Shown: in pieces, positions 1-51,122 of the stretch | Numbering within the stretch: the stretch's first letter is position 1 | Layout of the letters: the number at the start of each line of letters is the position of its first letter | NCBI RefSeq assembly: GCF_000381005.1 | Contig: NZ_KB908396.1 | Coordinates: forward strand, 1 to 51,122 | DNA from: Selenomonas bovis DSM 23594 | GTDB lineage: Bacteria; Bacillota; Negativicutes; Selenomonadales; Selenomonadaceae | DNA: 51,122 nucleotides | Direction: 5' to 3' | The notes under the pieces: model-generated | What the model saw: the letters and a program-made list of their open reading frames with translations, nothing else | The model's database searches: none | What the model was told of the DNA's origin: nothing | Position numbers and translations under genes: made by a program

Positions 1-77
1 TCGGAAAGTCTTCGGAGTCTGCTGTTTACTCGCTGCTCCAGGTAATAATTCCGCTGAAAGAATTCCTTGGCGTTCAT
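1..77 (-). CDS. DUF1492-like phage protein (N-terminal fragment)
   Basis: Only the first 25 codons are in the window. They begin MNAKEFFQ and continue with a QRVNSRL segment, which resembles the start of DUF1492 proteins, small helical proteins found at the end of phage replication modules beside ArpU-like late regulators. The ATG overlaps the stop of the 59-aa gene upstream (ATGA), so the two are probably translationally coupled. The family call rests on a short stretch and is tentative. Confidence 0.45.
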   Translation of the reverse strand, partial: MNAKEFFQRNYYLEQRVNSRLRRLS

Positions 78-253
78 GCCTTTTCCGCCTCCAGTCGTGC
101 AATCAGATACTCCGGATCAAGTGATGTGAGAATCGTAAAATAAGCGGAGCGGAAAAACTTGCGAATGGCCGCTTTCCCCTGTGGTGCCGCGGTTCTGTAG
201 TCTTTCGCTGCCTGCGTGATGATGGCGTTCGCCAGAGCCTCATAGGAATCCAT
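74..253 (-). CDS. Small phage protein, 59 aa, unknown function
   Basis: This complete small gene starts MDSYEALANAIITQAAKD and ends RLEAEKA. A good ribosome site (GGAGTG) lies about 8 bases before the ATG. It sits 6 bases after the helicase gene and overlaps the next gene by ATGA, so it belongs to the leftward early operon. The protein is probably helical and soluble, with no signal peptide, membrane segment or motif I recognise. Small genes of this size are common at this position in Firmicute phages, but I cannot assign a function. Confidence 0.7.
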   Translation of the reverse strand: MDSYEALANAIITQAAKDYRTAAPQGKAAIRKFFRSAYFTILTSLDPEYLIARLEAEKA

Positions 254-259
254 GTGGTA

Positions 260-1606
260 TCACTCCTTTCCGAATTCTGCCTTTACGGCTGACATGAGTG
301 CTTCCTGCACCTTATCCTTTCGTGTGAGTGCCGCCATCACACTTTCATCGATGCTGTTTTTCATCACGAGGTAGTGGATGGTGACGGTATGCCTCTGTCC
401 TTGACGCCAGAGTCTGGCGTTCGTCTGCTGGTTGAGCTCGAGGCTCCAGGCAAGAGAGAACCAGATCAGCATGGAGCCGCCATCCTGCAGATTGAGTCCG
501 TGGCCCGCGCTCGCAGGATGGATGAGTCCGATGCTGATCCTTCCGGCGTTCCAATCAGCGATGTCGGCCTCCTGCCTGAGTTCTCTTGCCCCGGGGAATC
601 TCCCGCGGATGCGCTCAAGGTCATGACGGAACCAGTAGGCGATGAGGACCGGACGCCCGTTCGCGCTCTCGACCAGATCCTCCAGCGCGTCGAGTTTCCT
701 GTCGTGCAGGTGCACGGCCCGGCCTTCTCCGTCGTAGGCAGCGCCGTTTGCCATCTGCAGGAGTTTTCCTGAAAGCGCGGCGGCGTTCATGGCGTCGATT
801 TCCTTGCCATCGATTTCCGCCGCCATGTCTTTTTTCAGCCGCTCGTAGATCCTGCGCTCCCGCTCGTTCATCTCTACCTGCACCACGTTCGTCAAGCACT
901 TGGGAAGTTCCAGGTAGTCCCCGGACTTCATCGAGATGGTGATATCGCTGATGGCTTCATAGATTTTTTCTTCGGCTCCCGGACGCGGCTTGTAGGTGAA
1001 AACCATCTGCGCGTTCCGCTTGTCCGGCAGGAAGTACTGTTCCCGGTATTGCGTGAGGAATCTTCCGAGACGCTTGCCCATGTCCAGAAGCCGGAACTCC
1101 GCCCAGAGATCCATGAGGCCGTTGCTTGACGGTGTCCCGGTGAGCCCCACGATGCGGCTCACCATCGGCCGCACCTTCATCAGTGCCTTGAAGCGTCTCG
1201 TCCGATGAGACTTGAAAGAACTCAGTTCATCAACGACGACCATGTCGAAGTCGAACGTGTTGTTTGTTATCAGCCAGTCGACATTCTCCCGATTGATGAT
1301 GGTGATCTCCGCTTTCTGGCGGAGCGCCGCCAATCTTTTGGCGGTGTTCCCCACAGCTACGGCATAGGTCAGGCCTGACAGGTGATCCCATTTCCGAATC
1401 TCGCTCGGCCAGGTGTCTCTCGCTACTCTGAGAGGCGCGATGATCAGCACTCTCCGTACGGCGAAGGAGTCATGCAAAAGTTCCCGGATAGCCGTGAGCG
1501 TAATGACCGTCTTGCCAAGGCCGCAGTCCAGGAAGATTGCCGCTGCCGGATGGTTCAGTATAAACTGCGCGGCGTACCGCTGATAGGCATGAGGCGTGTA
1601 CTTCAT
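260..1606 (-). CDS. SNF2-family DEAD/DEAH-box helicase, phage type
   Basis: This 448-aa superfamily 2 ATPase probably remodels or unwinds DNA during phage replication. The N-terminal lobe has a Walker A (DCGLGKT, about residue 27), motif Ia (IIAPLRVARDTW), a Walker B of the form VVVDELSSFKS and motif III (GLTGTPSSNGL). The C-terminal lobe ends with motif V (HGLNLQDGG) and motif VI around LWRQGQRHTV, an arginine-finger segment typical of SNF2 proteins. It is about the usual length for phage members and has no accessory domain. I start it at MKYTPHAYQ because that ATG overlaps the stop of the upstream gene (ATGA). Partners are likely the primase/helicase and polymerase of the same operon. Confidence 0.88.
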   Translation of the reverse strand: MKYTPHAYQRYAAQFILNHPAAAIFLDCGLGKTVITLTAIRELLHDSFAVRRVLIIAPLRVARDTWPSEIRKWDHLSGLTYAVAVGNTAKRLAALRQKAEITIINRENVDWLITNNTFDFDMVVVDELSSFKSHRTRRFKALMKVRPMVSRIVGLTGTPSSNGLMDLWAEFRLLDMGKRLGRFLTQYREQYFLPDKRNAQMVFTYKPRPGAEEKIYEAISDITISMKSGDYLELPKCLTNVVQVEMNERERRIYERLKKDMAAEIDGKEIDAMNAAALSGKLLQMANGAAYDGEGRAVHLHDRKLDALEDLVESANGRPVLIAYWFRHDLERIRGRFPGARELRQEADIADWNAGRISIGLIHPASAGHGLNLQDGGSMLIWFSLAWSLELNQQTNARLWRQGQRHTVTIHYLVMKNSIDESVMAALTRKDKVQEALMSAVKAEFGKE

Positions 1607-1872
1607 GAGGCTTTGCCCTCCCTGTACAGCGGCCAAGGCCTGCCATTCACGGCGGCGATGCCGTCCCACAGAACGCATTCCCTGACGCGTCCCAGACTGA
1701 CCAGGACGTAGCGCGGATACACACGCTCCACGGTACCATCCGCCGGAATGGTCATGCTGATATTGCGTCCCATATCGCCCGGCACGCGGCAGGCGCCTAC
1801 GCTGTTGAAATGAATCTCATCGCCCGGCTTGATGCGCTTCATCCTCTTCTCAAGCTGCTGTATCTGCATCAT
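1603..1872 (-). CDS. Small phage protein, 89 aa, unknown function
   Basis: The gene sits between the VRR-NUC and SNF2 helicase genes and overlaps both by ATGA, so all three are probably translated together. The protein begins MMQIQQLEKRMKRIKPGDEI and is rich in beta-forming residues (SMTIPADGTVERVYPRYVLV), suggesting a small SH3- or KOW-like barrel. It lacks catalytic motifs, a signal peptide and membrane segments. A role as nucleic-acid or helicase accessory is only an inference from position. Equivalent small proteins occur at this place in related phage modules. Confidence 0.7.
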   Translation of the reverse strand: MMQIQQLEKRMKRIKPGDEIHFNSVGACRVPGDMGRNISMTIPADGTVERVYPRYVLVSLGRVRECVLWDGIAAVNGRPWPLYREGKAS

Positions 1873-2153
1873 GAATCCTCCTCGATTTCATCCAATGCAC
1901 CGCTGATCTGTTCGATACTGTCAATCACAAAAACTTTGAATCCCATCGCCCGCATCTGCCGGATGCGCCGCTCCTGCAGCGGGCGCGGCTTCTGGTGCGG
2001 AGCCTTAAGCTCCGCGAATCCCATCTTCCCACCTGGCATCATCACGATGCGGTCCGGCACGCCCGCGCAGCCGGGGCTGACAAACTTCAGCGCCACGCCT
2101 CCGCGCTTCAATGTTTCCGTCATGAGCCTGCGCTCGATATCCCGTTCTCTCAT
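1869..2153 (-). CDS. VRR-NUC domain nuclease (phage)
   Basis: This 94-aa PD-(D/E)XK-type nuclease belongs to the VRR-NUC family, whose members cut branched DNA. Visible motifs are GVPDRIVMMPGG (the catalytic Asp in VPDR) and FAELKAP (the E-x-K pair), followed by RQMRAMGFKVFVIDS, typical of the family C-terminus. I chose MRERDIERRL as start: it has GGGAG about 9 bases upstream, and a longer reading would run into the non-coding palindrome. The likely job is resolving branched intermediates during phage replication. It overlaps the next gene by ATGA. Confidence 0.88.
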   Translation of the reverse strand: MRERDIERRLMTETLKRGGVALKFVSPGCAGVPDRIVMMPGGKMGFAELKAPHQKPRPLQERRIRQMRAMGFKVFVIDSIEQISGALDEIEEDS

Positions 2154-2192
2154 GTTGATCTGCTCCCTTTCATCAAGCCGTTTTATCCGCAG

Positions 2193-2298
2193 GGTGCAGG
2201 TTGGAGTAGGTCGATTCCTAAAACTCCCTATATAGGTTTTTTTGTGATAAAACTGCCCTAAAGGGGGTTTTATATAACGACCTTCATGTACCTGCACC
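2193..2298. repeat. 106-bp imperfect palindrome between primase/helicase and nuclease genes
   Basis: Three in-register pairs of arms share one axis near 2245.5: 2193-2201 with 2290-2298 (9 bp), 2208-2213 with 2278-2283 (6 bp), and 2220-2228 with 2263-2271 (9 bp, one G-T). They are separated by symmetric unpaired stretches. Closer to the axis, TAGG at 2233-2236 can pair with CCTA at 2257-2260, and a T-run with an A-run. The region is AT-rich and lies in the only sizeable non-coding gap of the leftward operon. A replication origin or a structured leader RNA are both possible. Confidence 0.75.
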
Positions 2299-2384
2299 AT
2301 TAAATATTTATTAGTAAAATAGACAGTAAAAACTTAGTTCCTGCTTCTCTCCACCACCCTAAAATCACACATGATGATGGTATT

Positions 2385-4622
2385 TCACTCCAGAAACTCC
2401 CTGGCCTCAAGAAGCATCAATCCATCAACGATGACGCCCTTCTTCGTCCTATGCCTGGTAAAGCCCCGAAACTCCATAGCAGAATAGAAATCCGTCGTGC
2501 TGCGTACATACTCGCCAGCACTAGACGCATAGGCTCGGTAAGTGCTGTACAGCTCACCGGACTTTGCATGGCAGTTTACTCCGACCATGCAGCACTCAGA
2601 CAAGAAATGTCCCAGCCAATCATTGCTCTCGCGATAAGAAGCCACCGCGCTTTCCACCGTTGAAGGTCGCTTCAGGCGGAAACCATTCTGGATGACTTTC
2701 TGCGCCCCCTCAATCACCCAGGAAAGCACTGCGGGCCCAGCTTTTTCTGCCAGATACTCCGCGTAATTCTTGATATCGCTGTTCCCTTCGATCACAGCGT
2801 CAAACGGAATGATCAGCAGTCGCCGCCAGGTTCCCGGATCATTGGCGCCGACGCGCGGCAGATGGTTCGTGTACAGGATGAGCGTATGACTCGGCGTGAA
2901 GTGGAACGGGTCTTTGTACTTCTTCTCAGCCTGGATTTCATCCGTGGAACAAAGCTGCTTGATGATTGCGGTATTCAGCCGCATGCCCTCATCCAGTTCC
3001 GCCGCTATGAGCATTCTCTTTCCTTTGGCCTCGGCAAGCTCCGGTTTGTAGTTTCTCTTGCAGCCGACCGTCAGCGTGTCCGCCGAGATATTGCCACTGT
3101 AGGTTCCAAGCACCCTCGATATGGTGTTCCAGAATGTTGATTTCCCGTTGCGCCCTTCGCCATATGCGATAATGAGGGCTTCCACGAACACCTTTCCCAC
3201 CGCCGCGAGGCCGACCACCTGCTGCACATAGTCCATGAGCTCGATGTCTCCGCAGAAGAAGGTACCGATGGCGTCCTGCCAGATCTGCTTTCCCTGATCG
3301 CCGGGCGAGACGGACGTAACCTTGGTCGCATAATCCTCGGGCCGGTGCTCTCTTTTTCCTGCCAATCCCAAACGCAAATCATAAGTGCCGTCAGGCGTGT
3401 TCAGCAGGAAAGCATCATGATCAAGATCCGCCACCCGGATTTCAAGCATCGGCCTTGCGGCCTGCAGTGCAGAAAGCACATACCGCATGTCGCGCCGTTT
3501 CTCGACAAACGTCAGATAAGCATGGGCAGAAAGATACGCGGCATAGGCTTTTCTCCTGACATCCGTGATTTCTTTTTCCAGCGTCTTTCCACCCTTGGAA
3601 ACCTTTTCCTTGGCCACTCCTGCCCCAGTCAGCGCATCGGCTGCTTTTTTCACCGCATCCTGCGCGTCTGCCAGCTGCAGGTCCAAAAACTCCTCCACCG
3701 CTCCAACGGCCTGCGCCCTGGATTCATTCCAGGTTGTGCCGTCATAGCGGAGATAATCGGTCGCTGGCGTGTATTTCAGCTCGCTCCCATATTCGCGCGC
3801 CAGCACCTTTGCCTGACCGATGTCGCTGTAGTCATCTGGCTTCAGCGACATACGCTGAAACTCATATTCCTCGGGCGGCACATATCCTGGCTGCGCCTGC
3901 ACCCTCCTCGCAAACTTTGCGGCGCTGCGCCATATCGTGCCGAGCTCATCGTCGGAAAGCCTGGGCTCGCACTCCGCTGCCCGTTCAAGGAATATGATAT
4001 GTGCCCGCTCCGTCACACCGTAGCGCTTGACGAGTCTGCCCGCAAACTGCGACATGGTGTTGTTGCGCTGCCCCTGAGGAATCGATTTGCCTTGTTCCTC
4101 TTGGCAAAATAAATCGGCAATCGTCTTTTTCCCATCCTGCCAAAGGCTGGATTTTGCATAACTGCCATAAAGAAACCGGGCGGCATCCAGTGCAGCACCA
4201 TCGAAGAAAGGAAAGCGTCGCTGGATGCTTTGTTTCAGCGCTGTATAAGTGTCGGCATCTCTCTGCTCCGGAATCATAAAATAAACATGGAACCTTGGTC
4301 TGGCACTTTTTCCATGCTTCTCTTTCATGTGATTGCGCGACGGAACCACAGCCATCGCTACATCGGGAAGCATTGCCATCAGCTTTTCTCCTGTTACCCA
4401 CTGCGCCGGATCGTCGGTATGGCTGTTGTCGCAATCCATGACCACTACATTAGATGCTAAAAACTTCTCCCGGCCCCGGCAGCAGCCTTCATATTTTGCG
4501 CAAACATGATCGTAAACAGCAGCGGATTGCAAAGCATTTCCATCGGTGATTTCTACTCGATTGGGATACAGGACATTTCGTTCATTTCCCGTGCAGTTCG
4601 CGGTATAGACTGTAAACTTCAT
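2385..4622 (-). CDS. Phage primase/SF3 helicase (D5/P4-type C-terminus)
   Basis: This 745-aa protein has two parts. Residues of roughly 1-190 look like an archaeo-eukaryotic primase: VVVMDCDNSH, then SRNH and RPRFHVYF carry the spaced acidic and histidine residues. Residues of about 380-640 are a D5/P4-type superfamily 3 helicase with Walker A GEGRNGKST, a B motif in MLIAAELDEG and sensor residues in LILYTNHLPRV. An alanine- and lysine-rich helical linker joins them. It probably loads at the phage origin, unwinds DNA and makes primers. The gene overlaps the upstream DUF4406 gene by ATGA. A 106-bp palindrome lies just downstream. Confidence 0.88.
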   Translation of the reverse strand: MKFTVYTANCTGNERNVLYPNRVEITDGNALQSAAVYDHVCAKYEGCCRGREKFLASNVVVMDCDNSHTDDPAQWVTGEKLMAMLPDVAMAVVPSRNHMKEKHGKSARPRFHVYFMIPEQRDADTYTALKQSIQRRFPFFDGAALDAARFLYGSYAKSSLWQDGKKTIADLFCQEEQGKSIPQGQRNNTMSQFAGRLVKRYGVTERAHIIFLERAAECEPRLSDDELGTIWRSAAKFARRVQAQPGYVPPEEYEFQRMSLKPDDYSDIGQAKVLAREYGSELKYTPATDYLRYDGTTWNESRAQAVGAVEEFLDLQLADAQDAVKKAADALTGAGVAKEKVSKGGKTLEKEITDVRRKAYAAYLSAHAYLTFVEKRRDMRYVLSALQAARPMLEIRVADLDHDAFLLNTPDGTYDLRLGLAGKREHRPEDYATKVTSVSPGDQGKQIWQDAIGTFFCGDIELMDYVQQVVGLAAVGKVFVEALIIAYGEGRNGKSTFWNTISRVLGTYSGNISADTLTVGCKRNYKPELAEAKGKRMLIAAELDEGMRLNTAIIKQLCSTDEIQAEKKYKDPFHFTPSHTLILYTNHLPRVGANDPGTWRRLLIIPFDAVIEGNSDIKNYAEYLAEKAGPAVLSWVIEGAQKVIQNGFRLKRPSTVESAVASYRESNDWLGHFLSECCMVGVNCHAKSGELYSTYRAYASSAGEYVRSTTDFYSAMEFRGFTRHRTKKGVIVDGLMLLEAREFLE

Positions 4623-5038
4623 CTTTGTTCCTCCTCGAAGTTGTCATTAAAAAATCGCAGTCTGTAATTTTTCCATCTGGCCCGTCGAATTTCTGCCTCC
4701 ATACCAGGAGATATAGTATTGCCAAACACCAGCACTTCACGGCAAAAATTCATAAGCACATTGCCAAAATACAGTCCCATAGCCCGCTCCTCCGGCTTCC
4801 TATCATCAAGAAACTGTGGAAAAAGCAAGTGCGGGGCAATGGGGATATATCCCTGCTCAAAAGCAAAGCGAGAATACCTCCTGGCATTTTTGATATTTTC
4901 TAAGACATTCCCGGAAAACGGCGAACATATATACGCCAAAGGGTGGTACGTATTCGCCGTTCCTTTTTTTGCCTGTATCCGAGATATTGCCTGCTGCGGC
5001 GTAGGGTCCGCATAATGCTCATCATTAAATAAATCCAT
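4619..5038 (-). CDS. DUF4406-like protein (nucleoside deoxyribosyltransferase fold)
   Basis: The 139-aa protein contains YICSPFSGN near residue 32, ARRYSRFAFEQGYIPIAPH and an acidic SPGMEAEI segment. These match the DUF4406 group, which shares the fold of nucleoside 2-deoxyribosyltransferases. Related phage proteins may act on nucleotide pools, but no substrate can be read here. A strong ribosome site (AAGGAG) precedes the ATG. Directly upstream lies a copy of the phage's 36-bp repeated motif (5067-5102), so this gene probably begins its own transcript continuing into the primase/helicase. Confidence 0.75.
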   Translation of the reverse strand: MDLFNDEHYADPTPQQAISRIQAKKGTANTYHPLAYICSPFSGNVLENIKNARRYSRFAFEQGYIPIAPHLLFPQFLDDRKPEERAMGLYFGNVLMNFCREVLVFGNTISPGMEAEIRRARWKNYRLRFFNDNFEEEQR

Positions 5039-5066
5039 AGCCGTCTCTCCTTTCTAAGGAACCCTC

Positions 5067-5102
5067 TACTTACCTATGGAGAAAAACTTTGTATTTGAGC
5101 AA
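5067..5102 (-). promoter_or_regulatory. Phage 36-bp motif, copy 1
   Basis: Read leftwards, the site is TTGCTCAA, 11 bases, TTCTCCA, 5 bases, AAGTA. It lies in the 69-base gap between the polymerase gene and the DUF4406 gene, about 30 bases before the latter's start codon. Position and repetition suggest a promoter or operator for a phage-encoded factor. No normal -10 box is present. Confidence 0.7.
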
Positions 5103-5107
5103 TAGGA

Positions 5108-7096
5108 TTAATCTTTTTGATAAAATTCACATTCGTATCCGTCTGCCCGGAGCAACAATCCTTCGGCCCATGGCGGTGTCCGCCCCATCTGCTCGCAGAT
5201 GGCATCGACGCTGACATTTCTGTCGCACTCGATAATCAGTTCATCATGGACATGGCCGACGATGGCACAGCACTGCAATGTCTGCATGGCATAGCAGAGA
5301 ATGTCCCGGCTGATGCCCTGGACGATGTTTTCCACGAACTTCGGGCCGTAGCTCTCCAGCCGTTCCCACTTCTTCGTTGCACCGATGCCTTCATAAGTGA
5401 CGGACTCGCCGCCGAAGCGGTTCTCTCCCATCCGAGGCTTTACGTAGGAAAGCCGCCGTCCGCTGGGAAGTTGGATAAACAGCATGCCGCTTTGGTACAG
5501 GAAGCGGATGCAGCCGACCTGCATGGGGATCTGTTCCTTGATGGCTGTTTTCACGGCGGCATCCACCTGCCACCAAAAATCGACGATATGCGGATTGGCC
5601 GACCGCCAGGATTGCACCAGAGGATACAGCTCATTTTCCGTAAGGCCCATTTCAAGAGCGCCCATGGCCTTCAGCGCACCGATGGAACCGCCATAGCCAA
5701 GCGCCAGTTCTGCGATTTTCCCTTTTTGCCGAAGATGCGCATTACGGCCATGTTTTTCCACAGGAACGCCGAACATGAAGCTGGCCGAGGCGCAATAGAT
5801 ATCCCCATTCCTGGCAAAGACATCTGAGCGCCATGTTTCTCCTGCCAACCACGATAGTACTCTGGCTTCAATCGCCGAAAAGTCTGATACGACAAATTTC
5901 ATCCCTTTCCGGGGCACAAAGGCCGTACGGATCAGCTGGGAAAGGACATCGGGGATGGAATCATACAGGAGTTTCAAGGCTTCATAATTTCCCTGTCGTA
6001 CCAATTCCCGAGCTTCTGCGAGATCCGGCAGATGATTCTGTGGCAGATTTTGCAGCTGGATATGACGACCGGCAAATCGCCCAGTCCGATTGGCCCCATA
6101 GAATTGGAACATGCCTCTGGCCCGACTGTCCTCGCAGGCCGTCATTTCCATGGCCTGGTATTTTTTGACCGAGGATTTGGCCAGCTTCTGCCGGAGTAGC
6201 AGTACGCTGCGAAACGGTTCTTCTGCCGTCTTCAGCAGCTCCTGTACCTGCTTCTTGCCCAAAGAATCGGTCTTCATCCCGTGCCGTTCCAACCAGCCAA
6301 TCATCTGGATGACGGAGTTCGGATTCTCTAGGCCCGTCTTTTCCTTCAGCATAGCCATCAGGCTTTCCCGGCTGCGGGCATCGATGACGATGGCATTTTC
6401 AGCCAATGTCCGGTCAATGGCAATGCCCCGGTCGTTGATTTCCTGGTCGAGATGATATTCATCCCATACCTGCTGCGGTACGGGATACTTCTTCAACCTC
6501 TCCTGGATGGCCATTTCCACTTCCACATCCCGTTTGTTATAGGACTTGAATAAGGTCCATTTGTCTAAGTCATGCTGAGGAAGGTTTCTTGTCCTGCCGC
6601 CATTCGATTTAGTTTCCTTGCAAGGAACGCAGAAATAGCGGATCAGGTCTTTGCCTTCCTTCAGCTTCTGGCTGTCCAGATTCAGCACGGTCCCTGCGCC
6701 TTCCAGAGAAAGAGGCAGTCCCATATAGGCCGACCAGATCATGGAGCATTTCCATCCCGCCGGATTGAGGAACCTGGCACAGTCCTGAGAAAGCGGATGA
6801 TGATCATGAAATGGGTCCAGACTTCTCCCCAGATCACGCAGATACCGCGACAAACAGACACGTTCAAAACTGGCATTGAACGCCCACTTGGTGACAGATT
6901 CATCGGTCAGGGCATCCAGGATATCATCCGGGATGCTCTCTCCCTGCGCCAGGTCAACGACCTGCACTTCGCCCCCGTCCACGGCATAACCGAAGAGGAG
7001 GACTTCAAAGGCTGGCGATTCTGCATACTTGTACACGCCGCATTTCGCCAGATTGACATCGCTGAATGTCTCAATGTCGATACTGATGGTTTTCAT
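5108..7096 (-). CDS. Phage family A DNA polymerase
   Basis: This 662-aa polymerase has an N-terminal 3'-5' exonuclease domain opening with SIDIETFSD (Exo I Asp-Glu) and a polymerase domain with motif A (VVSDFSAIEARVLSW), motif B (RQKGKIAELALGYGG) and motif C (GHVHDEL). It is shorter than bacterial Pol I because the 5'-3' exonuclease domain is absent, as usual for phage enzymes. I place the start at MKTISIDIE: GAGGTG lies about 8 bases upstream, while a GTG three codons earlier overlaps that ribosome site. It is the replicative polymerase of the phage module, beside the ssDNA-binding and helicase proteins. Confidence 0.93.
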   Translation of the reverse strand: MKTISIDIETFSDVNLAKCGVYKYAESPAFEVLLFGYAVDGGEVQVVDLAQGESIPDDILDALTDESVTKWAFNASFERVCLSRYLRDLGRSLDPFHDHHPLSQDCARFLNPAGWKCSMIWSAYMGLPLSLEGAGTVLNLDSQKLKEGKDLIRYFCVPCKETKSNGGRTRNLPQHDLDKWTLFKSYNKRDVEVEMAIQERLKKYPVPQQVWDEYHLDQEINDRGIAIDRTLAENAIVIDARSRESLMAMLKEKTGLENPNSVIQMIGWLERHGMKTDSLGKKQVQELLKTAEEPFRSVLLLRQKLAKSSVKKYQAMEMTACEDSRARGMFQFYGANRTGRFAGRHIQLQNLPQNHLPDLAEARELVRQGNYEALKLLYDSIPDVLSQLIRTAFVPRKGMKFVVSDFSAIEARVLSWLAGETWRSDVFARNGDIYCASASFMFGVPVEKHGRNAHLRQKGKIAELALGYGGSIGALKAMGALEMGLTENELYPLVQSWRSANPHIVDFWWQVDAAVKTAIKEQIPMQVGCIRFLYQSGMLFIQLPSGRRLSYVKPRMGENRFGGESVTYEGIGATKKWERLESYGPKFVENIVQGISRDILCYAMQTLQCCAIVGHVHDELIIECDRNVSVDAICEQMGRTPPWAEGLLLRADGYECEFYQKD

Positions 7097-7153
7097 ACGC
7101 TTCACCTCAAAAACGACGAGGCATAAAGCCCCGTCGCCACCATGGAATAGTAC

Positions 7154-7342
7154 TTATTTCTGGATGGATTCCATCCGCTTACGATGATATTCTTCTTCCC
7201 GTTCTTCCCGGCGCCGATCCATTTCTTCATCTCGCTGGTCTTTTTTGATATCCGTATAAATCATGGCCATAAAGAATCCGCAAGCGCACAGCGCAAGCAA
7301 GCAGTACAGGCACTCCAGAATCAGCTTCATTAGCGTCTCCAT
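7154..7342 (-). CDS. Small single-pass membrane protein of the phage
   Basis: The 62-aa product has one hydrophobic segment (residues about 6-26, LILECLYCLLALCACGFFMA) followed by a highly charged Arg/Glu/Lys tail that should form a helix. It lies between the polymerase and DUF2815 genes in the same operon. Of two in-frame ATGs six bases apart, the second is better spaced from the AAGGAGG site. It could be a membrane anchor for replication proteins or a superinfection factor, but nothing in the sequence decides this. Confidence 0.65.
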   Translation of the reverse strand: METLMKLILECLYCLLALCACGFFMAMIYTDIKKDQRDEEMDRRREEREEEYHRKRMESIQK

Positions 7343-7354
7343 CTTCATCCCTCC

Positions 7355-7921
7355 TTAGGCCAGAAAATCATCATCAGCAGCCGTAGCGAAATCATCTTCC
7401 GCACGCGGTCTGCCGCCAAGGGGCTCGCCGTCGCGGATTTTCTGGAGGTTGTTCAGGCCGCAGGCGATGCCTTTATTTCCGTTGCTATTGAAGGCATAGA
7501 AGTTGATGGACGCACGCCCATAGACGCCGGAATAAACTTCAGAACGTTCCAGGATATGCTGGCAGTCGGCATCGACGATGCCCGGCTTGGTCGCCGAATT
7601 GGCATTGACGAAGAAGCTGTCCTTATAGGCATCATCGCCCGGGCGTTCCAGGTCGCCGTCACGGAGCGGCGTCTTGATGGCTTCAAGAGCTGGTACGACA
7701 CGGCCATTGCCCTTGAGCTTGCTTTCGCCTTCTTTGTAGGCAGCCTTGATCGCAGCACGAATCTTTTCTACGGTCTTCGTATCCGACTTAGGAATGATCA
7801 GGCTGACGCTGTACTTCGGCGTACCACCATTGATGGACTTCGATTCCCAGACGTTGGCATAAGACCATCTGGTATTGACTCCGGTAATCACTTTGCACGG
7901 ATTGACATAATTCTTGGACAT
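7355..7921 (-). CDS. DUF2815 protein, probable phage ssDNA-binding protein
   Basis: The 188-aa protein matches DUF2815, considered a phage single-strand DNA-binding family with an OB-like fold. Recognisable parts are VITGVNTRWSYANVWES near the N-terminus, KYSVSLIIPKSDT, RPGDDAYKD, the aromatic SGVYGRASINFYAFN, and an acidic C-terminal tail (AEDDFATAADDDFLA) like the partner-binding tails of SSB proteins. I start at MSKNYVNPC because GGAGG lies about 8 bases before it. It follows DUF2800 by 13 bases, the usual order in such modules, and probably coats DNA for the polymerase and DUF2800 nuclease. Confidence 0.85.
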   Translation of the reverse strand: MSKNYVNPCKVITGVNTRWSYANVWESKSINGGTPKYSVSLIIPKSDTKTVEKIRAAIKAAYKEGESKLKGNGRVVPALEAIKTPLRDGDLERPGDDAYKDSFFVNANSATKPGIVDADCQHILERSEVYSGVYGRASINFYAFNSNGNKGIACGLNNLQKIRDGEPLGGRPRAEDDFATAADDDFLA

Positions 7922-7934
7922 AACAAGTTCCTCC

Positions 7935-9062
7935 TTATTTTTCATCATTGAATTCATCTGCTGCGATGTACATGGCCGGACGCTTATCCGATGCCGGCAC
8001 CAGGACCGGCTTGCCCTGCGGCTTTTCCACTAAACCTGACAGCAGTTCTTCAAACCGTTTCTTGCCGAGCTGTTTCGTCATCGCTGTGATGCCGAGCAGC
8101 TTCTTTTCATATGGGTCGAAGCCTGCTTCTTCCACTTTGGCGGCGACTGCTTCTTCGCTTACGTAGCGGCGGTTTGAGCGGCCTTCGACCAGTTTCCATC
8201 CGTCCCACTGCTTGCCGGACAGGGCCTGCTGCAAAGCGTACTCTTTGACGTCACTGGCCCAGTTCACCAGTTCATCGGCCTTCGAAAGGACGGCTTCGAT
8301 TTCTTCATCCTGCAACGTGGATGGGACGGCGAAATCATACTGAGCCAGTTCCAGATTGTATTCAGCCCTCTTGCGGCAAGTCGCCTTGATCTTGCAGAAA
8401 CGGCAATGGTCGCCAGCCTTGTACTCTCCTTCTCCCTTCGCCGCCAGTTCTGCGGTAGGCTTCAGCACTGTTTCGGCCCACTGGAGCAGTTCTTCCTTGC
8501 TCATGGTGCAGGTGCTGACGTTGTCCCGGCGGGGCTGGAAGATAGTCATGGACACCCGGCGGATATCATAGATGCCATCAAACAGGTTCAGCGCACCGAG
8601 AGCATAACACAGCATCTGCGGATTCCTCTCGGCATCCACCAGAACTCCCAAGCCGTGCTTGTAATCGATGACCGTCAGGGTATCGTCAGCCACAATGATG
8701 CAGTCGCCTGTTCCAAATCCGCCTGGCACCCACTTGGAAAAGTCCAGCCGCTGTTCCACCATGATCATCGGGTCCTTGCAGGATGCTTTGGCAGAGGCCA
8801 GAGATTCCATGACGAACTGTGCGTATTCATCGGTGCATTCCGCCATCTCTTCATCAAAGTAGGTAAGAGATTCCGTCGGGGCTTCCAGCTTCTGTCCCAG
8901 CGCCGTCTTCACCTTGAATTCGCAGAGCGTATGCGCCTCCGTCCCCTGCCGAGCGAACTCGCTCGGTGTATCCGGAATCTTGGCGCATTCCTGTGCGGAC
9001 GGCGGACAAACCAGCCAGCGATAGCTAGACGACGCTGACAGTACGGCGTGTTTATCCGGCAT
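7935..9062 (-). CDS. DUF2800 protein, RecB/Cas4-like phage nuclease
   Basis: The 375-aa protein is a DUF2800 member of the PD-(D/E)XK superfamily. GTEAHTLCEFK, GTGDCIIVADDTLTVIDYKHG (Asp and the D-x-K pair) and a cysteine set C-x-x-C-x(5)-C in HCRFCKIKATCRK resemble the iron-sulfur nuclease arrangement of Cas4/AddB-type enzymes. The start MPDKHAVLSAS has GGAGG upstream at good spacing, and the gene overlaps the upstream gene by 11 bases. It likely processes DNA ends for phage recombination together with DUF2815. Confidence 0.85.
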   Translation of the reverse strand: MPDKHAVLSASSSYRWLVCPPSAQECAKIPDTPSEFARQGTEAHTLCEFKVKTALGQKLEAPTESLTYFDEEMAECTDEYAQFVMESLASAKASCKDPMIMVEQRLDFSKWVPGGFGTGDCIIVADDTLTVIDYKHGLGVLVDAERNPQMLCYALGALNLFDGIYDIRRVSMTIFQPRRDNVSTCTMSKEELLQWAETVLKPTAELAAKGEGEYKAGDHCRFCKIKATCRKRAEYNLELAQYDFAVPSTLQDEEIEAVLSKADELVNWASDVKEYALQQALSGKQWDGWKLVEGRSNRRYVSEEAVAAKVEEAGFDPYEKKLLGITAMTKQLGKKRFEELLSGLVEKPQGKPVLVPASDKRPAMYIAADEFNDEK

Positions 9063-9372
9063 GGCCAATCACCTCCAGCTCCTTCAAGAACGCTTCATAC
9101 TGCGCCGCATCAATGCTGGACAGCTTGTCCGCTCCGTACTTCTGGATCAGGCTGCGAACTTCTTCCGTGAATCCCTGACGAGCCTTATCAGCGGCCACCT
9201 TGCGGACTTCTTCCAATGTCAGCTGTGGCGTTTGCTTGTTGCTGGATGCATGGACTTCGCTGCCGTTTTCCTTTTTCGCCATTCGATTCAGCTGATCCGC
9301 TGCATGACAGATGGCGTCTGCAGCCGTGTGTAGTAATTGTGCGATTTCCTTTACTGTCTCTTCATTTGTCAC
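9052..9372 (-). CDS. Conserved small phage protein, 106 aa
   Basis: The gene starts with GTG inside the end of the 54-aa gene upstream and overlaps DUF2800 at its other end. The protein has an N-terminal helical part (AQLLHTAADAICHAADQLNRMAKK) and a C-terminal part with TLEEVRKVAADKARQGF and VRSLIQKYGADKLSSID, which resembles a short family placed before DUF2800 in many Firmicute phages. Databases often label that family with an unrelated rRNA-biogenesis name. The C-terminus could be a small DNA-end or protein-binding module, but the function is unknown. Confidence 0.75.
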   Translation of the reverse strand: MTNEETVKEIAQLLHTAADAICHAADQLNRMAKKENGSEVHASSNKQTPQLTLEEVRKVAADKARQGFTEEVRSLIQKYGADKLSSIDAAQYEAFLKELEVIGHAG

Positions 9373-9526
9373 TAATTGTCTCTCCTTCCAATGGAAAATG
9401 ATTCATGGCAAAGAGAAATAACGTCCTTGCCATCCTGGCGGATACCTGACTAATGGCATGAAGAATCTGGATTTCTTCCGCCATATTGCGCATGGCAATG
9501 TCGATATCTAGATCGTTTTTGTCCAT
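9362..9526 (-). CDS. First gene of the leftward phage operon, 54 aa, unknown
   Basis: This short gene begins MDKNDLDIDIAMRNMAEE and has an AAAGGAG ribosome site at good distance. Its stop lies inside the next gene, whose GTG start is eight codons-worth of overlap away in another frame, so coupling is likely. The protein is helical with two methionine-rich stretches and no recognised motif. Two copies of the 36-bp motif precede it (9564-9599 and 9642-9677), marking it as the entry of the leftward transcript. Confidence 0.65.
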   Translation of the reverse strand: MDKNDLDIDIAMRNMAEEIQILHAISQVSARMARTLFLFAMNHFPLEGETISDK

Positions 9527-9563
9527 CGCGTTTGCTCCTTTCCGAAGGCCTTATCGCACCTTC

Positions 9564-9599
9564 TACTTCCCTTTGGAGAAGGATTCTGATTTTGAGCAA
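9564..9599 (-). promoter_or_regulatory. Phage 36-bp motif, copy 2
   Basis: TTGCTCAA-N11-TTCTCCA-N5-AAGTA read leftwards, about 40 bases before the first leftward gene. The spacing is identical to the other copies while the N stretches differ, which argues for selection on the fixed blocks. Confidence 0.7.
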
Positions 9600-9641
9600 G
9601 CCTTTGGATAATTTTTTCAAGCTGCTCGGAATCGCTTCTCT

Positions 9642-9677
9642 TACTTCCTAATGGAGAACTATCCTATGATTGAGCAA
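9642..9677 (-). promoter_or_regulatory. Phage 36-bp motif, copy 3
   Basis: Same blocks and spacing as copy 2, lying 78 bases further upstream in the same direction. Its TTGCTCAA end touches the base of the terminator hairpin at 9676-9718. Confidence 0.7.
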
Positions 9678-9718
9678 AAGCCGCAGGTCTCTCCCACCAA
9701 GAAGAGCCTGCGGCTTTT
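9676..9718. terminator. Bidirectional terminator-like hairpin in the divergent control region
   Basis: A perfect 12-bp stem (AAAAGCCGCAGG with CCTGCGGCTTTT) encloses a 19-base loop and ends in a T-run on either strand. It lies between the leftward motif copies 2-3 and the rightward copy 4, so it may insulate the two phage operons from each other. Confidence 0.7.
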
Positions 9719-9739
9719 ATTGAAGTATTCCATTTTTCT

Positions 9740-9775
9740 TTGCTCAAAGAGCTCTGCTTTCTCCATAAGAAAGTA
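9740..9775 (+). promoter_or_regulatory. Phage 36-bp motif, copy 4 (rightward)
   Basis: The motif reads TTGCTCAA-N11-TTCTCCA-N5-AAGTA on the forward strand, opposite to the other three copies, and faces the recombination module. Downstream, an inverted repeat (GAGGTGAG with CTCACCTC, about 9775-9804) lies between the motif and the start codon at 9832 and could form a leader hairpin. Confidence 0.7.
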
Positions 9776-9831
9776 GAGGTGAGAAAGTTGTTCCTCCTCA
9801 CCTCCCATAAAAAAATTAGGAGATAAATCTT

Positions 9832-10047
9832 ATGGACAACCTCACCCCAAAACCACCTGATCTCTACTACACTACCGAACGCCTGCAAAGCGAATTATGC
9901 TTTCATATGGCGCAACGCATCGCCAGAGCTATGCTGGCTAATCACCTCATCAGTAAGAAAGAATTTCACATTCTCTCCAATATCAATCGCGAAACTTTTC
10001 CTCCCCTATTTGCGGAAATACTGCCAAAAGGACTTGAAATATCCTAG
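9832..10047 (+). CDS. Small helper protein of the recombination module, 71 aa
   Basis: The 71-aa protein starts MDNLTPKPPDLYYTTERL and ends with a segment NHLISKKEFHILSNINRETF that resembles the short SHOCT-like proteins found directly before large serine recombinases in Firmicute elements. TTAGGAG precedes the start at good spacing. It is the first rightward gene after motif copy 4, with the recombinase gene 39 bases downstream. A role in controlling recombinase direction or expression is plausible from position only. Confidence 0.65.
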   Translation: MDNLTPKPPDLYYTTERLQSELCFHMAQRIARAMLANHLISKKEFHILSNINRETFPPLFAEILPKGLEIS

Positions 10048-10086
10048 TCATAGAGTGATATATAGACCTGGAAAGGAGCGGTCTGC

Positions 10087-11649
10087 TTGAAGAAGGTAAC
10101 AAAAATTGCGGAATCCCCATCTTCATTGAAGAGCAAGAAAAAAATCAGGGTTACTGCTTACTGCCGTGTCTCTACAAGTTCTGACGCACAGCTTGAAAGC
10201 CTTGACGCACAAAAGATTCATTATGAGAACTACATCAACAACCGTGATGATTGGAAATTTGCGGGCATCTATTATGATGAAGGCATCACGGGTACGAAAA
10301 AAGAAAAACGCCCAGAGCTATTACGGCTCGTGGACGACTGCAAAGCTGGCAAGATTGATTTCATTGTAACGAAATCAATCAGCCGATTCAGTAGAAATAC
10401 TACAGACTGTCTGGAAATCGTCAGGGATTTACTCGCCCTGCATATTCCCATCTACTTTGAAAAAGAAAACATCAATACCGGCTCTATGGAAAGCGAGCTC
10501 TTTTTATCCCTGCTTTCCACCCTGGCTGAAAACGAATCTGTATCGATTGCAGAAAATATCAAGTGGTCCATACAGAAACGGTTCGAGACTGGCACATTCA
10601 AAGTGTGCTCTTCTCCCTATGGCTATGATTGGGACGGAAAGCAGCTGATTGTCAATCAGGGACAAGCAGCCGTTGTGAAAAAAATCTTTGCGATGCTTCT
10701 ATCCGGAAAAAGCACACAGGCGATCGCCAATGCTTTAAACGAACGTAACGTTCCATCAAAGCGAAGCAGGCACTGGACCTCAACCACCATTCGCAACATG
10801 ATAACCAATGAAAAATACGTTGGTGACTGTCTGTTCCAAAAAACATACTCGGATTCTCATTTCCGACGTCATAACAATCATGGCGAAATGACACAATACC
10901 TGATCAAAGATCATCATCCAGCAATCATCCGACGCGAAGATTTCGAGAACGCACAAAAGTTAATCCTACAGCGAGCCAGCGAAAAAGGCGTGGTACGAGG
11001 AAGCGAAAAATATCAGAATCGTTATGTATTCTCGGGTAAAGTAATCTGTGGCGAATGCGGCAGCGCGTTCAAGCGTCGGATACACAACTCCAACGGGCGA
11101 AAATACATAGCCTGGTGCTGCACCACTCATCTCAAAAATAAAAATAAATGCCACATGCTTTTTATTCGCGACGAGGTCTTAAAAAAGGCTTTTATCATCA
11201 TGATGAATAAGCTGATATGTTTTCATCAAACCATCTTGATCCCTTATCTGCAAGCGTTAAAAAGAAATCCGGATGATGGTTCACTGAACAGGATGCAGAA
11301 AATCCATACGCTAATTGCTCAGAACGCTGAAAAAAGGGAAACGTTAGCGAAACTTTTGTCGCAAGGTGTGATTGGTCCTGTCATCTACAATAAAGGATTA
11401 AACGAACTCCTTTCCCAATACGATACGTATCAAAAGGAGATGAATGCTTTAAAGCATTCCGTTTCTGACAGTATGAATCATGTACCAGAAACCACGAGGC
11501 TTTTGCGCTTTGCTGAAAAATCCTCACCGTTAACAGCATTCGATGAAACACTCTTTGAACAATTCGTGGACTCCATCCTCATTCGTTCTCGCGACGAAAT
11601 CTGCTTCGTGTTAAAATGCGGCCTTACCCTGACGGAAAGGAGGCAATGA
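10087..11649 (+). CDS. Large serine recombinase 1
   Basis: This 520-aa site-specific recombinase has the resolvase catalytic domain at residues about 20-165 (YCRVSTSSDAQ, catalytic Ser29; DEGITGTK; KSISRFSRNT), the Recombinase DNA-binding domain at about 180-290, a zinc ribbon (CGECGSAF then a CC/C set) and a C-terminal coiled-coil-like helix. Length fits the large serine integrase family. The start is TTG, supported by AAGGAG 8 bases upstream. It stands first in a three-gene recombination set, so either it or the second large recombinase is the phage integrase; the pair may act together. Confidence 0.92.
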   Translation: MKKVTKIAESPSSLKSKKKIRVTAYCRVSTSSDAQLESLDAQKIHYENYINNRDDWKFAGIYYDEGITGTKKEKRPELLRLVDDCKAGKIDFIVTKSISRFSRNTTDCLEIVRDLLALHIPIYFEKENINTGSMESELFLSLLSTLAENESVSIAENIKWSIQKRFETGTFKVCSSPYGYDWDGKQLIVNQGQAAVVKKIFAMLLSGKSTQAIANALNERNVPSKRSRHWTSTTIRNMITNEKYVGDCLFQKTYSDSHFRRHNNHGEMTQYLIKDHHPAIIRREDFENAQKLILQRASEKGVVRGSEKYQNRYVFSGKVICGECGSAFKRRIHNSNGRKYIAWCCTTHLKNKNKCHMLFIRDEVLKKAFIIMMNKLICFHQTILIPYLQALKRNPDDGSLNRMQKIHTLIAQNAEKRETLAKLLSQGVIGPVIYNKGLNELLSQYDTYQKEMNALKHSVSDSMNHVPETTRLLRFAEKSSPLTAFDETLFEQFVDSILIRSRDEICFVLKCGLTLTERRQ

Positions 11650-11650
11650 T

Positions 11651-12082
11651 ATGGGACATACACCTTATGGATATACCATAAAAAACGGCAAAGCAGTCAT
11701 TAACGAAGAACAGTCTGAGCAAATCAAACGGCTCTATAAAAACTATCTTTCCGGCATGTCACTGAAAAAAGCTGCCGCTGAAGCTGGAATGGAAACATAT
11801 CACTGCTCGGCCAAACGGCTGATGCAGAATAAACACTATCTTGGAGATAACTTCTATCCTGCTATCATAGATAAGGACACATTTGATAAGGCTTCTGCGG
11901 AATTCCTGCGACGTGCCATTTTGCTGGGGAGATTGCATCGCAAAGCAAAGGTAAAGCCATCATCCGCACCAACTTCCTTTACAATGGCCAAAATTGTCAA
12001 ACAGTATAAAGATCCGAAGTTGCAGGCTGAATATCTTTACAGCCTGATTGAAAGCGAGGTTTACGAATGGCAACTGTCATGA
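11651..12082 (+). CDS. Recombinase-like protein lacking the catalytic domain
   Basis: The 143-aa protein begins [21 protein letters not shown] and corresponds to the Recombinase DNA-binding domain (PYGY...AVIN, then [19 protein letters not shown] and a [16 protein letters not shown] segment). It has no resolvase domain and no catalytic serine. An AGGAGG site lies before its ATG, one base after recombinase 1, and it overlaps recombinase 2 by 16 bases. It is therefore an intact gene and not a frameshift remnant. It may be an accessory DNA-binding or directionality partner. Confidence 0.8.
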
Positions 12083-13635
12083 TCATTCCAGCTAAAAAAC
12101 AGATGGGCAATACCATAAAAAAGCCGGAAGAAAAAAAGCTGCGCGTTGCCGCCTACTGCCGCGTCAGCACAGATTCTGATGAACAGGAAACCAGCTATGA
12201 AACGCAGGTTTCTCACTACAAAGAATATATCCACAATCATCCTGAATGGGTCCTTGCCGGCATTTTCGCCGATGACGGCATTTCAGGCACAAACACCAAA
12301 AAGCGTGAAGAATTTAATCGCATGATTAGCGAATGCATGGCCGGAAATATCGATATGGTCATCACAAAATCCATCAGTCGATTTGCTCGCAACACCCTGG
12401 ACTGCTTAAAGTATATACGAAAATTGAAAGATAAGAACATCCCGGTCTTCTTCGAAAAAGAAAGCATCAACACCATGGATGCTAAAGGCGAAGTATTGAT
12501 TACCATCATGGCGAGTCTCGCCCAGCAGGAATCACAATCACTTTCTCAGAATGTGAAGCTCGGCCTTCAGTATCGCTACCAGCAAGGGAAAGTGCAAATC
12601 AACCACAACCATTTTTTAGGTTACACGAAAGACGAAAAAGGTAATCTCATCATTGATCCTGAACAAGCGGAAGTCGTTAAGCGGATTTATCGAGAATACC
12701 TGGAAGGATACAGCACAAAAAAAATTGCACAACATTTGGAGAAAGACGGTGTCCTTACTGGTGCCGGTAAAACGAAATGGTACGAAAGCAGCGTCAACAA
12801 AATCCTGCGAAATGAAAAATATATGGGAGACGCGCTATTACAGAAAACTTATACGACTGATTTTTTGACAAAAACGCGCGTCAAGAATAGCGGCATCGTT
12901 CCTCAATACTATGTAGAAAATGACCACGAGGCCATTATTCCCAAAGATATTTTTATGCAAGTCCAGGCCGAGCTGGTCCGCCGCCGCGTTGTTCATACCA
13001 GCCCTTCTGGGAAACGGCGTAATTTTTCCAGCAACAACTGCTTTTCTCAGATTGTCTACTGCGGTGAATGCGGCGATCTTTACCGGCGCGTCCATTGGAA
13101 CAATCACGGCTGCAAATCTATCGTGTGGCGCTGCATTACAAGACTAGAGCCATCTGCGGCAAATACAACCTGCACGAATCGCACGGTAAATGAGGCGCTG
13201 CTCAAGGAAATTTCTATCAAAGCAATGAATGAAATTCTCTTGGACAGCAATTCCTTCATTCAGAAGATGCAGGAAAATCTGGCCAAAGCCATTGCTCAAT
13301 CTGGCACGCCTTCCCCAGCAGTCATCCAGAAGCGTCTGGAAGAATTACAACAAGAGCTCATCGCAAAAACGAATAGACGCCAAGCCTACGATGCCATCGC
13401 CAATGAAATTTTCCGTTTACGGGAGCAAAAAGAAAAAGCCGAAGCAAATCTGCGCGGCCAGAAAGAAATCTTGGACCGCATCAAAGAATTGCAGGAATTC
13501 ATCAAAGAGCAGTCATCCAATCTGACGGAATTTGATGAATCGCTGGTACGAAAACTCATCAGAAGCATTCAAGTATTTCCAGACCACTTTGCGATTAAAT
13601 TCAAGTCCGGCATAAGCGTAGACATAAACGAATAG
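12067..13635 (+). CDS. Large serine recombinase 2
   Basis: This 522-aa recombinase shows the catalytic domain at residues about 25-170 ([12 protein letters not shown], catalytic Ser34; [18 protein letters not shown]), the Recombinase domain ([18 protein letters not shown]), a zinc ribbon ([10 protein letters not shown]) and a long coiled-coil region (residues about 400-490). It resembles recombinase 1 in layout but is clearly divergent. The ATG lies inside the preceding gene. The gene ends about 130 bases before the broken abiEii gene, the usual place of an attachment site, so this is the best candidate for the integrase. Confidence 0.92.
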
Positions 13636-13720
13636 TAAGCGCCTAACAACACTGTCTATCGGGATTCTTACAGCCATTTTAATTAATGGGTTCGCTCTTG
13701 TTTCTTTGGCATATTTGCCG

Positions 13721-13870
13721 TCAAATTCTCCGTGATCGCTTGAAAGAAGTCTTACTCGTACTGTACAAAGCGATTTCCTGCACGATTTCCTTCAGGGCGT
13801 TACGGTATGCTTCTGCGTTTTGGGACTGATAGCGTTCCATCATCGACTGTATGCTGCTCATCATGTTCAT
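13721..13870 (-). pseudogene. abiEii: Truncated abiEii toxin gene (N-terminal part only)
   Basis: Overlapping the abiEi stop by ATGA is an ORF of 49 codons. Its first 35 or so residues (including AYRNALKEIVQEIAL) resemble the N-terminus of AbiEii-type nucleotidyltransferase toxins, which normally continue with a conserved GGTAL nucleotide-binding motif after this point. Here the next residues are unrelated and a stop follows. The rest of the toxin, including the catalytic centre, is missing from this side. The break falls 130 bases after the second recombinase gene, suggesting that prophage integration split the gene and that the remaining part lies beyond the left end of the prophage. Confidence 0.65.
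13740..13775. other. Probable prophage/host attachment junction
   Basis: Similarity to AbiEii ends at the codons covering about 13,763-13,768. Right beside it is a small dyad, GTACTGTAC at 13,758-13,766, a plausible crossover region for a serine recombinase. The exact core cannot be fixed without the other end of the prophage. Confidence 0.45.
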
Positions 13871-14466
13871 TGTCCTTCCCGATTCAAAAACAAGAAAAGC
13901 TGCGTCAATGTCGCTTTATGATATTTCGGACAAAGTAACTGCAAATCTTTCCGATTCAGTTTGGAGAAACCTTCCTCATCAATCCGCAGGTCGGCAAACA
14001 GCAGGTACTCCAAATCCTTCACAGAATAAATCGGAGGTTTCTGGATATAGAGCATATCGCAAAGGGCCTTTTCGGGAGTGGCAATCTGGTAACTGTACGC
14101 CTTCCCATCCGTCTTCCAGAGCACACCATATGGGTATACAGATGCAGGGACATCCTGATAAAGAAAGGTTCCGAACAGCGTATGATATTCCTTGCGACGA
14201 TTCTTGCTCTGCGTGGCAGAAGTACAGGCATAGACCCGCTCCGGAATCATGCCGTACATCGAGAGCGCCGAGGCAAACGATATATAAGATGGCCCGTAGA
14301 TTACACCTGCCAAAAGATATGGCTCGACATGCGGATCCGTTTCATAAAGCCCCCGCCGAACAGGAATCAGCTTCTTCTCGCGGACGAGCCGCTGAATCTT
14401 GGTCTGCGGATTGCGATAGCCTTGCTGCCCTAATTGAAACAGCAAAGCCTCTGTTGTCTGTATCAT
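13867..14466 (-). CDS. abiEi: AbiEi-like antitoxin and autorepressor
   Basis: This 199-aa protein resembles AbiEi-type antitoxins of type IV toxin-antitoxin systems. The N-terminus (residues about 1-60) looks like a winged helix, with LFQLGQQGYRNPQTKIQRLV and a VRRGLYE wing. The C-terminal part contains SYISFASALSMYGMIPERVY and TPEKALCDMLY, typical of the AbiEi family. I start at MIQTTEALL, which has GGAGG about 8 bases upstream. In the family the antitoxin counteracts the AbiEii nucleotidyltransferase and represses its own promoter. A perfect palindrome covers the promoter. The partner toxin is broken at codon 35, so today the antitoxin stands alone. Confidence 0.8.
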   Translation of the reverse strand: MIQTTEALLFQLGQQGYRNPQTKIQRLVREKKLIPVRRGLYETDPHVEPYLLAGVIYGPSYISFASALSMYGMIPERVYACTSATQSKNRRKEYHTLFGTFLYQDVPASVYPYGVLWKTDGKAYSYQIATPEKALCDMLYIQKPPIYSVKDLEYLLFADLRIDEEGFSKLNRKDLQLLCPKYHKATLTQLFLFLNREGQ

Positions 14467-14469
14467 AAT

Positions 14470-14514
14470 ATTTCCTCCAGTAACTATCATTATAAGATAG
14501 TTACTGGAGGAAAT
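14470..14514. promoter_or_regulatory. Perfect palindromic operator at the abiEi promoter
   Basis: Two perfect 19-bp arms (14,470-14,488 and 14,496-14,514) flank a 7-base centre. The arm next to the gene contains the GGAGG ribosome site, and the -10 box lies in the centre. AbiEi proteins are known to bind inverted repeats in their own promoters, so this is most likely the AbiEi operator. Confidence 0.85.
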
Positions 14515-14517
14515 CAA
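14489..14517 (-). promoter_or_regulatory. Promoter of abiEi
   Basis: On the reverse strand, TTGATT (14,517-14,512) and TATAAT (14,494-14,489) are separated by 17 bases. The -10 box sits in the centre of the palindrome, so a bound repressor would block polymerase. A transcript starting just after the -10 would carry only one arm, which argues for action on DNA and not on RNA. Confidence 0.75.
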
Positions 14518-14575
14518 GGCAAGATATGAAAAAGATTAGCTCTATATGGTGGGTTATTGGGCACTCACAATAAAT

Positions 14576-14613
14576 AAGAGCAGGTACTCACCAAAACGGG
14601 AATACCTGCTCTT
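14576..14613. terminator. Hairpin between abiEi and rlmD
   Basis: A perfect 11-bp stem (AAGAGCAGGTA with TACCTGCTCTT) encloses a 16-base loop. It could end leftward transcripts from rlmD before they reach abiEi, although no strong T-run follows on either side. Confidence 0.45.
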
Positions 14614-14855
14614 GTTCTATGCTATCCGTTTTTCTAACGTCTATCTTGCATACTCGACATACAAAAACATCTAAGTCAGATTCTCGACCTCTTATCTGTC
14701 ATCTAATTAATGGTTTCAAGATATGAGGCTCATGATGTCCTATCCATGCTTCGCAAACGCGATCTGTTCCACGCATTTCAGCATATGGGCTTTAATCGAA
14801 ATGATTCCTCCCATAGCCTCAACCTAGTAAACAGTAGTGTTTTAAGGCCTTCAAC
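14614..14855. other. Intergenic stretch, no supported gene
   Basis: Apart from the two flanking hairpins I see no convincing gene here. A short leftward frame ending in AHMLKCVEQIAFAKHG looks protein-like and might be the tail of a decayed gene. A 56-codon rightward frame at 14,710-14,877 has no good ribosome site. The stretch is AT-rich compared with the core genes that follow. Confidence 0.4.
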
Positions 14856-14895
14856 AATATATAGTGGCTTGAAAATATAAAAACCACTATATATT
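14856..14895. terminator. Hairpin overlapping the end of rlmD
   Basis: A perfect 12-bp stem (AATATATAGTGG with CCACTATATATT) has a 16-base loop, and its right arm contains the rlmD stop codon. It is AT-rich and lacks a following T-run, so a 3'-end stabilising structure is as likely as a terminator. Confidence 0.45.
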
Positions 14896-16257
14896 CCGTG
14901 ACATCAAGCATACCGTCTCGACGTGGCTCGTCATAGGAAACATATCAACAGGCTGGGCTTTCTCTGCCACATACCCAAGCGTCTGTAAAATAGAGAGATC
15001 ACGGGCTAGACTTGCAGGATTGCAGGAGACGTAGACAATACGGCGGGGGTGCATGTTTGCGAAAGTCTGGAGGACTGTCGGCGTGCAGCCGGCACGTGGC
15101 GGGTCGACGACGACAACATCGGCGCGTATGCCTTGTTTATATAGGCGAGGCATGACTTCCGTGGCATCGCCAACAATGAATTCGGCATTTTTTATATGGT
15201 TATCCCTTGCGTTTCTCCTTGCATCAAGAATTGCCGGCTTGACAATTTCAATACCATACACCTTCCGTGCTTTTCTCGCTAAGAACAAGGTTATCGTTCC
15301 CGTACCGCAGTAGGCATCGATGACGGTTTCGTTACCGGTAAGCTGGGCATATTCTAGTGCCATACTGTAAAGGACATTTGCCTGCGCCGTATTGACCTGG
15401 AAAAACGAGCGTGGTGAGATATGGAAGGATAACTGACCAAAGGCATCACGGATGGTTGTCTGCCCCCAGAGGAGACGTGTCTCCCGCCCCATGATGACGT
15501 TATTCCGATAGGTCTGGATGTTCTGATGTATGCTAACCAGCTGGGGAAGTTTGGAGCGAAGCAAGCGTACAAACTCTTTTTCACGCGGGAGATTTCTCGT
15601 AGCCGTAACGATGACAACCATGAGCTCACCGTCCACGCCGACACGGCCGATGATATGGCGCAAGACACCGATATGACGGTCCTCGTTGTAGACAGGGATT
15701 TGGAGCCGTTCTATAATTTCACCAACGACACGAACAATCTCATTATTCCCTTCTGCCTGTATATGACAGCTTTCCGTAGAGATGATGTGATGTGTATTAC
15801 GGGCATAACAGCCAATAACGACATGGCCTTTTTCCATGCCCACAGGGAACTGCATCTTATTGCGGTAATTCCAAGGGGTGACAGCCCCTATAGTTGGTGC
15901 AACGAAAAGGTTCTGCAGTTTACCGATGCGTGTCACTGCGTCGATGACTTGCTGACGTTTCACGCGTAGCTGCGCATCATAGGCAAGATGCTGCAGCTGG
16001 CAGCCGCCGCATTGCCAGTACACAGCACATCGCGGCTCTACACGATCATGACTTCGAACCAGGAGTTCCTCAATGTGAGCAGACGCATAGGTTTTCTTTA
16101 CTTCGTTCAACTTTACTCGCACGCGCTCTCCCGGAAGCGCATGTGGGACAAAAACGGTGAAGTTATCTATACGGCCAACGCCTTCACCATTGGTTCCAAG
16201 CGTATGGATGACAAGTTCATAGCTTTTTCCCTTTTCCACTGGTATTTTTTTGTTCAT
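14887..16257 (-). CDS. rlmD: 23S rRNA (uracil-C5)-methyltransferase, RlmD/RumA family
   Basis: This 456-aa enzyme methylates C5 of a uridine in 23S rRNA using S-adenosylmethionine. It has an N-terminal TRAM domain (residues about 1-60), an iron-sulfur cysteine set (C in PRCAVYWQCGGCQLQH), the methyl-donor site VIDAYCGTGTITLFL, the DPPRAGC motif and the catalytic YVSCNPASLARD near the C-terminus. Length and motif order fit the family; whether it modifies U1939, U747 or both cannot be told from sequence. Its ATG overlaps the stop of the 45-aa ORF upstream (ATGA), and gph precedes that, so the three form an operon. Confidence 0.92.
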   Translation of the reverse strand: MNKKIPVEKGKSYELVIHTLGTNGEGVGRIDNFTVFVPHALPGERVRVKLNEVKKTYASAHIEELLVRSHDRVEPRCAVYWQCGGCQLQHLAYDAQLRVKRQQVIDAVTRIGKLQNLFVAPTIGAVTPWNYRNKMQFPVGMEKGHVVIGCYARNTHHIISTESCHIQAEGNNEIVRVVGEIIERLQIPVYNEDRHIGVLRHIIGRVGVDGELMVVIVTATRNLPREKEFVRLLRSKLPQLVSIHQNIQTYRNNVIMGRETRLLWGQTTIRDAFGQLSFHISPRSFFQVNTAQANVLYSMALEYAQLTGNETVIDAYCGTGTITLFLARKARKVYGIEIVKPAILDARRNARDNHIKNAEFIVGDATEVMPRLYKQGIRADVVVVDPPRAGCTPTVLQTFANMHPRRIVYVSCNPASLARDLSILQTLGYVAEKAQPVDMFPMTSHVETVCLMSRNI

Positions 16258-16391
16258 GCGTGTTCTTCTCGCTTTCCGCCTCGTTGTTCATATTCCGCAG
16301 AATCCTTCGATTGGCAGAGACTAAACGAATCTGGCACATAAGGCCAGCGTGCTGTATTCATCAAAAAATCATCAAATTTCTGCAGTGTCAT
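16254..16391 (-). CDS. Small coupled ORF between gph and rlmD, 45 aa
   Basis: The frame starts 4 bases after the gph stop, with AAGGAA about 9 bases before its ATG, and ends in TGA overlapping the rlmD ATG. This packing suggests that it is translated and couples rlmD to gph. The protein (MTLQKFDDFLMNTARW at its start, strongly charged EQRGGKREEHA at its end) matches no family I recognise. It may be a real small protein or only a coupling leader peptide. Confidence 0.5.
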   Translation of the reverse strand: MTLQKFDDFLMNTARWPYVPDSFSLCQSKDSAEYEQRGGKREEHA

Positions 16392-16395
16392 GTGG

Positions 16396-17064
16396 TTATT
16401 TCCTTGCAAAAGATAGCTTAATCGTGATTTCTTCCGGTGACGCCAGGAGAATATCTGCACCATGCGCGACCAGTTCCTCCTGGGGGCGAAATCCCCAAAG
16501 GACACCCACCGCATAGAATCCCGCATTGTGCGCGGTATCCATATCGACGCTCGTATCGCCAAAGTAAGCAACGCGCCTCGGGGCCACGCCAAAATCCTCT
16601 GCCATTTTTAGGACTTTCTGCGGATGTGGCTTGCGTGGAAGTCCAGGGCGATCTCCTGAGATTGTACGGAACAGGCCTTGAGGAAACATGTGTGCAACGA
16701 TTTCATCGGCAGCAGACTGGTGCTTATTTGTGCAGATTCCCATGGGAATTCCCTGTTGCTGGAGCATCTGCAGTGCGGACAAGATGCCGGCATAAGGCCG
16801 GGTCTTATCTTCTGTATGATGCGCATAGATTTCCTTATAGCGCTGAAGCGCTTCCTCTACGAAGTCCGGATCAGTAGCCTTTTCTTTGGGCAGGCAGCGC
16901 TCAATCAGTTTTCTAGAACCATTGCCGACAAAATAACGATAAGGATCTAGCGGATGCGTGGGAAAGCCATAGGAGGCGAGCATAGCATTTGCGCTATCTG
17001 CAAGATCTTCCAGTGAGTTGATGAGGGTACCATCGAGATCGAAAATCGCAGCTTGAAAATTCAT
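16396..17064 (-). CDS. gph: HAD-family phosphatase, phosphoglycolate phosphatase-like
   Basis: The 222-aa protein is a haloacid dehalogenase hydrolase. Motif I is AIFDLDGTLINS (nucleophile Asp9, Asp11), motif II is in GICTNKH, motif III is the lysine around RKPHP, and motif IV is YFGDTSVDMDTA. A helical cap (residues about 15-85) marks the Gph/PgmB subgroup. It most probably removes phosphate from 2-phosphoglycolate produced by DNA repair or side reactions, but related enzymes act on other sugar phosphates. It is the first gene of the gph-orf45-rlmD operon, just after the gatCAB terminator. Confidence 0.85.
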   Translation of the reverse strand: MNFQAAIFDLDGTLINSLEDLADSANAMLASYGFPTHPLDPYRYFVGNGSRKLIERCLPKEKATDPDFVEEALQRYKEIYAHHTEDKTRPYAGILSALQMLQQQGIPMGICTNKHQSAADEIVAHMFPQGLFRTISGDRPGLPRKPHPQKVLKMAEDFGVAPRRVAYFGDTSVDMDTAHNAGFYAVGVLWGFRPQEELVAHGADILLASPEEITIKLSFARK

Positions 17065-17081
17065 TGTGATGCTCCTTTGAA

Positions 17082-17107
17082 AAAACCTCCCCTTGCGGGA
17101 AGGTTTT
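17082..17107 (-). terminator. Rho-independent terminator after gatCAB
   Basis: Read leftwards, an 11-bp stem (AAAACCTTCCC with GGGGAGGTTTT, one G-T pair) with a GCAA loop is followed by T residues. It lies 93 bases after the gatB stop and before gph, separating the two operons. Confidence 0.8.
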
Positions 17108-17199
17108 CGTGTCTATCCGGGGAACGCCTGATCTGTTCATTGCATCAAAAGGAATATGAGGCAAGATACCTGACCAGCACTCTCCTCTGAGTATTCATC

Positions 17200-18642
17200 T
17201 TAATTGCCGAGCTTTGCCACCAGCATTTGGTTGACCATCTGGGGATTCGCCTTTCCCTTGGTCGCCTTCATGACTTGGCCGACAAGCGCCCCGAGCGCCT
17301 TTTTCTTGCCGCCTTTATACTCTTCGACAGCCTTGGGGCTCGCTGCGATGGCAGCATCCACTGCTTTTTCGATTGCGCCTGTATCCGTAATCTGCACCAA
17401 TCCTTTGTCTTTGACGATTTTTTCCGGTGCATCAGGGTTCGTCCACATTTCTTTGAATACTTTTTTAGCAATCTTGCCGGAAATGGTGTTTTTCATGATG
17501 AGCAGGATCATCGCACCAAGCCGCTGCGCCTCTACTGGAGATTTGGCGATATCTACGCTGTCTTCATTGAGCGCATTGGCAAGATCCCCCATGATCCAAT
17601 TGGCTGCGAGTTTGGCATCTGCCCCTGTCTTGACAACAGCATCGAAGTATTCCGCCATTGCGCGCGTGCTCGTGATGATGCCCGCATCGTAATCAGAGAG
17701 TCCATAATCTTTCTCGAGACGCGCGCGGCGTGCATCCGGCAACTCAGGAAGTTCGGCACGATACTTTTCGATGGTTTCGTCGCTCGTAATAATGGGCGGC
17801 AAGTCTGGCTCAGGCATATAACGATAGTCATGCGCATTTTCTTTGCTGCGCATCGAAAGTGTGATGCCGCGAGCTGGATCAAACGTGCGCGTTTCCTGTA
17901 CTACATGGCCACCATCTTCGAGCACCTCGGTCTGACGCTCGATTTCGTAATTGATGGCATCCTCAAGACTCTTGAAGGAGTTGATATTTTTCATCTCTGT
18001 ACGTGTGCCGAGTTCTTCACTGCCCTCGGGACGCAGGGAAACGTTGATGTCAGCACGCAGATTACCTTCCTCCATGCGGCAATTCGACACATCGATGTAT
18101 TCCATGATGGCCTTGATTTTTTCCATGTAAGCGCGCGCTTCTGCGGCCGAGCGCATATCCGGTTCCGAGACGATTTCGAGAAGCGGTACGCCTGTACGGT
18201 TGTAATCTACATCACTGGAAATAGAGTCCTTGATCGTTGTTCCAGAGTGAACGAGCTTGCCGGCATCTTCTTCCATGTGGATTCGTGTAAGACGGATGCG
18301 TTTTTTCTGGCCCTCGACGTCGATGTCCACCCAGCCATTGATACAGATGGGCAGATCATACTGGCTCGTCTGCCAATTTTTCGGCAAATCTGGATAATAA
18401 TAATTTTTGCGGTCAAATTTGCTATATTTGTTGATTTCACAATTCGTGGCCAGGCCTGCCTTGATGGCAAACTCGACGACGCGCTTGTTGATGGTCGGCA
18501 GCACGCCTGGCAAGCCAAGGCAGACCGGGCAAACATGCGTATTCTGCTCAGCGCCGAATCCGGTCGCGCAACCACAGAAAATCTTCGTCTTCGTTTTCAG
18601 CTCGCAGTGAATCTCAAGGCCGATGACGGCTTCATAGTTCAT
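17200..18642 (-). CDS. gatB: Aspartyl/glutamyl-tRNA amidotransferase subunit B
   Basis: This 480-aa subunit binds mischarged Asp-tRNA(Asn) or Glu-tRNA(Gln), phosphorylates the acyl group and transfers ammonia to it. The N-terminal signature [18 protein letters not shown], the zinc-type cysteines in [11 protein letters not shown], the [17 protein letters not shown] motif and the C-terminal YqeY-like tail ([19 protein letters not shown]) are all present, and length is normal. Its ATG shares one base with the gatA stop (TGATG), so GatA and GatB are translated together. It is the last gene of the gatCAB operon. Confidence 0.96.
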
Positions 18643-20117
18643 CAGTTCGTCCCTCCCAGCGGTGCCAGTTCTTTATGGTAATCCTGACTCTGTTCATACG
18701 TATAGGCAGCGCGCAGGATGGTTTCTTCATCGAGCGCCTTGCCGATGATCTGCAAGCCGATGGGCATTCCCTTGCTGCTCGTGCCGCAGGGAATCGAGAT
18801 GCCGGGGAGACCGGCCAGATTGAGCGGCACAGTACAGATATCCTGCAGATACATCTGCAAGGGATCAGAAATCATCGAACCAATGGGATATGCTGGCGTC
18901 GGCGCAGTCGGGCACATGATGACATCGACGTTTTCAAAAGCGGCCGTATAATCCTGCTGGATGAGCGTCCTGACTTTCAGCGCTTTGAGGTAATAGGCAT
19001 CATAGTAACCAGCGGAAAGCGCATAGTTGCCAATCATGATACGGCGTTTGACCTCTTCGCCGAACTTCTCCGTGCGCGTATTGGTCATCATCTCAACGAG
19101 ATCGCTGCCATCGACGCGCTCGCCATAGCTTACGCCATCATAGCGCTGCAGATTCGTCGCCGCCTCTGCCGGTGCGATGAGATAATACGTCGAAATCGCA
19201 TAGCTCGTATGCGGCAGGGAAATCTCGATAATCTCTGCGCCCAGAGATCGATATGTCTCAATGGCCTCACGCACAGCTTTCTCCACCTCAGGATCCATAC
19301 CTTCAGTGAAATATTCTTTCGGCAGGCCGATTTTCATTCCTTTGACATCTTCACGAAGTGCTGCTGTAAAATCCGGCACCTTCGCAGCAGAAGAGGTCGC
19401 ATCCATCTCATCATGACCTGAAATGATATTCAGGAGGTTCGCCGCATCCGTGACATCGCGGGCAAGCGGCCCAATCTGATCCAACGAGGAAGCATAGGCA
19501 ACGAGGCCGTAACGGGAGACACGGCCATACGTCGGCTTGAGACCCACAACGCCACAGAAAGAGGCTGGCTGGCGAATCGAACCGCCAGTATCCGATCCAA
19601 GTGCCCAGATTGCCATGCCGGCAGCAACAGCTGCCGCACTGCCACCGGACGATCCTCCCGGTACGCAGTCCGTATTCCACGGATTGCGCGTCACATGATA
19701 AGCTGAGTTTTCCGTCGAGCCACCCATAGCAAACTCGTCGAGATTCGTCTTGCCAAGCAGAACAGGAGAGACCGCCTTGATTTTTTTCATGACGGTTGCA
19801 TCGTAAGGCGGAACGAAATGCTCAAGGATCTTCGACGCACACGTCGTCCTGACGCCGCACGTGCAAATATTATCCTTGATGGCCCCCGGGAGTCCCTCTA
19901 GAAATGTCGTCCTTTCCCCTCGTGCAATTTTCTCATCAACTGCCGCGGCCTCTTTTAGAGCAGTCTCCTTAGTCAATGTCAGATAAGCACCGATCGTCCC
20001 TTCCACTTCTTCGATTCGTGCGAGAACATCCTTGGTAAGTTCCGTCGCGCTGATCTCCTTTTTGACGAGCATGTCATGAAGGACATGCCCCGGCTGAGCA
20101 AAATATCTCACAGTCAT
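18642..20117 (-). CDS. gatA: Aspartyl/glutamyl-tRNA amidotransferase subunit A
   Basis: This 491-aa amidase releases ammonia from glutamine and channels it to GatB. It carries the amidase signature with the Ser-cisSer-Lys triad: Lys in GAIKDNICT, and the serines in [14 protein letters not shown] and [13 protein letters not shown] start at [10 protein letters not shown], which has GGGAGG just upstream and lies 7 bases after gatC. An upstream in-frame start would run into gatC. Length and motif order are normal for GatA. Its stop overlaps the start of gatB. Confidence 0.96.
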
Positions 20118-20124
20118 TCCTCCC

Positions 20125-20415
20125 TTAGTCCTCGAGTACCTTCGGCACCTTGAAATAACCATTCTCTTTCACTGGTGCGTTGCTCAGGGCCGCGTCGCGT
20201 GCCAAGGATGACTTGACAATATCTTCACGGAACACATTTGCCATTGGCAAGGCATACGTCGTAGGATTGACATTCTCCGTATCAACAGCTGAGAGATTAT
20301 CCATGTAAGTCAGAATTGCATCCATCTGCTCGATATATTTTTTCTGTTCAGCTTCAGGGATTGAGAGACGCGAAAGAACCGCCACGTTCTCGAGATCTTT
20401 TTTCGTGACTTTCAT
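20125..20415 (-). CDS. gatC: Aspartyl/glutamyl-tRNA amidotransferase subunit C
   Basis: The 96-aa GatC stabilises the GatA-GatB complex by wrapping around it. Typical features are [14 protein letters not shown] near the N-terminus, a [20 protein letters not shown] helix, and a C-terminal [11 protein letters not shown]...FKVPKVLE segment. It is the first gene of the operon, with a good promoter about 95 bases upstream. It is the shortest of the three subunits, as usual. Confidence 0.93.
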
Positions 20416-20509
20416 ATTAAAATTTCACCATCCAATTCCATCATAAACTGCACGCACAAACGACCATTTTTGGATCCTGTGCGCCTGCCCTTACAGTAAA
20501 TACACGAAT

Positions 20510-20538
20510 ATTATAACGCCTCAGAAAACGAGCGTCAA
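20510..20538 (-). promoter_or_regulatory. Promoter of gatCAB
   Basis: On the reverse strand TTGACG (20,538-20,533) and TATAAT (20,515-20,510) are 17 bases apart. This leaves an untranslated leader of roughly 85-90 bases. In the rest of the 411-base gap, from 20,539 to 20,775, I see nothing I can support. Confidence 0.8.
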
Positions 20539-20775
20539 CGAAGGTGAACGCAAAGGGGCAATGAAAAAGCTCTGCCAGAAAAAGATCAAAGAAATGAATC
20601 AAGAATTTTCAGCGCCTATTGCCACTATTTACATATATTTATAACACGGGTCTAACAATTGTCGGCGTGTAATTTGCTATATATAACATAGATGCTCGTT
20701 ACAACCGTGCTCAGAATACTGCTGCTCCATGCATGGTTGTTTCGAACGTCCATCATCCCCAATATCACATACACG

Positions 20776-20812
20776 CGGCAACCCCCGGACGAAATGCGTC
20801 CGGGGGTTGCCG
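20776..20812 (-). terminator. Strong hairpin after the dapL operon
   Basis: A perfect 16-bp GC-rich stem (20,776-20,791 with 20,797-20,812) has a 5-base loop and lies 14 bases after the end of the 136-aa gene. The T-run is weak on the leftward strand and short on the other, but the stem is very stable. Confidence 0.7.
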
Positions 20813-20826
20813 TTTCCATCCTTGCT

Positions 20827-21237
20827 TTACTTTGCTTTTTTCTCCGTACCTGCAGCAAGAAGTTCTGCCCGCAAGCCATCGTAAAACTTCACAAGACCAT
20901 CTTGAAGAGCCTCTCTACTTTCTGCTCCGATGTCTGCACCGCGTTTGAGTTCCTGTGTTGTTGTGAGGATATTCTCTATCGTCGTAATATAGTCGAACTC
21001 CGGCTCGAGAATGGACGCCTGATCCAACGGCGGCAGGCAGGCCGTTTCCTGCGTAAGACGTTCATAAGATTGTTTGAGCTTTTTCAGGTGCTTTTTCTGT
21101 GTAAGTGCCTGAGAGAGATTCTCCCGCCGAATGCCAGCAAGTCCTTTGTTGATTTCATTTCTGATGGCATGGACTGCCTTTATGCTCTGCCGCAAACGAT
21201 TCAGCGCATGCAACATCTGGATATCGTTTCCCATCAT
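20827..21237 (-). CDS. Conserved-looking 136-aa helical protein, function unknown
   Basis: The gene begins at an ATG overlapping the dapL stop (TGATG), so it is translated with dapL. The protein is mainly helical, with a probable coiled coil at residues about 35-70 (RRENLSQALTQKKHLKKLKQSYERL), and ends in a lysine-rich tail (GTEKKAK). No enzyme motif, signal peptide or membrane segment is visible. Coupling to dapL hints at a link with lysine or cell-wall precursor synthesis, but this is only context. Longer in-frame starts would extend into dapL in another frame and are unlikely. Confidence 0.65.
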   Translation of the reverse strand: MMGNDIQMLHALNRLRQSIKAVHAIRNEINKGLAGIRRENLSQALTQKKHLKKLKQSYERLTQETACLPPLDQASILEPEFDYITTIENILTTTQELKRGADIGAESREALQDGLVKFYDGLRAELLAAGTEKKAK

Positions 21238-22472
21238 CAGATGTGGAGCTGTGTCTTGATACGTTCCACAGCGCGCTTGGTGTTTTCGCGATCGCCAAAC
21301 GACGTAAGACGGAAATATCCTTCGCCGCAAGGACCGAAACCAGCGCCAGGAGTACCGACGATGTTGACTTCCGTGAGCAGTTTGTCGAAGAAATCCCACG
21401 AAGGCATATCGTTTGGCGTCTTCAGCCAGATGTAGGGCGCATTGATGCCGCCGTATGCAGTAATACCGGCAGATTTCAGCCCTTCACGAATGATACGAGC
21501 ATTTTCCATGTAGTAGGAAATCAGTTCCTTGATCTGGGCCTGCCCCTCATCGGTGTAGATTGCCGCTGCACCACGCTGCACAATATAAGCTGTACCGTTG
21601 AACTTCGTCGTGTGACGACGATTCCAGAGATCGCGGAAGCGCACACGACTGCCGTCAGCCGCCTTGCCCATCACAGTTTTCGGAATGACCGTATAACCAC
21701 AGCGAGTACCGGTGAATCCGGCCGTCTTGGAGAAGGAACGGAACTCAATGGCACAATCCGTCGCCCCAGGAATCTCATAGATGGAGCGAGGTACCTCCGG
21801 TTCGCTGATATAAGCCGCATACGCGGCATCAAAGAGAATCACCGCATCATTTTCCTTTGCGTAGTTCACCCACTTCGTGAGTGCCTCACGAGAAAGCGTT
21901 GTCCCAGTCGGATTGTTCGGGCAGCAAAGATAAATCATATCTACATGCTCTTTTGGTAGATCCGGTGTAAACCCATTGTCAGCGTTGCTGGGAAGATACG
22001 TAACACCAGCAAAATAGCCATTTTCCTGCATCTCACCCGTACGGCCTGCCATAACATTCGTATCGAGGTAGACAGGATAAACGGGATCGGTGATTGCCAC
22101 TTTGTTATCGAGCCCAAAAATCTCCTGAATGTTGCCCGTATCGCTCTTTGAGCCATCGCTGACAAAAATCTCATCCGATGCGATTTGGATACCGCGCTTC
22201 GTATAATTATGCTCGCGGATTGCCTCAATCAGAAAAGGATACCCCTGCTCTGGCCCATAGCCACGGAACGTCTCCTGATGCGCCATCTCGTCCACGGCTT
22301 TATGCATGGCATCGATGCAGACCTGCGGCAGTGGCTGCGTGACATCACCGATGCCGAGCCTGATGATGTCAGCCTCCGGATGTGCTTCTTTATAAGCCGC
22401 TACACGACGTGCGATTTCTGCAAAAAGATAGCTCCCCGGCAGTTTCTGATAATTCTGGTTAATAGTCGCCAT
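21237..22472 (-). CDS. dapL: LL-diaminopimelate aminotransferase
   Basis: This 411-aa PLP enzyme converts tetrahydrodipicolinate directly to LL-2,6-diaminopimelate with glutamate as donor, the short route to lysine and meso-DAP for peptidoglycan. Family signs are [18 protein letters not shown] at the N-terminus, [33 protein letters not shown] and the PLP lysine in [17 protein letters not shown] use MATINQNY as start, with GAGGAGG 7 bases upstream. Length equals the usual family length. A promoter with TATAAT lies about 100 bases upstream. The coupled 136-aa gene follows. Confidence 0.96.
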
Positions 22473-22568
22473 GAAAATCCTCCTCAGTTTGTTAAAAGCC
22501 AGGTGCATCATATGGTACCTGACCGAACTATGTTCCATCAACACTTGCTCTCATAACAAATCATACAT

Positions 22569-22598
22569 ATTATACCATACCGTTATACCGTTTGCGAA
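22569..22598 (-). promoter_or_regulatory. Probable dapL promoter
   Basis: TATAAT (22,574-22,569) is preceded at 18 bases by TTCGCA (22,598-22,593) on the reverse strand. The -35 is weak, so activation or an extended -10 is possible. A 16-bp near-palindrome (CCATAGAGCTATATGG) lies a little upstream, near 22,612. Confidence 0.6.
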
Positions 22599-22685
22599 TA
22601 AAATTTAGCCATAGAGCTATATGGTATCCAAAGGCATGCTGCAGCATGAGCTTCTGCTGATAAAGCAACCAAGCGTTACAAACGC

Positions 22686-23096
22686 TTATTCTTCATACTC
22701 GATTTCATTTTCTTCGCAAAAAAAACGTGCGGCATCGATCAGGTGAGCGTGCCAAAAATCGTCCCAGGCCTGCCGCAGCTGCAACTGCTTTACCTGCTGC
22801 AGAAAACGCAGACTGGCCCCTTGCCCAGCCAAGGCGTTTTTCAGCTGACGGCACACATTTGCCGGCTGTCGCTCAGCAAAGGCCTGCATGACACCATATT
22901 CATCGCTGTCACAGATATTTATTAACGGAACATAGCGATTGAAATCATCTTCCAGACGCAACGCATGCTCCAACGCAGCATCATCTTGCCAATCGTCACG
23001 TAGCATGATAACGCGCCCTTCTGCCAGATCGACGTAGCCTGGTAGGATGTCGGACTTTCCCAAGGCAGTTGCGAGTTCTTCCAGCTTGATTTTCAT
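22686..23096 (-). CDS. UPF0158 family protein
   Basis: The 136-aa protein fits UPF0158: an N-terminal KLEELATAL, a central acidic VPLINICDSDEYGVMQAFAE, and the typical ending in which aromatic and acidic residues precede CEENEIEYEE. The family has no established biochemical role. It lies 22 bases after tyrA, so it is probably the third gene of the aroF-tyrA operon and under the same T-box. It appears soluble and cytoplasmic, with no signal or membrane segment. Confidence 0.75.
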   Translation of the reverse strand: MKIKLEELATALGKSDILPGYVDLAEGRVIMLRDDWQDDAALEHALRLEDDFNRYVPLINICDSDEYGVMQAFAERQPANVCRQLKNALAGQGASLRFLQQVKQLQLRQAWDDFWHAHLIDAARFFCEENEIEYEE

Positions 23097-23118
23097 CGCC
23101 TACAACACTTCCTCTGCA

Positions 23119-24027
23119 TCAATTCGGATCGATTTTTTCTTTTGCGGCGTTCTCGAGCAGACTGTCACGCCGCTTTTTCGATGCCGTGAAATAATCGTAA
23201 ATATATTGCCTGTCATGAGAATCACACGCTGTGATCACTTCACCAAGGATTGTCTGCAGATTGCGTAGGTTCCTGGCAATCTCTCCGCCATTCGTCATGC
23301 AGATGTCTGCCCACATATCCGCATTGGAGGACGCAATCCGGGTCGTATCTTTGAAACCGCCGCCGATCAGCTTAATGCACGATTCAAGATCATCCCCCGA
23401 ACGATTCAACAGCGTGACGAGTGCTGCCGCCGCAATATGGGGAACATGACTGATGACAGCGGCACAGCGATCGTGCTGGGCAATTTCCATCCGAACGAAA
23501 TTCGCTTCCGTATATTTCAGGACATCCATGAGTCGCTGGTATACTTCTCGGGGCGCTCCAGTGTCATCGATGATCACATACGCCTTGCCGCGAAAAAGAT
23601 CTGCATCCGCAGCATCTACCCCGCTCTTTTCCTTGCCTGTCATCGGATGTCCGGCAATGTAATAAATATTTTCCGGCAAAATTTCTTTCAGATGTTGCCA
23701 AACATATCCTTTTGTACTGCCGGCATCCGTGATGATAGTGTGCGGAGATAGATAGGGAAGCAGCTTTTTGACCATGGGCACGATCTGCAGTACTGGCGGA
23801 CTCAGGAAAACAATATCTGCTGCACCGGCCACCTCTTTCAAGTCCGCAGAAGCGTAGTCCACTGCTCCGCATTTTACCGCGTGCTGCATGGATCGTTCCG
23901 TGCGGCATAACCCTGTGATATAGATGCTATTTCCCAAAGCCCGTTTCAAACAGAGTCCCAAAGAACCGCCAATCAAGCCGACGCCGATGATTGCAAACTT
24001 CAGAGGTTTTTTCACAGCATTATTCAT
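23119..24027 (-). CDS. tyrA: Prephenate dehydrogenase
   Basis: The 302-aa enzyme oxidises prephenate to 4-hydroxyphenylpyruvate, the committed step to tyrosine. The N-terminal Rossmann motif is FAIIGVGLIGGSLGLCLK. SPPVLQIVPMV, ITDAGSTKG (with the catalytic region) and the HPMTGKEKSGVDAA motif follow, then a helical C-terminal dimer domain. There is no fused ACT or chorismate mutase domain. Its start overlaps the aroF stop by ATGA, so both are made together under the T-box leader. Confidence 0.94.
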   Translation of the reverse strand: MNNAVKKPLKFAIIGVGLIGGSLGLCLKRALGNSIYITGLCRTERSMQHAVKCGAVDYASADLKEVAGAADIVFLSPPVLQIVPMVKKLLPYLSPHTIITDAGSTKGYVWQHLKEILPENIYYIAGHPMTGKEKSGVDAADADLFRGKAYVIIDDTGAPREVYQRLMDVLKYTEANFVRMEIAQHDRCAAVISHVPHIAAAALVTLLNRSGDDLESCIKLIGGGFKDTTRIASSNADMWADICMTNGGEIARNLRNLQTILGEVITACDSHDRQYIYDYFTASKKRRDSLLENAAKEKIDPN

Positions 24028-25037
24028 AATGCTTTCCCCATGAGCGCACCAATCTGCTTGACTTCTTCCATAAGACGGTTGAAATTCTTGGGCGTCAGAC
24101 TTTGATTGCCGTCAGAAAGCGCAACCTCGGGATGCGGGTGCACTTCAATAATCAAGCCATCCGCTCCAGCGGCAATCGCCGCCCGCGCCATAGGACGCAC
24201 CATCTGCCAACGTCCAGTGCCATGGCTCGGATCAACGATGATTGGCAAATGGGAAAGCTCTTTGACGGCAGCAACTGCCGAGAGGTCGAGCGTATTGCGC
24301 GTAAACGTCTCGTACGTACGGATGCCGCGCTCGCAGAGAATGATGTTCTCGTTGCCACCTGCGGCAATATATTCGGCAGCATTGAGCCATTCGCTGATGG
24401 TCGAGGAAAGGCCGCGCTTGAGCATGACAGGCTTCTTTGCCTTACCAAGTGCTTTCAGCAATTGAAAATTCTGCATATTGCGCGCGCCCACCTGATAGAC
24501 ATCAGCATACGTGCCGATGAGTTCCATATCATCCTTATCAACGATCTCAGTTACCACTTTGAGCCCGTTTTCATCTGCCGCCTCGCGCAGCATCTTGAGC
24601 CCCTTTTCCGCCAGTCCCTGGAAATCATAGGGAGATGTCCTAGGTTTGAAGGCACCTCCACGGAGAAATTGTGCGCCACCCTCCCGGACGCAGCGGGCCG
24701 CCTCTTTGAGCTGGTCTTCACTCTCGACAGCACAGGGACCCGCCATGACCGTAAGGTGTTCTCCACCAATTTTGACACCGTCAACATCAACGACCGTATC
24801 TGCCGGATGAAATTCGCGGCTGACCAGTTTATATTTTTCCGTAATTCGGACTGTCTTTTCGACACCCGGCATCATATTCATTTCCAGATTCGCAATTTTC
24901 TTCTTATCACCAATCACGCCAACGATCGTACGGTCTTCTCCTTTGGAAAGATGGAAAGTCAGACCGTTTGCCTTAATCTTTTCTTCTACACCTGCGAGAT
25001 CTTCTTGGGAAGATGCCGGACTCATGACGATAATCAT
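24024..25037 (-). CDS. aroF: DAHP synthase (3-deoxy-7-phosphoheptulonate synthase)
   Basis: This 337-aa enzyme joins phosphoenolpyruvate and erythrose 4-phosphate in the first step of aromatic amino acid synthesis. It is of the Thermotoga type: a small N-terminal ferredoxin-like regulatory domain (residues about 1-70, MIIVMSPASSQ start) followed by the KDO8P-synthase-like barrel with MAGPCAVES, FLRGGAFKPRTSPY, LKRGLSSTI and IVDPSHGTGRW. The start MIIVMSP has AAGGAG 8 bases upstream. A T-box leader and tyrA overlap point to tyrosine control; the N-terminal domain may add allosteric feedback. Confidence 0.95.
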   Translation of the reverse strand: MIIVMSPASSQEDLAGVEEKIKANGLTFHLSKGEDRTIVGVIGDKKKIANLEMNMMPGVEKTVRITEKYKLVSREFHPADTVVDVDGVKIGGEHLTVMAGPCAVESEDQLKEAARCVREGGAQFLRGGAFKPRTSPYDFQGLAEKGLKMLREAADENGLKVVTEIVDKDDMELIGTYADVYQVGARNMQNFQLLKALGKAKKPVMLKRGLSSTISEWLNAAEYIAAGGNENIILCERGIRTYETFTRNTLDLSAVAAVKELSHLPIIVDPSHGTGRWQMVRPMARAAIAAGADGLIIEVHPHPEVALSDGNQSLTPKNFNRLMEEVKQIGALMGKAL

Positions 25038-25059
25038 ACGATACACTCCTTCTCCATAC

Positions 25060-25316
25060 AAAAAGACTCATCCCTATACAGGGACGAGCCTTATTACCCG
25101 TGGTACCACCCTGCTTGCTCACGCAAGCCACTCATTCGGATACAGACATATCCTAGCCCATGATAACGGGGGCAACCGGCCAAGCCTAATCGGAATTCCT
25201 TTCAGCCTGCTGCTCCAAAGCGTATTTCAGAAGATCCTCATACTGCGTCGCACCAAACCGCAGTTCTCTGCGATGATTCCCTTCCTACTTCTTTTTTTCA
25301 TAGCATTTACTTGATT
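25060..25316 (-). ncRNA. T-box leader, probably tyrosine-specific
   Basis: The reverse strand contains the conserved T-box sequence AGGGTGGTACCACGGG (25,112-25,097), followed by a 12-bp terminator hairpin with a T-run (25,092-25,060). Upstream is a Stem I-like region with a GGTG distal segment. A UAC codon at 25,224-25,222, in the 3' side of Stem I and followed by a purine, is the best specifier, matching tyrosine. Uncharged tRNA would stabilise the antiterminator and switch on aroF-tyrA. The specifier call is inferred, not folded by computation. Confidence 0.88.
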
Positions 25317-25322
25317 TGCTTT

Positions 25323-25351
25323 ATCGTATCATTGGTATATTGATTTGTCAA
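25323..25351 (-). promoter_or_regulatory. Promoter of the T-box/aroF/tyrA transcript
   Basis: TTGACA (25,351-25,346) and TACGAT (25,328-25,323) are 17 bases apart on the reverse strand. Transcription would start near 25,316 and run into the T-box leader. The phoU gene ends in the same direction just upstream. Confidence 0.75.
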
Positions 25352-25355
25352 GATT

Positions 25356-26024
25356 TCACACTGTCTTCTTCGTGCGAATCCGTTCGGCCGTTTCGAGATA
25401 TACGACCCACTCCGCAATATTGACCGCATGATCGCCGATGCGCTCGAGGAAACGAGCGATAAAGAGCAAGCTGGTCACTTCCTCCGGCGGGTATTTCGAA
25501 TCGCTGATGAAATGGGACAGGGAATAGAATGTCCTCTTGAAAATCTCATCCATCTCCTTATCCATATGGCGCACTTCATCCGCTAGACGTACATTCGCCG
25601 TGCGATAGGACTGCATCGCCTTTTTTATCATGCTGGCGGAACAATCAGCTAATTCTTGAATCAACTTTTTCCGCTCCGCATCCAGAGGCGTCCCGCTGAA
25701 TTTTGCGACACGCGCAATATCGAACGCATGGTCTCCGATACGCTCAATGTCCGTTGAAATCTTAAACCCCGTTGCGATGACACGTAAATCATGTGCGATT
25801 GGCTGCTGCTTCGCAATGAGCAGAATACAATCATCCTCGATATCGACAATCATATCGTCGATAGCATCGTCTTCCTTCATGACCTGCGCTGCCAGATTGG
25901 CATTGCTTTCAAGCAGTGACTGTACAGATTTCCTTACGGCGGCCTCTGCCATGCATCCCATCTGATAGACTTTATCCTGTACGATTGCAAGATCGCGGAT
26001 ATATTCCTGTCGCGTCTGTTCCAT
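25356..26024 (-). CDS. phoU: Phosphate transport system regulator PhoU
   Basis: The 222-aa protein is made of two PhoU three-helix repeats. Each carries the metal-binding E/D-x-x-x-D pattern seen in IERIGDHAFDIARV and LERIGDHAVNIAEWV. PhoU connects the Pst transporter to the PhoR kinase and represses the Pho response when phosphate is plentiful. Length is normal. Its ATG overlaps the pstB stop (TGATG), and both follow ppx, so the three genes form the second half of a split phosphate regulon. Confidence 0.95.
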   Translation of the reverse strand: MEQTRQEYIRDLAIVQDKVYQMGCMAEAAVRKSVQSLLESNANLAAQVMKEDDAIDDMIVDIEDDCILLIAKQQPIAHDLRVIATGFKISTDIERIGDHAFDIARVAKFSGTPLDAERKKLIQELADCSASMIKKAMQSYRTANVRLADEVRHMDKEMDEIFKRTFYSLSHFISDSKYPPEEVTSLLFIARFLERIGDHAVNIAEWVVYLETAERIRTKKTV

Positions 26025-26773
26025 CAGCCAAACCTCCCCGTGATGTAATCCTCAGTTTTCTTGTCATGAGGCTTCGTAAAAATCACATCTGTCTTGTCAT
26101 GCTCGATCAATTTCCCATTGAGGAAGAACGCTGTGAAATCAGAAACACGAGCTGCCTGCTGCATGTTATGCGTCACCATGACGATGGTGAAGTCTTTCTT
26201 GATTTCTGTGACAAGCTCCTCAATCTTCATAGTGGAAATCGGATCCAGAGCTGAGCACGGCTCATCCATGAGGACGACCTCAGGCTCCACCGCCATGACA
26301 CGCGCGATGCAGAGCCGCTGTTGCTGCCCACCGGACATGCCCATCGCTGATGCGTTCAGGCGGTCTTTCACTTCATCCCACAAGGCAGCGCCACGCAGGC
26401 TTTTTTCTACGATCTCATCGAGCTTCTTTTTATCCTTGAGCCCATGCACGCGGCAGCCATACGCCACATTGTCGTAAATCGACATAGGGAATGGATTCGG
26501 TCGCTGAAAGACCATGCCGACACGTTTGCGAAGCTGCACTAGATCTGTCTCCGGCGCATAAATATCCTCGCCGTCCAACTTGATATCACCCTCGACGCGT
26601 ACGCCGTCGATCAGGTCGTTCATACGGTTCAGCGTGCGTAGGAAAGTAGATTTTCCACAGCCTGATGGCCCGATCAGTGCCACGACTTTATGCTCTGGAA
26701 CCTCAAGTCCGACATCAAAAAGGGCTTGATGTTCTCCATAGAACAGATTGAGGTTCTCTACATTCATTTTCAT
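26024..26773 (-). CDS. pstB: Phosphate ABC transporter ATP-binding protein PstB
   Basis: The 249-aa ATPase drives phosphate import through PstC-PstA. Walker A is GPSGCGKST, the signature [16 protein letters not shown], Walker [14 protein letters not shown], and the switch histidine is in [13 protein letters not shown] start at MKMNVENL, with AGGAGG 8 bases upstream; a longer frame lacks a ribosome site. The gene lies 110 bases after ppx and is separated from pstSCA by about 2 kb of other genes, which is unusual. The stop overlaps phoU. Confidence 0.96.
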
Positions 26774-26883
26774 AGTATGTCCTCCTAAATTTTTTGCCCG
26801 GCATAGTGCCGAATCGCGGTAGATGCCCACACAGACACCCATCATTTAACAGACAAACTCCATGCGGGATGCCTTATTTCGTG

Positions 26884-27861
26884 TCATCCCCTCTGTTGAG
26901 GCAAATCATCACTTTCCATTGTCTCCTTATCTACAGGTGGCAGTGATGCATCTTGCTGAAGTACATACCGATAAAGATAACCATCACGAACACCGGCCCG
27001 TGTGACGTCCACCCATTCACTGTGGAAATGCTTTATAAGCGTATAAAGAATAATCATTCCAGGCAATATGGTACGCACACGATCTGGCACAACTTTTAGC
27101 AATACTTCTAGCGTCTCAACAGGGATGGCCTCTCCTGCGTCATTTTCGAGAAGCTTGATCATTCTCTTGATATTCGGGGCTTTGATCCGCATGTTCGACA
27201 AAGGAAGCTGAAATAAGTAATTATTTAGTTTGCGCGCCGCACGAATGGTGCCCCCCACGCCGCAGACGATAGGATATTCTCCGTAATAGAGATCTGCATC
27301 CTGCTTCAAGAGTTGCAAGACCATTTGCTTGACAGCTTTTCGTTCAGATCGACTGGGCAAGAGATTCGACACATAGCGATCGTATATATTCAGGGAACCT
27401 ACCGGCAAGCTTACTTTTTTCTTGATTTCACTATTTTCATAAACAACGAGTTCGGTAGACGCACCGCCGATATCAATGAGAAGCCCATCCGTTACATCCA
27501 CTGCATGAGAAGCACCAATAAAGTCGAGTTCCGCCTCTGTCTCGCCAGAAAGCACCTCGATACAGATTCCCGTCCGTTCTACGATTTCTTCCACAGCCGC
27601 ATGGCTATTGACTGCATTGCGAAGCGCTGCTGTAGCAAAGACATGGTAATCCGTAATACCAAGATCTTGCAAAATACTCCGGAACTCCGAAAGAACTTCG
27701 CAAGCGCGGTTGACTCCTTCAGGAAGCATCTGCCCATTTTTCACGTATGACGCCAGCCCTACGGCTTCCTTCTTCCCCATCACCAGGGAAAGTTGTCCCT
27801 GCTCTATCTTGTAAATGTTCATGCGAACCGTATTCGAACCAACATCGATTATCGCATACAT
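26884..27861 (-). CDS. ppx: Ppx/GppA-family exopolyphosphatase
   Basis: The 325-aa protein belongs to the ASKHA ATPase-like Ppx/GppA family. It shows the phosphate-1 motif AIIDVGSNTVRMNIY, the phosphate-2 motif LLIDIGGASTELVVY, and GVGGTIRAARKL. Short members of this length carry only the core domain and hydrolyse terminal phosphate from polyphosphate or pppGpp. A PhoP-like repeat set and a -10 box sit just upstream, and pstB-phoU follow on the same strand. The gene is therefore probably induced in phosphate starvation, releasing stored phosphate. Confidence 0.88.
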   Translation of the reverse strand: MYAIIDVGSNTVRMNIYKIEQGQLSLVMGKKEAVGLASYVKNGQMLPEGVNRACEVLSEFRSILQDLGITDYHVFATAALRNAVNSHAAVEEIVERTGICIEVLSGETEAELDFIGASHAVDVTDGLLIDIGGASTELVVYENSEIKKKVSLPVGSLNIYDRYVSNLLPSRSERKAVKQMVLQLLKQDADLYYGEYPIVCGVGGTIRAARKLNNYLFQLPLSNMRIKAPNIKRMIKLLENDAGEAIPVETLEVLLKVVPDRVRTILPGMIILYTLIKHFHSEWVDVTRAGVRDGYLYRYVLQQDASLPPVDKETMESDDLPQQRG

Positions 27862-27893
27862 TTTTTCTCCCCCTTAAGCTACATCACGGTTAC

Positions 27894-27947
27894 ATTGTAA
27901 TCCGAGCACCGGCGGCCTGTGTGTTGTTTTTGTAAAATGTATGTTAA
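27894..27947 (-). promoter_or_regulatory. PhoP-like box and promoter of ppx-pstB-phoU
   Basis: On the reverse strand three hexamers, TTAACA (27,947-27,942), TTTACA (27,936-27,931) and AACACA (27,925-27,920), are exactly 11 bases apart. A -10 box TACAAT (27,899-27,894) follows after 20 bases. This matches the direct-repeat architecture of Firmicute PhoP sites and is the same layout as the one at pstS. Confidence 0.7.
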
Positions 27948-27995
27948 TCTTCTTTCATAGCATCCGACAGCCATTTTACGCCGGAGAAACTTTTC

Positions 27996-28024
27996 TTGCG
28001 TTGAAGAAAGGTCTACTGTATAAT
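27996..28024 (+). promoter_or_regulatory. Promoter of the superoxide reductase gene
   Basis: TTGCGT (27,996-28,001) and TATAAT (28,019-28,024) are 17 bases apart and face the gene starting at 28,075. Confidence 0.75.
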
Positions 28025-28074
28025 GAGTTTAGAGTATTGCGTATTATTTTATATTGTGTAGGAGGTTGATCATT

Positions 28075-28455
28075 ATGGCGAAACGTTTCTTCCGCTGCAA
28101 TAGCTGTGGCAACATCATCGGTGTCATCAAAGACGGCGGTGGCCCGCTCGTCTGCTGCGGACAGCCGATGCAGGAGCTTAAAGCCAACACAACTGATGCC
28201 GCGCAGGAAAAGCATGTCCCTGTCGTTACAGTTACGGGCAGCAATGTGAAAGTGTGCGTCGGTAGCGTCGCACATCCCATGCTGGCGGAGCACTTCATCG
28301 AGTGGATCCATCTCGAAACAAAGAAAGGCGCTCAGATGGCACACCTGCAGCCAGGTGATAAACCAGAAGCGGAGTTTTCGCTCGCCCCTGGTGATGAGGC
28401 GATTGCAGCCTATGCATATTGCAATCTGCACGGACTTTGGAAAGCTGATGCCTAA
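28075..28455 (+). CDS. dfx: Desulfoferrodoxin (superoxide reductase)
   Basis: The 126-aa protein reduces superoxide to hydrogen peroxide in anaerobes without releasing oxygen. The N-terminal desulforedoxin domain has the four iron cysteines (CNSCG and CCGQPM). The C-terminal neelaredoxin domain has the centre II ligands: histidines in KHVP, HPMLAEHFIEW, and the Cys/His pair in CNLHGLW. Both iron centres look intact. The start MAKRFFRC follows a GGAGG site, and a good promoter lies upstream. The gene runs opposite to the neighbouring phosphate genes. It implies an anaerobe that meets air. Confidence 0.95.
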   Translation: MAKRFFRCNSCGNIIGVIKDGGGPLVCCGQPMQELKANTTDAAQEKHVPVVTVTGSNVKVCVGSVAHPMLAEHFIEWIHLETKKGAQMAHLQPGDKPEAEFSLAPGDEAIAAYAYCNLHGLWKADA

Positions 28456-28509
28456 GAGATCACTGATGAAATATGGCATCCTGCCATTACACACGTCAAC
28501 AAAGTTCGT

Positions 28510-28539
28510 TTGACAAGCAAGATGCTAGGATGCTATAAT
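28510..28539 (+). promoter_or_regulatory. Promoter of tRNA-Leu
   Basis: Perfect consensus boxes TTGACA (28,510-28,515) and TATAAT (28,534-28,539) are separated by 18 bases, 27 bases before the tRNA. Confidence 0.85.
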
Positions 28540-28566
28540 GATGAGCGTTGATGACACATGTCATCT

Positions 28567-28653
28567 GCCGGTGTGGCGGAATTGGCAGACGCAGCAGACT
28601 CAAAATCTGCCGTGGGCAACCATGTGCCGGTTCGAGTCCGGCCACCGGCACCA
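28567..28653 (+). tRNA. tRNA-Leu (CAA anticodon)
   Basis: The acceptor stem GCCGGTG pairs with CACCGGC and the CCA end is encoded. The anticodon arm GCAGA/TCTGC encloses the loop CTCAAAA, giving anticodon CAA at 28,601-28,603, which reads UUG. A long variable arm (class II) and the GGTTCGAGTCC T-arm fit tRNA-Leu. It has its own strong promoter and terminator. Confidence 0.97.
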
Positions 28654-28666
28654 CTTGATTTTACTG

Positions 28667-28695
28667 GCCTCGCGATGGTTTCGCGGGGCTTTTTT
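28667..28695 (+). terminator. Terminator of tRNA-Leu
   Basis: A 9-bp stem (28,667-28,675 with 28,681-28,689, one T-G pair) with a 5-base loop is followed by six T residues. Confidence 0.9.
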
Positions 28696-28778
28696 CGTGC
28701 ATAGATTTCAGACCATGTACGTCACGGGAATAAAATACGATTCTGCATTTCCCAATAATCTCATTCCTCTATTATTAC

Positions 28779-28828
28779 GCAAAGCTCCCAGAAGGAAAGT
28801 GCATCCACCTTCCTTCTGGGAGCTTTGC
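28779..28828 (-). terminator. Perfect 19-bp hairpin after pstA
   Basis: Arms at 28,779-28,797 and 28,810-28,828 are perfectly complementary around a 12-base loop, 26 bases after the pstA stop. No T-run follows on the leftward strand, so it may be a stabilising 3' end or act on both strands. It lies between the convergent tRNA and pstSCA units. Confidence 0.65.
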
Positions 28829-28854
28829 TTGTTAGCAAAAAGAATACTGCGTAA

Positions 28855-29712
28855 TCATCGGCTGCCGACGCTATGCCGCTGGAAGTACTTCAATGGCAGG
28901 ACGAGTAAGAAGTTGAATACAAGGATTGTCAGAATGAGCAGTGCGCCAATGCCATTCGCAATCTGATCACGGTCGGGAACCAAGCCTGCGCTCAGCAAAT
29001 ACCAGAGATGGACAGCGAGCGTTTCGCCGCCAGCCATGACGTCGGTATCATAGAGGAAGCGCGAAACTGTCGTGCCTGCCGTAAAAATGAGAATTGCTGT
29101 TTCGCCGAGTGCACGTCCGGCTGTGAGCGTGATGCCCGTGATGATGCCAGGCATCGCACTTGGCAGAACCACTTTGAAAATCGTCTGCAGCTTTGTCGCA
29201 CCAAGCGCTAGACTCGCCTCTTCATAGGAACGCGGTACCGTGCGGATGGATTCCTCTGTTACGCGTACGAGCATCGGCAGATTGAGCAGCACAAGCGTCA
29301 ATGCACCACCAAGAATGCTGAACCCGAGATGCATTTTGTTCACGAAAATAATCATGCCAAACAAGCCGAGCACAATGGAAGGCACCGTCGCTAGGCTCTC
29401 GACAGAGAGACGGATTGCCTTTGTCATCTTATTTTCCCGTGCATATTCCGCAAGATAGATTCCGGCGCCAATCGCGACAGGAATAGAGACGGCCATAGAG
29501 AGGAACAGCATATAGAATGAATTGAACAGCTGTCCGCCGACACCGCCGCCCGCCATGATATCGCTCGACTTACCGAAGATGAAGTGGAAGCTGAGCACAG
29601 GAAGCCCCTGATAAAGGATATAGCCGAGGAATGCTGCTAGGAGTGCGAGGATAAAGAAACCAATGAGCCAGAGCCCTGCCTTTGCAATCTTGTTTTCCAG
29701 TTTCGCATTCAC
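28855..29712 (-). CDS. pstA: Phosphate ABC transporter permease PstA
   Basis: The 285-aa inner-membrane permease has about six transmembrane helices and the conserved cytoplasmic loop SYEEASLALGATKLQTIFKVVLPSA that contacts PstB. It forms the phosphate channel with PstC. The start codon is GTG, overlapping the pstC stop (GTGA), so the two permeases are coupled. Length is normal. It is the last gene of the pstS-pstC-pstA unit; the ATPase gene is not next but about 2 kb away. Confidence 0.95.
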   Translation of the reverse strand: MNAKLENKIAKAGLWLIGFFILALLAAFLGYILYQGLPVLSFHFIFGKSSDIMAGGGVGGQLFNSFYMLFLSMAVSIPVAIGAGIYLAEYARENKMTKAIRLSVESLATVPSIVLGLFGMIIFVNKMHLGFSILGGALTLVLLNLPMLVRVTEESIRTVPRSYEEASLALGATKLQTIFKVVLPSAMPGIITGITLTAGRALGETAILIFTAGTTVSRFLYDTDVMAGGETLAVHLWYLLSAGLVPDRDQIANGIGALLILTILVFNFLLVLPLKYFQRHSVGSR

Positions 29713-30632
29713 GCGACACGCCTCCTTCCTGTGAAGTAACGGATCAGAAGAATCATCCCGAGGGAGATAATGAGCAGGACAAATGCCATAAGGAATAACG
29801 CATTGCCCCAGACAGAGCCGAACGGCGTATTGCCCATCTCGACGACGATGTTACTCGTAAGCGTCGCCGTCGGAGTGAAAAAGCCAGCTGCCAGCTGCGG
29901 CGTATTGCCAATGAGCATCTGCACCGCCATCGTCTCGCCGACAGCGCGCGCCATCGCGAGGACGATGGATGTCATGATACCGGGAATTGCGGCCGGCATG
30001 ACCACATGATACATCGTCTGCCACCACGTTGCCCCCAGCGCCAGAGAAGCTTCCTCCAACGGATGCGGCACAGCGTTGAGCGCGTCCGTACTGATGGAAA
30101 GGATTGTCGGCATAATCATGATCGCCAAGACAAGCGATGCTGCAAGCACGCCAAAACCTGTCGGCACTTGGAAAGTATCGCGCAGGAATGGCACGAATAC
30201 TGTCAGGCCGATATAACCATAAACGACCGAGGGAATCGCGACATAGAGGTCCACTGCGGGGCGCATGATACGCTTCAGCGGTACTGGCGCCAACTTCGCG
30301 AGAAACACCGCTCCGAGCAATCCCAGAGGCGCACCGATGAGAACGGAGAGCAACGTCGTCTCAACAGAGCCGACAATAAAGGAAAGCGCACCGAACTTCT
30401 GCGCGGAAGGATCCCAGCTCGCACTGGTAAAAAACTCTGCCGGGCTGACTGCCGTCAATGTCATGAGCCCCTGACGGCCCACGAAAAATATGATGGAAAA
30501 GATGATCAGCGTCATGAGACAGGCGGAGGCGATGAAAAGATACCGTCCGCACTTGTCATAGAAAAGACGCCTCTCATGCCCTCCCCCTGGCTGACGCGTT
30601 CCTGCATTGCTCAAATTGACTGCCTGCTCCAT
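29709..30632 (-). CDS. pstC: Phosphate ABC transporter permease PstC
   Basis: This 307-aa membrane protein has six or so hydrophobic helices, with a first one around ASACLMTLIIFSIIFFVG, and the permease loop LEEASLALGATWWQTMYHVVMPAAIPG. A cytoplasmic N-terminal extension of about 35 charged residues precedes the first helix. It pairs with PstA to transport phosphate delivered by PstS. It begins 21 bases after pstS and overlaps pstA. Confidence 0.95.
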   Translation of the reverse strand: MEQAVNLSNAGTRQPGGGHERRLFYDKCGRYLFIASACLMTLIIFSIIFFVGRQGLMTLTAVSPAEFFTSASWDPSAQKFGALSFIVGSVETTLLSVLIGAPLGLLGAVFLAKLAPVPLKRIMRPAVDLYVAIPSVVYGYIGLTVFVPFLRDTFQVPTGFGVLAASLVLAIMIMPTILSISTDALNAVPHPLEEASLALGATWWQTMYHVVMPAAIPGIMTSIVLAMARAVGETMAVQMLIGNTPQLAAGFFTPTATLTSNIVVEMGNTPFGSVWGNALFLMAFVLLIISLGMILLIRYFTGRRRVA

Positions 30633-30653
30633 AAATCTCCCCTGCTTCCTCTG

Positions 30654-31520
30654 TTATTTCTTCATCTTGCTGACCGGGATGAAGCCGAGTTTCTCCACCT
30701 GGCTGTTCTGGAACTCATCGCTCAGAATATAATCAATGAATGCCTTGACTGCGCCCGTCGGCTCACCCTTCGTGTACATGTGGCCATAGCCATAAATCGG
30801 ATATTTGCCATCAATGATGTTCTGCGCAGAATACTCAACACCATCAAACTTCAGTACCTTGACGGAATCATCTGCATACGGCGCATCGACGTAGCCGATG
30901 GCACCCGGCGTACTTGCGATGGCGGCACGGACAGCACCGTTGGAATCCTGGATGACCGCATCATCCGTGAAGTTTGCCCCTTTCAGCACAACATCGCTGA
31001 TCGTGGCGCGCGAACCGGAAGATTTTGCACGATGAATCAGCGTGATTTTCTGGTCGTCACCACCGACTTCCTTCCAGTTCGTAATCTTGCCCGTCAGGAT
31101 GCCGATGACCTGATCCTTCGTGAGGTTGTCCACTTTGTTCGCCTTGTCGACGATGAATACAAACGGCTCAACGACGACCTTGTGATCGACGAGTCCCTTA
31201 TCCTTGTATTCATCCGGCAGGTTGACATCCGAGTCGCCGATATCCACCGAACCCTCTGCCACCTGATTCATACCAGTGAAGGAACCGCCGCCAGCAACAT
31301 TGACCGTTACATCCTTATACTTATCCTGGAATGCTTCCTGTGCTGGCTTCAGCAGCGGCAGCAGCGCTGTGGAACCGGACGCACTGATCTTGCCGGAAAT
31401 CTTCTCTCCCCCCGAGCTTGCGGCCTGCTGAGAGCCACCGCCGCCACAGCCTGCCAGAAGCATCGATGCACTGACCAAGAGCGTTCCCATGGCAAGGATA
31501 ATCTTTTTCTTGTTGAACAT
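30654..31520 (-). CDS. pstS: Phosphate-binding lipoprotein PstS
   Basis: The 288-aa protein captures phosphate outside the inner membrane. It has a lipoprotein signal peptide ending in the lipobox LLAGCGGGG (Cys near residue 25), then a glycine/serine linker and the PstS fold with SGSTALLPLL, GGGSFTGMNQ, SDVNLPDEY and AKSSGSRATI. Of two ATGs six bases apart I prefer the second, which is 8 bases from GAGGAGG; the first is too close. Three PhoP-like repeats lie upstream. It heads pstSCA. Confidence 0.95.
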   Translation of the reverse strand: MFNKKKIILAMGTLLVSASMLLAGCGGGGSQQAASSGGEKISGKISASGSTALLPLLKPAQEAFQDKYKDVTVNVAGGGSFTGMNQVAEGSVDIGDSDVNLPDEYKDKGLVDHKVVVEPFVFIVDKANKVDNLTKDQVIGILTGKITNWKEVGGDDQKITLIHRAKSSGSRATISDVVLKGANFTDDAVIQDSNGAVRAAIASTPGAIGYVDAPYADDSVKVLKFDGVEYSAQNIIDGKYPIYGYGHMYTKGEPTGAVKAFIDYILSDEFQNSQVEKLGFIPVSKMKK

Positions 31521-31574
31521 TTTCATTTCCTCCTCAATACGAGAATCTTGGGAATGGGATGTATCCTGTTTCTT

Positions 31575-31628
31575 ATCCTAGCAGAGCGTGCGAGCGTCTT
31601 TGTTGTGCCTGTGTTACGTTTATGTAAA
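31575..31628 (-). promoter_or_regulatory. PhoP-like box and promoter of pstSCA
   Basis: On the reverse strand the hexamers TTTACA (31,628-31,623), GTAACA (31,617-31,612) and ACAACA (31,606-31,601) repeat every 11 bases. TAGGAT (31,580-31,575) lies 20 bases further as a -10 box. Firmicute PhoP binds such TTAACA-like repeats spaced by about 5 bases. The layout equals that upstream of ppx. Confidence 0.75.
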
Positions 31629-31745
31629 ATTGCATTTGATCGTAGTGCTGCGTCGCTATATGTCGCAGCTCTCGTATTTTCTCCGTGCAATCTATGGAAA
31701 CTTCATGCTAGAATATAGTCAGACTTCAGGAAACGGGGCGACATC

Positions 31746-33530
31746 ATGCTCAATACAAAAATCACACGGCGCATTCTCGGATCTTTTCTGCTGCTTTCCC
31801 TTACAGGTTTATTGATCCTCGGCGTCATTCTCATGGATTTTTTTCACAACGATAACCTGAACGACGAAGAACATGATTTGCTTCTTCATGCGCAGATCAT
31901 CGAACATACGCTCCATGACGATATGTACCGTCATAGGGATCAGCTCGCTACCGACGTTTCTGACATCAGTGTGAAGACAGGTCTGCGCGTAACGATCCTC
32001 GATGAAACGGGCACCGTACTCGCTGACTCCAATAGTGATGCAGAAACCATGGACAACCATTGGAGGCGTCCTGAGGTACAGTCGGCATTTTCTCATGAAT
32101 ACGGTTCTGCTATCCGTTATAGCTACACGCTGCAGCAGAATATGATGTACGTCGCCATTCCGGTCCACAACCACGGTCGTTTCTCCGGCATCATTCGCAC
32201 AGCGACCTCACTGCAGCCTATCGAGGCATCCCTGCAGCACAGTATACGCGTCTTATTTCTTTCCCTTTTCATTTCCTTCATCGTTTCTGTCCTGCTCGCC
32301 ATCTGGCTTGCGCACAGGCAGCTCTCTCCCATCCTGAACATTATCCAAACAGCGCGTGCTATAATGGGAGGCGATCTTTCACGGCGCATTACCTACCGCA
32401 CAGGCGATGAGTTCGATATCCTGATTCATACCATTAATCAGCTTGCTGCTAATCTCGCCCATAAAATCGACGAAGCTCAGACGGAAAATCAAAAATTGAA
32501 CCTCATCCTGGATTCCATGGACAACGGCGTACTCCTTTTCGATGAAACCGGCGCAATCATGGACGCAAACCGCCAAGCATGCAAGATTTTCTCTCTGAAG
32601 CCTTCGGATATGAGCCGCCACAGCATCCACGTCCTCGGCAACGCCCTGATTTCAGATACAGCGCAGCAGGTTTTGAATAAGGAGAAAGCGATAACCATCC
32701 GCGTCACACTGCCTGTCAGCGGCACTCCGCATATTTTCAAGGTCTATTTCGCCATGTTCGTCACACATCAACGCACGGCTGTGCTGGCAGTCTTCCATGA
32801 TATTTCCTTGCTCGATGACATTTACCAGCGGCAAGCCGCCTTTGTCGGCAATGCAGCCCATGAGCTGCGCACACCATTGACCTCCATCCGTGGATTCGCG
32901 GAATTCCTCGCCGAGGATGATTTCTCCTCACCAGACGTCAGCCACCATTGCAGCGAGGTCATCCTGCATGAAGCTGAGCGAATGGACCGACTCATTTCTT
33001 CCTTGCTCGAGCTCGCGCGCCTTGACAGCAGAGAGTTGGGGAAAGATATGAAAAAGGAGCCGCTCGCTGCAGGCCGCATGCTGGAGCTCTCTGTGCAGGC
33101 ACTTCTGCCCAAAGCAAAAAAAAAGCAGCAGCTTGTGCAGATCGTACGGACGACATCTGCGCAGCTGCTTGCAAAAGAAGATCTTTTCCGACAGATCCTG
33201 CAGAATCTCATAGACAATGCCATCAAATATACGCCAGAAAATGGCACCATCAAAGCCGAATGCTGGACAGAGGCGGGAAACATCATCTTCGCTATCGAGG
33301 ACAACGGCATCGGCATTGATGCGAAGCATCTCCCCTTGATCTTCGATCGCTTTTATCGTGTGGATAAGGCGCGCGCCCGACAATCCGGCGGCAATGGCAT
33401 CGGGCTCTCACTCGTCAAATTCCTCGTCAAGATTTTCGGCGGTACGATCAATGTAGAAAGCAAACCCGGTGTAGGCACTCGTTTCACACTTGCCTTCCCC
33501 CAACTGGATGCTTCTCATCCATCGATATAA
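31746..33530 (+). CDS. phoR: Sensor histidine kinase, PhoR-like
   Basis: The 594-aa membrane kinase has a first transmembrane helix at residues about 11-32, a periplasmic sensor domain of some 130 residues, a second helix at about 167-189, HAMP, a PAS domain (about 250-355), HisKA with the phosphorylated His in NAAHELRTPLTSIRGF (about residue 375), and a HATPase domain with NLIDNAIKYTPENG, DNGIGID and GGNGIGLSLVKF. The order and the HisKA sequence fit PhoR. It is divergent from pstS, strengthening the phosphate link. No response regulator gene is adjacent, which is unusual for phoR. Confidence 0.8.
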   Translation: MLNTKITRRILGSFLLLSLTGLLILGVILMDFFHNDNLNDEEHDLLLHAQIIEHTLHDDMYRHRDQLATDVSDISVKTGLRVTILDETGTVLADSNSDAETMDNHWRRPEVQSAFSHEYGSAIRYSYTLQQNMMYVAIPVHNHGRFSGIIRTATSLQPIEASLQHSIRVLFLSLFISFIVSVLLAIWLAHRQLSPILNIIQTARAIMGGDLSRRITYRTGDEFDILIHTINQLAANLAHKIDEAQTENQKLNLILDSMDNGVLLFDETGAIMDANRQACKIFSLKPSDMSRHSIHVLGNALISDTAQQVLNKEKAITIRVTLPVSGTPHIFKVYFAMFVTHQRTAVLAVFHDISLLDDIYQRQAAFVGNAAHELRTPLTSIRGFAEFLAEDDFSSPDVSHHCSEVILHEAERMDRLISSLLELARLDSRELGKDMKKEPLAAGRMLELSVQALLPKAKKKQQLVQIVRTTSAQLLAKEDLFRQILQNLIDNAIKYTPENGTIKAECWTEAGNIIFAIEDNGIGIDAKHLPLIFDRFYRVDKARARQSGGNGIGLSLVKFLVKIFGGTINVESKPGVGTRFTLAFPQLDASHPSI

Positions 33531-33581
33531 CAACGCAGACGGAATCTCACAGTGATTCCATACAAAGAAAGAAGGATTATC

Positions 33582-35093
33582 ATGCAACACTATGATGTCA
33601 TCGTCATCGGTACAGGCGCAGCCAATATCGTGACAGACGCAGCACTGGCCCAGGGACTGCACGTCGCCATTGTGGAGCGCGGATCTTTCGGCGGCACTTG
33701 TCTCAACCGCGGCTGCATCCCAACAAAGGTCATGGTCACTGCGGCCAATCGCATCAGAGAGATCAAAGAAAGCCGCCGCATCGGGGTCACTGCGGAAAAC
33801 ATCCGCCTCGATTGGGACGTGCTTTCCAAGCGCCTCTGGAAGAAAATCGGAGAAAGCGCCGGAATCAAGTCTTACTATGAAAAATTTCCCAACTGCGAAA
33901 TTTACTGCGGCACAGCCGCCTTTGCTGCGCCCCATACCATCTCTGTCACCTTGAACAGCGGCGGCAATGTCATGCTCACCGCTGATAAGATCATTGTAGC
34001 GACAGGAGCCCACACAAACGTCCCGTCTCTGCCTGGGCTGGAAGAAGTCGGTTATGTGACCTCGGAATCGTTTTTCGGCTCCTCCTATCCCGAAAAAACC
34101 TATGGGAGCTTGATCCTCCTTGGAGGTGGTCCTATCGGCTGTGAATTCGCCCATATTTTCAATGCAGCAGGCACGGACGTCACACTGATTCAGCATAACA
34201 TCCGTCTGCTTCCCCGCGAGGAGCCTAGCATCTCAGCGCATATCCTGCACTCGTTCCGCCGCTATGGCATTGATGTCAAACTCAACCAAGAGCCCGTCTC
34301 CGTCACACGGTGCGGTCGCCTGAAGGTCATTACCTGCCGCGACCGTACGACCGGTAAACTGCAGGAAATATCTGCCGAGGAAATCTTCGTTGCCTCCGGT
34401 ATCAGGCCAGCGACAGATCTCCTGTGTCCTGCAAAGGCATCCGTCCGTATGGACAAACGCGGTTACATCGAAACGAATGAATTCCTCGAAACGACAAGTG
34501 AAGGTGTCTGGGCGCTGGGCGATGTCAACGGACGTGCGCCCTTCCGCCATAAAGCGAACTATGAGGCCGAGATTCTCGCCCACAATCTTTTTTCCCACCA
34601 CACACCAGAAACGTGGCGGTGGGCCGACTATGATGCTGTACCGGCCGTCACCTATACTTACCCAGAAACGGCTCACGTCGGTCTGACGGAAACTGACGCT
34701 ATACAAAGGGGATTTGACGTCAAAACTGCGATACATCGATATTCATCGACAGCAAAAGGCTATGCACTCGGCTACGAGCCGGGCGATGAAGACGACGGTT
34801 TTCTGCGCCTCGTCGTCGACCGAAAGACACGCACCATTCTCGGTGCACACATCGTTGGTCCGGAGGCATCCATCCTCATACAGCCTTTCATCAATGCAAT
34901 GATGGGCGGCACACATACCCTACAGCCGATTCATGAAGATATTGCCTCGCCGAGCGTCCGTTCTCTGAGAGCTAATCATCTGACCCGCACTCTGCCCCCG
35001 AACAGCATAGCTGCATTCAACGAATGCATGACACCCCATCCATCATTATCCGAACTAGTTATGTGGACACGCTACTACTACGATCATAAATAA
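33582..35093 (+). CDS. FAD-dependent pyridine nucleotide-disulfide oxidoreductase
   Basis: The 503-aa protein belongs to the dihydrolipoamide dehydrogenase/glutathione and mycothiol reductase group. It has the FAD motif VIVIGTGAANIVTDAA, the redox disulfide GGTCLNRGCIPTK, the NAD(P) motif ILLGGGPIGCEFAHIF, WALGDVNGRAPFRHKA and the C-terminal active-site His-Glu in HPSLSELV. MQHYDVIV is the start, with GAAGGA upstream. No keto-acid dehydrogenase genes are near, so a free-standing thiol reductase is more likely than an E3 subunit. The substrate cannot be named. Confidence 0.88.
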   Translation: MQHYDVIVIGTGAANIVTDAALAQGLHVAIVERGSFGGTCLNRGCIPTKVMVTAANRIREIKESRRIGVTAENIRLDWDVLSKRLWKKIGESAGIKSYYEKFPNCEIYCGTAAFAAPHTISVTLNSGGNVMLTADKIIVATGAHTNVPSLPGLEEVGYVTSESFFGSSYPEKTYGSLILLGGGPIGCEFAHIFNAAGTDVTLIQHNIRLLPREEPSISAHILHSFRRYGIDVKLNQEPVSVTRCGRLKVITCRDRTTGKLQEISAEEIFVASGIRPATDLLCPAKASVRMDKRGYIETNEFLETTSEGVWALGDVNGRAPFRHKANYEAEILAHNLFSHHTPETWRWADYDAVPAVTYTYPETAHVGLTETDAIQRGFDVKTAIHRYSSTAKGYALGYEPGDEDDGFLRLVVDRKTRTILGAHIVGPEASILIQPFINAMMGGTHTLQPIHEDIASPSVRSLRANHLTRTLPPNSIAAFNECMTPHPSLSELVMWTRYYYDHK

Positions 35094-35291
35094 CTTCTCT
35101 TCCAAACCATATCCCCATGAATGCCAGTTATCCATCTGCCTACCTTGCCATTCCATCCCTCATTACCTGGCCACTATATGCATTGCCGCAACACATTCTC
35201 CATACCTTCGATATACAAAACAGCAGCTGGAGATATGCCCAAACCCTAGCATACCCTCAGCTGTTGAGAAAAAATTTCTTTGTCATCCACC

Positions 35292-36734
35292 TTAAAGCCA
35301 TAAGCACTCTATACGTCGCACAGCCTCCGGCATGCACGCTTCTCCAACGCTCGAGTAATCGAGCACGAAGAGGTGCTGCAGGTCGGAGATTTTTTCTTTT
35401 GCAGCCAGATCCGACACCGTATAGTAACTCGAAAGCGACCGCATGTGGATGCCCTGCGCAGCGAGGCGTTTTGCAATTGTTTCGTCACTGCCCGCATGAT
35501 GAAACCTCACGAGGAAATGCAGGCCCGAGCCGTGCTCGATGATCTCCATACGCTGTGCGAAACGGCTCTTGCGCAGCAGGGAAAGCAATCGCTCCCGCCG
35601 CTTGCGGTAGAGCGTCCGCATGCGGTTGATATGCTTCTCAAACGCCCCGCTCTCGATGAAGCGTGCGAGCGTATATTGCTCAAAATTGGAAACCGTGCAA
35701 CTGTAAAAATTCAGCCGCGCCTCGAAAGGCGCTACAAGGCGTTGTGGCAGGACAAGGTAACTGATACGAATGGTTGGCGTCAGGCTCTTGGAAAAAGTAT
35801 TCATATAAATGACGCGGCCCTCGACATCAATTCCCATCAATGTGGGAATCGGACGTCCTGTGAGACGAAACTCGCTATCATAATCATCCTCGATGATATA
35901 GCGGTCCGAGGAAGCCGCCGCCCAGCCGAGCAGCTCATAGCGGCGACTAACCGGCATGATGATGCCGGTAGGAAAATGATGAGACGGACTGATATGGAGA
36001 ATCTGGGCCTCTTTCGCGCAAAGCTCGTCGGGTCTGACGCCCGCATCATCAAGCCCCGCCAATACGCAGCGAGCACCACAGCTCTCATAAATCCTGCGGA
36101 TGCGCCCGTACCCAGGATTCTCCACGCAGAAACATTTCTCTCTCCCAAAGAACTGCACGAGCAGGCCGTATAGATACTCTGTCCCTGCGCCTACGACGAT
36201 CTGATCCGGCGCTACCTTGAGCCCGCGGAAATGCGCAAGGTGCGAAGCAATCGCTGCTCGCAGGCGATAGACACCAAAACCTGGGGAGCGCTCGATCAGT
36301 GCGGCCGCATCCTCTGCAACGACCTGGCGCAGGAGTTTCGTCCACGTCGTAAAAGGGAAGTTCTCGGCATTGACACCGCCCTCGGCAAAGTCGACGAAAT
36401 AGGCAGGCGGCGCAGTATCGGCCAACGCGGCGACCGGTTTCTCTGACGGCGCAGACCTGGCCGCTGCCGCCTGCTCTTTCTGTATGACGCGCGCAGCCTC
36501 CGTCACATAGAACCCGCGCTTCGGCAGAGATTTGCAATACCCCTCTGCCGTCAGCTGCCCATACGCGCCTTCCACCGTAATGGTACTGATGCCTAATTGA
36601 CGGGCCAGCGCCCGCTTCGAGGGCAGTTTTTCACCGACCTGCAGGCGTCCCTCTTCTATATCCTTGCGAATGCAGCGATAGAGATATTCATAGAGCGGCA
36701 TCTTGCCGAGCTTGTCAAACGAATACGTCAGCAT
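35292..36734 (-). CDS. MocR/PdxR-type GntR-aminotransferase regulator
   Basis: The 480-aa regulator fuses a GntR winged helix (residues about 1-75; KLPSKRALARQLGISTITVEGAYGQL) to a fold-type I aminotransferase-like domain. The PLP lysine is in NTFSKSLTPTIRIS, and IEDDYDSEFR is typical of MocR proteins. Such regulators sense PLP or an amino compound. It lies 30 bases after the GH84 gene on the same strand, so it may be co-transcribed with an amino-sugar pathway. Its target is unknown; no pdxST genes are nearby. Confidence 0.88.
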   Translation of the reverse strand: MLTYSFDKLGKMPLYEYLYRCIRKDIEEGRLQVGEKLPSKRALARQLGISTITVEGAYGQLTAEGYCKSLPKRGFYVTEAARVIQKEQAAAARSAPSEKPVAALADTAPPAYFVDFAEGGVNAENFPFTTWTKLLRQVVAEDAAALIERSPGFGVYRLRAAIASHLAHFRGLKVAPDQIVVGAGTEYLYGLLVQFFGREKCFCVENPGYGRIRRIYESCGARCVLAGLDDAGVRPDELCAKEAQILHISPSHHFPTGIIMPVSRRYELLGWAAASSDRYIIEDDYDSEFRLTGRPIPTLMGIDVEGRVIYMNTFSKSLTPTIRISYLVLPQRLVAPFEARLNFYSCTVSNFEQYTLARFIESGAFEKHINRMRTLYRKRRERLLSLLRKSRFAQRMEIIEHGSGLHFLVRFHHAGSDETIAKRLAAQGIHMRSLSSYYTVSDLAAKEKISDLQHLFVLDYSSVGEACMPEAVRRIECLWL

Positions 36735-36764
36735 AAAGATCTCCTCCAGAACATGACGCGAACG

Positions 36765-38249
36765 TCAATTTCCCACCGTCTCATTCACGAGATTGAGATG
36801 ATCCGTCAATTCATCGAGAAAAGCGCGCGCCGTCTTTTCCGAGATGCGCGCTTCCCCATCATGCGCAATGACTGCCTGCCGCGCAGCGAGGAACGACGTT
36901 TGCTGCGCGGCGGTCATCTTGCCGTTCCTGCGTGCAGCCAAAAGGGCAAGGCCCAAGCGATCAGCCCGCACAATACGCTGCAGCTGCAAAAGCTGCGGCC
37001 GACATTCTGCGAGCTGCGTGCCGGGAAGTTCCAGCAGCAGCTTCTCTGTGGCCATCTCTATCTGTGCCAGCCTGTCATCGAGGCGCTGTACGCGAAGGCG
37101 AAGCAAGACACCGCGCGGATAACTCTGCCAAAGCGCATCCATCTCCTGCCGCAGAGCCGGCGCATCGCTGCCTCCAATGTCAGCCCAGCTCGTCTCCAAA
37201 TGCTGCGCGTGTTCCGCAACCGTCATCATCGCGGGCGCAAGACTGCCGTACTGACGCTCTACGGCCTCCTGCCACGCCGTCTGCGGCTCGTAATGGGATG
37301 GGTGATTCGCCAAGGCCGCCGCTGTCGCCAGCGAAATGCGCGACATCTGCTCATGCCTCATGGGATTGAAAAAAACGGCTGGCACCCCCTTGAGCGGCAG
37401 ATTCTCCACGGGACCGAGCGCCAAGTTCGTTTCCTTGTAATCCGTGACAGGATAATTCCACCAAATGCCGAGCGGCCTGCCGTAAATCCCCTCTGCCGCC
37501 TGGTACTCCTCCGCCGTAAGGTTTCCCTTCACGACGCCTTCTCCTGTATAAAGCACGAGGATGTCCGGTGACAGCAACTTGGAAAACGAGGCGGTATACG
37601 GTTTGACCGCCCCCGCTGCATCAACCATATCCGCGCGGAAGTACTCCGTCGGTACCGTGAGAATCGCACCGATATCATGATGGCGCGCCCGCAGCCGCGC
37701 AGCGACTGCGTTGAGGAATGCCGCCTGCCCCGGCCCATCCTTCTGCTCGATATCATCGAAGAAAATGGCGAAATCACGCACACCCACGCCGTAAAGCGCC
37801 TCACACTTCGCCAACATAGCCGCTTGGTCTTCCGCCCCGGCATGCCCGAGATAGAAGAGATCCATGCCTGGCGAAACAGCGAAAATGAAACGCACCCGTG
37901 CCGCCTTCGCCGCCTTTACGAGCGCTGCAAGCTCGGTGAGCTTTTGCGGCGGATACGGCAGGCGCCACTGACTCCGATGATAGGCATCGTCCTTCGGTGC
38001 ATAGATATAAGCGTTGAATCCCACGCGACCGCAAAACGAGAGCATATCAAGCCGTTCCTGCTGTGTCCAGGGCGTACCGTAAAAGCCCTCGACCACACCG
38101 CGCAGCGGCACGGCATCCGGCGCTACTTGCTTTGCACGCGCAGCGGCACACGCGAAAATGCCCGGCAGACAACTGCCGAGCAATAACGCAAAAACGAACA
38201 ACAAATGAAAGAGAGCGATGCTCTTCTTATTTCTCCTGCGATCTTTCAT
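36765..38249 (-). CDS. Secreted GH84 beta-N-acetylglucosaminidase
   Basis: The 494-aa protein starts with a signal peptide (charged MKDRRRNKKS, hydrophobic core LFHLLFVFALLLG, small residues after CA). The catalytic barrel follows: RGVVEGFYGTPWTQQER, FNAYIYAPKDDAYHR, and the acid pair in FAIFFDDIEQ, characteristic of glycoside hydrolase family 84, which removes terminal GlcNAc by substrate-assisted catalysis. The C-terminal part is helical, without obvious binding modules. The ATG overlaps the stop of the 114-aa gene upstream (ATGA). It may trim host glycans or cell-wall sugars outside the cytoplasm. Confidence 0.9.
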   Translation of the reverse strand: MKDRRRNKKSIALFHLLFVFALLLGSCLPGIFACAAARAKQVAPDAVPLRGVVEGFYGTPWTQQERLDMLSFCGRVGFNAYIYAPKDDAYHRSQWRLPYPPQKLTELAALVKAAKAARVRFIFAVSPGMDLFYLGHAGAEDQAAMLAKCEALYGVGVRDFAIFFDDIEQKDGPGQAAFLNAVAARLRARHHDIGAILTVPTEYFRADMVDAAGAVKPYTASFSKLLSPDILVLYTGEGVVKGNLTAEEYQAAEGIYGRPLGIWWNYPVTDYKETNLALGPVENLPLKGVPAVFFNPMRHEQMSRISLATAAALANHPSHYEPQTAWQEAVERQYGSLAPAMMTVAEHAQHLETSWADIGGSDAPALRQEMDALWQSYPRGVLLRLRVQRLDDRLAQIEMATEKLLLELPGTQLAECRPQLLQLQRIVRADRLGLALLAARRNGKMTAAQQTSFLAARQAVIAHDGEARISEKTARAFLDELTDHLNLVNETVGN

Positions 38250-38590
38250 GCGTCCCAATTCACCTGCTGATATTTCATGCGGAAGAACCTGGCATTCGTA
38301 TCCCCAGGCTGCGCTTCCCAGAGGTCGATCTGGCGGCACGCCTCGGCGATTTCGCCATCGAGCAATTCCCTCGCCTGTTCCTTGCCGATAGACGCATTCT
38401 GCCGCCCCTCTTGTATGCCCTGGAGCATGCGCACCGGCAGGGCACCGGCTGCATATTCCTTGAGCTCCTCATAGCATTCCTGCACATAATATGAGACATT
38501 CTTCAATGAATGATCGCAGAGCCAGACCGCGACTTTCCTGCACATCACATCATCACGCAACCGCTCTGCAGGGATTTGCTTTTCTCCCAT
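38246..38590 (-). CDS. 114-aa protein between rfbB and GH84, unknown
   Basis: The gene begins MGEKQIPAERLRDDVMCRKV after an AGGTGG site, 10 bases after rfbB, and its stop overlaps the GH84 start. The protein is helical and acidic, with cysteine and tyrosine residues in CDHSLKNVSYYVQECYEEL and a tryptophan-ending tail. No signal peptide or membrane segment is seen, so it is cytoplasmic, unlike its coupled partner. I do not recognise the family. The operon places it with nucleotide-sugar synthesis. Confidence 0.65.
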   Translation of the reverse strand: MGEKQIPAERLRDDVMCRKVAVWLCDHSLKNVSYYVQECYEELKEYAAGALPVRMLQGIQEGRQNASIGKEQARELLDGEIAEACRQIDLWEAQPGDTNARFFRMKYQQVNWDA

Positions 38591-38600
38591 TTCTTCCACC

Positions 38601-39644
38601 TCAGATTTTTGCATACTCCATCTTTGCGCGCTGGTCATACATGCGCTCATAGTATGTCTGGTAATCGCCGGAAATGATGCCCATCCACCAGTCGCGATGC
38701 TCAAGATACCACTTGATGGTCAGCTTGATGCCATCCTCGAACTTCGTCGTCGGCTCCCATCCCATCTCCTCATGGATTTTCGTCGGATCGATGGCATAGC
38801 GGCGGTCATGCCCCTTGCGGTCAGCAACGTGCGCGATCAGACTCTCCGGCTTGCCGAGCTCCTTGAGGATGGTCTTTACCACATCGATATTGCGGCGCTC
38901 GTTGTGCCCGCCGATATTATACACCTCGCCGACACGTCCCTTGCGGATGATCAGATCGATTGCAGCGCAGTGATCCTTCACGTAGAGCCAGTCGCGCACA
39001 TTCTCGCCTGTCCCATAGACCGGCAGTTCCTTATCAGAGAGCGCGTTGATGATCATGAGCGGAATGAGCTTCTCCGGGAAATGAAACGGGCCGTAGTTGT
39101 TCGAGCAGCGGGAAATCGTCACCGGCACCTTGTAGGTGCGGTGATACGCCTGCACGAGCAGATCCGCCGACGCCTTGGAAGCGGAGTACGGGCTCGACGT
39201 ATGGAGCGGCGTCTCCTCCGTAAAGAAGAGGTCTGGACGGTCGAGCGGCAAATCGCCGTAAACCTCGTCCGTCGACACCTGATGGAAACGATCGATACTG
39301 TACTTGCGGCAGGCATCGAGCAGGACGCTCGTGCCGATGATATTCGTCTGAAGGAACACTTCTGGATTCTCGATGGATCGATCGACATGACTTTCCGCGG
39401 CGAAATTGACGACAATATCCGGCCTCTCCGTCTCGAAGATGCGGTAGATGGCCCTGCGATCAGCAATATCGGCGCGGATGAACTTGAACTTATCCTTTTT
39501 GAGCGCCGCTTCAAGCGTCTCGAGATTCCCTGCATACGTGAGCTTATCGATGCAGATGATCCGATCCTCCGGATGCTTCTTGAGCTCATAGTAGACGAAA
39601 TTACTGCCAATAAATCCGGCGCCGCCGGTCACGATAATATTCAT
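38601..39644 (-). CDS. rfbB: dTDP-glucose 4,6-dehydratase
   Basis: The 347-aa short-chain dehydrogenase relative converts dTDP-glucose to dTDP-4-keto-6-deoxyglucose. It has the NAD motif VTGGAGFIGSNFVYYEL, NFAAESHVDRSI, the catalytic STDEVYGDLP (Thr-Asp-Glu) and YSASKASAD (Tyr-x3-Lys). RCSNNYGPFHFPEKLIPL is typical for RmlB. It follows rfbA by 20 bases. RmlC and RmlD are not in this window, so the rest of the dTDP-rhamnose route must lie elsewhere or another 6-deoxy sugar is made. Confidence 0.95.
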   Translation of the reverse strand: MNIIVTGGAGFIGSNFVYYELKKHPEDRIICIDKLTYAGNLETLEAALKKDKFKFIRADIADRRAIYRIFETERPDIVVNFAAESHVDRSIENPEVFLQTNIIGTSVLLDACRKYSIDRFHQVSTDEVYGDLPLDRPDLFFTEETPLHTSSPYSASKASADLLVQAYHRTYKVPVTISRCSNNYGPFHFPEKLIPLMIINALSDKELPVYGTGENVRDWLYVKDHCAAIDLIIRKGRVGEVYNIGGHNERRNIDVVKTILKELGKPESLIAHVADRKGHDRRYAIDPTKIHEEMGWEPTTKFEDGIKLTIKWYLEHRDWWMGIISGDYQTYYERMYDQRAKMEYAKI

Positions 39645-39664
39645 ATAGATACCATCCTTCTCTG

Positions 39665-40540
39665 TTATTTTTCATTTGCGAGCTGCAGCAGATACTTGCC
39701 ATACTCGTTTTTCTTGAGCGGCTCCGCCAGACGCTCTAGCTGTGCGCGGTCGATACGTCCCATGCGATAGGCGATCTCCTCGATGCAGGCGATCTTGAGG
39801 CCCTGACGCGCCTGGATGGTGCCGACAAAGCTCGCCGCCGCGAGCAGCGACTCATGTGTTCCCGTATCGAGCCACGCATAGCCGCGCCGCATCTTCTCGA
39901 CACGAAGTTTTTTCGCCTCGAGATAGCGCTTGTTGACATCGGTGATTTCAAGCTCGCCGCGCACAGAGGGGCGGATGGACTTCGCAATGTCCACGATATC
40001 GCTGTCATAGAAATAGAGTCCTGTCACCGCGTAGTTCGACTTCGGTACAGACGGCTTTTCCTCAAGGCTCAATGCCCGTCCCGAGGCGTCAAACTCCACA
40101 ACGCCGTAACGCTCCGGATCGCTCACATAATAGGCAAAAACCGTTGCACCATCATCATAGGATGCCGCACGCTGCATCGCCTGCGCCAAATCTGAGCCGT
40201 AAAAAATATTATCGCCGAGCACCAGCGCGCAACCTTCGCTGCCGATAAAGTCCTCGCCAATCAAGAATGCCTGCGCTAAACCATCAGGACTCGGTTGCAC
40301 GGCGTACTGGATAGAAATCCCAAGCTGGCTCCCATCACCGAGCAACGCGGAGAAAAGCGATTGATCCTTCGGTGTCGTGATGATGAGGATTTCCTGGATT
40401 CCCGCCAGCATGAGCGTCGAAAGCGGATAATAAATCATCGGCTTATCATACACCGGCATCAGTTGCTTGGAAACCACCTTGGTGAGCGGATAGAGCCGCG
40501 TGCCGGAGCCGCCGGCTAAAATAATCCCCTTGCGTATCAA
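39665..40540 (-). CDS. rfbA: Glucose-1-phosphate thymidylyltransferase
   Basis: The enzyme (about 291 aa) makes dTDP-glucose from dTTP and glucose 1-phosphate. Motifs are [41 protein letters not shown] and the [10 protein letters not shown] segment. There is no ATG at the expected place. A TTG (40,540-40,538) lies well spaced from a GGGGGTG site, while a GTG nine bases further upstream overlaps that site, so TTG is preferred. It opens the rfbA-rfbB-orf114-GH84-mocR cluster. A weak promoter (TGGACA, 17 bases, TACATA) lies a little upstream. Confidence 0.93.
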
Positions 40541-40702
40541 AAAAAACACCCCCGAACAATTTATGTATCGCTATAATAATACGCTGTCCACTTGTCTCTT
40601 TCCTTCTTCGAGGAGAGGCGTCAGAGATTTCTCATCGCAATATGCCCCTACATCTATTCAACTGCACTGCATCCCGCATGACAACATCGGGAAGGCAAGC
40701 AA

Positions 40703-42328
40703 TCAGGCCTCTTTTTTGTCAAACGGCACGTGGTTCAACAAAAGATCAGGATTATTATCCGTAATCCAGCCAAGCGCCCATTCATTGTTTACGAGCAGCA
40801 CGGGATTCTGGTGCCGGTCGTAGACGAACATGCCGCGATCCGCGCCTTTGAGGCTCGCGGGCGTTACCTCGCGGCCATCCTCGAAGGCCAGCCAGCGCGC
40901 GACCTCATATGGCTGCATCTGCATGATGATATCGACATTATATTCGTTCTTCAGACGGTATTCGAGCACCTCGAACTGCAGCGTGCCAACCGTACCGACG
41001 ATATACGACTCCATGCCCGCGCCGGCCTGCTGGAAGAGCTGTATGGCGCCCTCCTGCGTGAGCTGCTCCATTCCCTTGACGAACTGCTTGCGCTTCATCG
41101 TATCCTTCGCCTGCACGCGCGCGAACTTTTCGGGCGGGAACACGGGGAAATCCGCATACTTGAACTTATGGTGCTCATCGCAGATCGTATCCCCGATGCC
41201 GAAGATACCCGGATCGAAAAGTCCGACGATATCGCCCGGATACGCCGTATCGATGATCTGCCGATCCTGCGCGAGGAACTGCTGCGGCTGCGCGAGCTTG
41301 ATGAGTTTATCCGAACGCTCGTGCCAGACACTCATGTTCCGCTCGAATTTCCCGGAGCAGATGCGGATGAACGCGAGGCGGTCACGGTGCGCCGGGTTCA
41401 TGTTCGCCTGGATCTTGAATACGAAGCCGGAAAATTTCTCGTCATCCGGCGCGATGAGCCCGTCGCTCGACGGACGCGGCTGCGGCGTCGGCGCCATGCG
41501 GATATACCCTTCGAGGAAGTCCTGCACGCCGAAATTCGTCATAGCCGAGCCGAAGAACATCGGCGTGAGCTCGCCCGCATTGACCTTCTCCATATCGAAC
41601 GGTTCACCGGCCTCGTCGAGCAAATCGATATCATCCTTGAGCGCTTGGAAATTCTCCTCGCCGATGCGCGCGATGACCGCTGGGTCATCCGGTTCATAAA
41701 CATCAGCGATACGCGCCTGCTGCCCGTGGCTCGTATCAGCCGCGAAAAGCAGCACCTTTTTGTTGCGGCGGTCATAGACGCCGAGATATTGGCCATCCTG
41801 GCCAATCGGCCAATTCATCGGATAGGAACGAATACCGAGCACATTCTCGATTTCATCCATGATATCAATGGGCGCCTTACCGTAATGGTCGAGCTTGTTC
41901 ACGAACGTGAAAATCGGAATACCGCGCTCACTGCAGACTTTGAAGAGCTTCTTCGTCTGCGCCTCGACGCCCTTCGCAACGTCGATGACCATGACCGCGC
42001 TGTCAACGGCCATGAGCGTACGATACGTATCCTCACTGAAATCCTGATGGCCCGGCGTATCGAGGATATTGATCCGACAGCCGTCATAATCAAACTGGAG
42101 CACCGAACTCGTGACCGAGATACCGCGCTGCTTCTCGATCTCCATCCAGTCAGACACCGCATGACGCTGCGTCTTGCGCGACTTGATGGAGCCCGCGAGA
42201 TGGATTGCGCCGCCATAGAGCAGAAGTTTCTCCGTGAGCGTCGTCTTACCGGCGTCCGGATGAGAAATAATCGCGAAGGTACGTCGCTTCTCGATTTCCC
42301 GGCGAAGTTCTTCTTGTAATTCTGACAA
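40703..42328 (-). CDS. prfC: Peptide chain release factor 3
   Basis: This translational GTPase (541 aa) removes RF1/RF2 from the ribosome after termination. The G domain has SHPDAGKTTLTEKLL (G1), a G2 threonine in QRGISVTSS, LDTPGHQDFSEDT (G3) and NKLDHYGK (G4). Domains II and III follow with RF3-type AFIRICSGKFERNM and LAFEDGREV. Start: a GGAGG site is followed by TTG (42,328), giving MSELQEELRREI; an ATG between them is out of frame. It is divergent from the nitroreductase gene. Confidence 0.93.
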   Translation of the reverse strand: MSELQEELRREIEKRRTFAIISHPDAGKTTLTEKLLLYGGAIHLAGSIKSRKTQRHAVSDWMEIEKQRGISVTSSVLQFDYDGCRINILDTPGHQDFSEDTYRTLMAVDSAVMVIDVAKGVEAQTKKLFKVCSERGIPIFTFVNKLDHYGKAPIDIMDEIENVLGIRSYPMNWPIGQDGQYLGVYDRRNKKVLLFAADTSHGQQARIADVYEPDDPAVIARIGEENFQALKDDIDLLDEAGEPFDMEKVNAGELTPMFFGSAMTNFGVQDFLEGYIRMAPTPQPRPSSDGLIAPDDEKFSGFVFKIQANMNPAHRDRLAFIRICSGKFERNMSVWHERSDKLIKLAQPQQFLAQDRQIIDTAYPGDIVGLFDPGIFGIGDTICDEHHKFKYADFPVFPPEKFARVQAKDTMKRKQFVKGMEQLTQEGAIQLFQQAGAGMESYIVGTVGTLQFEVLEYRLKNEYNVDIIMQMQPYEVARWLAFEDGREVTPASLKGADRGMFVYDRHQNPVLLVNNEWALGWITDNNPDLLLNHVPFDKKEA

Positions 42329-42453
42329 AATGCATTCCTCCAAAATACAATCCAGGGAAGTGCGTCCCTCCCACGCCTATTTTTGCGCTTTTCCTCTACT
42401 TCCGATATAATGGACACAGACGTTCATCACAGCAGCAAGAAGGAGGAATCACC

Positions 42454-42984
42454 ATGTCCGATCTGTTCCAGGAATTCGTCAAGCGCCGCAGCATCCGCCG
42501 CTATACGGAGGAGCCCATCGCAGATGACCTGCTCCGCCGCATTCTCGCCGTCGGTCTCATGTCGGCCTCGGGAAAATCAAAATTCCCCTGGCAATTCATC
42601 GTCGTGTGCGACCGCGCCATGCTCGAAAAACTCAGCGGCTGCCGCATAGGCGTCGCCAAAATGCTGGCGAAAGCCGCCTGCGCCGTCATCGTCATCGGTG
42701 ACAAGACCATCACGGACACCGTCATCGAAGACTGCACGATCGCCGCGATCAACATGCACCTCGAGGCGAGCTCGCTCGGGCTCGGCAGCTGCTATATCCA
42801 AGGACGCGGCCGCGAGGCGGAGGATGGACGCACCACCGAAGACTTCGTGCGCTCCCTGCTCGGTTTTCCTGAGAAATACCAGCTGCAGGCCATCCTCTCC
42901 CTTGGACATCCGCTCAAAGAAGCGCGCCCGCACGATGTCGAAAAGCTCGACTGGAGCAAGGTGCACAACGAAAATTTCCAATGA
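42454..42984 (+). CDS. Nitroreductase-family protein
   Basis: The 176-aa protein is a small FMN-dependent nitroreductase. It begins with the family signature KRRSIRRYTEEPI (flavin phosphate binding), then SASGKSKFPWQFIVV, and GSCYIQGRG near the C-terminal half; the SLGHP segment marks the end of the fold. It should act as a dimer using NAD(P)H on quinones or nitro compounds, but the natural substrate is unknown. AGGAGG lies 7 bases before the ATG. It is a single-gene unit with its own terminator. Confidence 0.85.
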   Translation: MSDLFQEFVKRRSIRRYTEEPIADDLLRRILAVGLMSASGKSKFPWQFIVVCDRAMLEKLSGCRIGVAKMLAKAACAVIVIGDKTITDTVIEDCTIAAINMHLEASSLGLGSCYIQGRGREAEDGRTTEDFVRSLLGFPEKYQLQAILSLGHPLKEARPHDVEKLDWSKVHNENFQ

Positions 42985-43021
42985 TGTCCTGTCGGATCTA
43001 AGGAACGCTCCTTCCTCTCCT

Positions 43022-43052
43022 GCCGGCCTCCGCACGGAGGTCGGCTCTTTCT
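43022..43052 (+). terminator. Terminator between convergent genes
   Basis: A 10-bp stem (43,022-43,031 with 43,036-43,045, one G-T pair) and GCAC loop are followed by TCTTTCT. It closes the nitroreductase unit and may also serve the leftward peptidase-like gene ending at 43,055. Confidence 0.75.
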
Positions 43053-43054
43053 AG

Positions 43055-43684
43055 TTAGATGAAATATTCTATCGTGTCAGCCGCTGTCCGTTTCGTCTGC
43101 TCATTGAAGAGCAACACAGCCTCCCGATCCTCGATGGTGCCAAGCGCGTAATTCGAGCAATTTTCACACTCAAAACAGGAAAACGGCACGACGCGATTAT
43201 ACGCAAACGGATGGGCGAGCGTGAGCTCGATCCCCGTCCCGGAAAATTCCTGACTGTCTGCGGGAACGTACCACGGATCGAAAAGCTCGATACCATGCTC
43301 CGTCACGCCGGTAAAAAGCGTGTAATGCTCCACCTCGTAAAACAGCCGCACCACAGCCACACCGCCGCGATGCAATGCATCCAAGACACGGCTTTCCGGC
43401 CGCACGGAAACAGCCTGCCCTGAGAGATAAATGCTCGAGAGCGGCAGCGACGTCGCCTGACCGTAGCCGTCGAGCCAGTTCGCGAGAAACATCATCGCCA
43501 TGCGGGAGGTTCCCGCCTTGCAGGGGGCACCGCCCTTGCCGTAGCAGTCGAGCGAGTAGAGCATGACGTTGCGGATGAGCTCAGGCGGGATCTCCTCCCG
43601 CTCAAAGAGATAGCTTACGGCATTGAGCATCGTCGTCGGCCCGCAGTCATACTCAGAGAGCTGATAATGCAGCGGGTTCTTCAT
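43055..43684 (-). CDS. C39-like papain-fold protein, cytoplasmic
   Basis: The 209-aa protein looks like a peptidase C39-family papain fold: the nucleophile region is QLSEYDCGPTTMLNAVSYL (Cys near residue 14), the histidine is in VEHYTLFTGV and the aspartate in FDPWY. It has no signal peptide, no ABC transporter domain and no bacteriocin genes around it. A cysteine cluster CFECENCSNY near residue 170 is unusual and might bind metal. Its ATG overlaps the xth stop (ATGA). It may be a peptidase or amide hydrolase; the substrate is unknown. Confidence 0.7.
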   Translation of the reverse strand: MKNPLHYQLSEYDCGPTTMLNAVSYLFEREEIPPELIRNVMLYSLDCYGKGGAPCKAGTSRMAMMFLANWLDGYGQATSLPLSSIYLSGQAVSVRPESRVLDALHRGGVAVVRLFYEVEHYTLFTGVTEHGIELFDPWYVPADSQEFSGTGIELTLAHPFAYNRVVPFSCFECENCSNYALGTIEDREAVLLFNEQTKRTAADTIEYFI

Positions 43685-44436
43685 AACCGGATCTCCAATC
43701 CCACGGGGCAGTGGTCGCTGCCAAAAACCTCATTGTGGATAGTCGCATCGACAATGGCACCGCGCAGTCTCTCTGACGCCACGAAATAATCGATGCGCCA
43801 GCCTGCATTCGTGAGACGTGCCTTGCGCAGATACGACCACCAGGTATAAATGCCCGCGCGCTCCGGATAGAGCGTGCGGAAAGTATCGAGGAAGCCCGCC
43901 TTCAGGAGCTCCGTAAACTTCGCGCGCTCCTCGTCCGTAAAACCGGCGTTATGATGATTCGTCTTGGGATTCTTGAGGTCGATCTCCTCGTGCGCGACAT
44001 TGAGGTCGCCGCAGACGATGACCGGCTTCTTCGCGTCAAGCATCAGCAGATAGGCGCGGAACGCATCCTCCCAGGTCATGCGATAGGCGAGCCGCTCCAG
44101 CTGCCGTTTGGAGTTCGGCGTGTAGACCGTCACAAAATAAAAAGACGGGAACTCCAGGGTAATCACACGTCCCTCACGATCATGTTCCTCGCTGCCGATG
44201 CCGCAGGTGACGGCAAGCGGCTCGAGACGCGAGAAGACCGCTGTGCCGGAATACCCCTTTTTCTCCGCACTGTTCCAATACTGCCGATAGCCTGGCAGGT
44301 CGAGGATTGCCTGATCCGGTTGCATCTTCGTCTCCTGCAGCGCGAAGATATCCGCATCGAGCATGCGGAAAGACTCCATGAATCCCTTTTTCAGGCAGGC
44401 GCGCAGGCCGTTGACATTCCAGGAGATCAGTTTCAT
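43681..44436 (-). CDS. xth: Exodeoxyribonuclease III (AP endonuclease)
   Basis: The 251-aa enzyme repairs abasic sites and trims 3' ends. The endonuclease/exonuclease/phosphatase motifs are all present: ISWNVNGLRA, LQETKMQ (metal-binding Glu), VYTPNS, CGDLNVAHEEIDL, and the final SDHCPVGLEI catalytic His. Length is normal for ExoA-type enzymes. It overlaps both neighbours by ATGA, joining orf292, xth and the C39-like gene in one tight operon. Confidence 0.95.
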   Translation of the reverse strand: MKLISWNVNGLRACLKKGFMESFRMLDADIFALQETKMQPDQAILDLPGYRQYWNSAEKKGYSGTAVFSRLEPLAVTCGIGSEEHDREGRVITLEFPSFYFVTVYTPNSKRQLERLAYRMTWEDAFRAYLLMLDAKKPVIVCGDLNVAHEEIDLKNPKTNHHNAGFTDEERAKFTELLKAGFLDTFRTLYPERAGIYTWWSYLRKARLTNAGWRIDYFVASERLRGAIVDATIHNEVFGSDHCPVGLEIRL

Positions 44437-45311
44437 CTTGCTTCCTCCCCGTCCTCTTTCTCTACCTGGTGCTGCGCCACAGGAACTGTCAGCGTTGCCG
44501 CAGACGGCGCCTGCGGCGTATTCTGCAGCAGCTCGCTCTTGACATCATAAGTGAGCACCGTAATCTCCCGCAGGAGCGCACGCAGACATTCCGGCCATGT
44601 GCTGCGCACGCCGAAGATCAGCTGACGCTCCTCTCCCGTACGGCGCATGAGACGGAGTTCGAGACGCTCTCCATCCCTCTCGCTAAAGCGTCCGCCCGGC
44701 TGCTCCGGCAATGCGGAGAGCGCGGAGAGCGAAGCGTCGACGCGCTTCAGCAGCAGCGGCACGTTGCGCACGGAGTCAAACGCATGACGCTCCGTACCGA
44801 ATCCCTGCTTGTGGCGCGTAAGGATCAGGATATGCTTGCCGCGGTTCACGACCAGTTTCTCGACCAGCGTGCCGCCGGACTGACGCGGCGCGTAAACGTT
44901 CCCCGGCACGGGAGCAAGCGCCCCCTCATAAAGGAGCTGGAGTACCTCGACCTGATTCACCTTCGGCAGGGCAAGTCCCGGCAGCTCGTTCATCACATCG
45001 ACAAACGCCGCCCAATTTTCCGGATAGGCATTGCCCTTGATGACGCGGCGCACGCCGCCATCGGAAAGCGAAAGCTGCCAAGGGCTCACCGCATCCTCAG
45101 GTGATTCAGCGCGATACGACTTCTTCCATTGGGAAAGATGCACGCGCTCCAGACGACGCAGGAAGCGGCGTCCATTTTCCAGAGGCCGCCAGGAGGGGCC
45201 GCCAGCGAGAGCCTCACCATGCCAGCAGGCAAAAAAGACCTGACGTCCACGCACCACGACGGCAGCGGCAAGCGCCTGCTCCTCCATCTCGAAATTCAAC
45301 CGTTCCAGCAA
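44433..45311 (-). CDS. 292-aa protein upstream of xth, unknown function
   Basis: The gene likely starts at a TTG (MLERLNFEM) preceded by AGGAGG at about 8 bases; an ATG eight codons later is the alternative. The protein is soluble, rich in Arg and Leu, with VVVRGRQVFFACWHGEAL near the N-terminus, EVLQLLYEGALAP centrally and an acidic tail after a Pro/Ala stretch. I find no catalytic motif or known domain. It overlaps xth by ATGA, so a link to DNA repair is possible but unproven. Its upstream region is shared with the divergent U32 gene. Confidence 0.7.
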   Translation of the reverse strand: MLERLNFEMEEQALAAAVVVRGRQVFFACWHGEALAGGPSWRPLENGRRFLRRLERVHLSQWKKSYRAESPEDAVSPWQLSLSDGGVRRVIKGNAYPENWAAFVDVMNELPGLALPKVNQVEVLQLLYEGALAPVPGNVYAPRQSGGTLVEKLVVNRGKHILILTRHKQGFGTERHAFDSVRNVPLLLKRVDASLSALSALPEQPGGRFSERDGERLELRLMRRTGEERQLIFGVRSTWPECLRALLREITVLTYDVKSELLQNTPQAPSAATLTVPVAQHQVEKEDGEEAR

Positions 45312-45425
45312 TCTGCTTCCTCCTCATGTCCGCGTACGGGAAACTCGTATCTCTCACGGTTCCCATAGATAATTTTCATCATACTACACTTACTGGCTTT
45401 AAGCAAGACATGCCGTGGGATTCTA

Positions 45426-45454
45426 TTGCTCGCAACGTCCATTCCTGATATACT
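45426..45454 (+). promoter_or_regulatory. Promoter of the U32 gene
   Basis: TTGCTC (45,426-45,431) and TATACT (45,449-45,454) are 17 bases apart and face the gene beginning at 45,536. Confidence 0.65.
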
Positions 45455-45535
45455 TGAGGGAGCAACCAGGCGGGCGTCGTCACGAAAATCTGGCACGCTG
45501 CCGCAATCACTACAAGAAAAGAGGTTCCTTTTTCT

Positions 45536-47491
45536 ATGATATTGACGCGAAAATCCGTAGAGCTTCTGGCGCCTGCCGGCACCTGGGACGCACTCGTCGC
45601 CGACGTGGAGTCCGGTGCCGATGCCGTCTACCTCGGCGGCAAGCATTTCAACATGCGCATGCACGAGGGCGATTTCAATTTTGATGACGCCGCGCTCAAG
45701 AAGGCCATCGACTACGCGCACGCGCATGACGTGCGTCTCTACATCACGCTCAACAACCTCATCAGCGACGAGGAATTACCCGCTCTGAAAGAATATCTCC
45801 AGTATTTGGAAGAAATCCAGCCAGACGCTTTGCTCGTGCAGGACTTCGCCGTGCTCGAACTCGTACATGAGATGGGCATCACCATCCCGCTGCACACCTC
45901 CGTCATGATGAACACGCACAACGAGCACGCCATTGAGAAGCTCAAGGAGTACGGCATTACGCGCATCGTCGTCGGCCGCGAGATGACGCTTTCCGAGCTC
46001 GCACTTTTCCGTGCGCGCACAGGCATCGAGGTCGAATACTTCATGCATGGCGACATGTGCATCTCCGAGAGCGGCCAGTGCATCCACTCCGGCGTCGTCT
46101 TCGGTCAGAGCGGCAACCGCGGTCGCTGCCTCAAGCCCTGCCGCTGGGCCTATGAGCTCATCGACGAGAAGAGCGGCAAGCGTCTCGACGAAGGCGGCCC
46201 CGGCCCCTACAAGCTCGCGCTCAAAGATATGTGCATGTACCGCGCGATTCCGGAACTCATCCAGGCGGGCGTCTTCTCCTTCAAGATCGAGGGCCGCATG
46301 CGCCCCGCCCCTTTCCTGCGCCGCATCGTCTCGACCTACCGCGCGGCCATCGACGCCTACATCGCCGACCCCACGGGCTATGCGACGGATGAGGAGGGCT
46401 GGAAGCAGCTCTATGAGAACCGCGCGCGCGATTTCACGACGACCTTTGCCTTCGGCCAGCCGACTGCTAAGGACATCGGATTCGACGGCACGCGCGAGCC
46501 ACGCTTCTTCTCTGAGGCAGTGAAGGAAGCCGGTTTCCAGGACGATATCCTCAAACAGGAACGCCCCATCCAGAAGGAAAACGCATCGCATCGCACCCTC
46601 GCCGTGCGCGTCGGCACGCCGGCAGCGGCAAAAGCCGCCGTCGATGCGGGAGCCGACGTCGTCTACGTCGGCGGCGAGGCCTTCCGCCCGCAGCGTCCGT
46701 GGCGCCTCACGGACTACGCGGAGGTCCTTGCCTACGCGCAGGAGCGAAACGTACGTGTCGTGCTCAACACGCCGCGCACGACCATGCGCCGTGAATGTGG
46801 TGAGCTCGAGCAGCTCATCTCCTCGATCCGCGATTGGAAGCAGCAGCCCGCGGGCATCATGGTCAGCAACCTCGGCGCGCTCAAGCTCGCGCAGTCGCTT
46901 ACGAACCTCCCCGTGCAGGCCGACCTCTCCTTCAACCTCTTCAACCATCTCGCGACCGTCTTCATGAAGGATAACGGCATCACGCAGGCCTGTGCCTCCC
47001 TCGAGCTTTCCTTCGAGCAGCTGCGCGAGATCGTCGAAAATGCCGTGCTGCCCATCGAGGTCGTCATCCACGGCGGCTACGAATCCATGATCTGCGACCA
47101 TAATTTCCCGGCGATGAGCCTGCCGGCTTACAACGAGCTCAACGAGCCGGAGCTGATGGACCGCCACTACGCCCTGCGTGACAAGGCGGGCGAGATCCAC
47201 CGCATCCGCATCGACCAATTCGGACGCAACCATATCTATTTCGCCAAGGATCTCTGCCTCTATCCGTACCTTGCGAAATTCAACGGCATCGCCTCCTACC
47301 GCATCGAAGCACAGGATGAGACGCCCGCTGCTACCGCAATGCTGACGAAGATCTACCGCAAGGCGCTCGACCGCCTCGCAGCGGGCGATGCTTCCTTCGA
47401 CGAACATGAGTTCAAGACGCTGCAGGAGAACGCGCCGCGCGGCCTCGGCATCGGCACCTACCGGTTCCGCGAATCCCGCAATTCCATCTGA
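45536..47491 (+). CDS. Peptidase U32-family protein
   Basis: The 651-aa protein carries the U32 barrel (ELLAPAGTWDALVADVESGADAVYLGG is the start, MHGDMCISESGQC and GNRGRCLKPCR hold the conserved cysteines). A second, shorter repeat of the same barrel follows from residue about 360 (VRVGTPAAAKAAVDAGADVVYVGG). Relatives such as RlhA and TrhP hydroxylate rRNA or tRNA using prephenate-dependent chemistry, so an RNA-modifying role is more likely than proteolysis. No partner gene decides this. The next gene is 25 bases away in the same GC-rich operon. Confidence 0.88.
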   Translation: MILTRKSVELLAPAGTWDALVADVESGADAVYLGGKHFNMRMHEGDFNFDDAALKKAIDYAHAHDVRLYITLNNLISDEELPALKEYLQYLEEIQPDALLVQDFAVLELVHEMGITIPLHTSVMMNTHNEHAIEKLKEYGITRIVVGREMTLSELALFRARTGIEVEYFMHGDMCISESGQCIHSGVVFGQSGNRGRCLKPCRWAYELIDEKSGKRLDEGGPGPYKLALKDMCMYRAIPELIQAGVFSFKIEGRMRPAPFLRRIVSTYRAAIDAYIADPTGYATDEEGWKQLYENRARDFTTTFAFGQPTAKDIGFDGTREPRFFSEAVKEAGFQDDILKQERPIQKENASHRTLAVRVGTPAAAKAAVDAGADVVYVGGEAFRPQRPWRLTDYAEVLAYAQERNVRVVLNTPRTTMRRECGELEQLISSIRDWKQQPAGIMVSNLGALKLAQSLTNLPVQADLSFNLFNHLATVFMKDNGITQACASLELSFEQLREIVENAVLPIEVVIHGGYESMICDHNFPAMSLPAYNELNEPELMDRHYALRDKAGEIHRIRIDQFGRNHIYFAKDLCLYPYLAKFNGIASYRIEAQDETPAATAMLTKIYRKALDRLAAGDASFDEHEFKTLQENAPRGLGIGTYRFRESRNSI

Positions 47492-47515
47492 CGCCATCAG
47501 GAAAGGAGCAACTGC

Positions 47516-48814
47516 ATGAACGCGAAAGCATACATCGGCCCCGCCGCCATCCTCGAAAAGAAAAAGAAATACATCATGCCCTGCCTTGCCCATTTCTACA
47601 AGGATCCCCAGGAGTTCGTCAAGGGCTCCATGCAATACCTCTGGGACAGCAACGGCAAAAAATACCTCGACTGCTACGCCGGCGTCTCCGTCATGAACTG
47701 CGGCCATGCGAACCCGGACATCGTCGGCCCTGCGACGGAGCAGGCAAAGACGCTGCAGCACGTCTGCAACATCTACCTCACGGAGAATTTCGTCAACCTC
47801 GCGGAACGCCTTGCCGCCGTCACGCCGGGCACGCTCCAGAAGAGCTTTTTCTGCTCCACAGGCTCTGAGGCCACGGAGGGCGCGCTGCTGCTCGCGGAGG
47901 TCGCGCGTGGCAACAGCGAGATCATCGCACTGCGCCAAGGCCTCCACGGCCGCACAAAACTCGGCATGAGCGTCACGGGACTCACGATGTGGCGCACGGC
48001 GCCGACACCTGTCGGCGGCATCCACTTCGCGCCGAATCCCTATTGCTACCGCTGTCCGCTCGGCAAGAAGCCGGACACCTGCGACCTCGCCTGCGCGAAT
48101 GCCGTCGAGGATCTCATCAAGACGGCGACCTCCGGCCATCCGGGTGCCTACATCGCCGAGACGATCCAGGGCAACGCCGGCATCGTCGTACCGCCGAAGG
48201 GATATTTCCAGCGCGTCAAGGAGATCCTCGACCAGTACGGCACGCCGCTCATCATCGACGAGGTACAGACGGGCTTCGCGCGCACGGGCAAGATGTTCGG
48301 CATCGAGCACTACGGCGTCACGCCTGACATCATGTGCATGGCCAAGGCGCTCGGCAACGGCTTCCCCATCTCCGCCTTCATTGCCAAGCCGGAGATTGCA
48401 GATACCTACACGCGTCCCGGCGCCTCGACGCTCGGCGGCAATCCCGTCTCCTCGACGGCAGGGCTCGCCGTGCTCGACTACATCGAGACACACGACCTCG
48501 CAGCGCGCGCAGAGTCCCTCGGCAAGACGTTGCGCGCAGGACTGCGCCGCCTGCAGGAGACGCACCCTGTGATCGGCGACGTGCGCGGTCTGGGCCTCAT
48601 GGACGGTGCAGAGTTCATTCACGCCGACGGCAGTCCCGCACCGGAGCTTCTCGACGATGTGCTCGAGGAGATGAAAGACCGCGGCTACATCATCGGCAAG
48701 AATGGCGTTGGCCGCAATGTCATGGCCTTCCAGCCGCCCCTCGTCATCACAGAGGAAAATCTCACCCAGGTGCTCGACGAGCTTGACTGCGTGCTCACGG
48801 CAAAGAAGCTCTGA
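47516..48814 (+). CDS. Class III PLP aminotransferase
   Basis: The 432-aa enzyme is of the class III (AGXT2/GABA aminotransferase-like) family. YLDCYAGVSVMNCGHANP and FFCSTGSEATEGALLLA bind the cofactor phosphate, IIDEVQTGFARTGKMF carries the Asp of PLP, and the lysine is in MCMAKALGNGFPIS. A cysteine cluster CYRCPLGKKPDTCDLAC is found in the AGXT2-like group. Substrate may be an omega-amino acid, beta-alanine or alanine-glyoxylate; it cannot be decided. AAAGGAG precedes the ATG. Confidence 0.88.
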   Translation: MNAKAYIGPAAILEKKKKYIMPCLAHFYKDPQEFVKGSMQYLWDSNGKKYLDCYAGVSVMNCGHANPDIVGPATEQAKTLQHVCNIYLTENFVNLAERLAAVTPGTLQKSFFCSTGSEATEGALLLAEVARGNSEIIALRQGLHGRTKLGMSVTGLTMWRTAPTPVGGIHFAPNPYCYRCPLGKKPDTCDLACANAVEDLIKTATSGHPGAYIAETIQGNAGIVVPPKGYFQRVKEILDQYGTPLIIDEVQTGFARTGKMFGIEHYGVTPDIMCMAKALGNGFPISAFIAKPEIADTYTRPGASTLGGNPVSSTAGLAVLDYIETHDLAARAESLGKTLRAGLRRLQETHPVIGDVRGLGLMDGAEFIHADGSPAPELLDDVLEEMKDRGYIIGKNGVGRNVMAFQPPLVITEENLTQVLDELDCVLTAKKL

Positions 48815-48900
48815 CAACGCGCAGAATCTATTTCGCGCCCAGTGTCAGACCTTGCCACGCCGCAGACGTGTATGACTGTATTTCAAAGGAGTGTTCTTCC

Positions 48901-49617
48901 ATGAAACGATATGCCTCCCTGTTCTTTGTTTTTGCCCTCGCTCTCTCCCTCCTCGTTCTGCCGCAGGAAACGCAGGCGGCGGAACAGCCTGCGCGACCGA
49001 CGCTCTCCGTCGAAGGCACCGGTGAGGCGAACGCCGCCCCCGACCAGGCGACTGTTGCCATCGGCATCACCACGCATGCGGCAGATGCGGCAAAGGCACA
49101 GAATGACAACGCCTGGACAGCCGCGCAGATCCAAAACGCCATCGCCGCGCTCGGCATCGACGCCAAAGACATCCAGACTCAGAACTATTCCTTCCGCCCG
49201 ACCTATCGCACGGAGGAAAACCGCCGCGGCGAGATCAACGGCTACACCGTCGACAACACGGTGCTCGTCTGCGTCCGCGACATCAAGCTCACGGGCAAGG
49301 TCGTTGACGCTGCGCTCTCGCATGGGGCGAATGAAATCTCTTCCCTGAGCTTCACGGCCTCCGATGCACGTGCCCTGCGCAAGGTGGCGCTCAAAAACGC
49401 CATTGCGGACGCGCGCGACAAAGCGGACATCATCGTCCAGGGGCTCGGCAAGCGCATCGTCGGCATCCAGACCGTCAGCGAAAACACCGGCTACCCGGAA
49501 ACACGCCGCTACGTCGGCAACATGATGCTGGCCGCTAAGGATGCCGCAACGCCGATCCAGCCAGGCAGCCTCACCCTCACCGCGAACGTCCACATCGACT
49601 TCCTGCTCAGCGACTGA
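48901..49617 (+). CDS. SIMPL-domain (DUF541) periplasmic protein
   Basis: The 238-aa protein begins with a signal peptide (MKRYASLFFVFALALSLLVL, cut near AEQPA) followed by the SIMPL/DUF541 fold: LSVEGTGEANAAPDQATVAIG, IQTQNYSFRPTY and GYTVDNTVLVCVRD, ending with LTANVHIDFLL. These proteins are exported and form ring-like assemblies in some cases; their task is not known and may involve stress. I start at MKRYAS, with AAGGAG 10 bases upstream. It sits 14 bases before an acyltransferase gene. Confidence 0.88.
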   Translation: MKRYASLFFVFALALSLLVLPQETQAAEQPARPTLSVEGTGEANAAPDQATVAIGITTHAADAAKAQNDNAWTAAQIQNAIAALGIDAKDIQTQNYSFRPTYRTEENRRGEINGYTVDNTVLVCVRDIKLTGKVVDAALSHGANEISSLSFTASDARALRKVALKNAIADARDKADIIVQGLGKRIVGIQTVSENTGYPETRRYVGNMMLAAKDAATPIQPGSLTLTANVHIDFLLSD

Positions 49618-49631
49618 AAGGGGCCTTCTCC

Positions 49632-50807
49632 ATGCAAGCATCCGCAGCGGAGGCAAGACACGAGGAACCTCAGAAAAAGCGCAAGCCCCGCCTCGCCGCC
49701 ATCGAATATATCCGCGGCATCTCCATGATGGGCGTCATCGGCATCCACGTCGGATCGCAGTATCTCAGCAACCCCGCCGCCAACCCCCATCTCATTGCGC
49801 TCTTCGAGATTTTCACACGCTTCAGCGTGCCGATCTTCTTCTTCATTTCCGCATTCGGCTTGTTCTACAATCTCGATATCCACGCTCCTTTTGCTGCCCG
49901 CCAGTTCTACCTGCGGCGCATCAAGACCGTGCTCATCCCCTATCTCGTCTGGTCGCTGTTCTACATCATCCATGACGGACTGCTCTACGGTACCGGGCTG
50001 CCCTCACCGCTCTACTTCGGTGGGCTGCTCTTCTTCGGCTGTGCGAAATACCAGCTCTATTTCCTCGTCATCCTGCTCTGGTTCTACCTGCTCATGCCGC
50101 TCTGGATTCCCCTCGTGCGCCGCATGAGCCTGCGCGGACTCGCCGCGCTGCTCGTATTCCAGGTGCTCTTTGACTACTGGTCGAGCTTCTCTGTCCCCTT
50201 CAACACCTATGTCTACGGACTGCCAGATGATTCCCTGCTGAAGCCATTCCTCATGTATCGCCTCAACTACTGGGTGCTCCATTACATCTTCATCTTCCTG
50301 CTCGGCGGCTATCTCGCCGTGCACATCGAGGCATTCAAGTGCTTCATGCAACAGAAACGCACGGCCATCACGCTTCTTTTCTACGTGAGCATGGCCAGCC
50401 TGCTCGGCTACTATTATTCCCTGCTCGCAGCGGGCCAGACGCCCCTTGACGGCATCAACACAGCGCATCAGCTCTCTCCTGCTGGCATCTTCTACACGCT
50501 GATGGCCTCGTTGTTCTTCTTCACCATCTTCACCTATCAACGCTATCCCGCCGCGCTCAATCCCATCCTCCATTTGCTGGGCAAGCACTCCTACTTCGCC
50601 TACCTCGTGCATCCGCTCTTCATCACCTACCTCGCACGCGCGCTAGAGCATCGCGGCATCATCATGACGGGCGGCATCGCGCTCGCGTTCTACGCCGCTG
50701 TCCTGCTCCTCTCGCTGCTGGCAGCCATACTTTGCCGCCGTCTTGGAAATGCACTTCCCATCCTCAACGAAGCAACCATCGGCATCTATCCCAAAACGAA
50801 GCGCTGA
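49632..50807 (+). CDS. Membrane acyltransferase, acyltransferase 3 family
   Basis: The 391-aa integral membrane protein shows about ten hydrophobic helices. After a charged N-terminus the family signature appears as YIRGISMMGVIGIHVGSQY (catalytic His) and RFSVPIFFFISAFGLFY with a conserved arginine in RRIKTVLIPYLVWSL. The family O-acetylates sugars of cell-surface polysaccharides. The exact target is unknown; the nearby rfbAB genes hint at surface glycans but lie 9 kb away. The gene ends the rightward run before a strong terminator. Confidence 0.88.
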   Translation: MQASAAEARHEEPQKKRKPRLAAIEYIRGISMMGVIGIHVGSQYLSNPAANPHLIALFEIFTRFSVPIFFFISAFGLFYNLDIHAPFAARQFYLRRIKTVLIPYLVWSLFYIIHDGLLYGTGLPSPLYFGGLLFFGCAKYQLYFLVILLWFYLLMPLWIPLVRRMSLRGLAALLVFQVLFDYWSSFSVPFNTYVYGLPDDSLLKPFLMYRLNYWVLHYIFIFLLGGYLAVHIEAFKCFMQQKRTAITLLFYVSMASLLGYYYSLLAAGQTPLDGINTAHQLSPAGIFYTLMASLFFFTIFTYQRYPAALNPILHLLGKHSYFAYLVHPLFITYLARALEHRGIIMTGGIALAFYAAVLLLSLLAAILCRRLGNALPILNEATIGIYPKTKR

Positions 50808-50830
50808 CTTGTTCGTATAGCGAACGAAGG

Positions 50831-50872
50831 AGGGGCTGTTGCACGTATCAACAACGTGTAGCAGCCCCTTTT
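50831..50872 (+). terminator. Strong terminator after the acyltransferase
   Basis: A 16-bp stem (50,831-50,846 with 50,854-50,869, two G-T pairs) is followed by a T-rich stretch. Its left arm starts AGGGGCTGTTGCA, which resembles the ends of some insertion sequences. It could therefore instead be the left end of the element that begins here. Confidence 0.75.
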
Positions 50873-50887
50873 AGTTTGCAAAAAAAT

Positions 50888-50917
50888 GTTGCCAAGGACT
50901 TAAAAATCCTTGGCAAC
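50888..50917 (+). repeat. Inverted repeat in the IS leader
   Basis: A perfect 11-bp stem (GTTGCCAAGGA with TCCTTGGCAAC) with an 8-base loop lies just before the transposase frame. Such hairpins protect transposase genes from outside transcription or translation. Confidence 0.7.
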
Positions 50918-50925
50918 AGGCGTAA

Positions 50926-51122
50926 AATATAGATATACAAAATCAAATTTTACAAGGAGATTATACATCCCTCGGCGGAAGTTTTCAACTCTGCCTTCCC
51001 TTAAATTTTGAATTTCAAATTCCAAAGGATGACCCGGTCCGTCTGCTACGCCACTTTGTGGATGAAATGGATTTATCCGCACTTTACCAGACATTCTCTC
51101 AGGCCCATAAGAACCGAGTGCA
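50926..51122 (+). CDS. IS1182-family transposase (N-terminal part, runs off the edge)
   Basis: The open frame reads ILQGDYTSLGGSFQLCLPL, then FQIPKDDPVRLLRHFVDEMD and SALYQTFSQAHKNRV, the typical start of IS1182-type transposases, and continues beyond the window. The frame is open from 50,926, with a stop just before. No ATG, GTG or TTG occurs before this conserved start; ATA or ATT codons are the only candidates. It is AT-rich compared with the GC-rich genes to its left, consistent with recent arrival. Confidence 0.85.

Follow-up and report, generated by a model that had tools for sequence, protein, structure and literature searches.

A two-block promoter-like element and its putative sigma-like partner, the phrog_13787 protein, in Ca. 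Heliusvirales-type phages

The four copies of a 36-bp motif in a prophage of Selenomonas bovis DSM 23594 are, as far as sequence comparison can tell, one version of a promoter-like two-block element found in many Ca. Heliusvirales-type phages, with the general form block A (8 nt)-N11-block B (TCCA/GTGG). We consider it quite probable that a sigma-like specificity factor encoded by the phage, a protein of the phrog_13787 family, uses this element as its promoter; no experiment supports this, and both transcription and RNA polymerase binding are inferred. The interpretation gives a proposed function to a phage protein family so far of unknown role, and likely promoters to the recombinase and replication genes of a widespread gut-phage group. 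The window denotes here the whole stretch of DNA analysed, 51,122 nucleotides of contig NZ_KB908396.1 (C18).

Two-block sites in the window

The pattern TTGCTCAA-N11-TTCTCCA-N5-AAGTA, described in a preliminary account as four identically spaced copies, was matched exactly at all four positions. With up to three mismatches allowed, these four are the only matches in the window (none in 100 dinucleotide shuffles) and also the only ones in the 2.69-Mb host genome, where a reversed control pattern gave none; a random spread across the chromosome, which would have spoken against a regulatory role, can thus be dismissed. The sites are as follows.

5067..5102, minus strand: two-block site, 28 nt from the start codon of the DUF7768 (nucleoside 2-deoxyribosyltransferase-like, NDT)/D5 primase-helicase operon
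9564..9599, minus strand: two-block site, proximal to the small ORF/phrog_408/DUF2800/SSB/polA operon
9642..9677, minus strand: second, tandem two-block site ahead of the phrog_408/DUF2800/SSB/polA replication operon, retained in the diverged relative L007
9740..9775, plus strand: two-block site ahead of the SHOCT_2 gene and the serine recombinase genes

The genes around them were assigned as below.

2385..4622, minus strand: D5-type primase-helicase (Pfam, PHROGs)
4619..5038, minus strand: DUF7768/nucleoside 2-deoxyribosyltransferase-like protein, first gene past the 5067 site (Pfam, PHROGs)
5108..7105, minus strand: family A DNA polymerase (Pfam, PHROGs)
7355..7957, minus strand: Enc34-type ssDNA-binding protein, PF10991, DUF2815 (Pfam, PHROGs)
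7935..9068, minus strand: DUF2800 PD-(D/E)XK exonuclease (Pfam, PHROGs)
9052..9372, minus strand: phrog_408 protein, early gene of the replication operon (E 2.7e-25)
9362..9526, minus strand: small ORF of 54 aa, first gene past the 9564 site (from translation)
9832..10047, plus strand: SHOCT_2 protein, first gene past the 9740 site (E 5.2e-13)
10087..13635, plus strand: two large serine recombinases (10087-11649 and 12067-13635) and a small recombinase-like ORF (11651-12082)

All four copies are directed into the operon downstream. The earlier placement of the copies ahead of replication and recombination genes stands, except that the gene taken for DUF4406 is DUF7768/NDT-like by both Pfam and PHROGs. 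The 9564 copy is the counterpart of the site found 3' of the sigma-like gene in relatives, and many related phages carry a second site at the place corresponding to the 5067 copy, about 4.3-4.7 kb past the first. A divergent recombinase-side site is also present in the host-family genome G044 (10446, minus strand). AAGTA has a GARGG extension in three of the four window copies, and likewise in the element of many relatives. The diverged relative L007 retains the four copies, with 31/32, 27/28 and 20/20 identical bases in block A, block B and AAGTA, respectively; the spacers drift, with 26/44 identical bases in N11 and 16/20 in N5.

The copies had been described as something other than standard promoters, and scans with the sigma-70 consensus agree with that description. 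No such promoter was found between positions 9300 and 10100 (1.3 expected in shuffles), and the only one between 4900 and 5300 (0.7 expected) is on the strand opposite to the 5067 site; block B itself differs from TATAAT. An element lying this close to genes could also act as an RNA or leader signal, such as an antitermination site, a riboswitch or a translational control, and the proximal copies do stand 28, 37 and 56 nt ahead of start codons, with a short inverted repeat 3' of the 9740 copy. However, no Rfam family matched between 4900 and 10200 at gathering scores, the spacing is fixed whereas the spacer sequence is freer, and block A tracks a DNA-binding helix (see below), and we regard an RNA signal as extremely improbable.

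Between the divergent sites, at 9664-9720, there is an inverted repeat (GCCGCAGG...CCTGCGGC) flanked by A/T runs, which may be an insulator between the two operons.

The replication module of the window is of the Ca. Heliusvirales phage type. Passages of PMC9226167 give DUF2800, DUF2815, polA, VRR-NUC and SNF2 as the core of Ca. Heliusviridae/Heliusvirales, and these replication genes are all present, the window VRR_NUC lying under the Pfam cut-off with a PHROG endonuclease match at E 1.6e-30. Record PV036425 and others are likewise annotated with Ca. Heliusvirales-type core genes. Of the core structural genes (terL, portal, protease and capsid), a portal gene was recognised by Pfam on each of C37 and C45 and the rest only by eye, all on contigs of this genome not joined to the window. 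The window begins, at 1 to about 76 on the minus strand, with what looks by eye like the start of a DUF1492/phrog_36-like activator gene (MNAKEFFQRNYYLEQRVNSRLRRLS...), which the contig end truncates and which may encode the late-gene regulator of the prophage.

The element in related phages

Upstream of phrog_408, related phages show the same architecture with a different block A, and in the related loci examined the element is mostly found directly 3' of the gene for a phrog_13787 protein of about 164-165 aa, hereafter called the factor. A relative of the window genome's factor was found in nine phage records, and in all eight that were fetched (H26 was not) the factor gene stands just ahead of the genes leading the replication module; in PV036423, the next annotated genes past the factor are drawn on the opposite strand.

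An alignment search of IMG/VR gave 72 loci. With 14 others added and two dropped (L163, E 3e-7, and L094, which is contig C33 of the window genome itself), the count is 84 loci with 72 distinct stretches downstream of the factor gene. In 66 of the 72, the element exceeded the 99th percentile of the scores of 2461 random stretches taken from these loci, with a median of 35.5 bits downstream of factor genes versus -13.2 in the random stretches; the scoring matrix was trained on those same stretches, and 66/72 is not a held-out figure. Between the factor gene's stop codon and block A, the median distance is 60 nt (range -20 to 119, n=69). As for the stretches below the threshold, L040, L041, L043 and L044 contain a diverged version, GTACTTAW with TGTCCT, twice per locus; in L122, the factor gene is displaced and two sites are found elsewhere in the locus on the other strand; and in L127 a factor gene is present with no site found in the locus.

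Since block A varies among phages, the exact window pattern occurs in only three contigs across IMG/VR. A scan of 189 host-family genomes with up to three mismatches gave matches in 41 genomes, and the reversed control in 21; most of the three-mismatch matches are therefore due to chance. By eye, only the matches of G005, G009 and G018, the last with two sites at a distance of 4.3 kb, and perhaps those of G015 appear phage-like.

Many phages possess a second site, and the available sequences support the conclusion that the sites of one phage share the same block A. We examined 44 phages with at least 4.95 kb downstream, using block B alone at +3.9 to +4.9 kb and a score above 12; L040, L041, L043, L044, L122, L127 and L161 were left out. 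A second site exceeded the threshold in 27 of the 44 phages (18 distinct), with a background of 5 in 221 one-kb stretches. In 16 of the 18 distinct cases (25 of all 27), its block A and that of the first site differ by no more than 1 nt, whereas 10,000 shuffles of the 18 gave a mean of 4.5 and a maximum of 11 agreements. The two remaining cases are L123, which differs by 2 nt, and L143, with TCGGCCAA at the first site and TTGTACGA, a word of another class, at the second; L143 may be the product of recent recombination, its second promoter no longer suited to its factor. No second site passed the threshold in the other 17 of the 44 phages, including eight of the ten with TCGGCCAN, and a weaker second site with the same block A occurs in two of the 17 (L155 and L157). 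The second site of L087 and L088 falls after the polA stop and ahead of the NDT start, like the 5067 copy of the window. The diverged L040-L045 group has a second site in all six loci, with the same words in L041 and L042.

In loci of Streptococcus/Lachnospiraceae type (L046-L064), another conserved block stands before phrog_408, CCGTCAGAT...CTCCCGTGG and also CCGTCAGAT...CTCCCGTGGCTACNAGGTAGAGGGC. A loose pattern applied to six of these loci found the block once in four and a clear second copy in none; no sigma-like gene adjoins the CCGTCAGAT block in the four for which upstream ORFs were listed (L047, L049, L052 and L055).

The phrog_13787 protein and its recognition helix

All 47 aligned members match the profile of phrog_13787, a family annotated as "unknown function"; the protein of the window genome matches it at E 2.2e-22 over residues 18-163. 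The proteins have an N-terminal four-cysteine domain and a C-terminal helix-turn-helix resembling sigma region 4. The cysteines C47, C57, C61 and C64 are invariant in 47/47 members, and zinc binding is our guess. Similarity to sigma region 4 is weak but consistent: Sigma70_r4_2 matches 17 of the 47 at E up to 1 (best 8.9e-5), and five of six proteins show C-terminal matches to sigma models that lie under the curated cut-offs; the window genome's factor exceeds a Pfam cut-off for HTH_23 only and for no sigma model. For residues 91-164, the predicted fold gives weak sigma factor matches with VIA (Z 5 to 6), and the VIA alignments of the whole model likewise cover mostly these residues. Foldseek found no match to the predicted model below E 0.001, and the best solved relatives by sequence profile are NarL-type HTH domains. 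The model of the N-terminal half has no PDB match, which is not evidence for a new fold.

The 47 members match 53 Pfam families at E up to 1, and the 25 most frequent of these do not include sigma region 2. Promoter opening would consequently come from elsewhere or from an unrecognised domain, and the data leave room for a distant or replaced region 2. S73, D75 and D91 are nearly invariant, and by eye the SLDxxxxD...D stretch looks like the finger of sigma region 3.2; Sigma70_r3 is matched by 2/47 members (best E 0.042). In sigma-70, R584 and E585 at the start of the recognition helix contact the -35 box. At the matching place, as aligned by eye, the family has a variable pair, [QR][KRTNS].

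When block A was tabulated by the core of this helix, eight classes were distinguished. The table has 52 rows after deduplication; L122, L127, L161 and L090 (helix TSTF, unclear block A) were left out, and L040 and L041, misplaced by the automatic alignment, were moved by 7 nt.

QRTF/QKTF helix: YYGYTCAA-like block A, 10/10 within 2 letters of CCGCTCAA
RTTF helix: TCGTCAAA, 11/12, with one TCGTCCAA
RSTY helix: TCGTCCAA, 4/4
RNTF/RNTY helix: TCGGCCAN, 12/12
QSAV helix: CTGTTCAR, 3/3
SKAV helix: TTGTACGA, 5/5
QKAV/QKGV helix: GTACTTAW, 4/4
RSTF helix: TGGACCAC, 2/2

Block B ACCTCCAGTGG is found with five helix classes, always beside the block A of that class. In partial Mantel tests (n=63 deduplicated, without L122, L127 and L161), block A correlates with the helix when the N-terminus is held constant (partial r 0.40, 0/5000 permutations) and only weakly with the N-terminus given the helix (0.16, 26/5000). 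Block B correlates with the N-terminus given the helix (0.67, 0/5000) and gives -0.18 with the helix given the N-terminus; this link between block B and the N-terminus may reflect common descent alone. Kinship among phages can inflate such permutation tests.

The dependence of block A on the recognition helix and the pairing of site and factor are both supported by sequence comparison, and natural swaps bear out the former. L087 and L088 are 95% identical in the N-terminus and 50% in the helix region; their block B is identical, and block A is CTGTTCAA in L087 versus TCGGCCAA in L088, at both promoters. Compared with the window genome's factor, L084 and L172 each have 58/89 identical residues in the N-terminus, with 25/39 and 12/37, respectively, in the helix region. 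Only L084 agrees with the window genome's factor in helix class and in the kind of block A, which is CCGTTCAA in L084 and TCGTCAAA in L172. Helix and DNA word form an evolutionary record of co-change across eight classes, in which promoter specificity is predictable from the helix.

As a held-out test, a family scan of the 189 host-family genomes gave 24 matches in 20 genomes. Two of these (the window genome's own and G018) were already known, and 17 of the 22 new ones were readable; L177, L186 and L194 yielded no ORF, and L189 and L190 were read in a wrong frame. An adjacent site above 4.3 bits was found for four of the five readable close members and for three of the 12 distant ones. The predicted block A occurs directly downstream in L172 (TCGTCAAA), L175 (CTGCTCAA) and L178 (TCGGCCAT); the genome of L175, G005, had previously been met through another site. 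L179, whose helix allows no class prediction, carries TGGACCAC. For L176 (G044, helix RTTL, treated as RTTF class), the predicted word is not adjacent. A search of four genomes for TCGTCAAA-N13-YTCCA with up to one mismatch returned 33 matches against 25 for the reversed control, and therefore only the four perfect matches were used. Two of them are in G001, near the factor gene on its contig; the other two are in G044, 34-38 kb from the factor gene and again on the same contig as that gene. Among the distant members, L182, L184, L185, L188 and L192 have GTGACCA or GTGTCCA words ahead of TGTCC, and nothing clear was seen in the remainder.

It is conceivable that another phage or host protein reads the sites and that the phrog_13787 gene is merely their neighbour. 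The window genome's factor gene does not adjoin its sites and L127 has a factor without a nearby site, as such an explanation would allow. On the other hand, differences in block A accompany differences in the helix, the displaced factors of L122 and G044 still match distant sites, and a host reader hardly explains the pair L087/L088, both assigned to Oscillospiraceae. We consider mere neighbourhood very unlikely, and pairing of the sites with the phrog_13787 factor remains the preferred reading.

Four distant factors from host-family genomes (L182, L184, L185 and L188) have SK-type helices followed by GTGACCA[AT]-N11-NTGTCC words; this group is probably a further class of the code.

The factor of the window genome and the proposed mechanism

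The preliminary description took the copies for sites of a regulator belonging to the phage, be it an activator, a repressor or a sigma-like factor, which it could not identify in the window. The comparison favours a sigma-like factor, a phrog_13787-family protein encoded on contig C33, and the general interpretation is supported, with binding and transcription inferred in the absence of data. The window genome has one strong family member (C33, 13121-13615; E 1.6e-22). The next match, at 4.9e-6, is in a frame of 384 aa, which is also where sigma region 4 has its best match; the family profile also finds matches in 12 of 14 control genomes, and weak matches mean little. A protein of the L043 type used as query had no match in the window genome, and it was the family search that gave C33. 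The helix core of the C33 protein is QRTF, a class with YYGYTCAA-like block A, which TTGCTCAA of the window fits, being identical to block A of L012 with the same helix core.

Contig C33 also carries tail-like genes (by eye), a holin gene and an ABC-3C gene. It shares an overlap of 284 identical bp with C37, a contig with a portal gene (Pfam) and with genes that by eye are terminase- and capsid-like. No overlap joins C37 to C18, and the same genome contains a further prophage (C32) and another portal contig (C45); the assembly alone therefore permits two options. Genome G044 presents a comparable prophage on a single contig. Three recombinase-like genes (two by Pfam), with a minus-strand site ahead of them, are accompanied by phrog_408-, DUF2800-, SSB- and polA-like genes (by eye), a degenerate third site and then the NDT site. 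Primase, helicase and DUF1492 protein genes come onward, then late genes, holin and a convergent factor gene, with two repressor-like genes (by eye) divergent to the latter. This gene order equals C18, C37, C33. Synteny with G044 and the uniqueness of the match, rather than the assembly, favour assignment of the C33 protein to the prophage of the window. Two very similar terminase-portal-capsid contigs, L168 (C37) and L169 (C45), were noted in this one genome; a block apparently common to two prophages may have broken the assembly.

In the mechanism that we propose, the C-terminal helix-turn-helix of the factor would read block A (TTGCTCAA here) at the place of the -35 box, the N-terminal four-cysteine domain or a host sigma would act on block B (TTCTCCA-NNGG) at the -10 place, and transcription would start close to AAGTA. 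By the matrix, the centres of block A and of the best-conserved stretch of block B (TCCAGTGG) are about 22 bp apart; for -35 and -10 boxes with a 17-bp spacer the distance is 23 bp. In the prophage of the window, the C33 protein would turn on the recombinase (excision/integration) and replication operons in one step, as part of an inferred cascade from host sigma to the phrog_13787 factor and on to a DUF1492-type activator for late genes. The repressor-like genes of G044 suggest, without proof, a chain from repressor to sigma-like factor, then to recombinases and replication, and finally to the DUF1492 activator and late genes. Joint activation of excision and replication by one factor would offer a handle for controlled induction in gut-phage research.

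The main competitor is a phrog_13787 protein that is not a sigma factor but a two-domain DNA-binding activator or repressor, recruiting or blocking the host sigma-A holoenzyme in the manner of MotA/AsiA. The lack of sigma region 2 among the listed Pfam families, an HTH profile also near NarL/LuxR, and the filing of region-4-like proteins of the same phages (DUF1492/phrog_36 relatives) as transcription regulators would all suit such a protein. It accounts less well for a block B that is unlike the sigma-70 -10 box and varies with the factor's N-terminus instead of staying constant, for the absence of a right-strand consensus promoter around the sites, and for the near equality of the block A-block B and -35/-10 distances. 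We judge this alternative rather unlikely, with the caveat that its share of the probability overlaps with that of the sigma-like factor, our best explanation, which itself allows host sigma a role at block B.

Several known systems are comparable. According to the respective sources, phages 7-11 and phiEco32 encode a sigma-subunit-like protein (PMC8948821) and Xpf of PBSX has sigma2 and sigma4 (PMC10141391). As in these systems, the case proposed here would combine a small sigma-like phage protein with a phage promoter class and control of phage genes; in contrast to them, phrog_13787 lacks sigma2 among the listed Pfam matches and has a four-cysteine N-terminus with no PDB match. For T4, passages of PMC2988021 describe how a phage factor, MotA, reads the MotA box in place of the -35 box, how AsiA enables MotA by remodelling host region 4, and how middle promoters retain the host -10 box. 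A phage factor acting on a phage-specific word at the -35 place would be common to both cases. However, the block at the -10 place is phage-specific here and the proposed reader is itself region-4-like; a retained host -10 box, as in T4-type appropriation, was not seen at the window sites. SigO/RsoA of Bacillus subtilis, in which sigma domains are on separate proteins (passages of PMC10141391), provides a parallel for a region-4-only factor that could need a partner.

Phage sigma factors with their own promoters are thus already known; an unrecognised region 2 and modular helix exchange would be new. Only tentatively, and with more doubt than confidence, can one go further to a previously undescribed class of initiation factor, in which region 4 is joined to an unrelated four-cysteine domain that stands in for region 2 at the -10 place, phages exchange helices as modules and their promoters follow, and each lineage has a private promoter language. 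In the open-access literature, excluding subscription papers and preprints, we recognised no paper on the factor, its promoters or the helix code, judging by titles and the beginnings of abstracts; the passages of PMC9226167 on sigma factors, promoters and transcription describe no transcription factor or promoter.

The DUF1492/phrog_36 late activators, which we take to be of the ArpU/RinA type, resemble the factor in their region-4-like HTH and are encoded past the helicase gene in L007 and G044; as proteins they are distinct from it, encoded at a different locus. The DUF1492-like protein of L007 was considered as the reader of the sites and rejected: its only match in the window's own genome (E up to 0.01) is on C32, which has none of the sites by the loose pattern, and this protein is likely a late activator. 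The second prophage on C32 (L069) has polA-, primase-, NDT- and SNF2-like genes by eye. It also encodes, at 10159-10854, a 231-aa protein whose end is HTH-like and which matches no Pfam family at E up to 0.01. On C33, the gene at 11405-12652 (L081) matches CTD11 of ABC-three component systems. ABC-3C-like genes divergent to the sigma-like gene recur in several phages, on C33 and, by eye, upstream of the factor gene in L114, L130, L138, L145 and L164.
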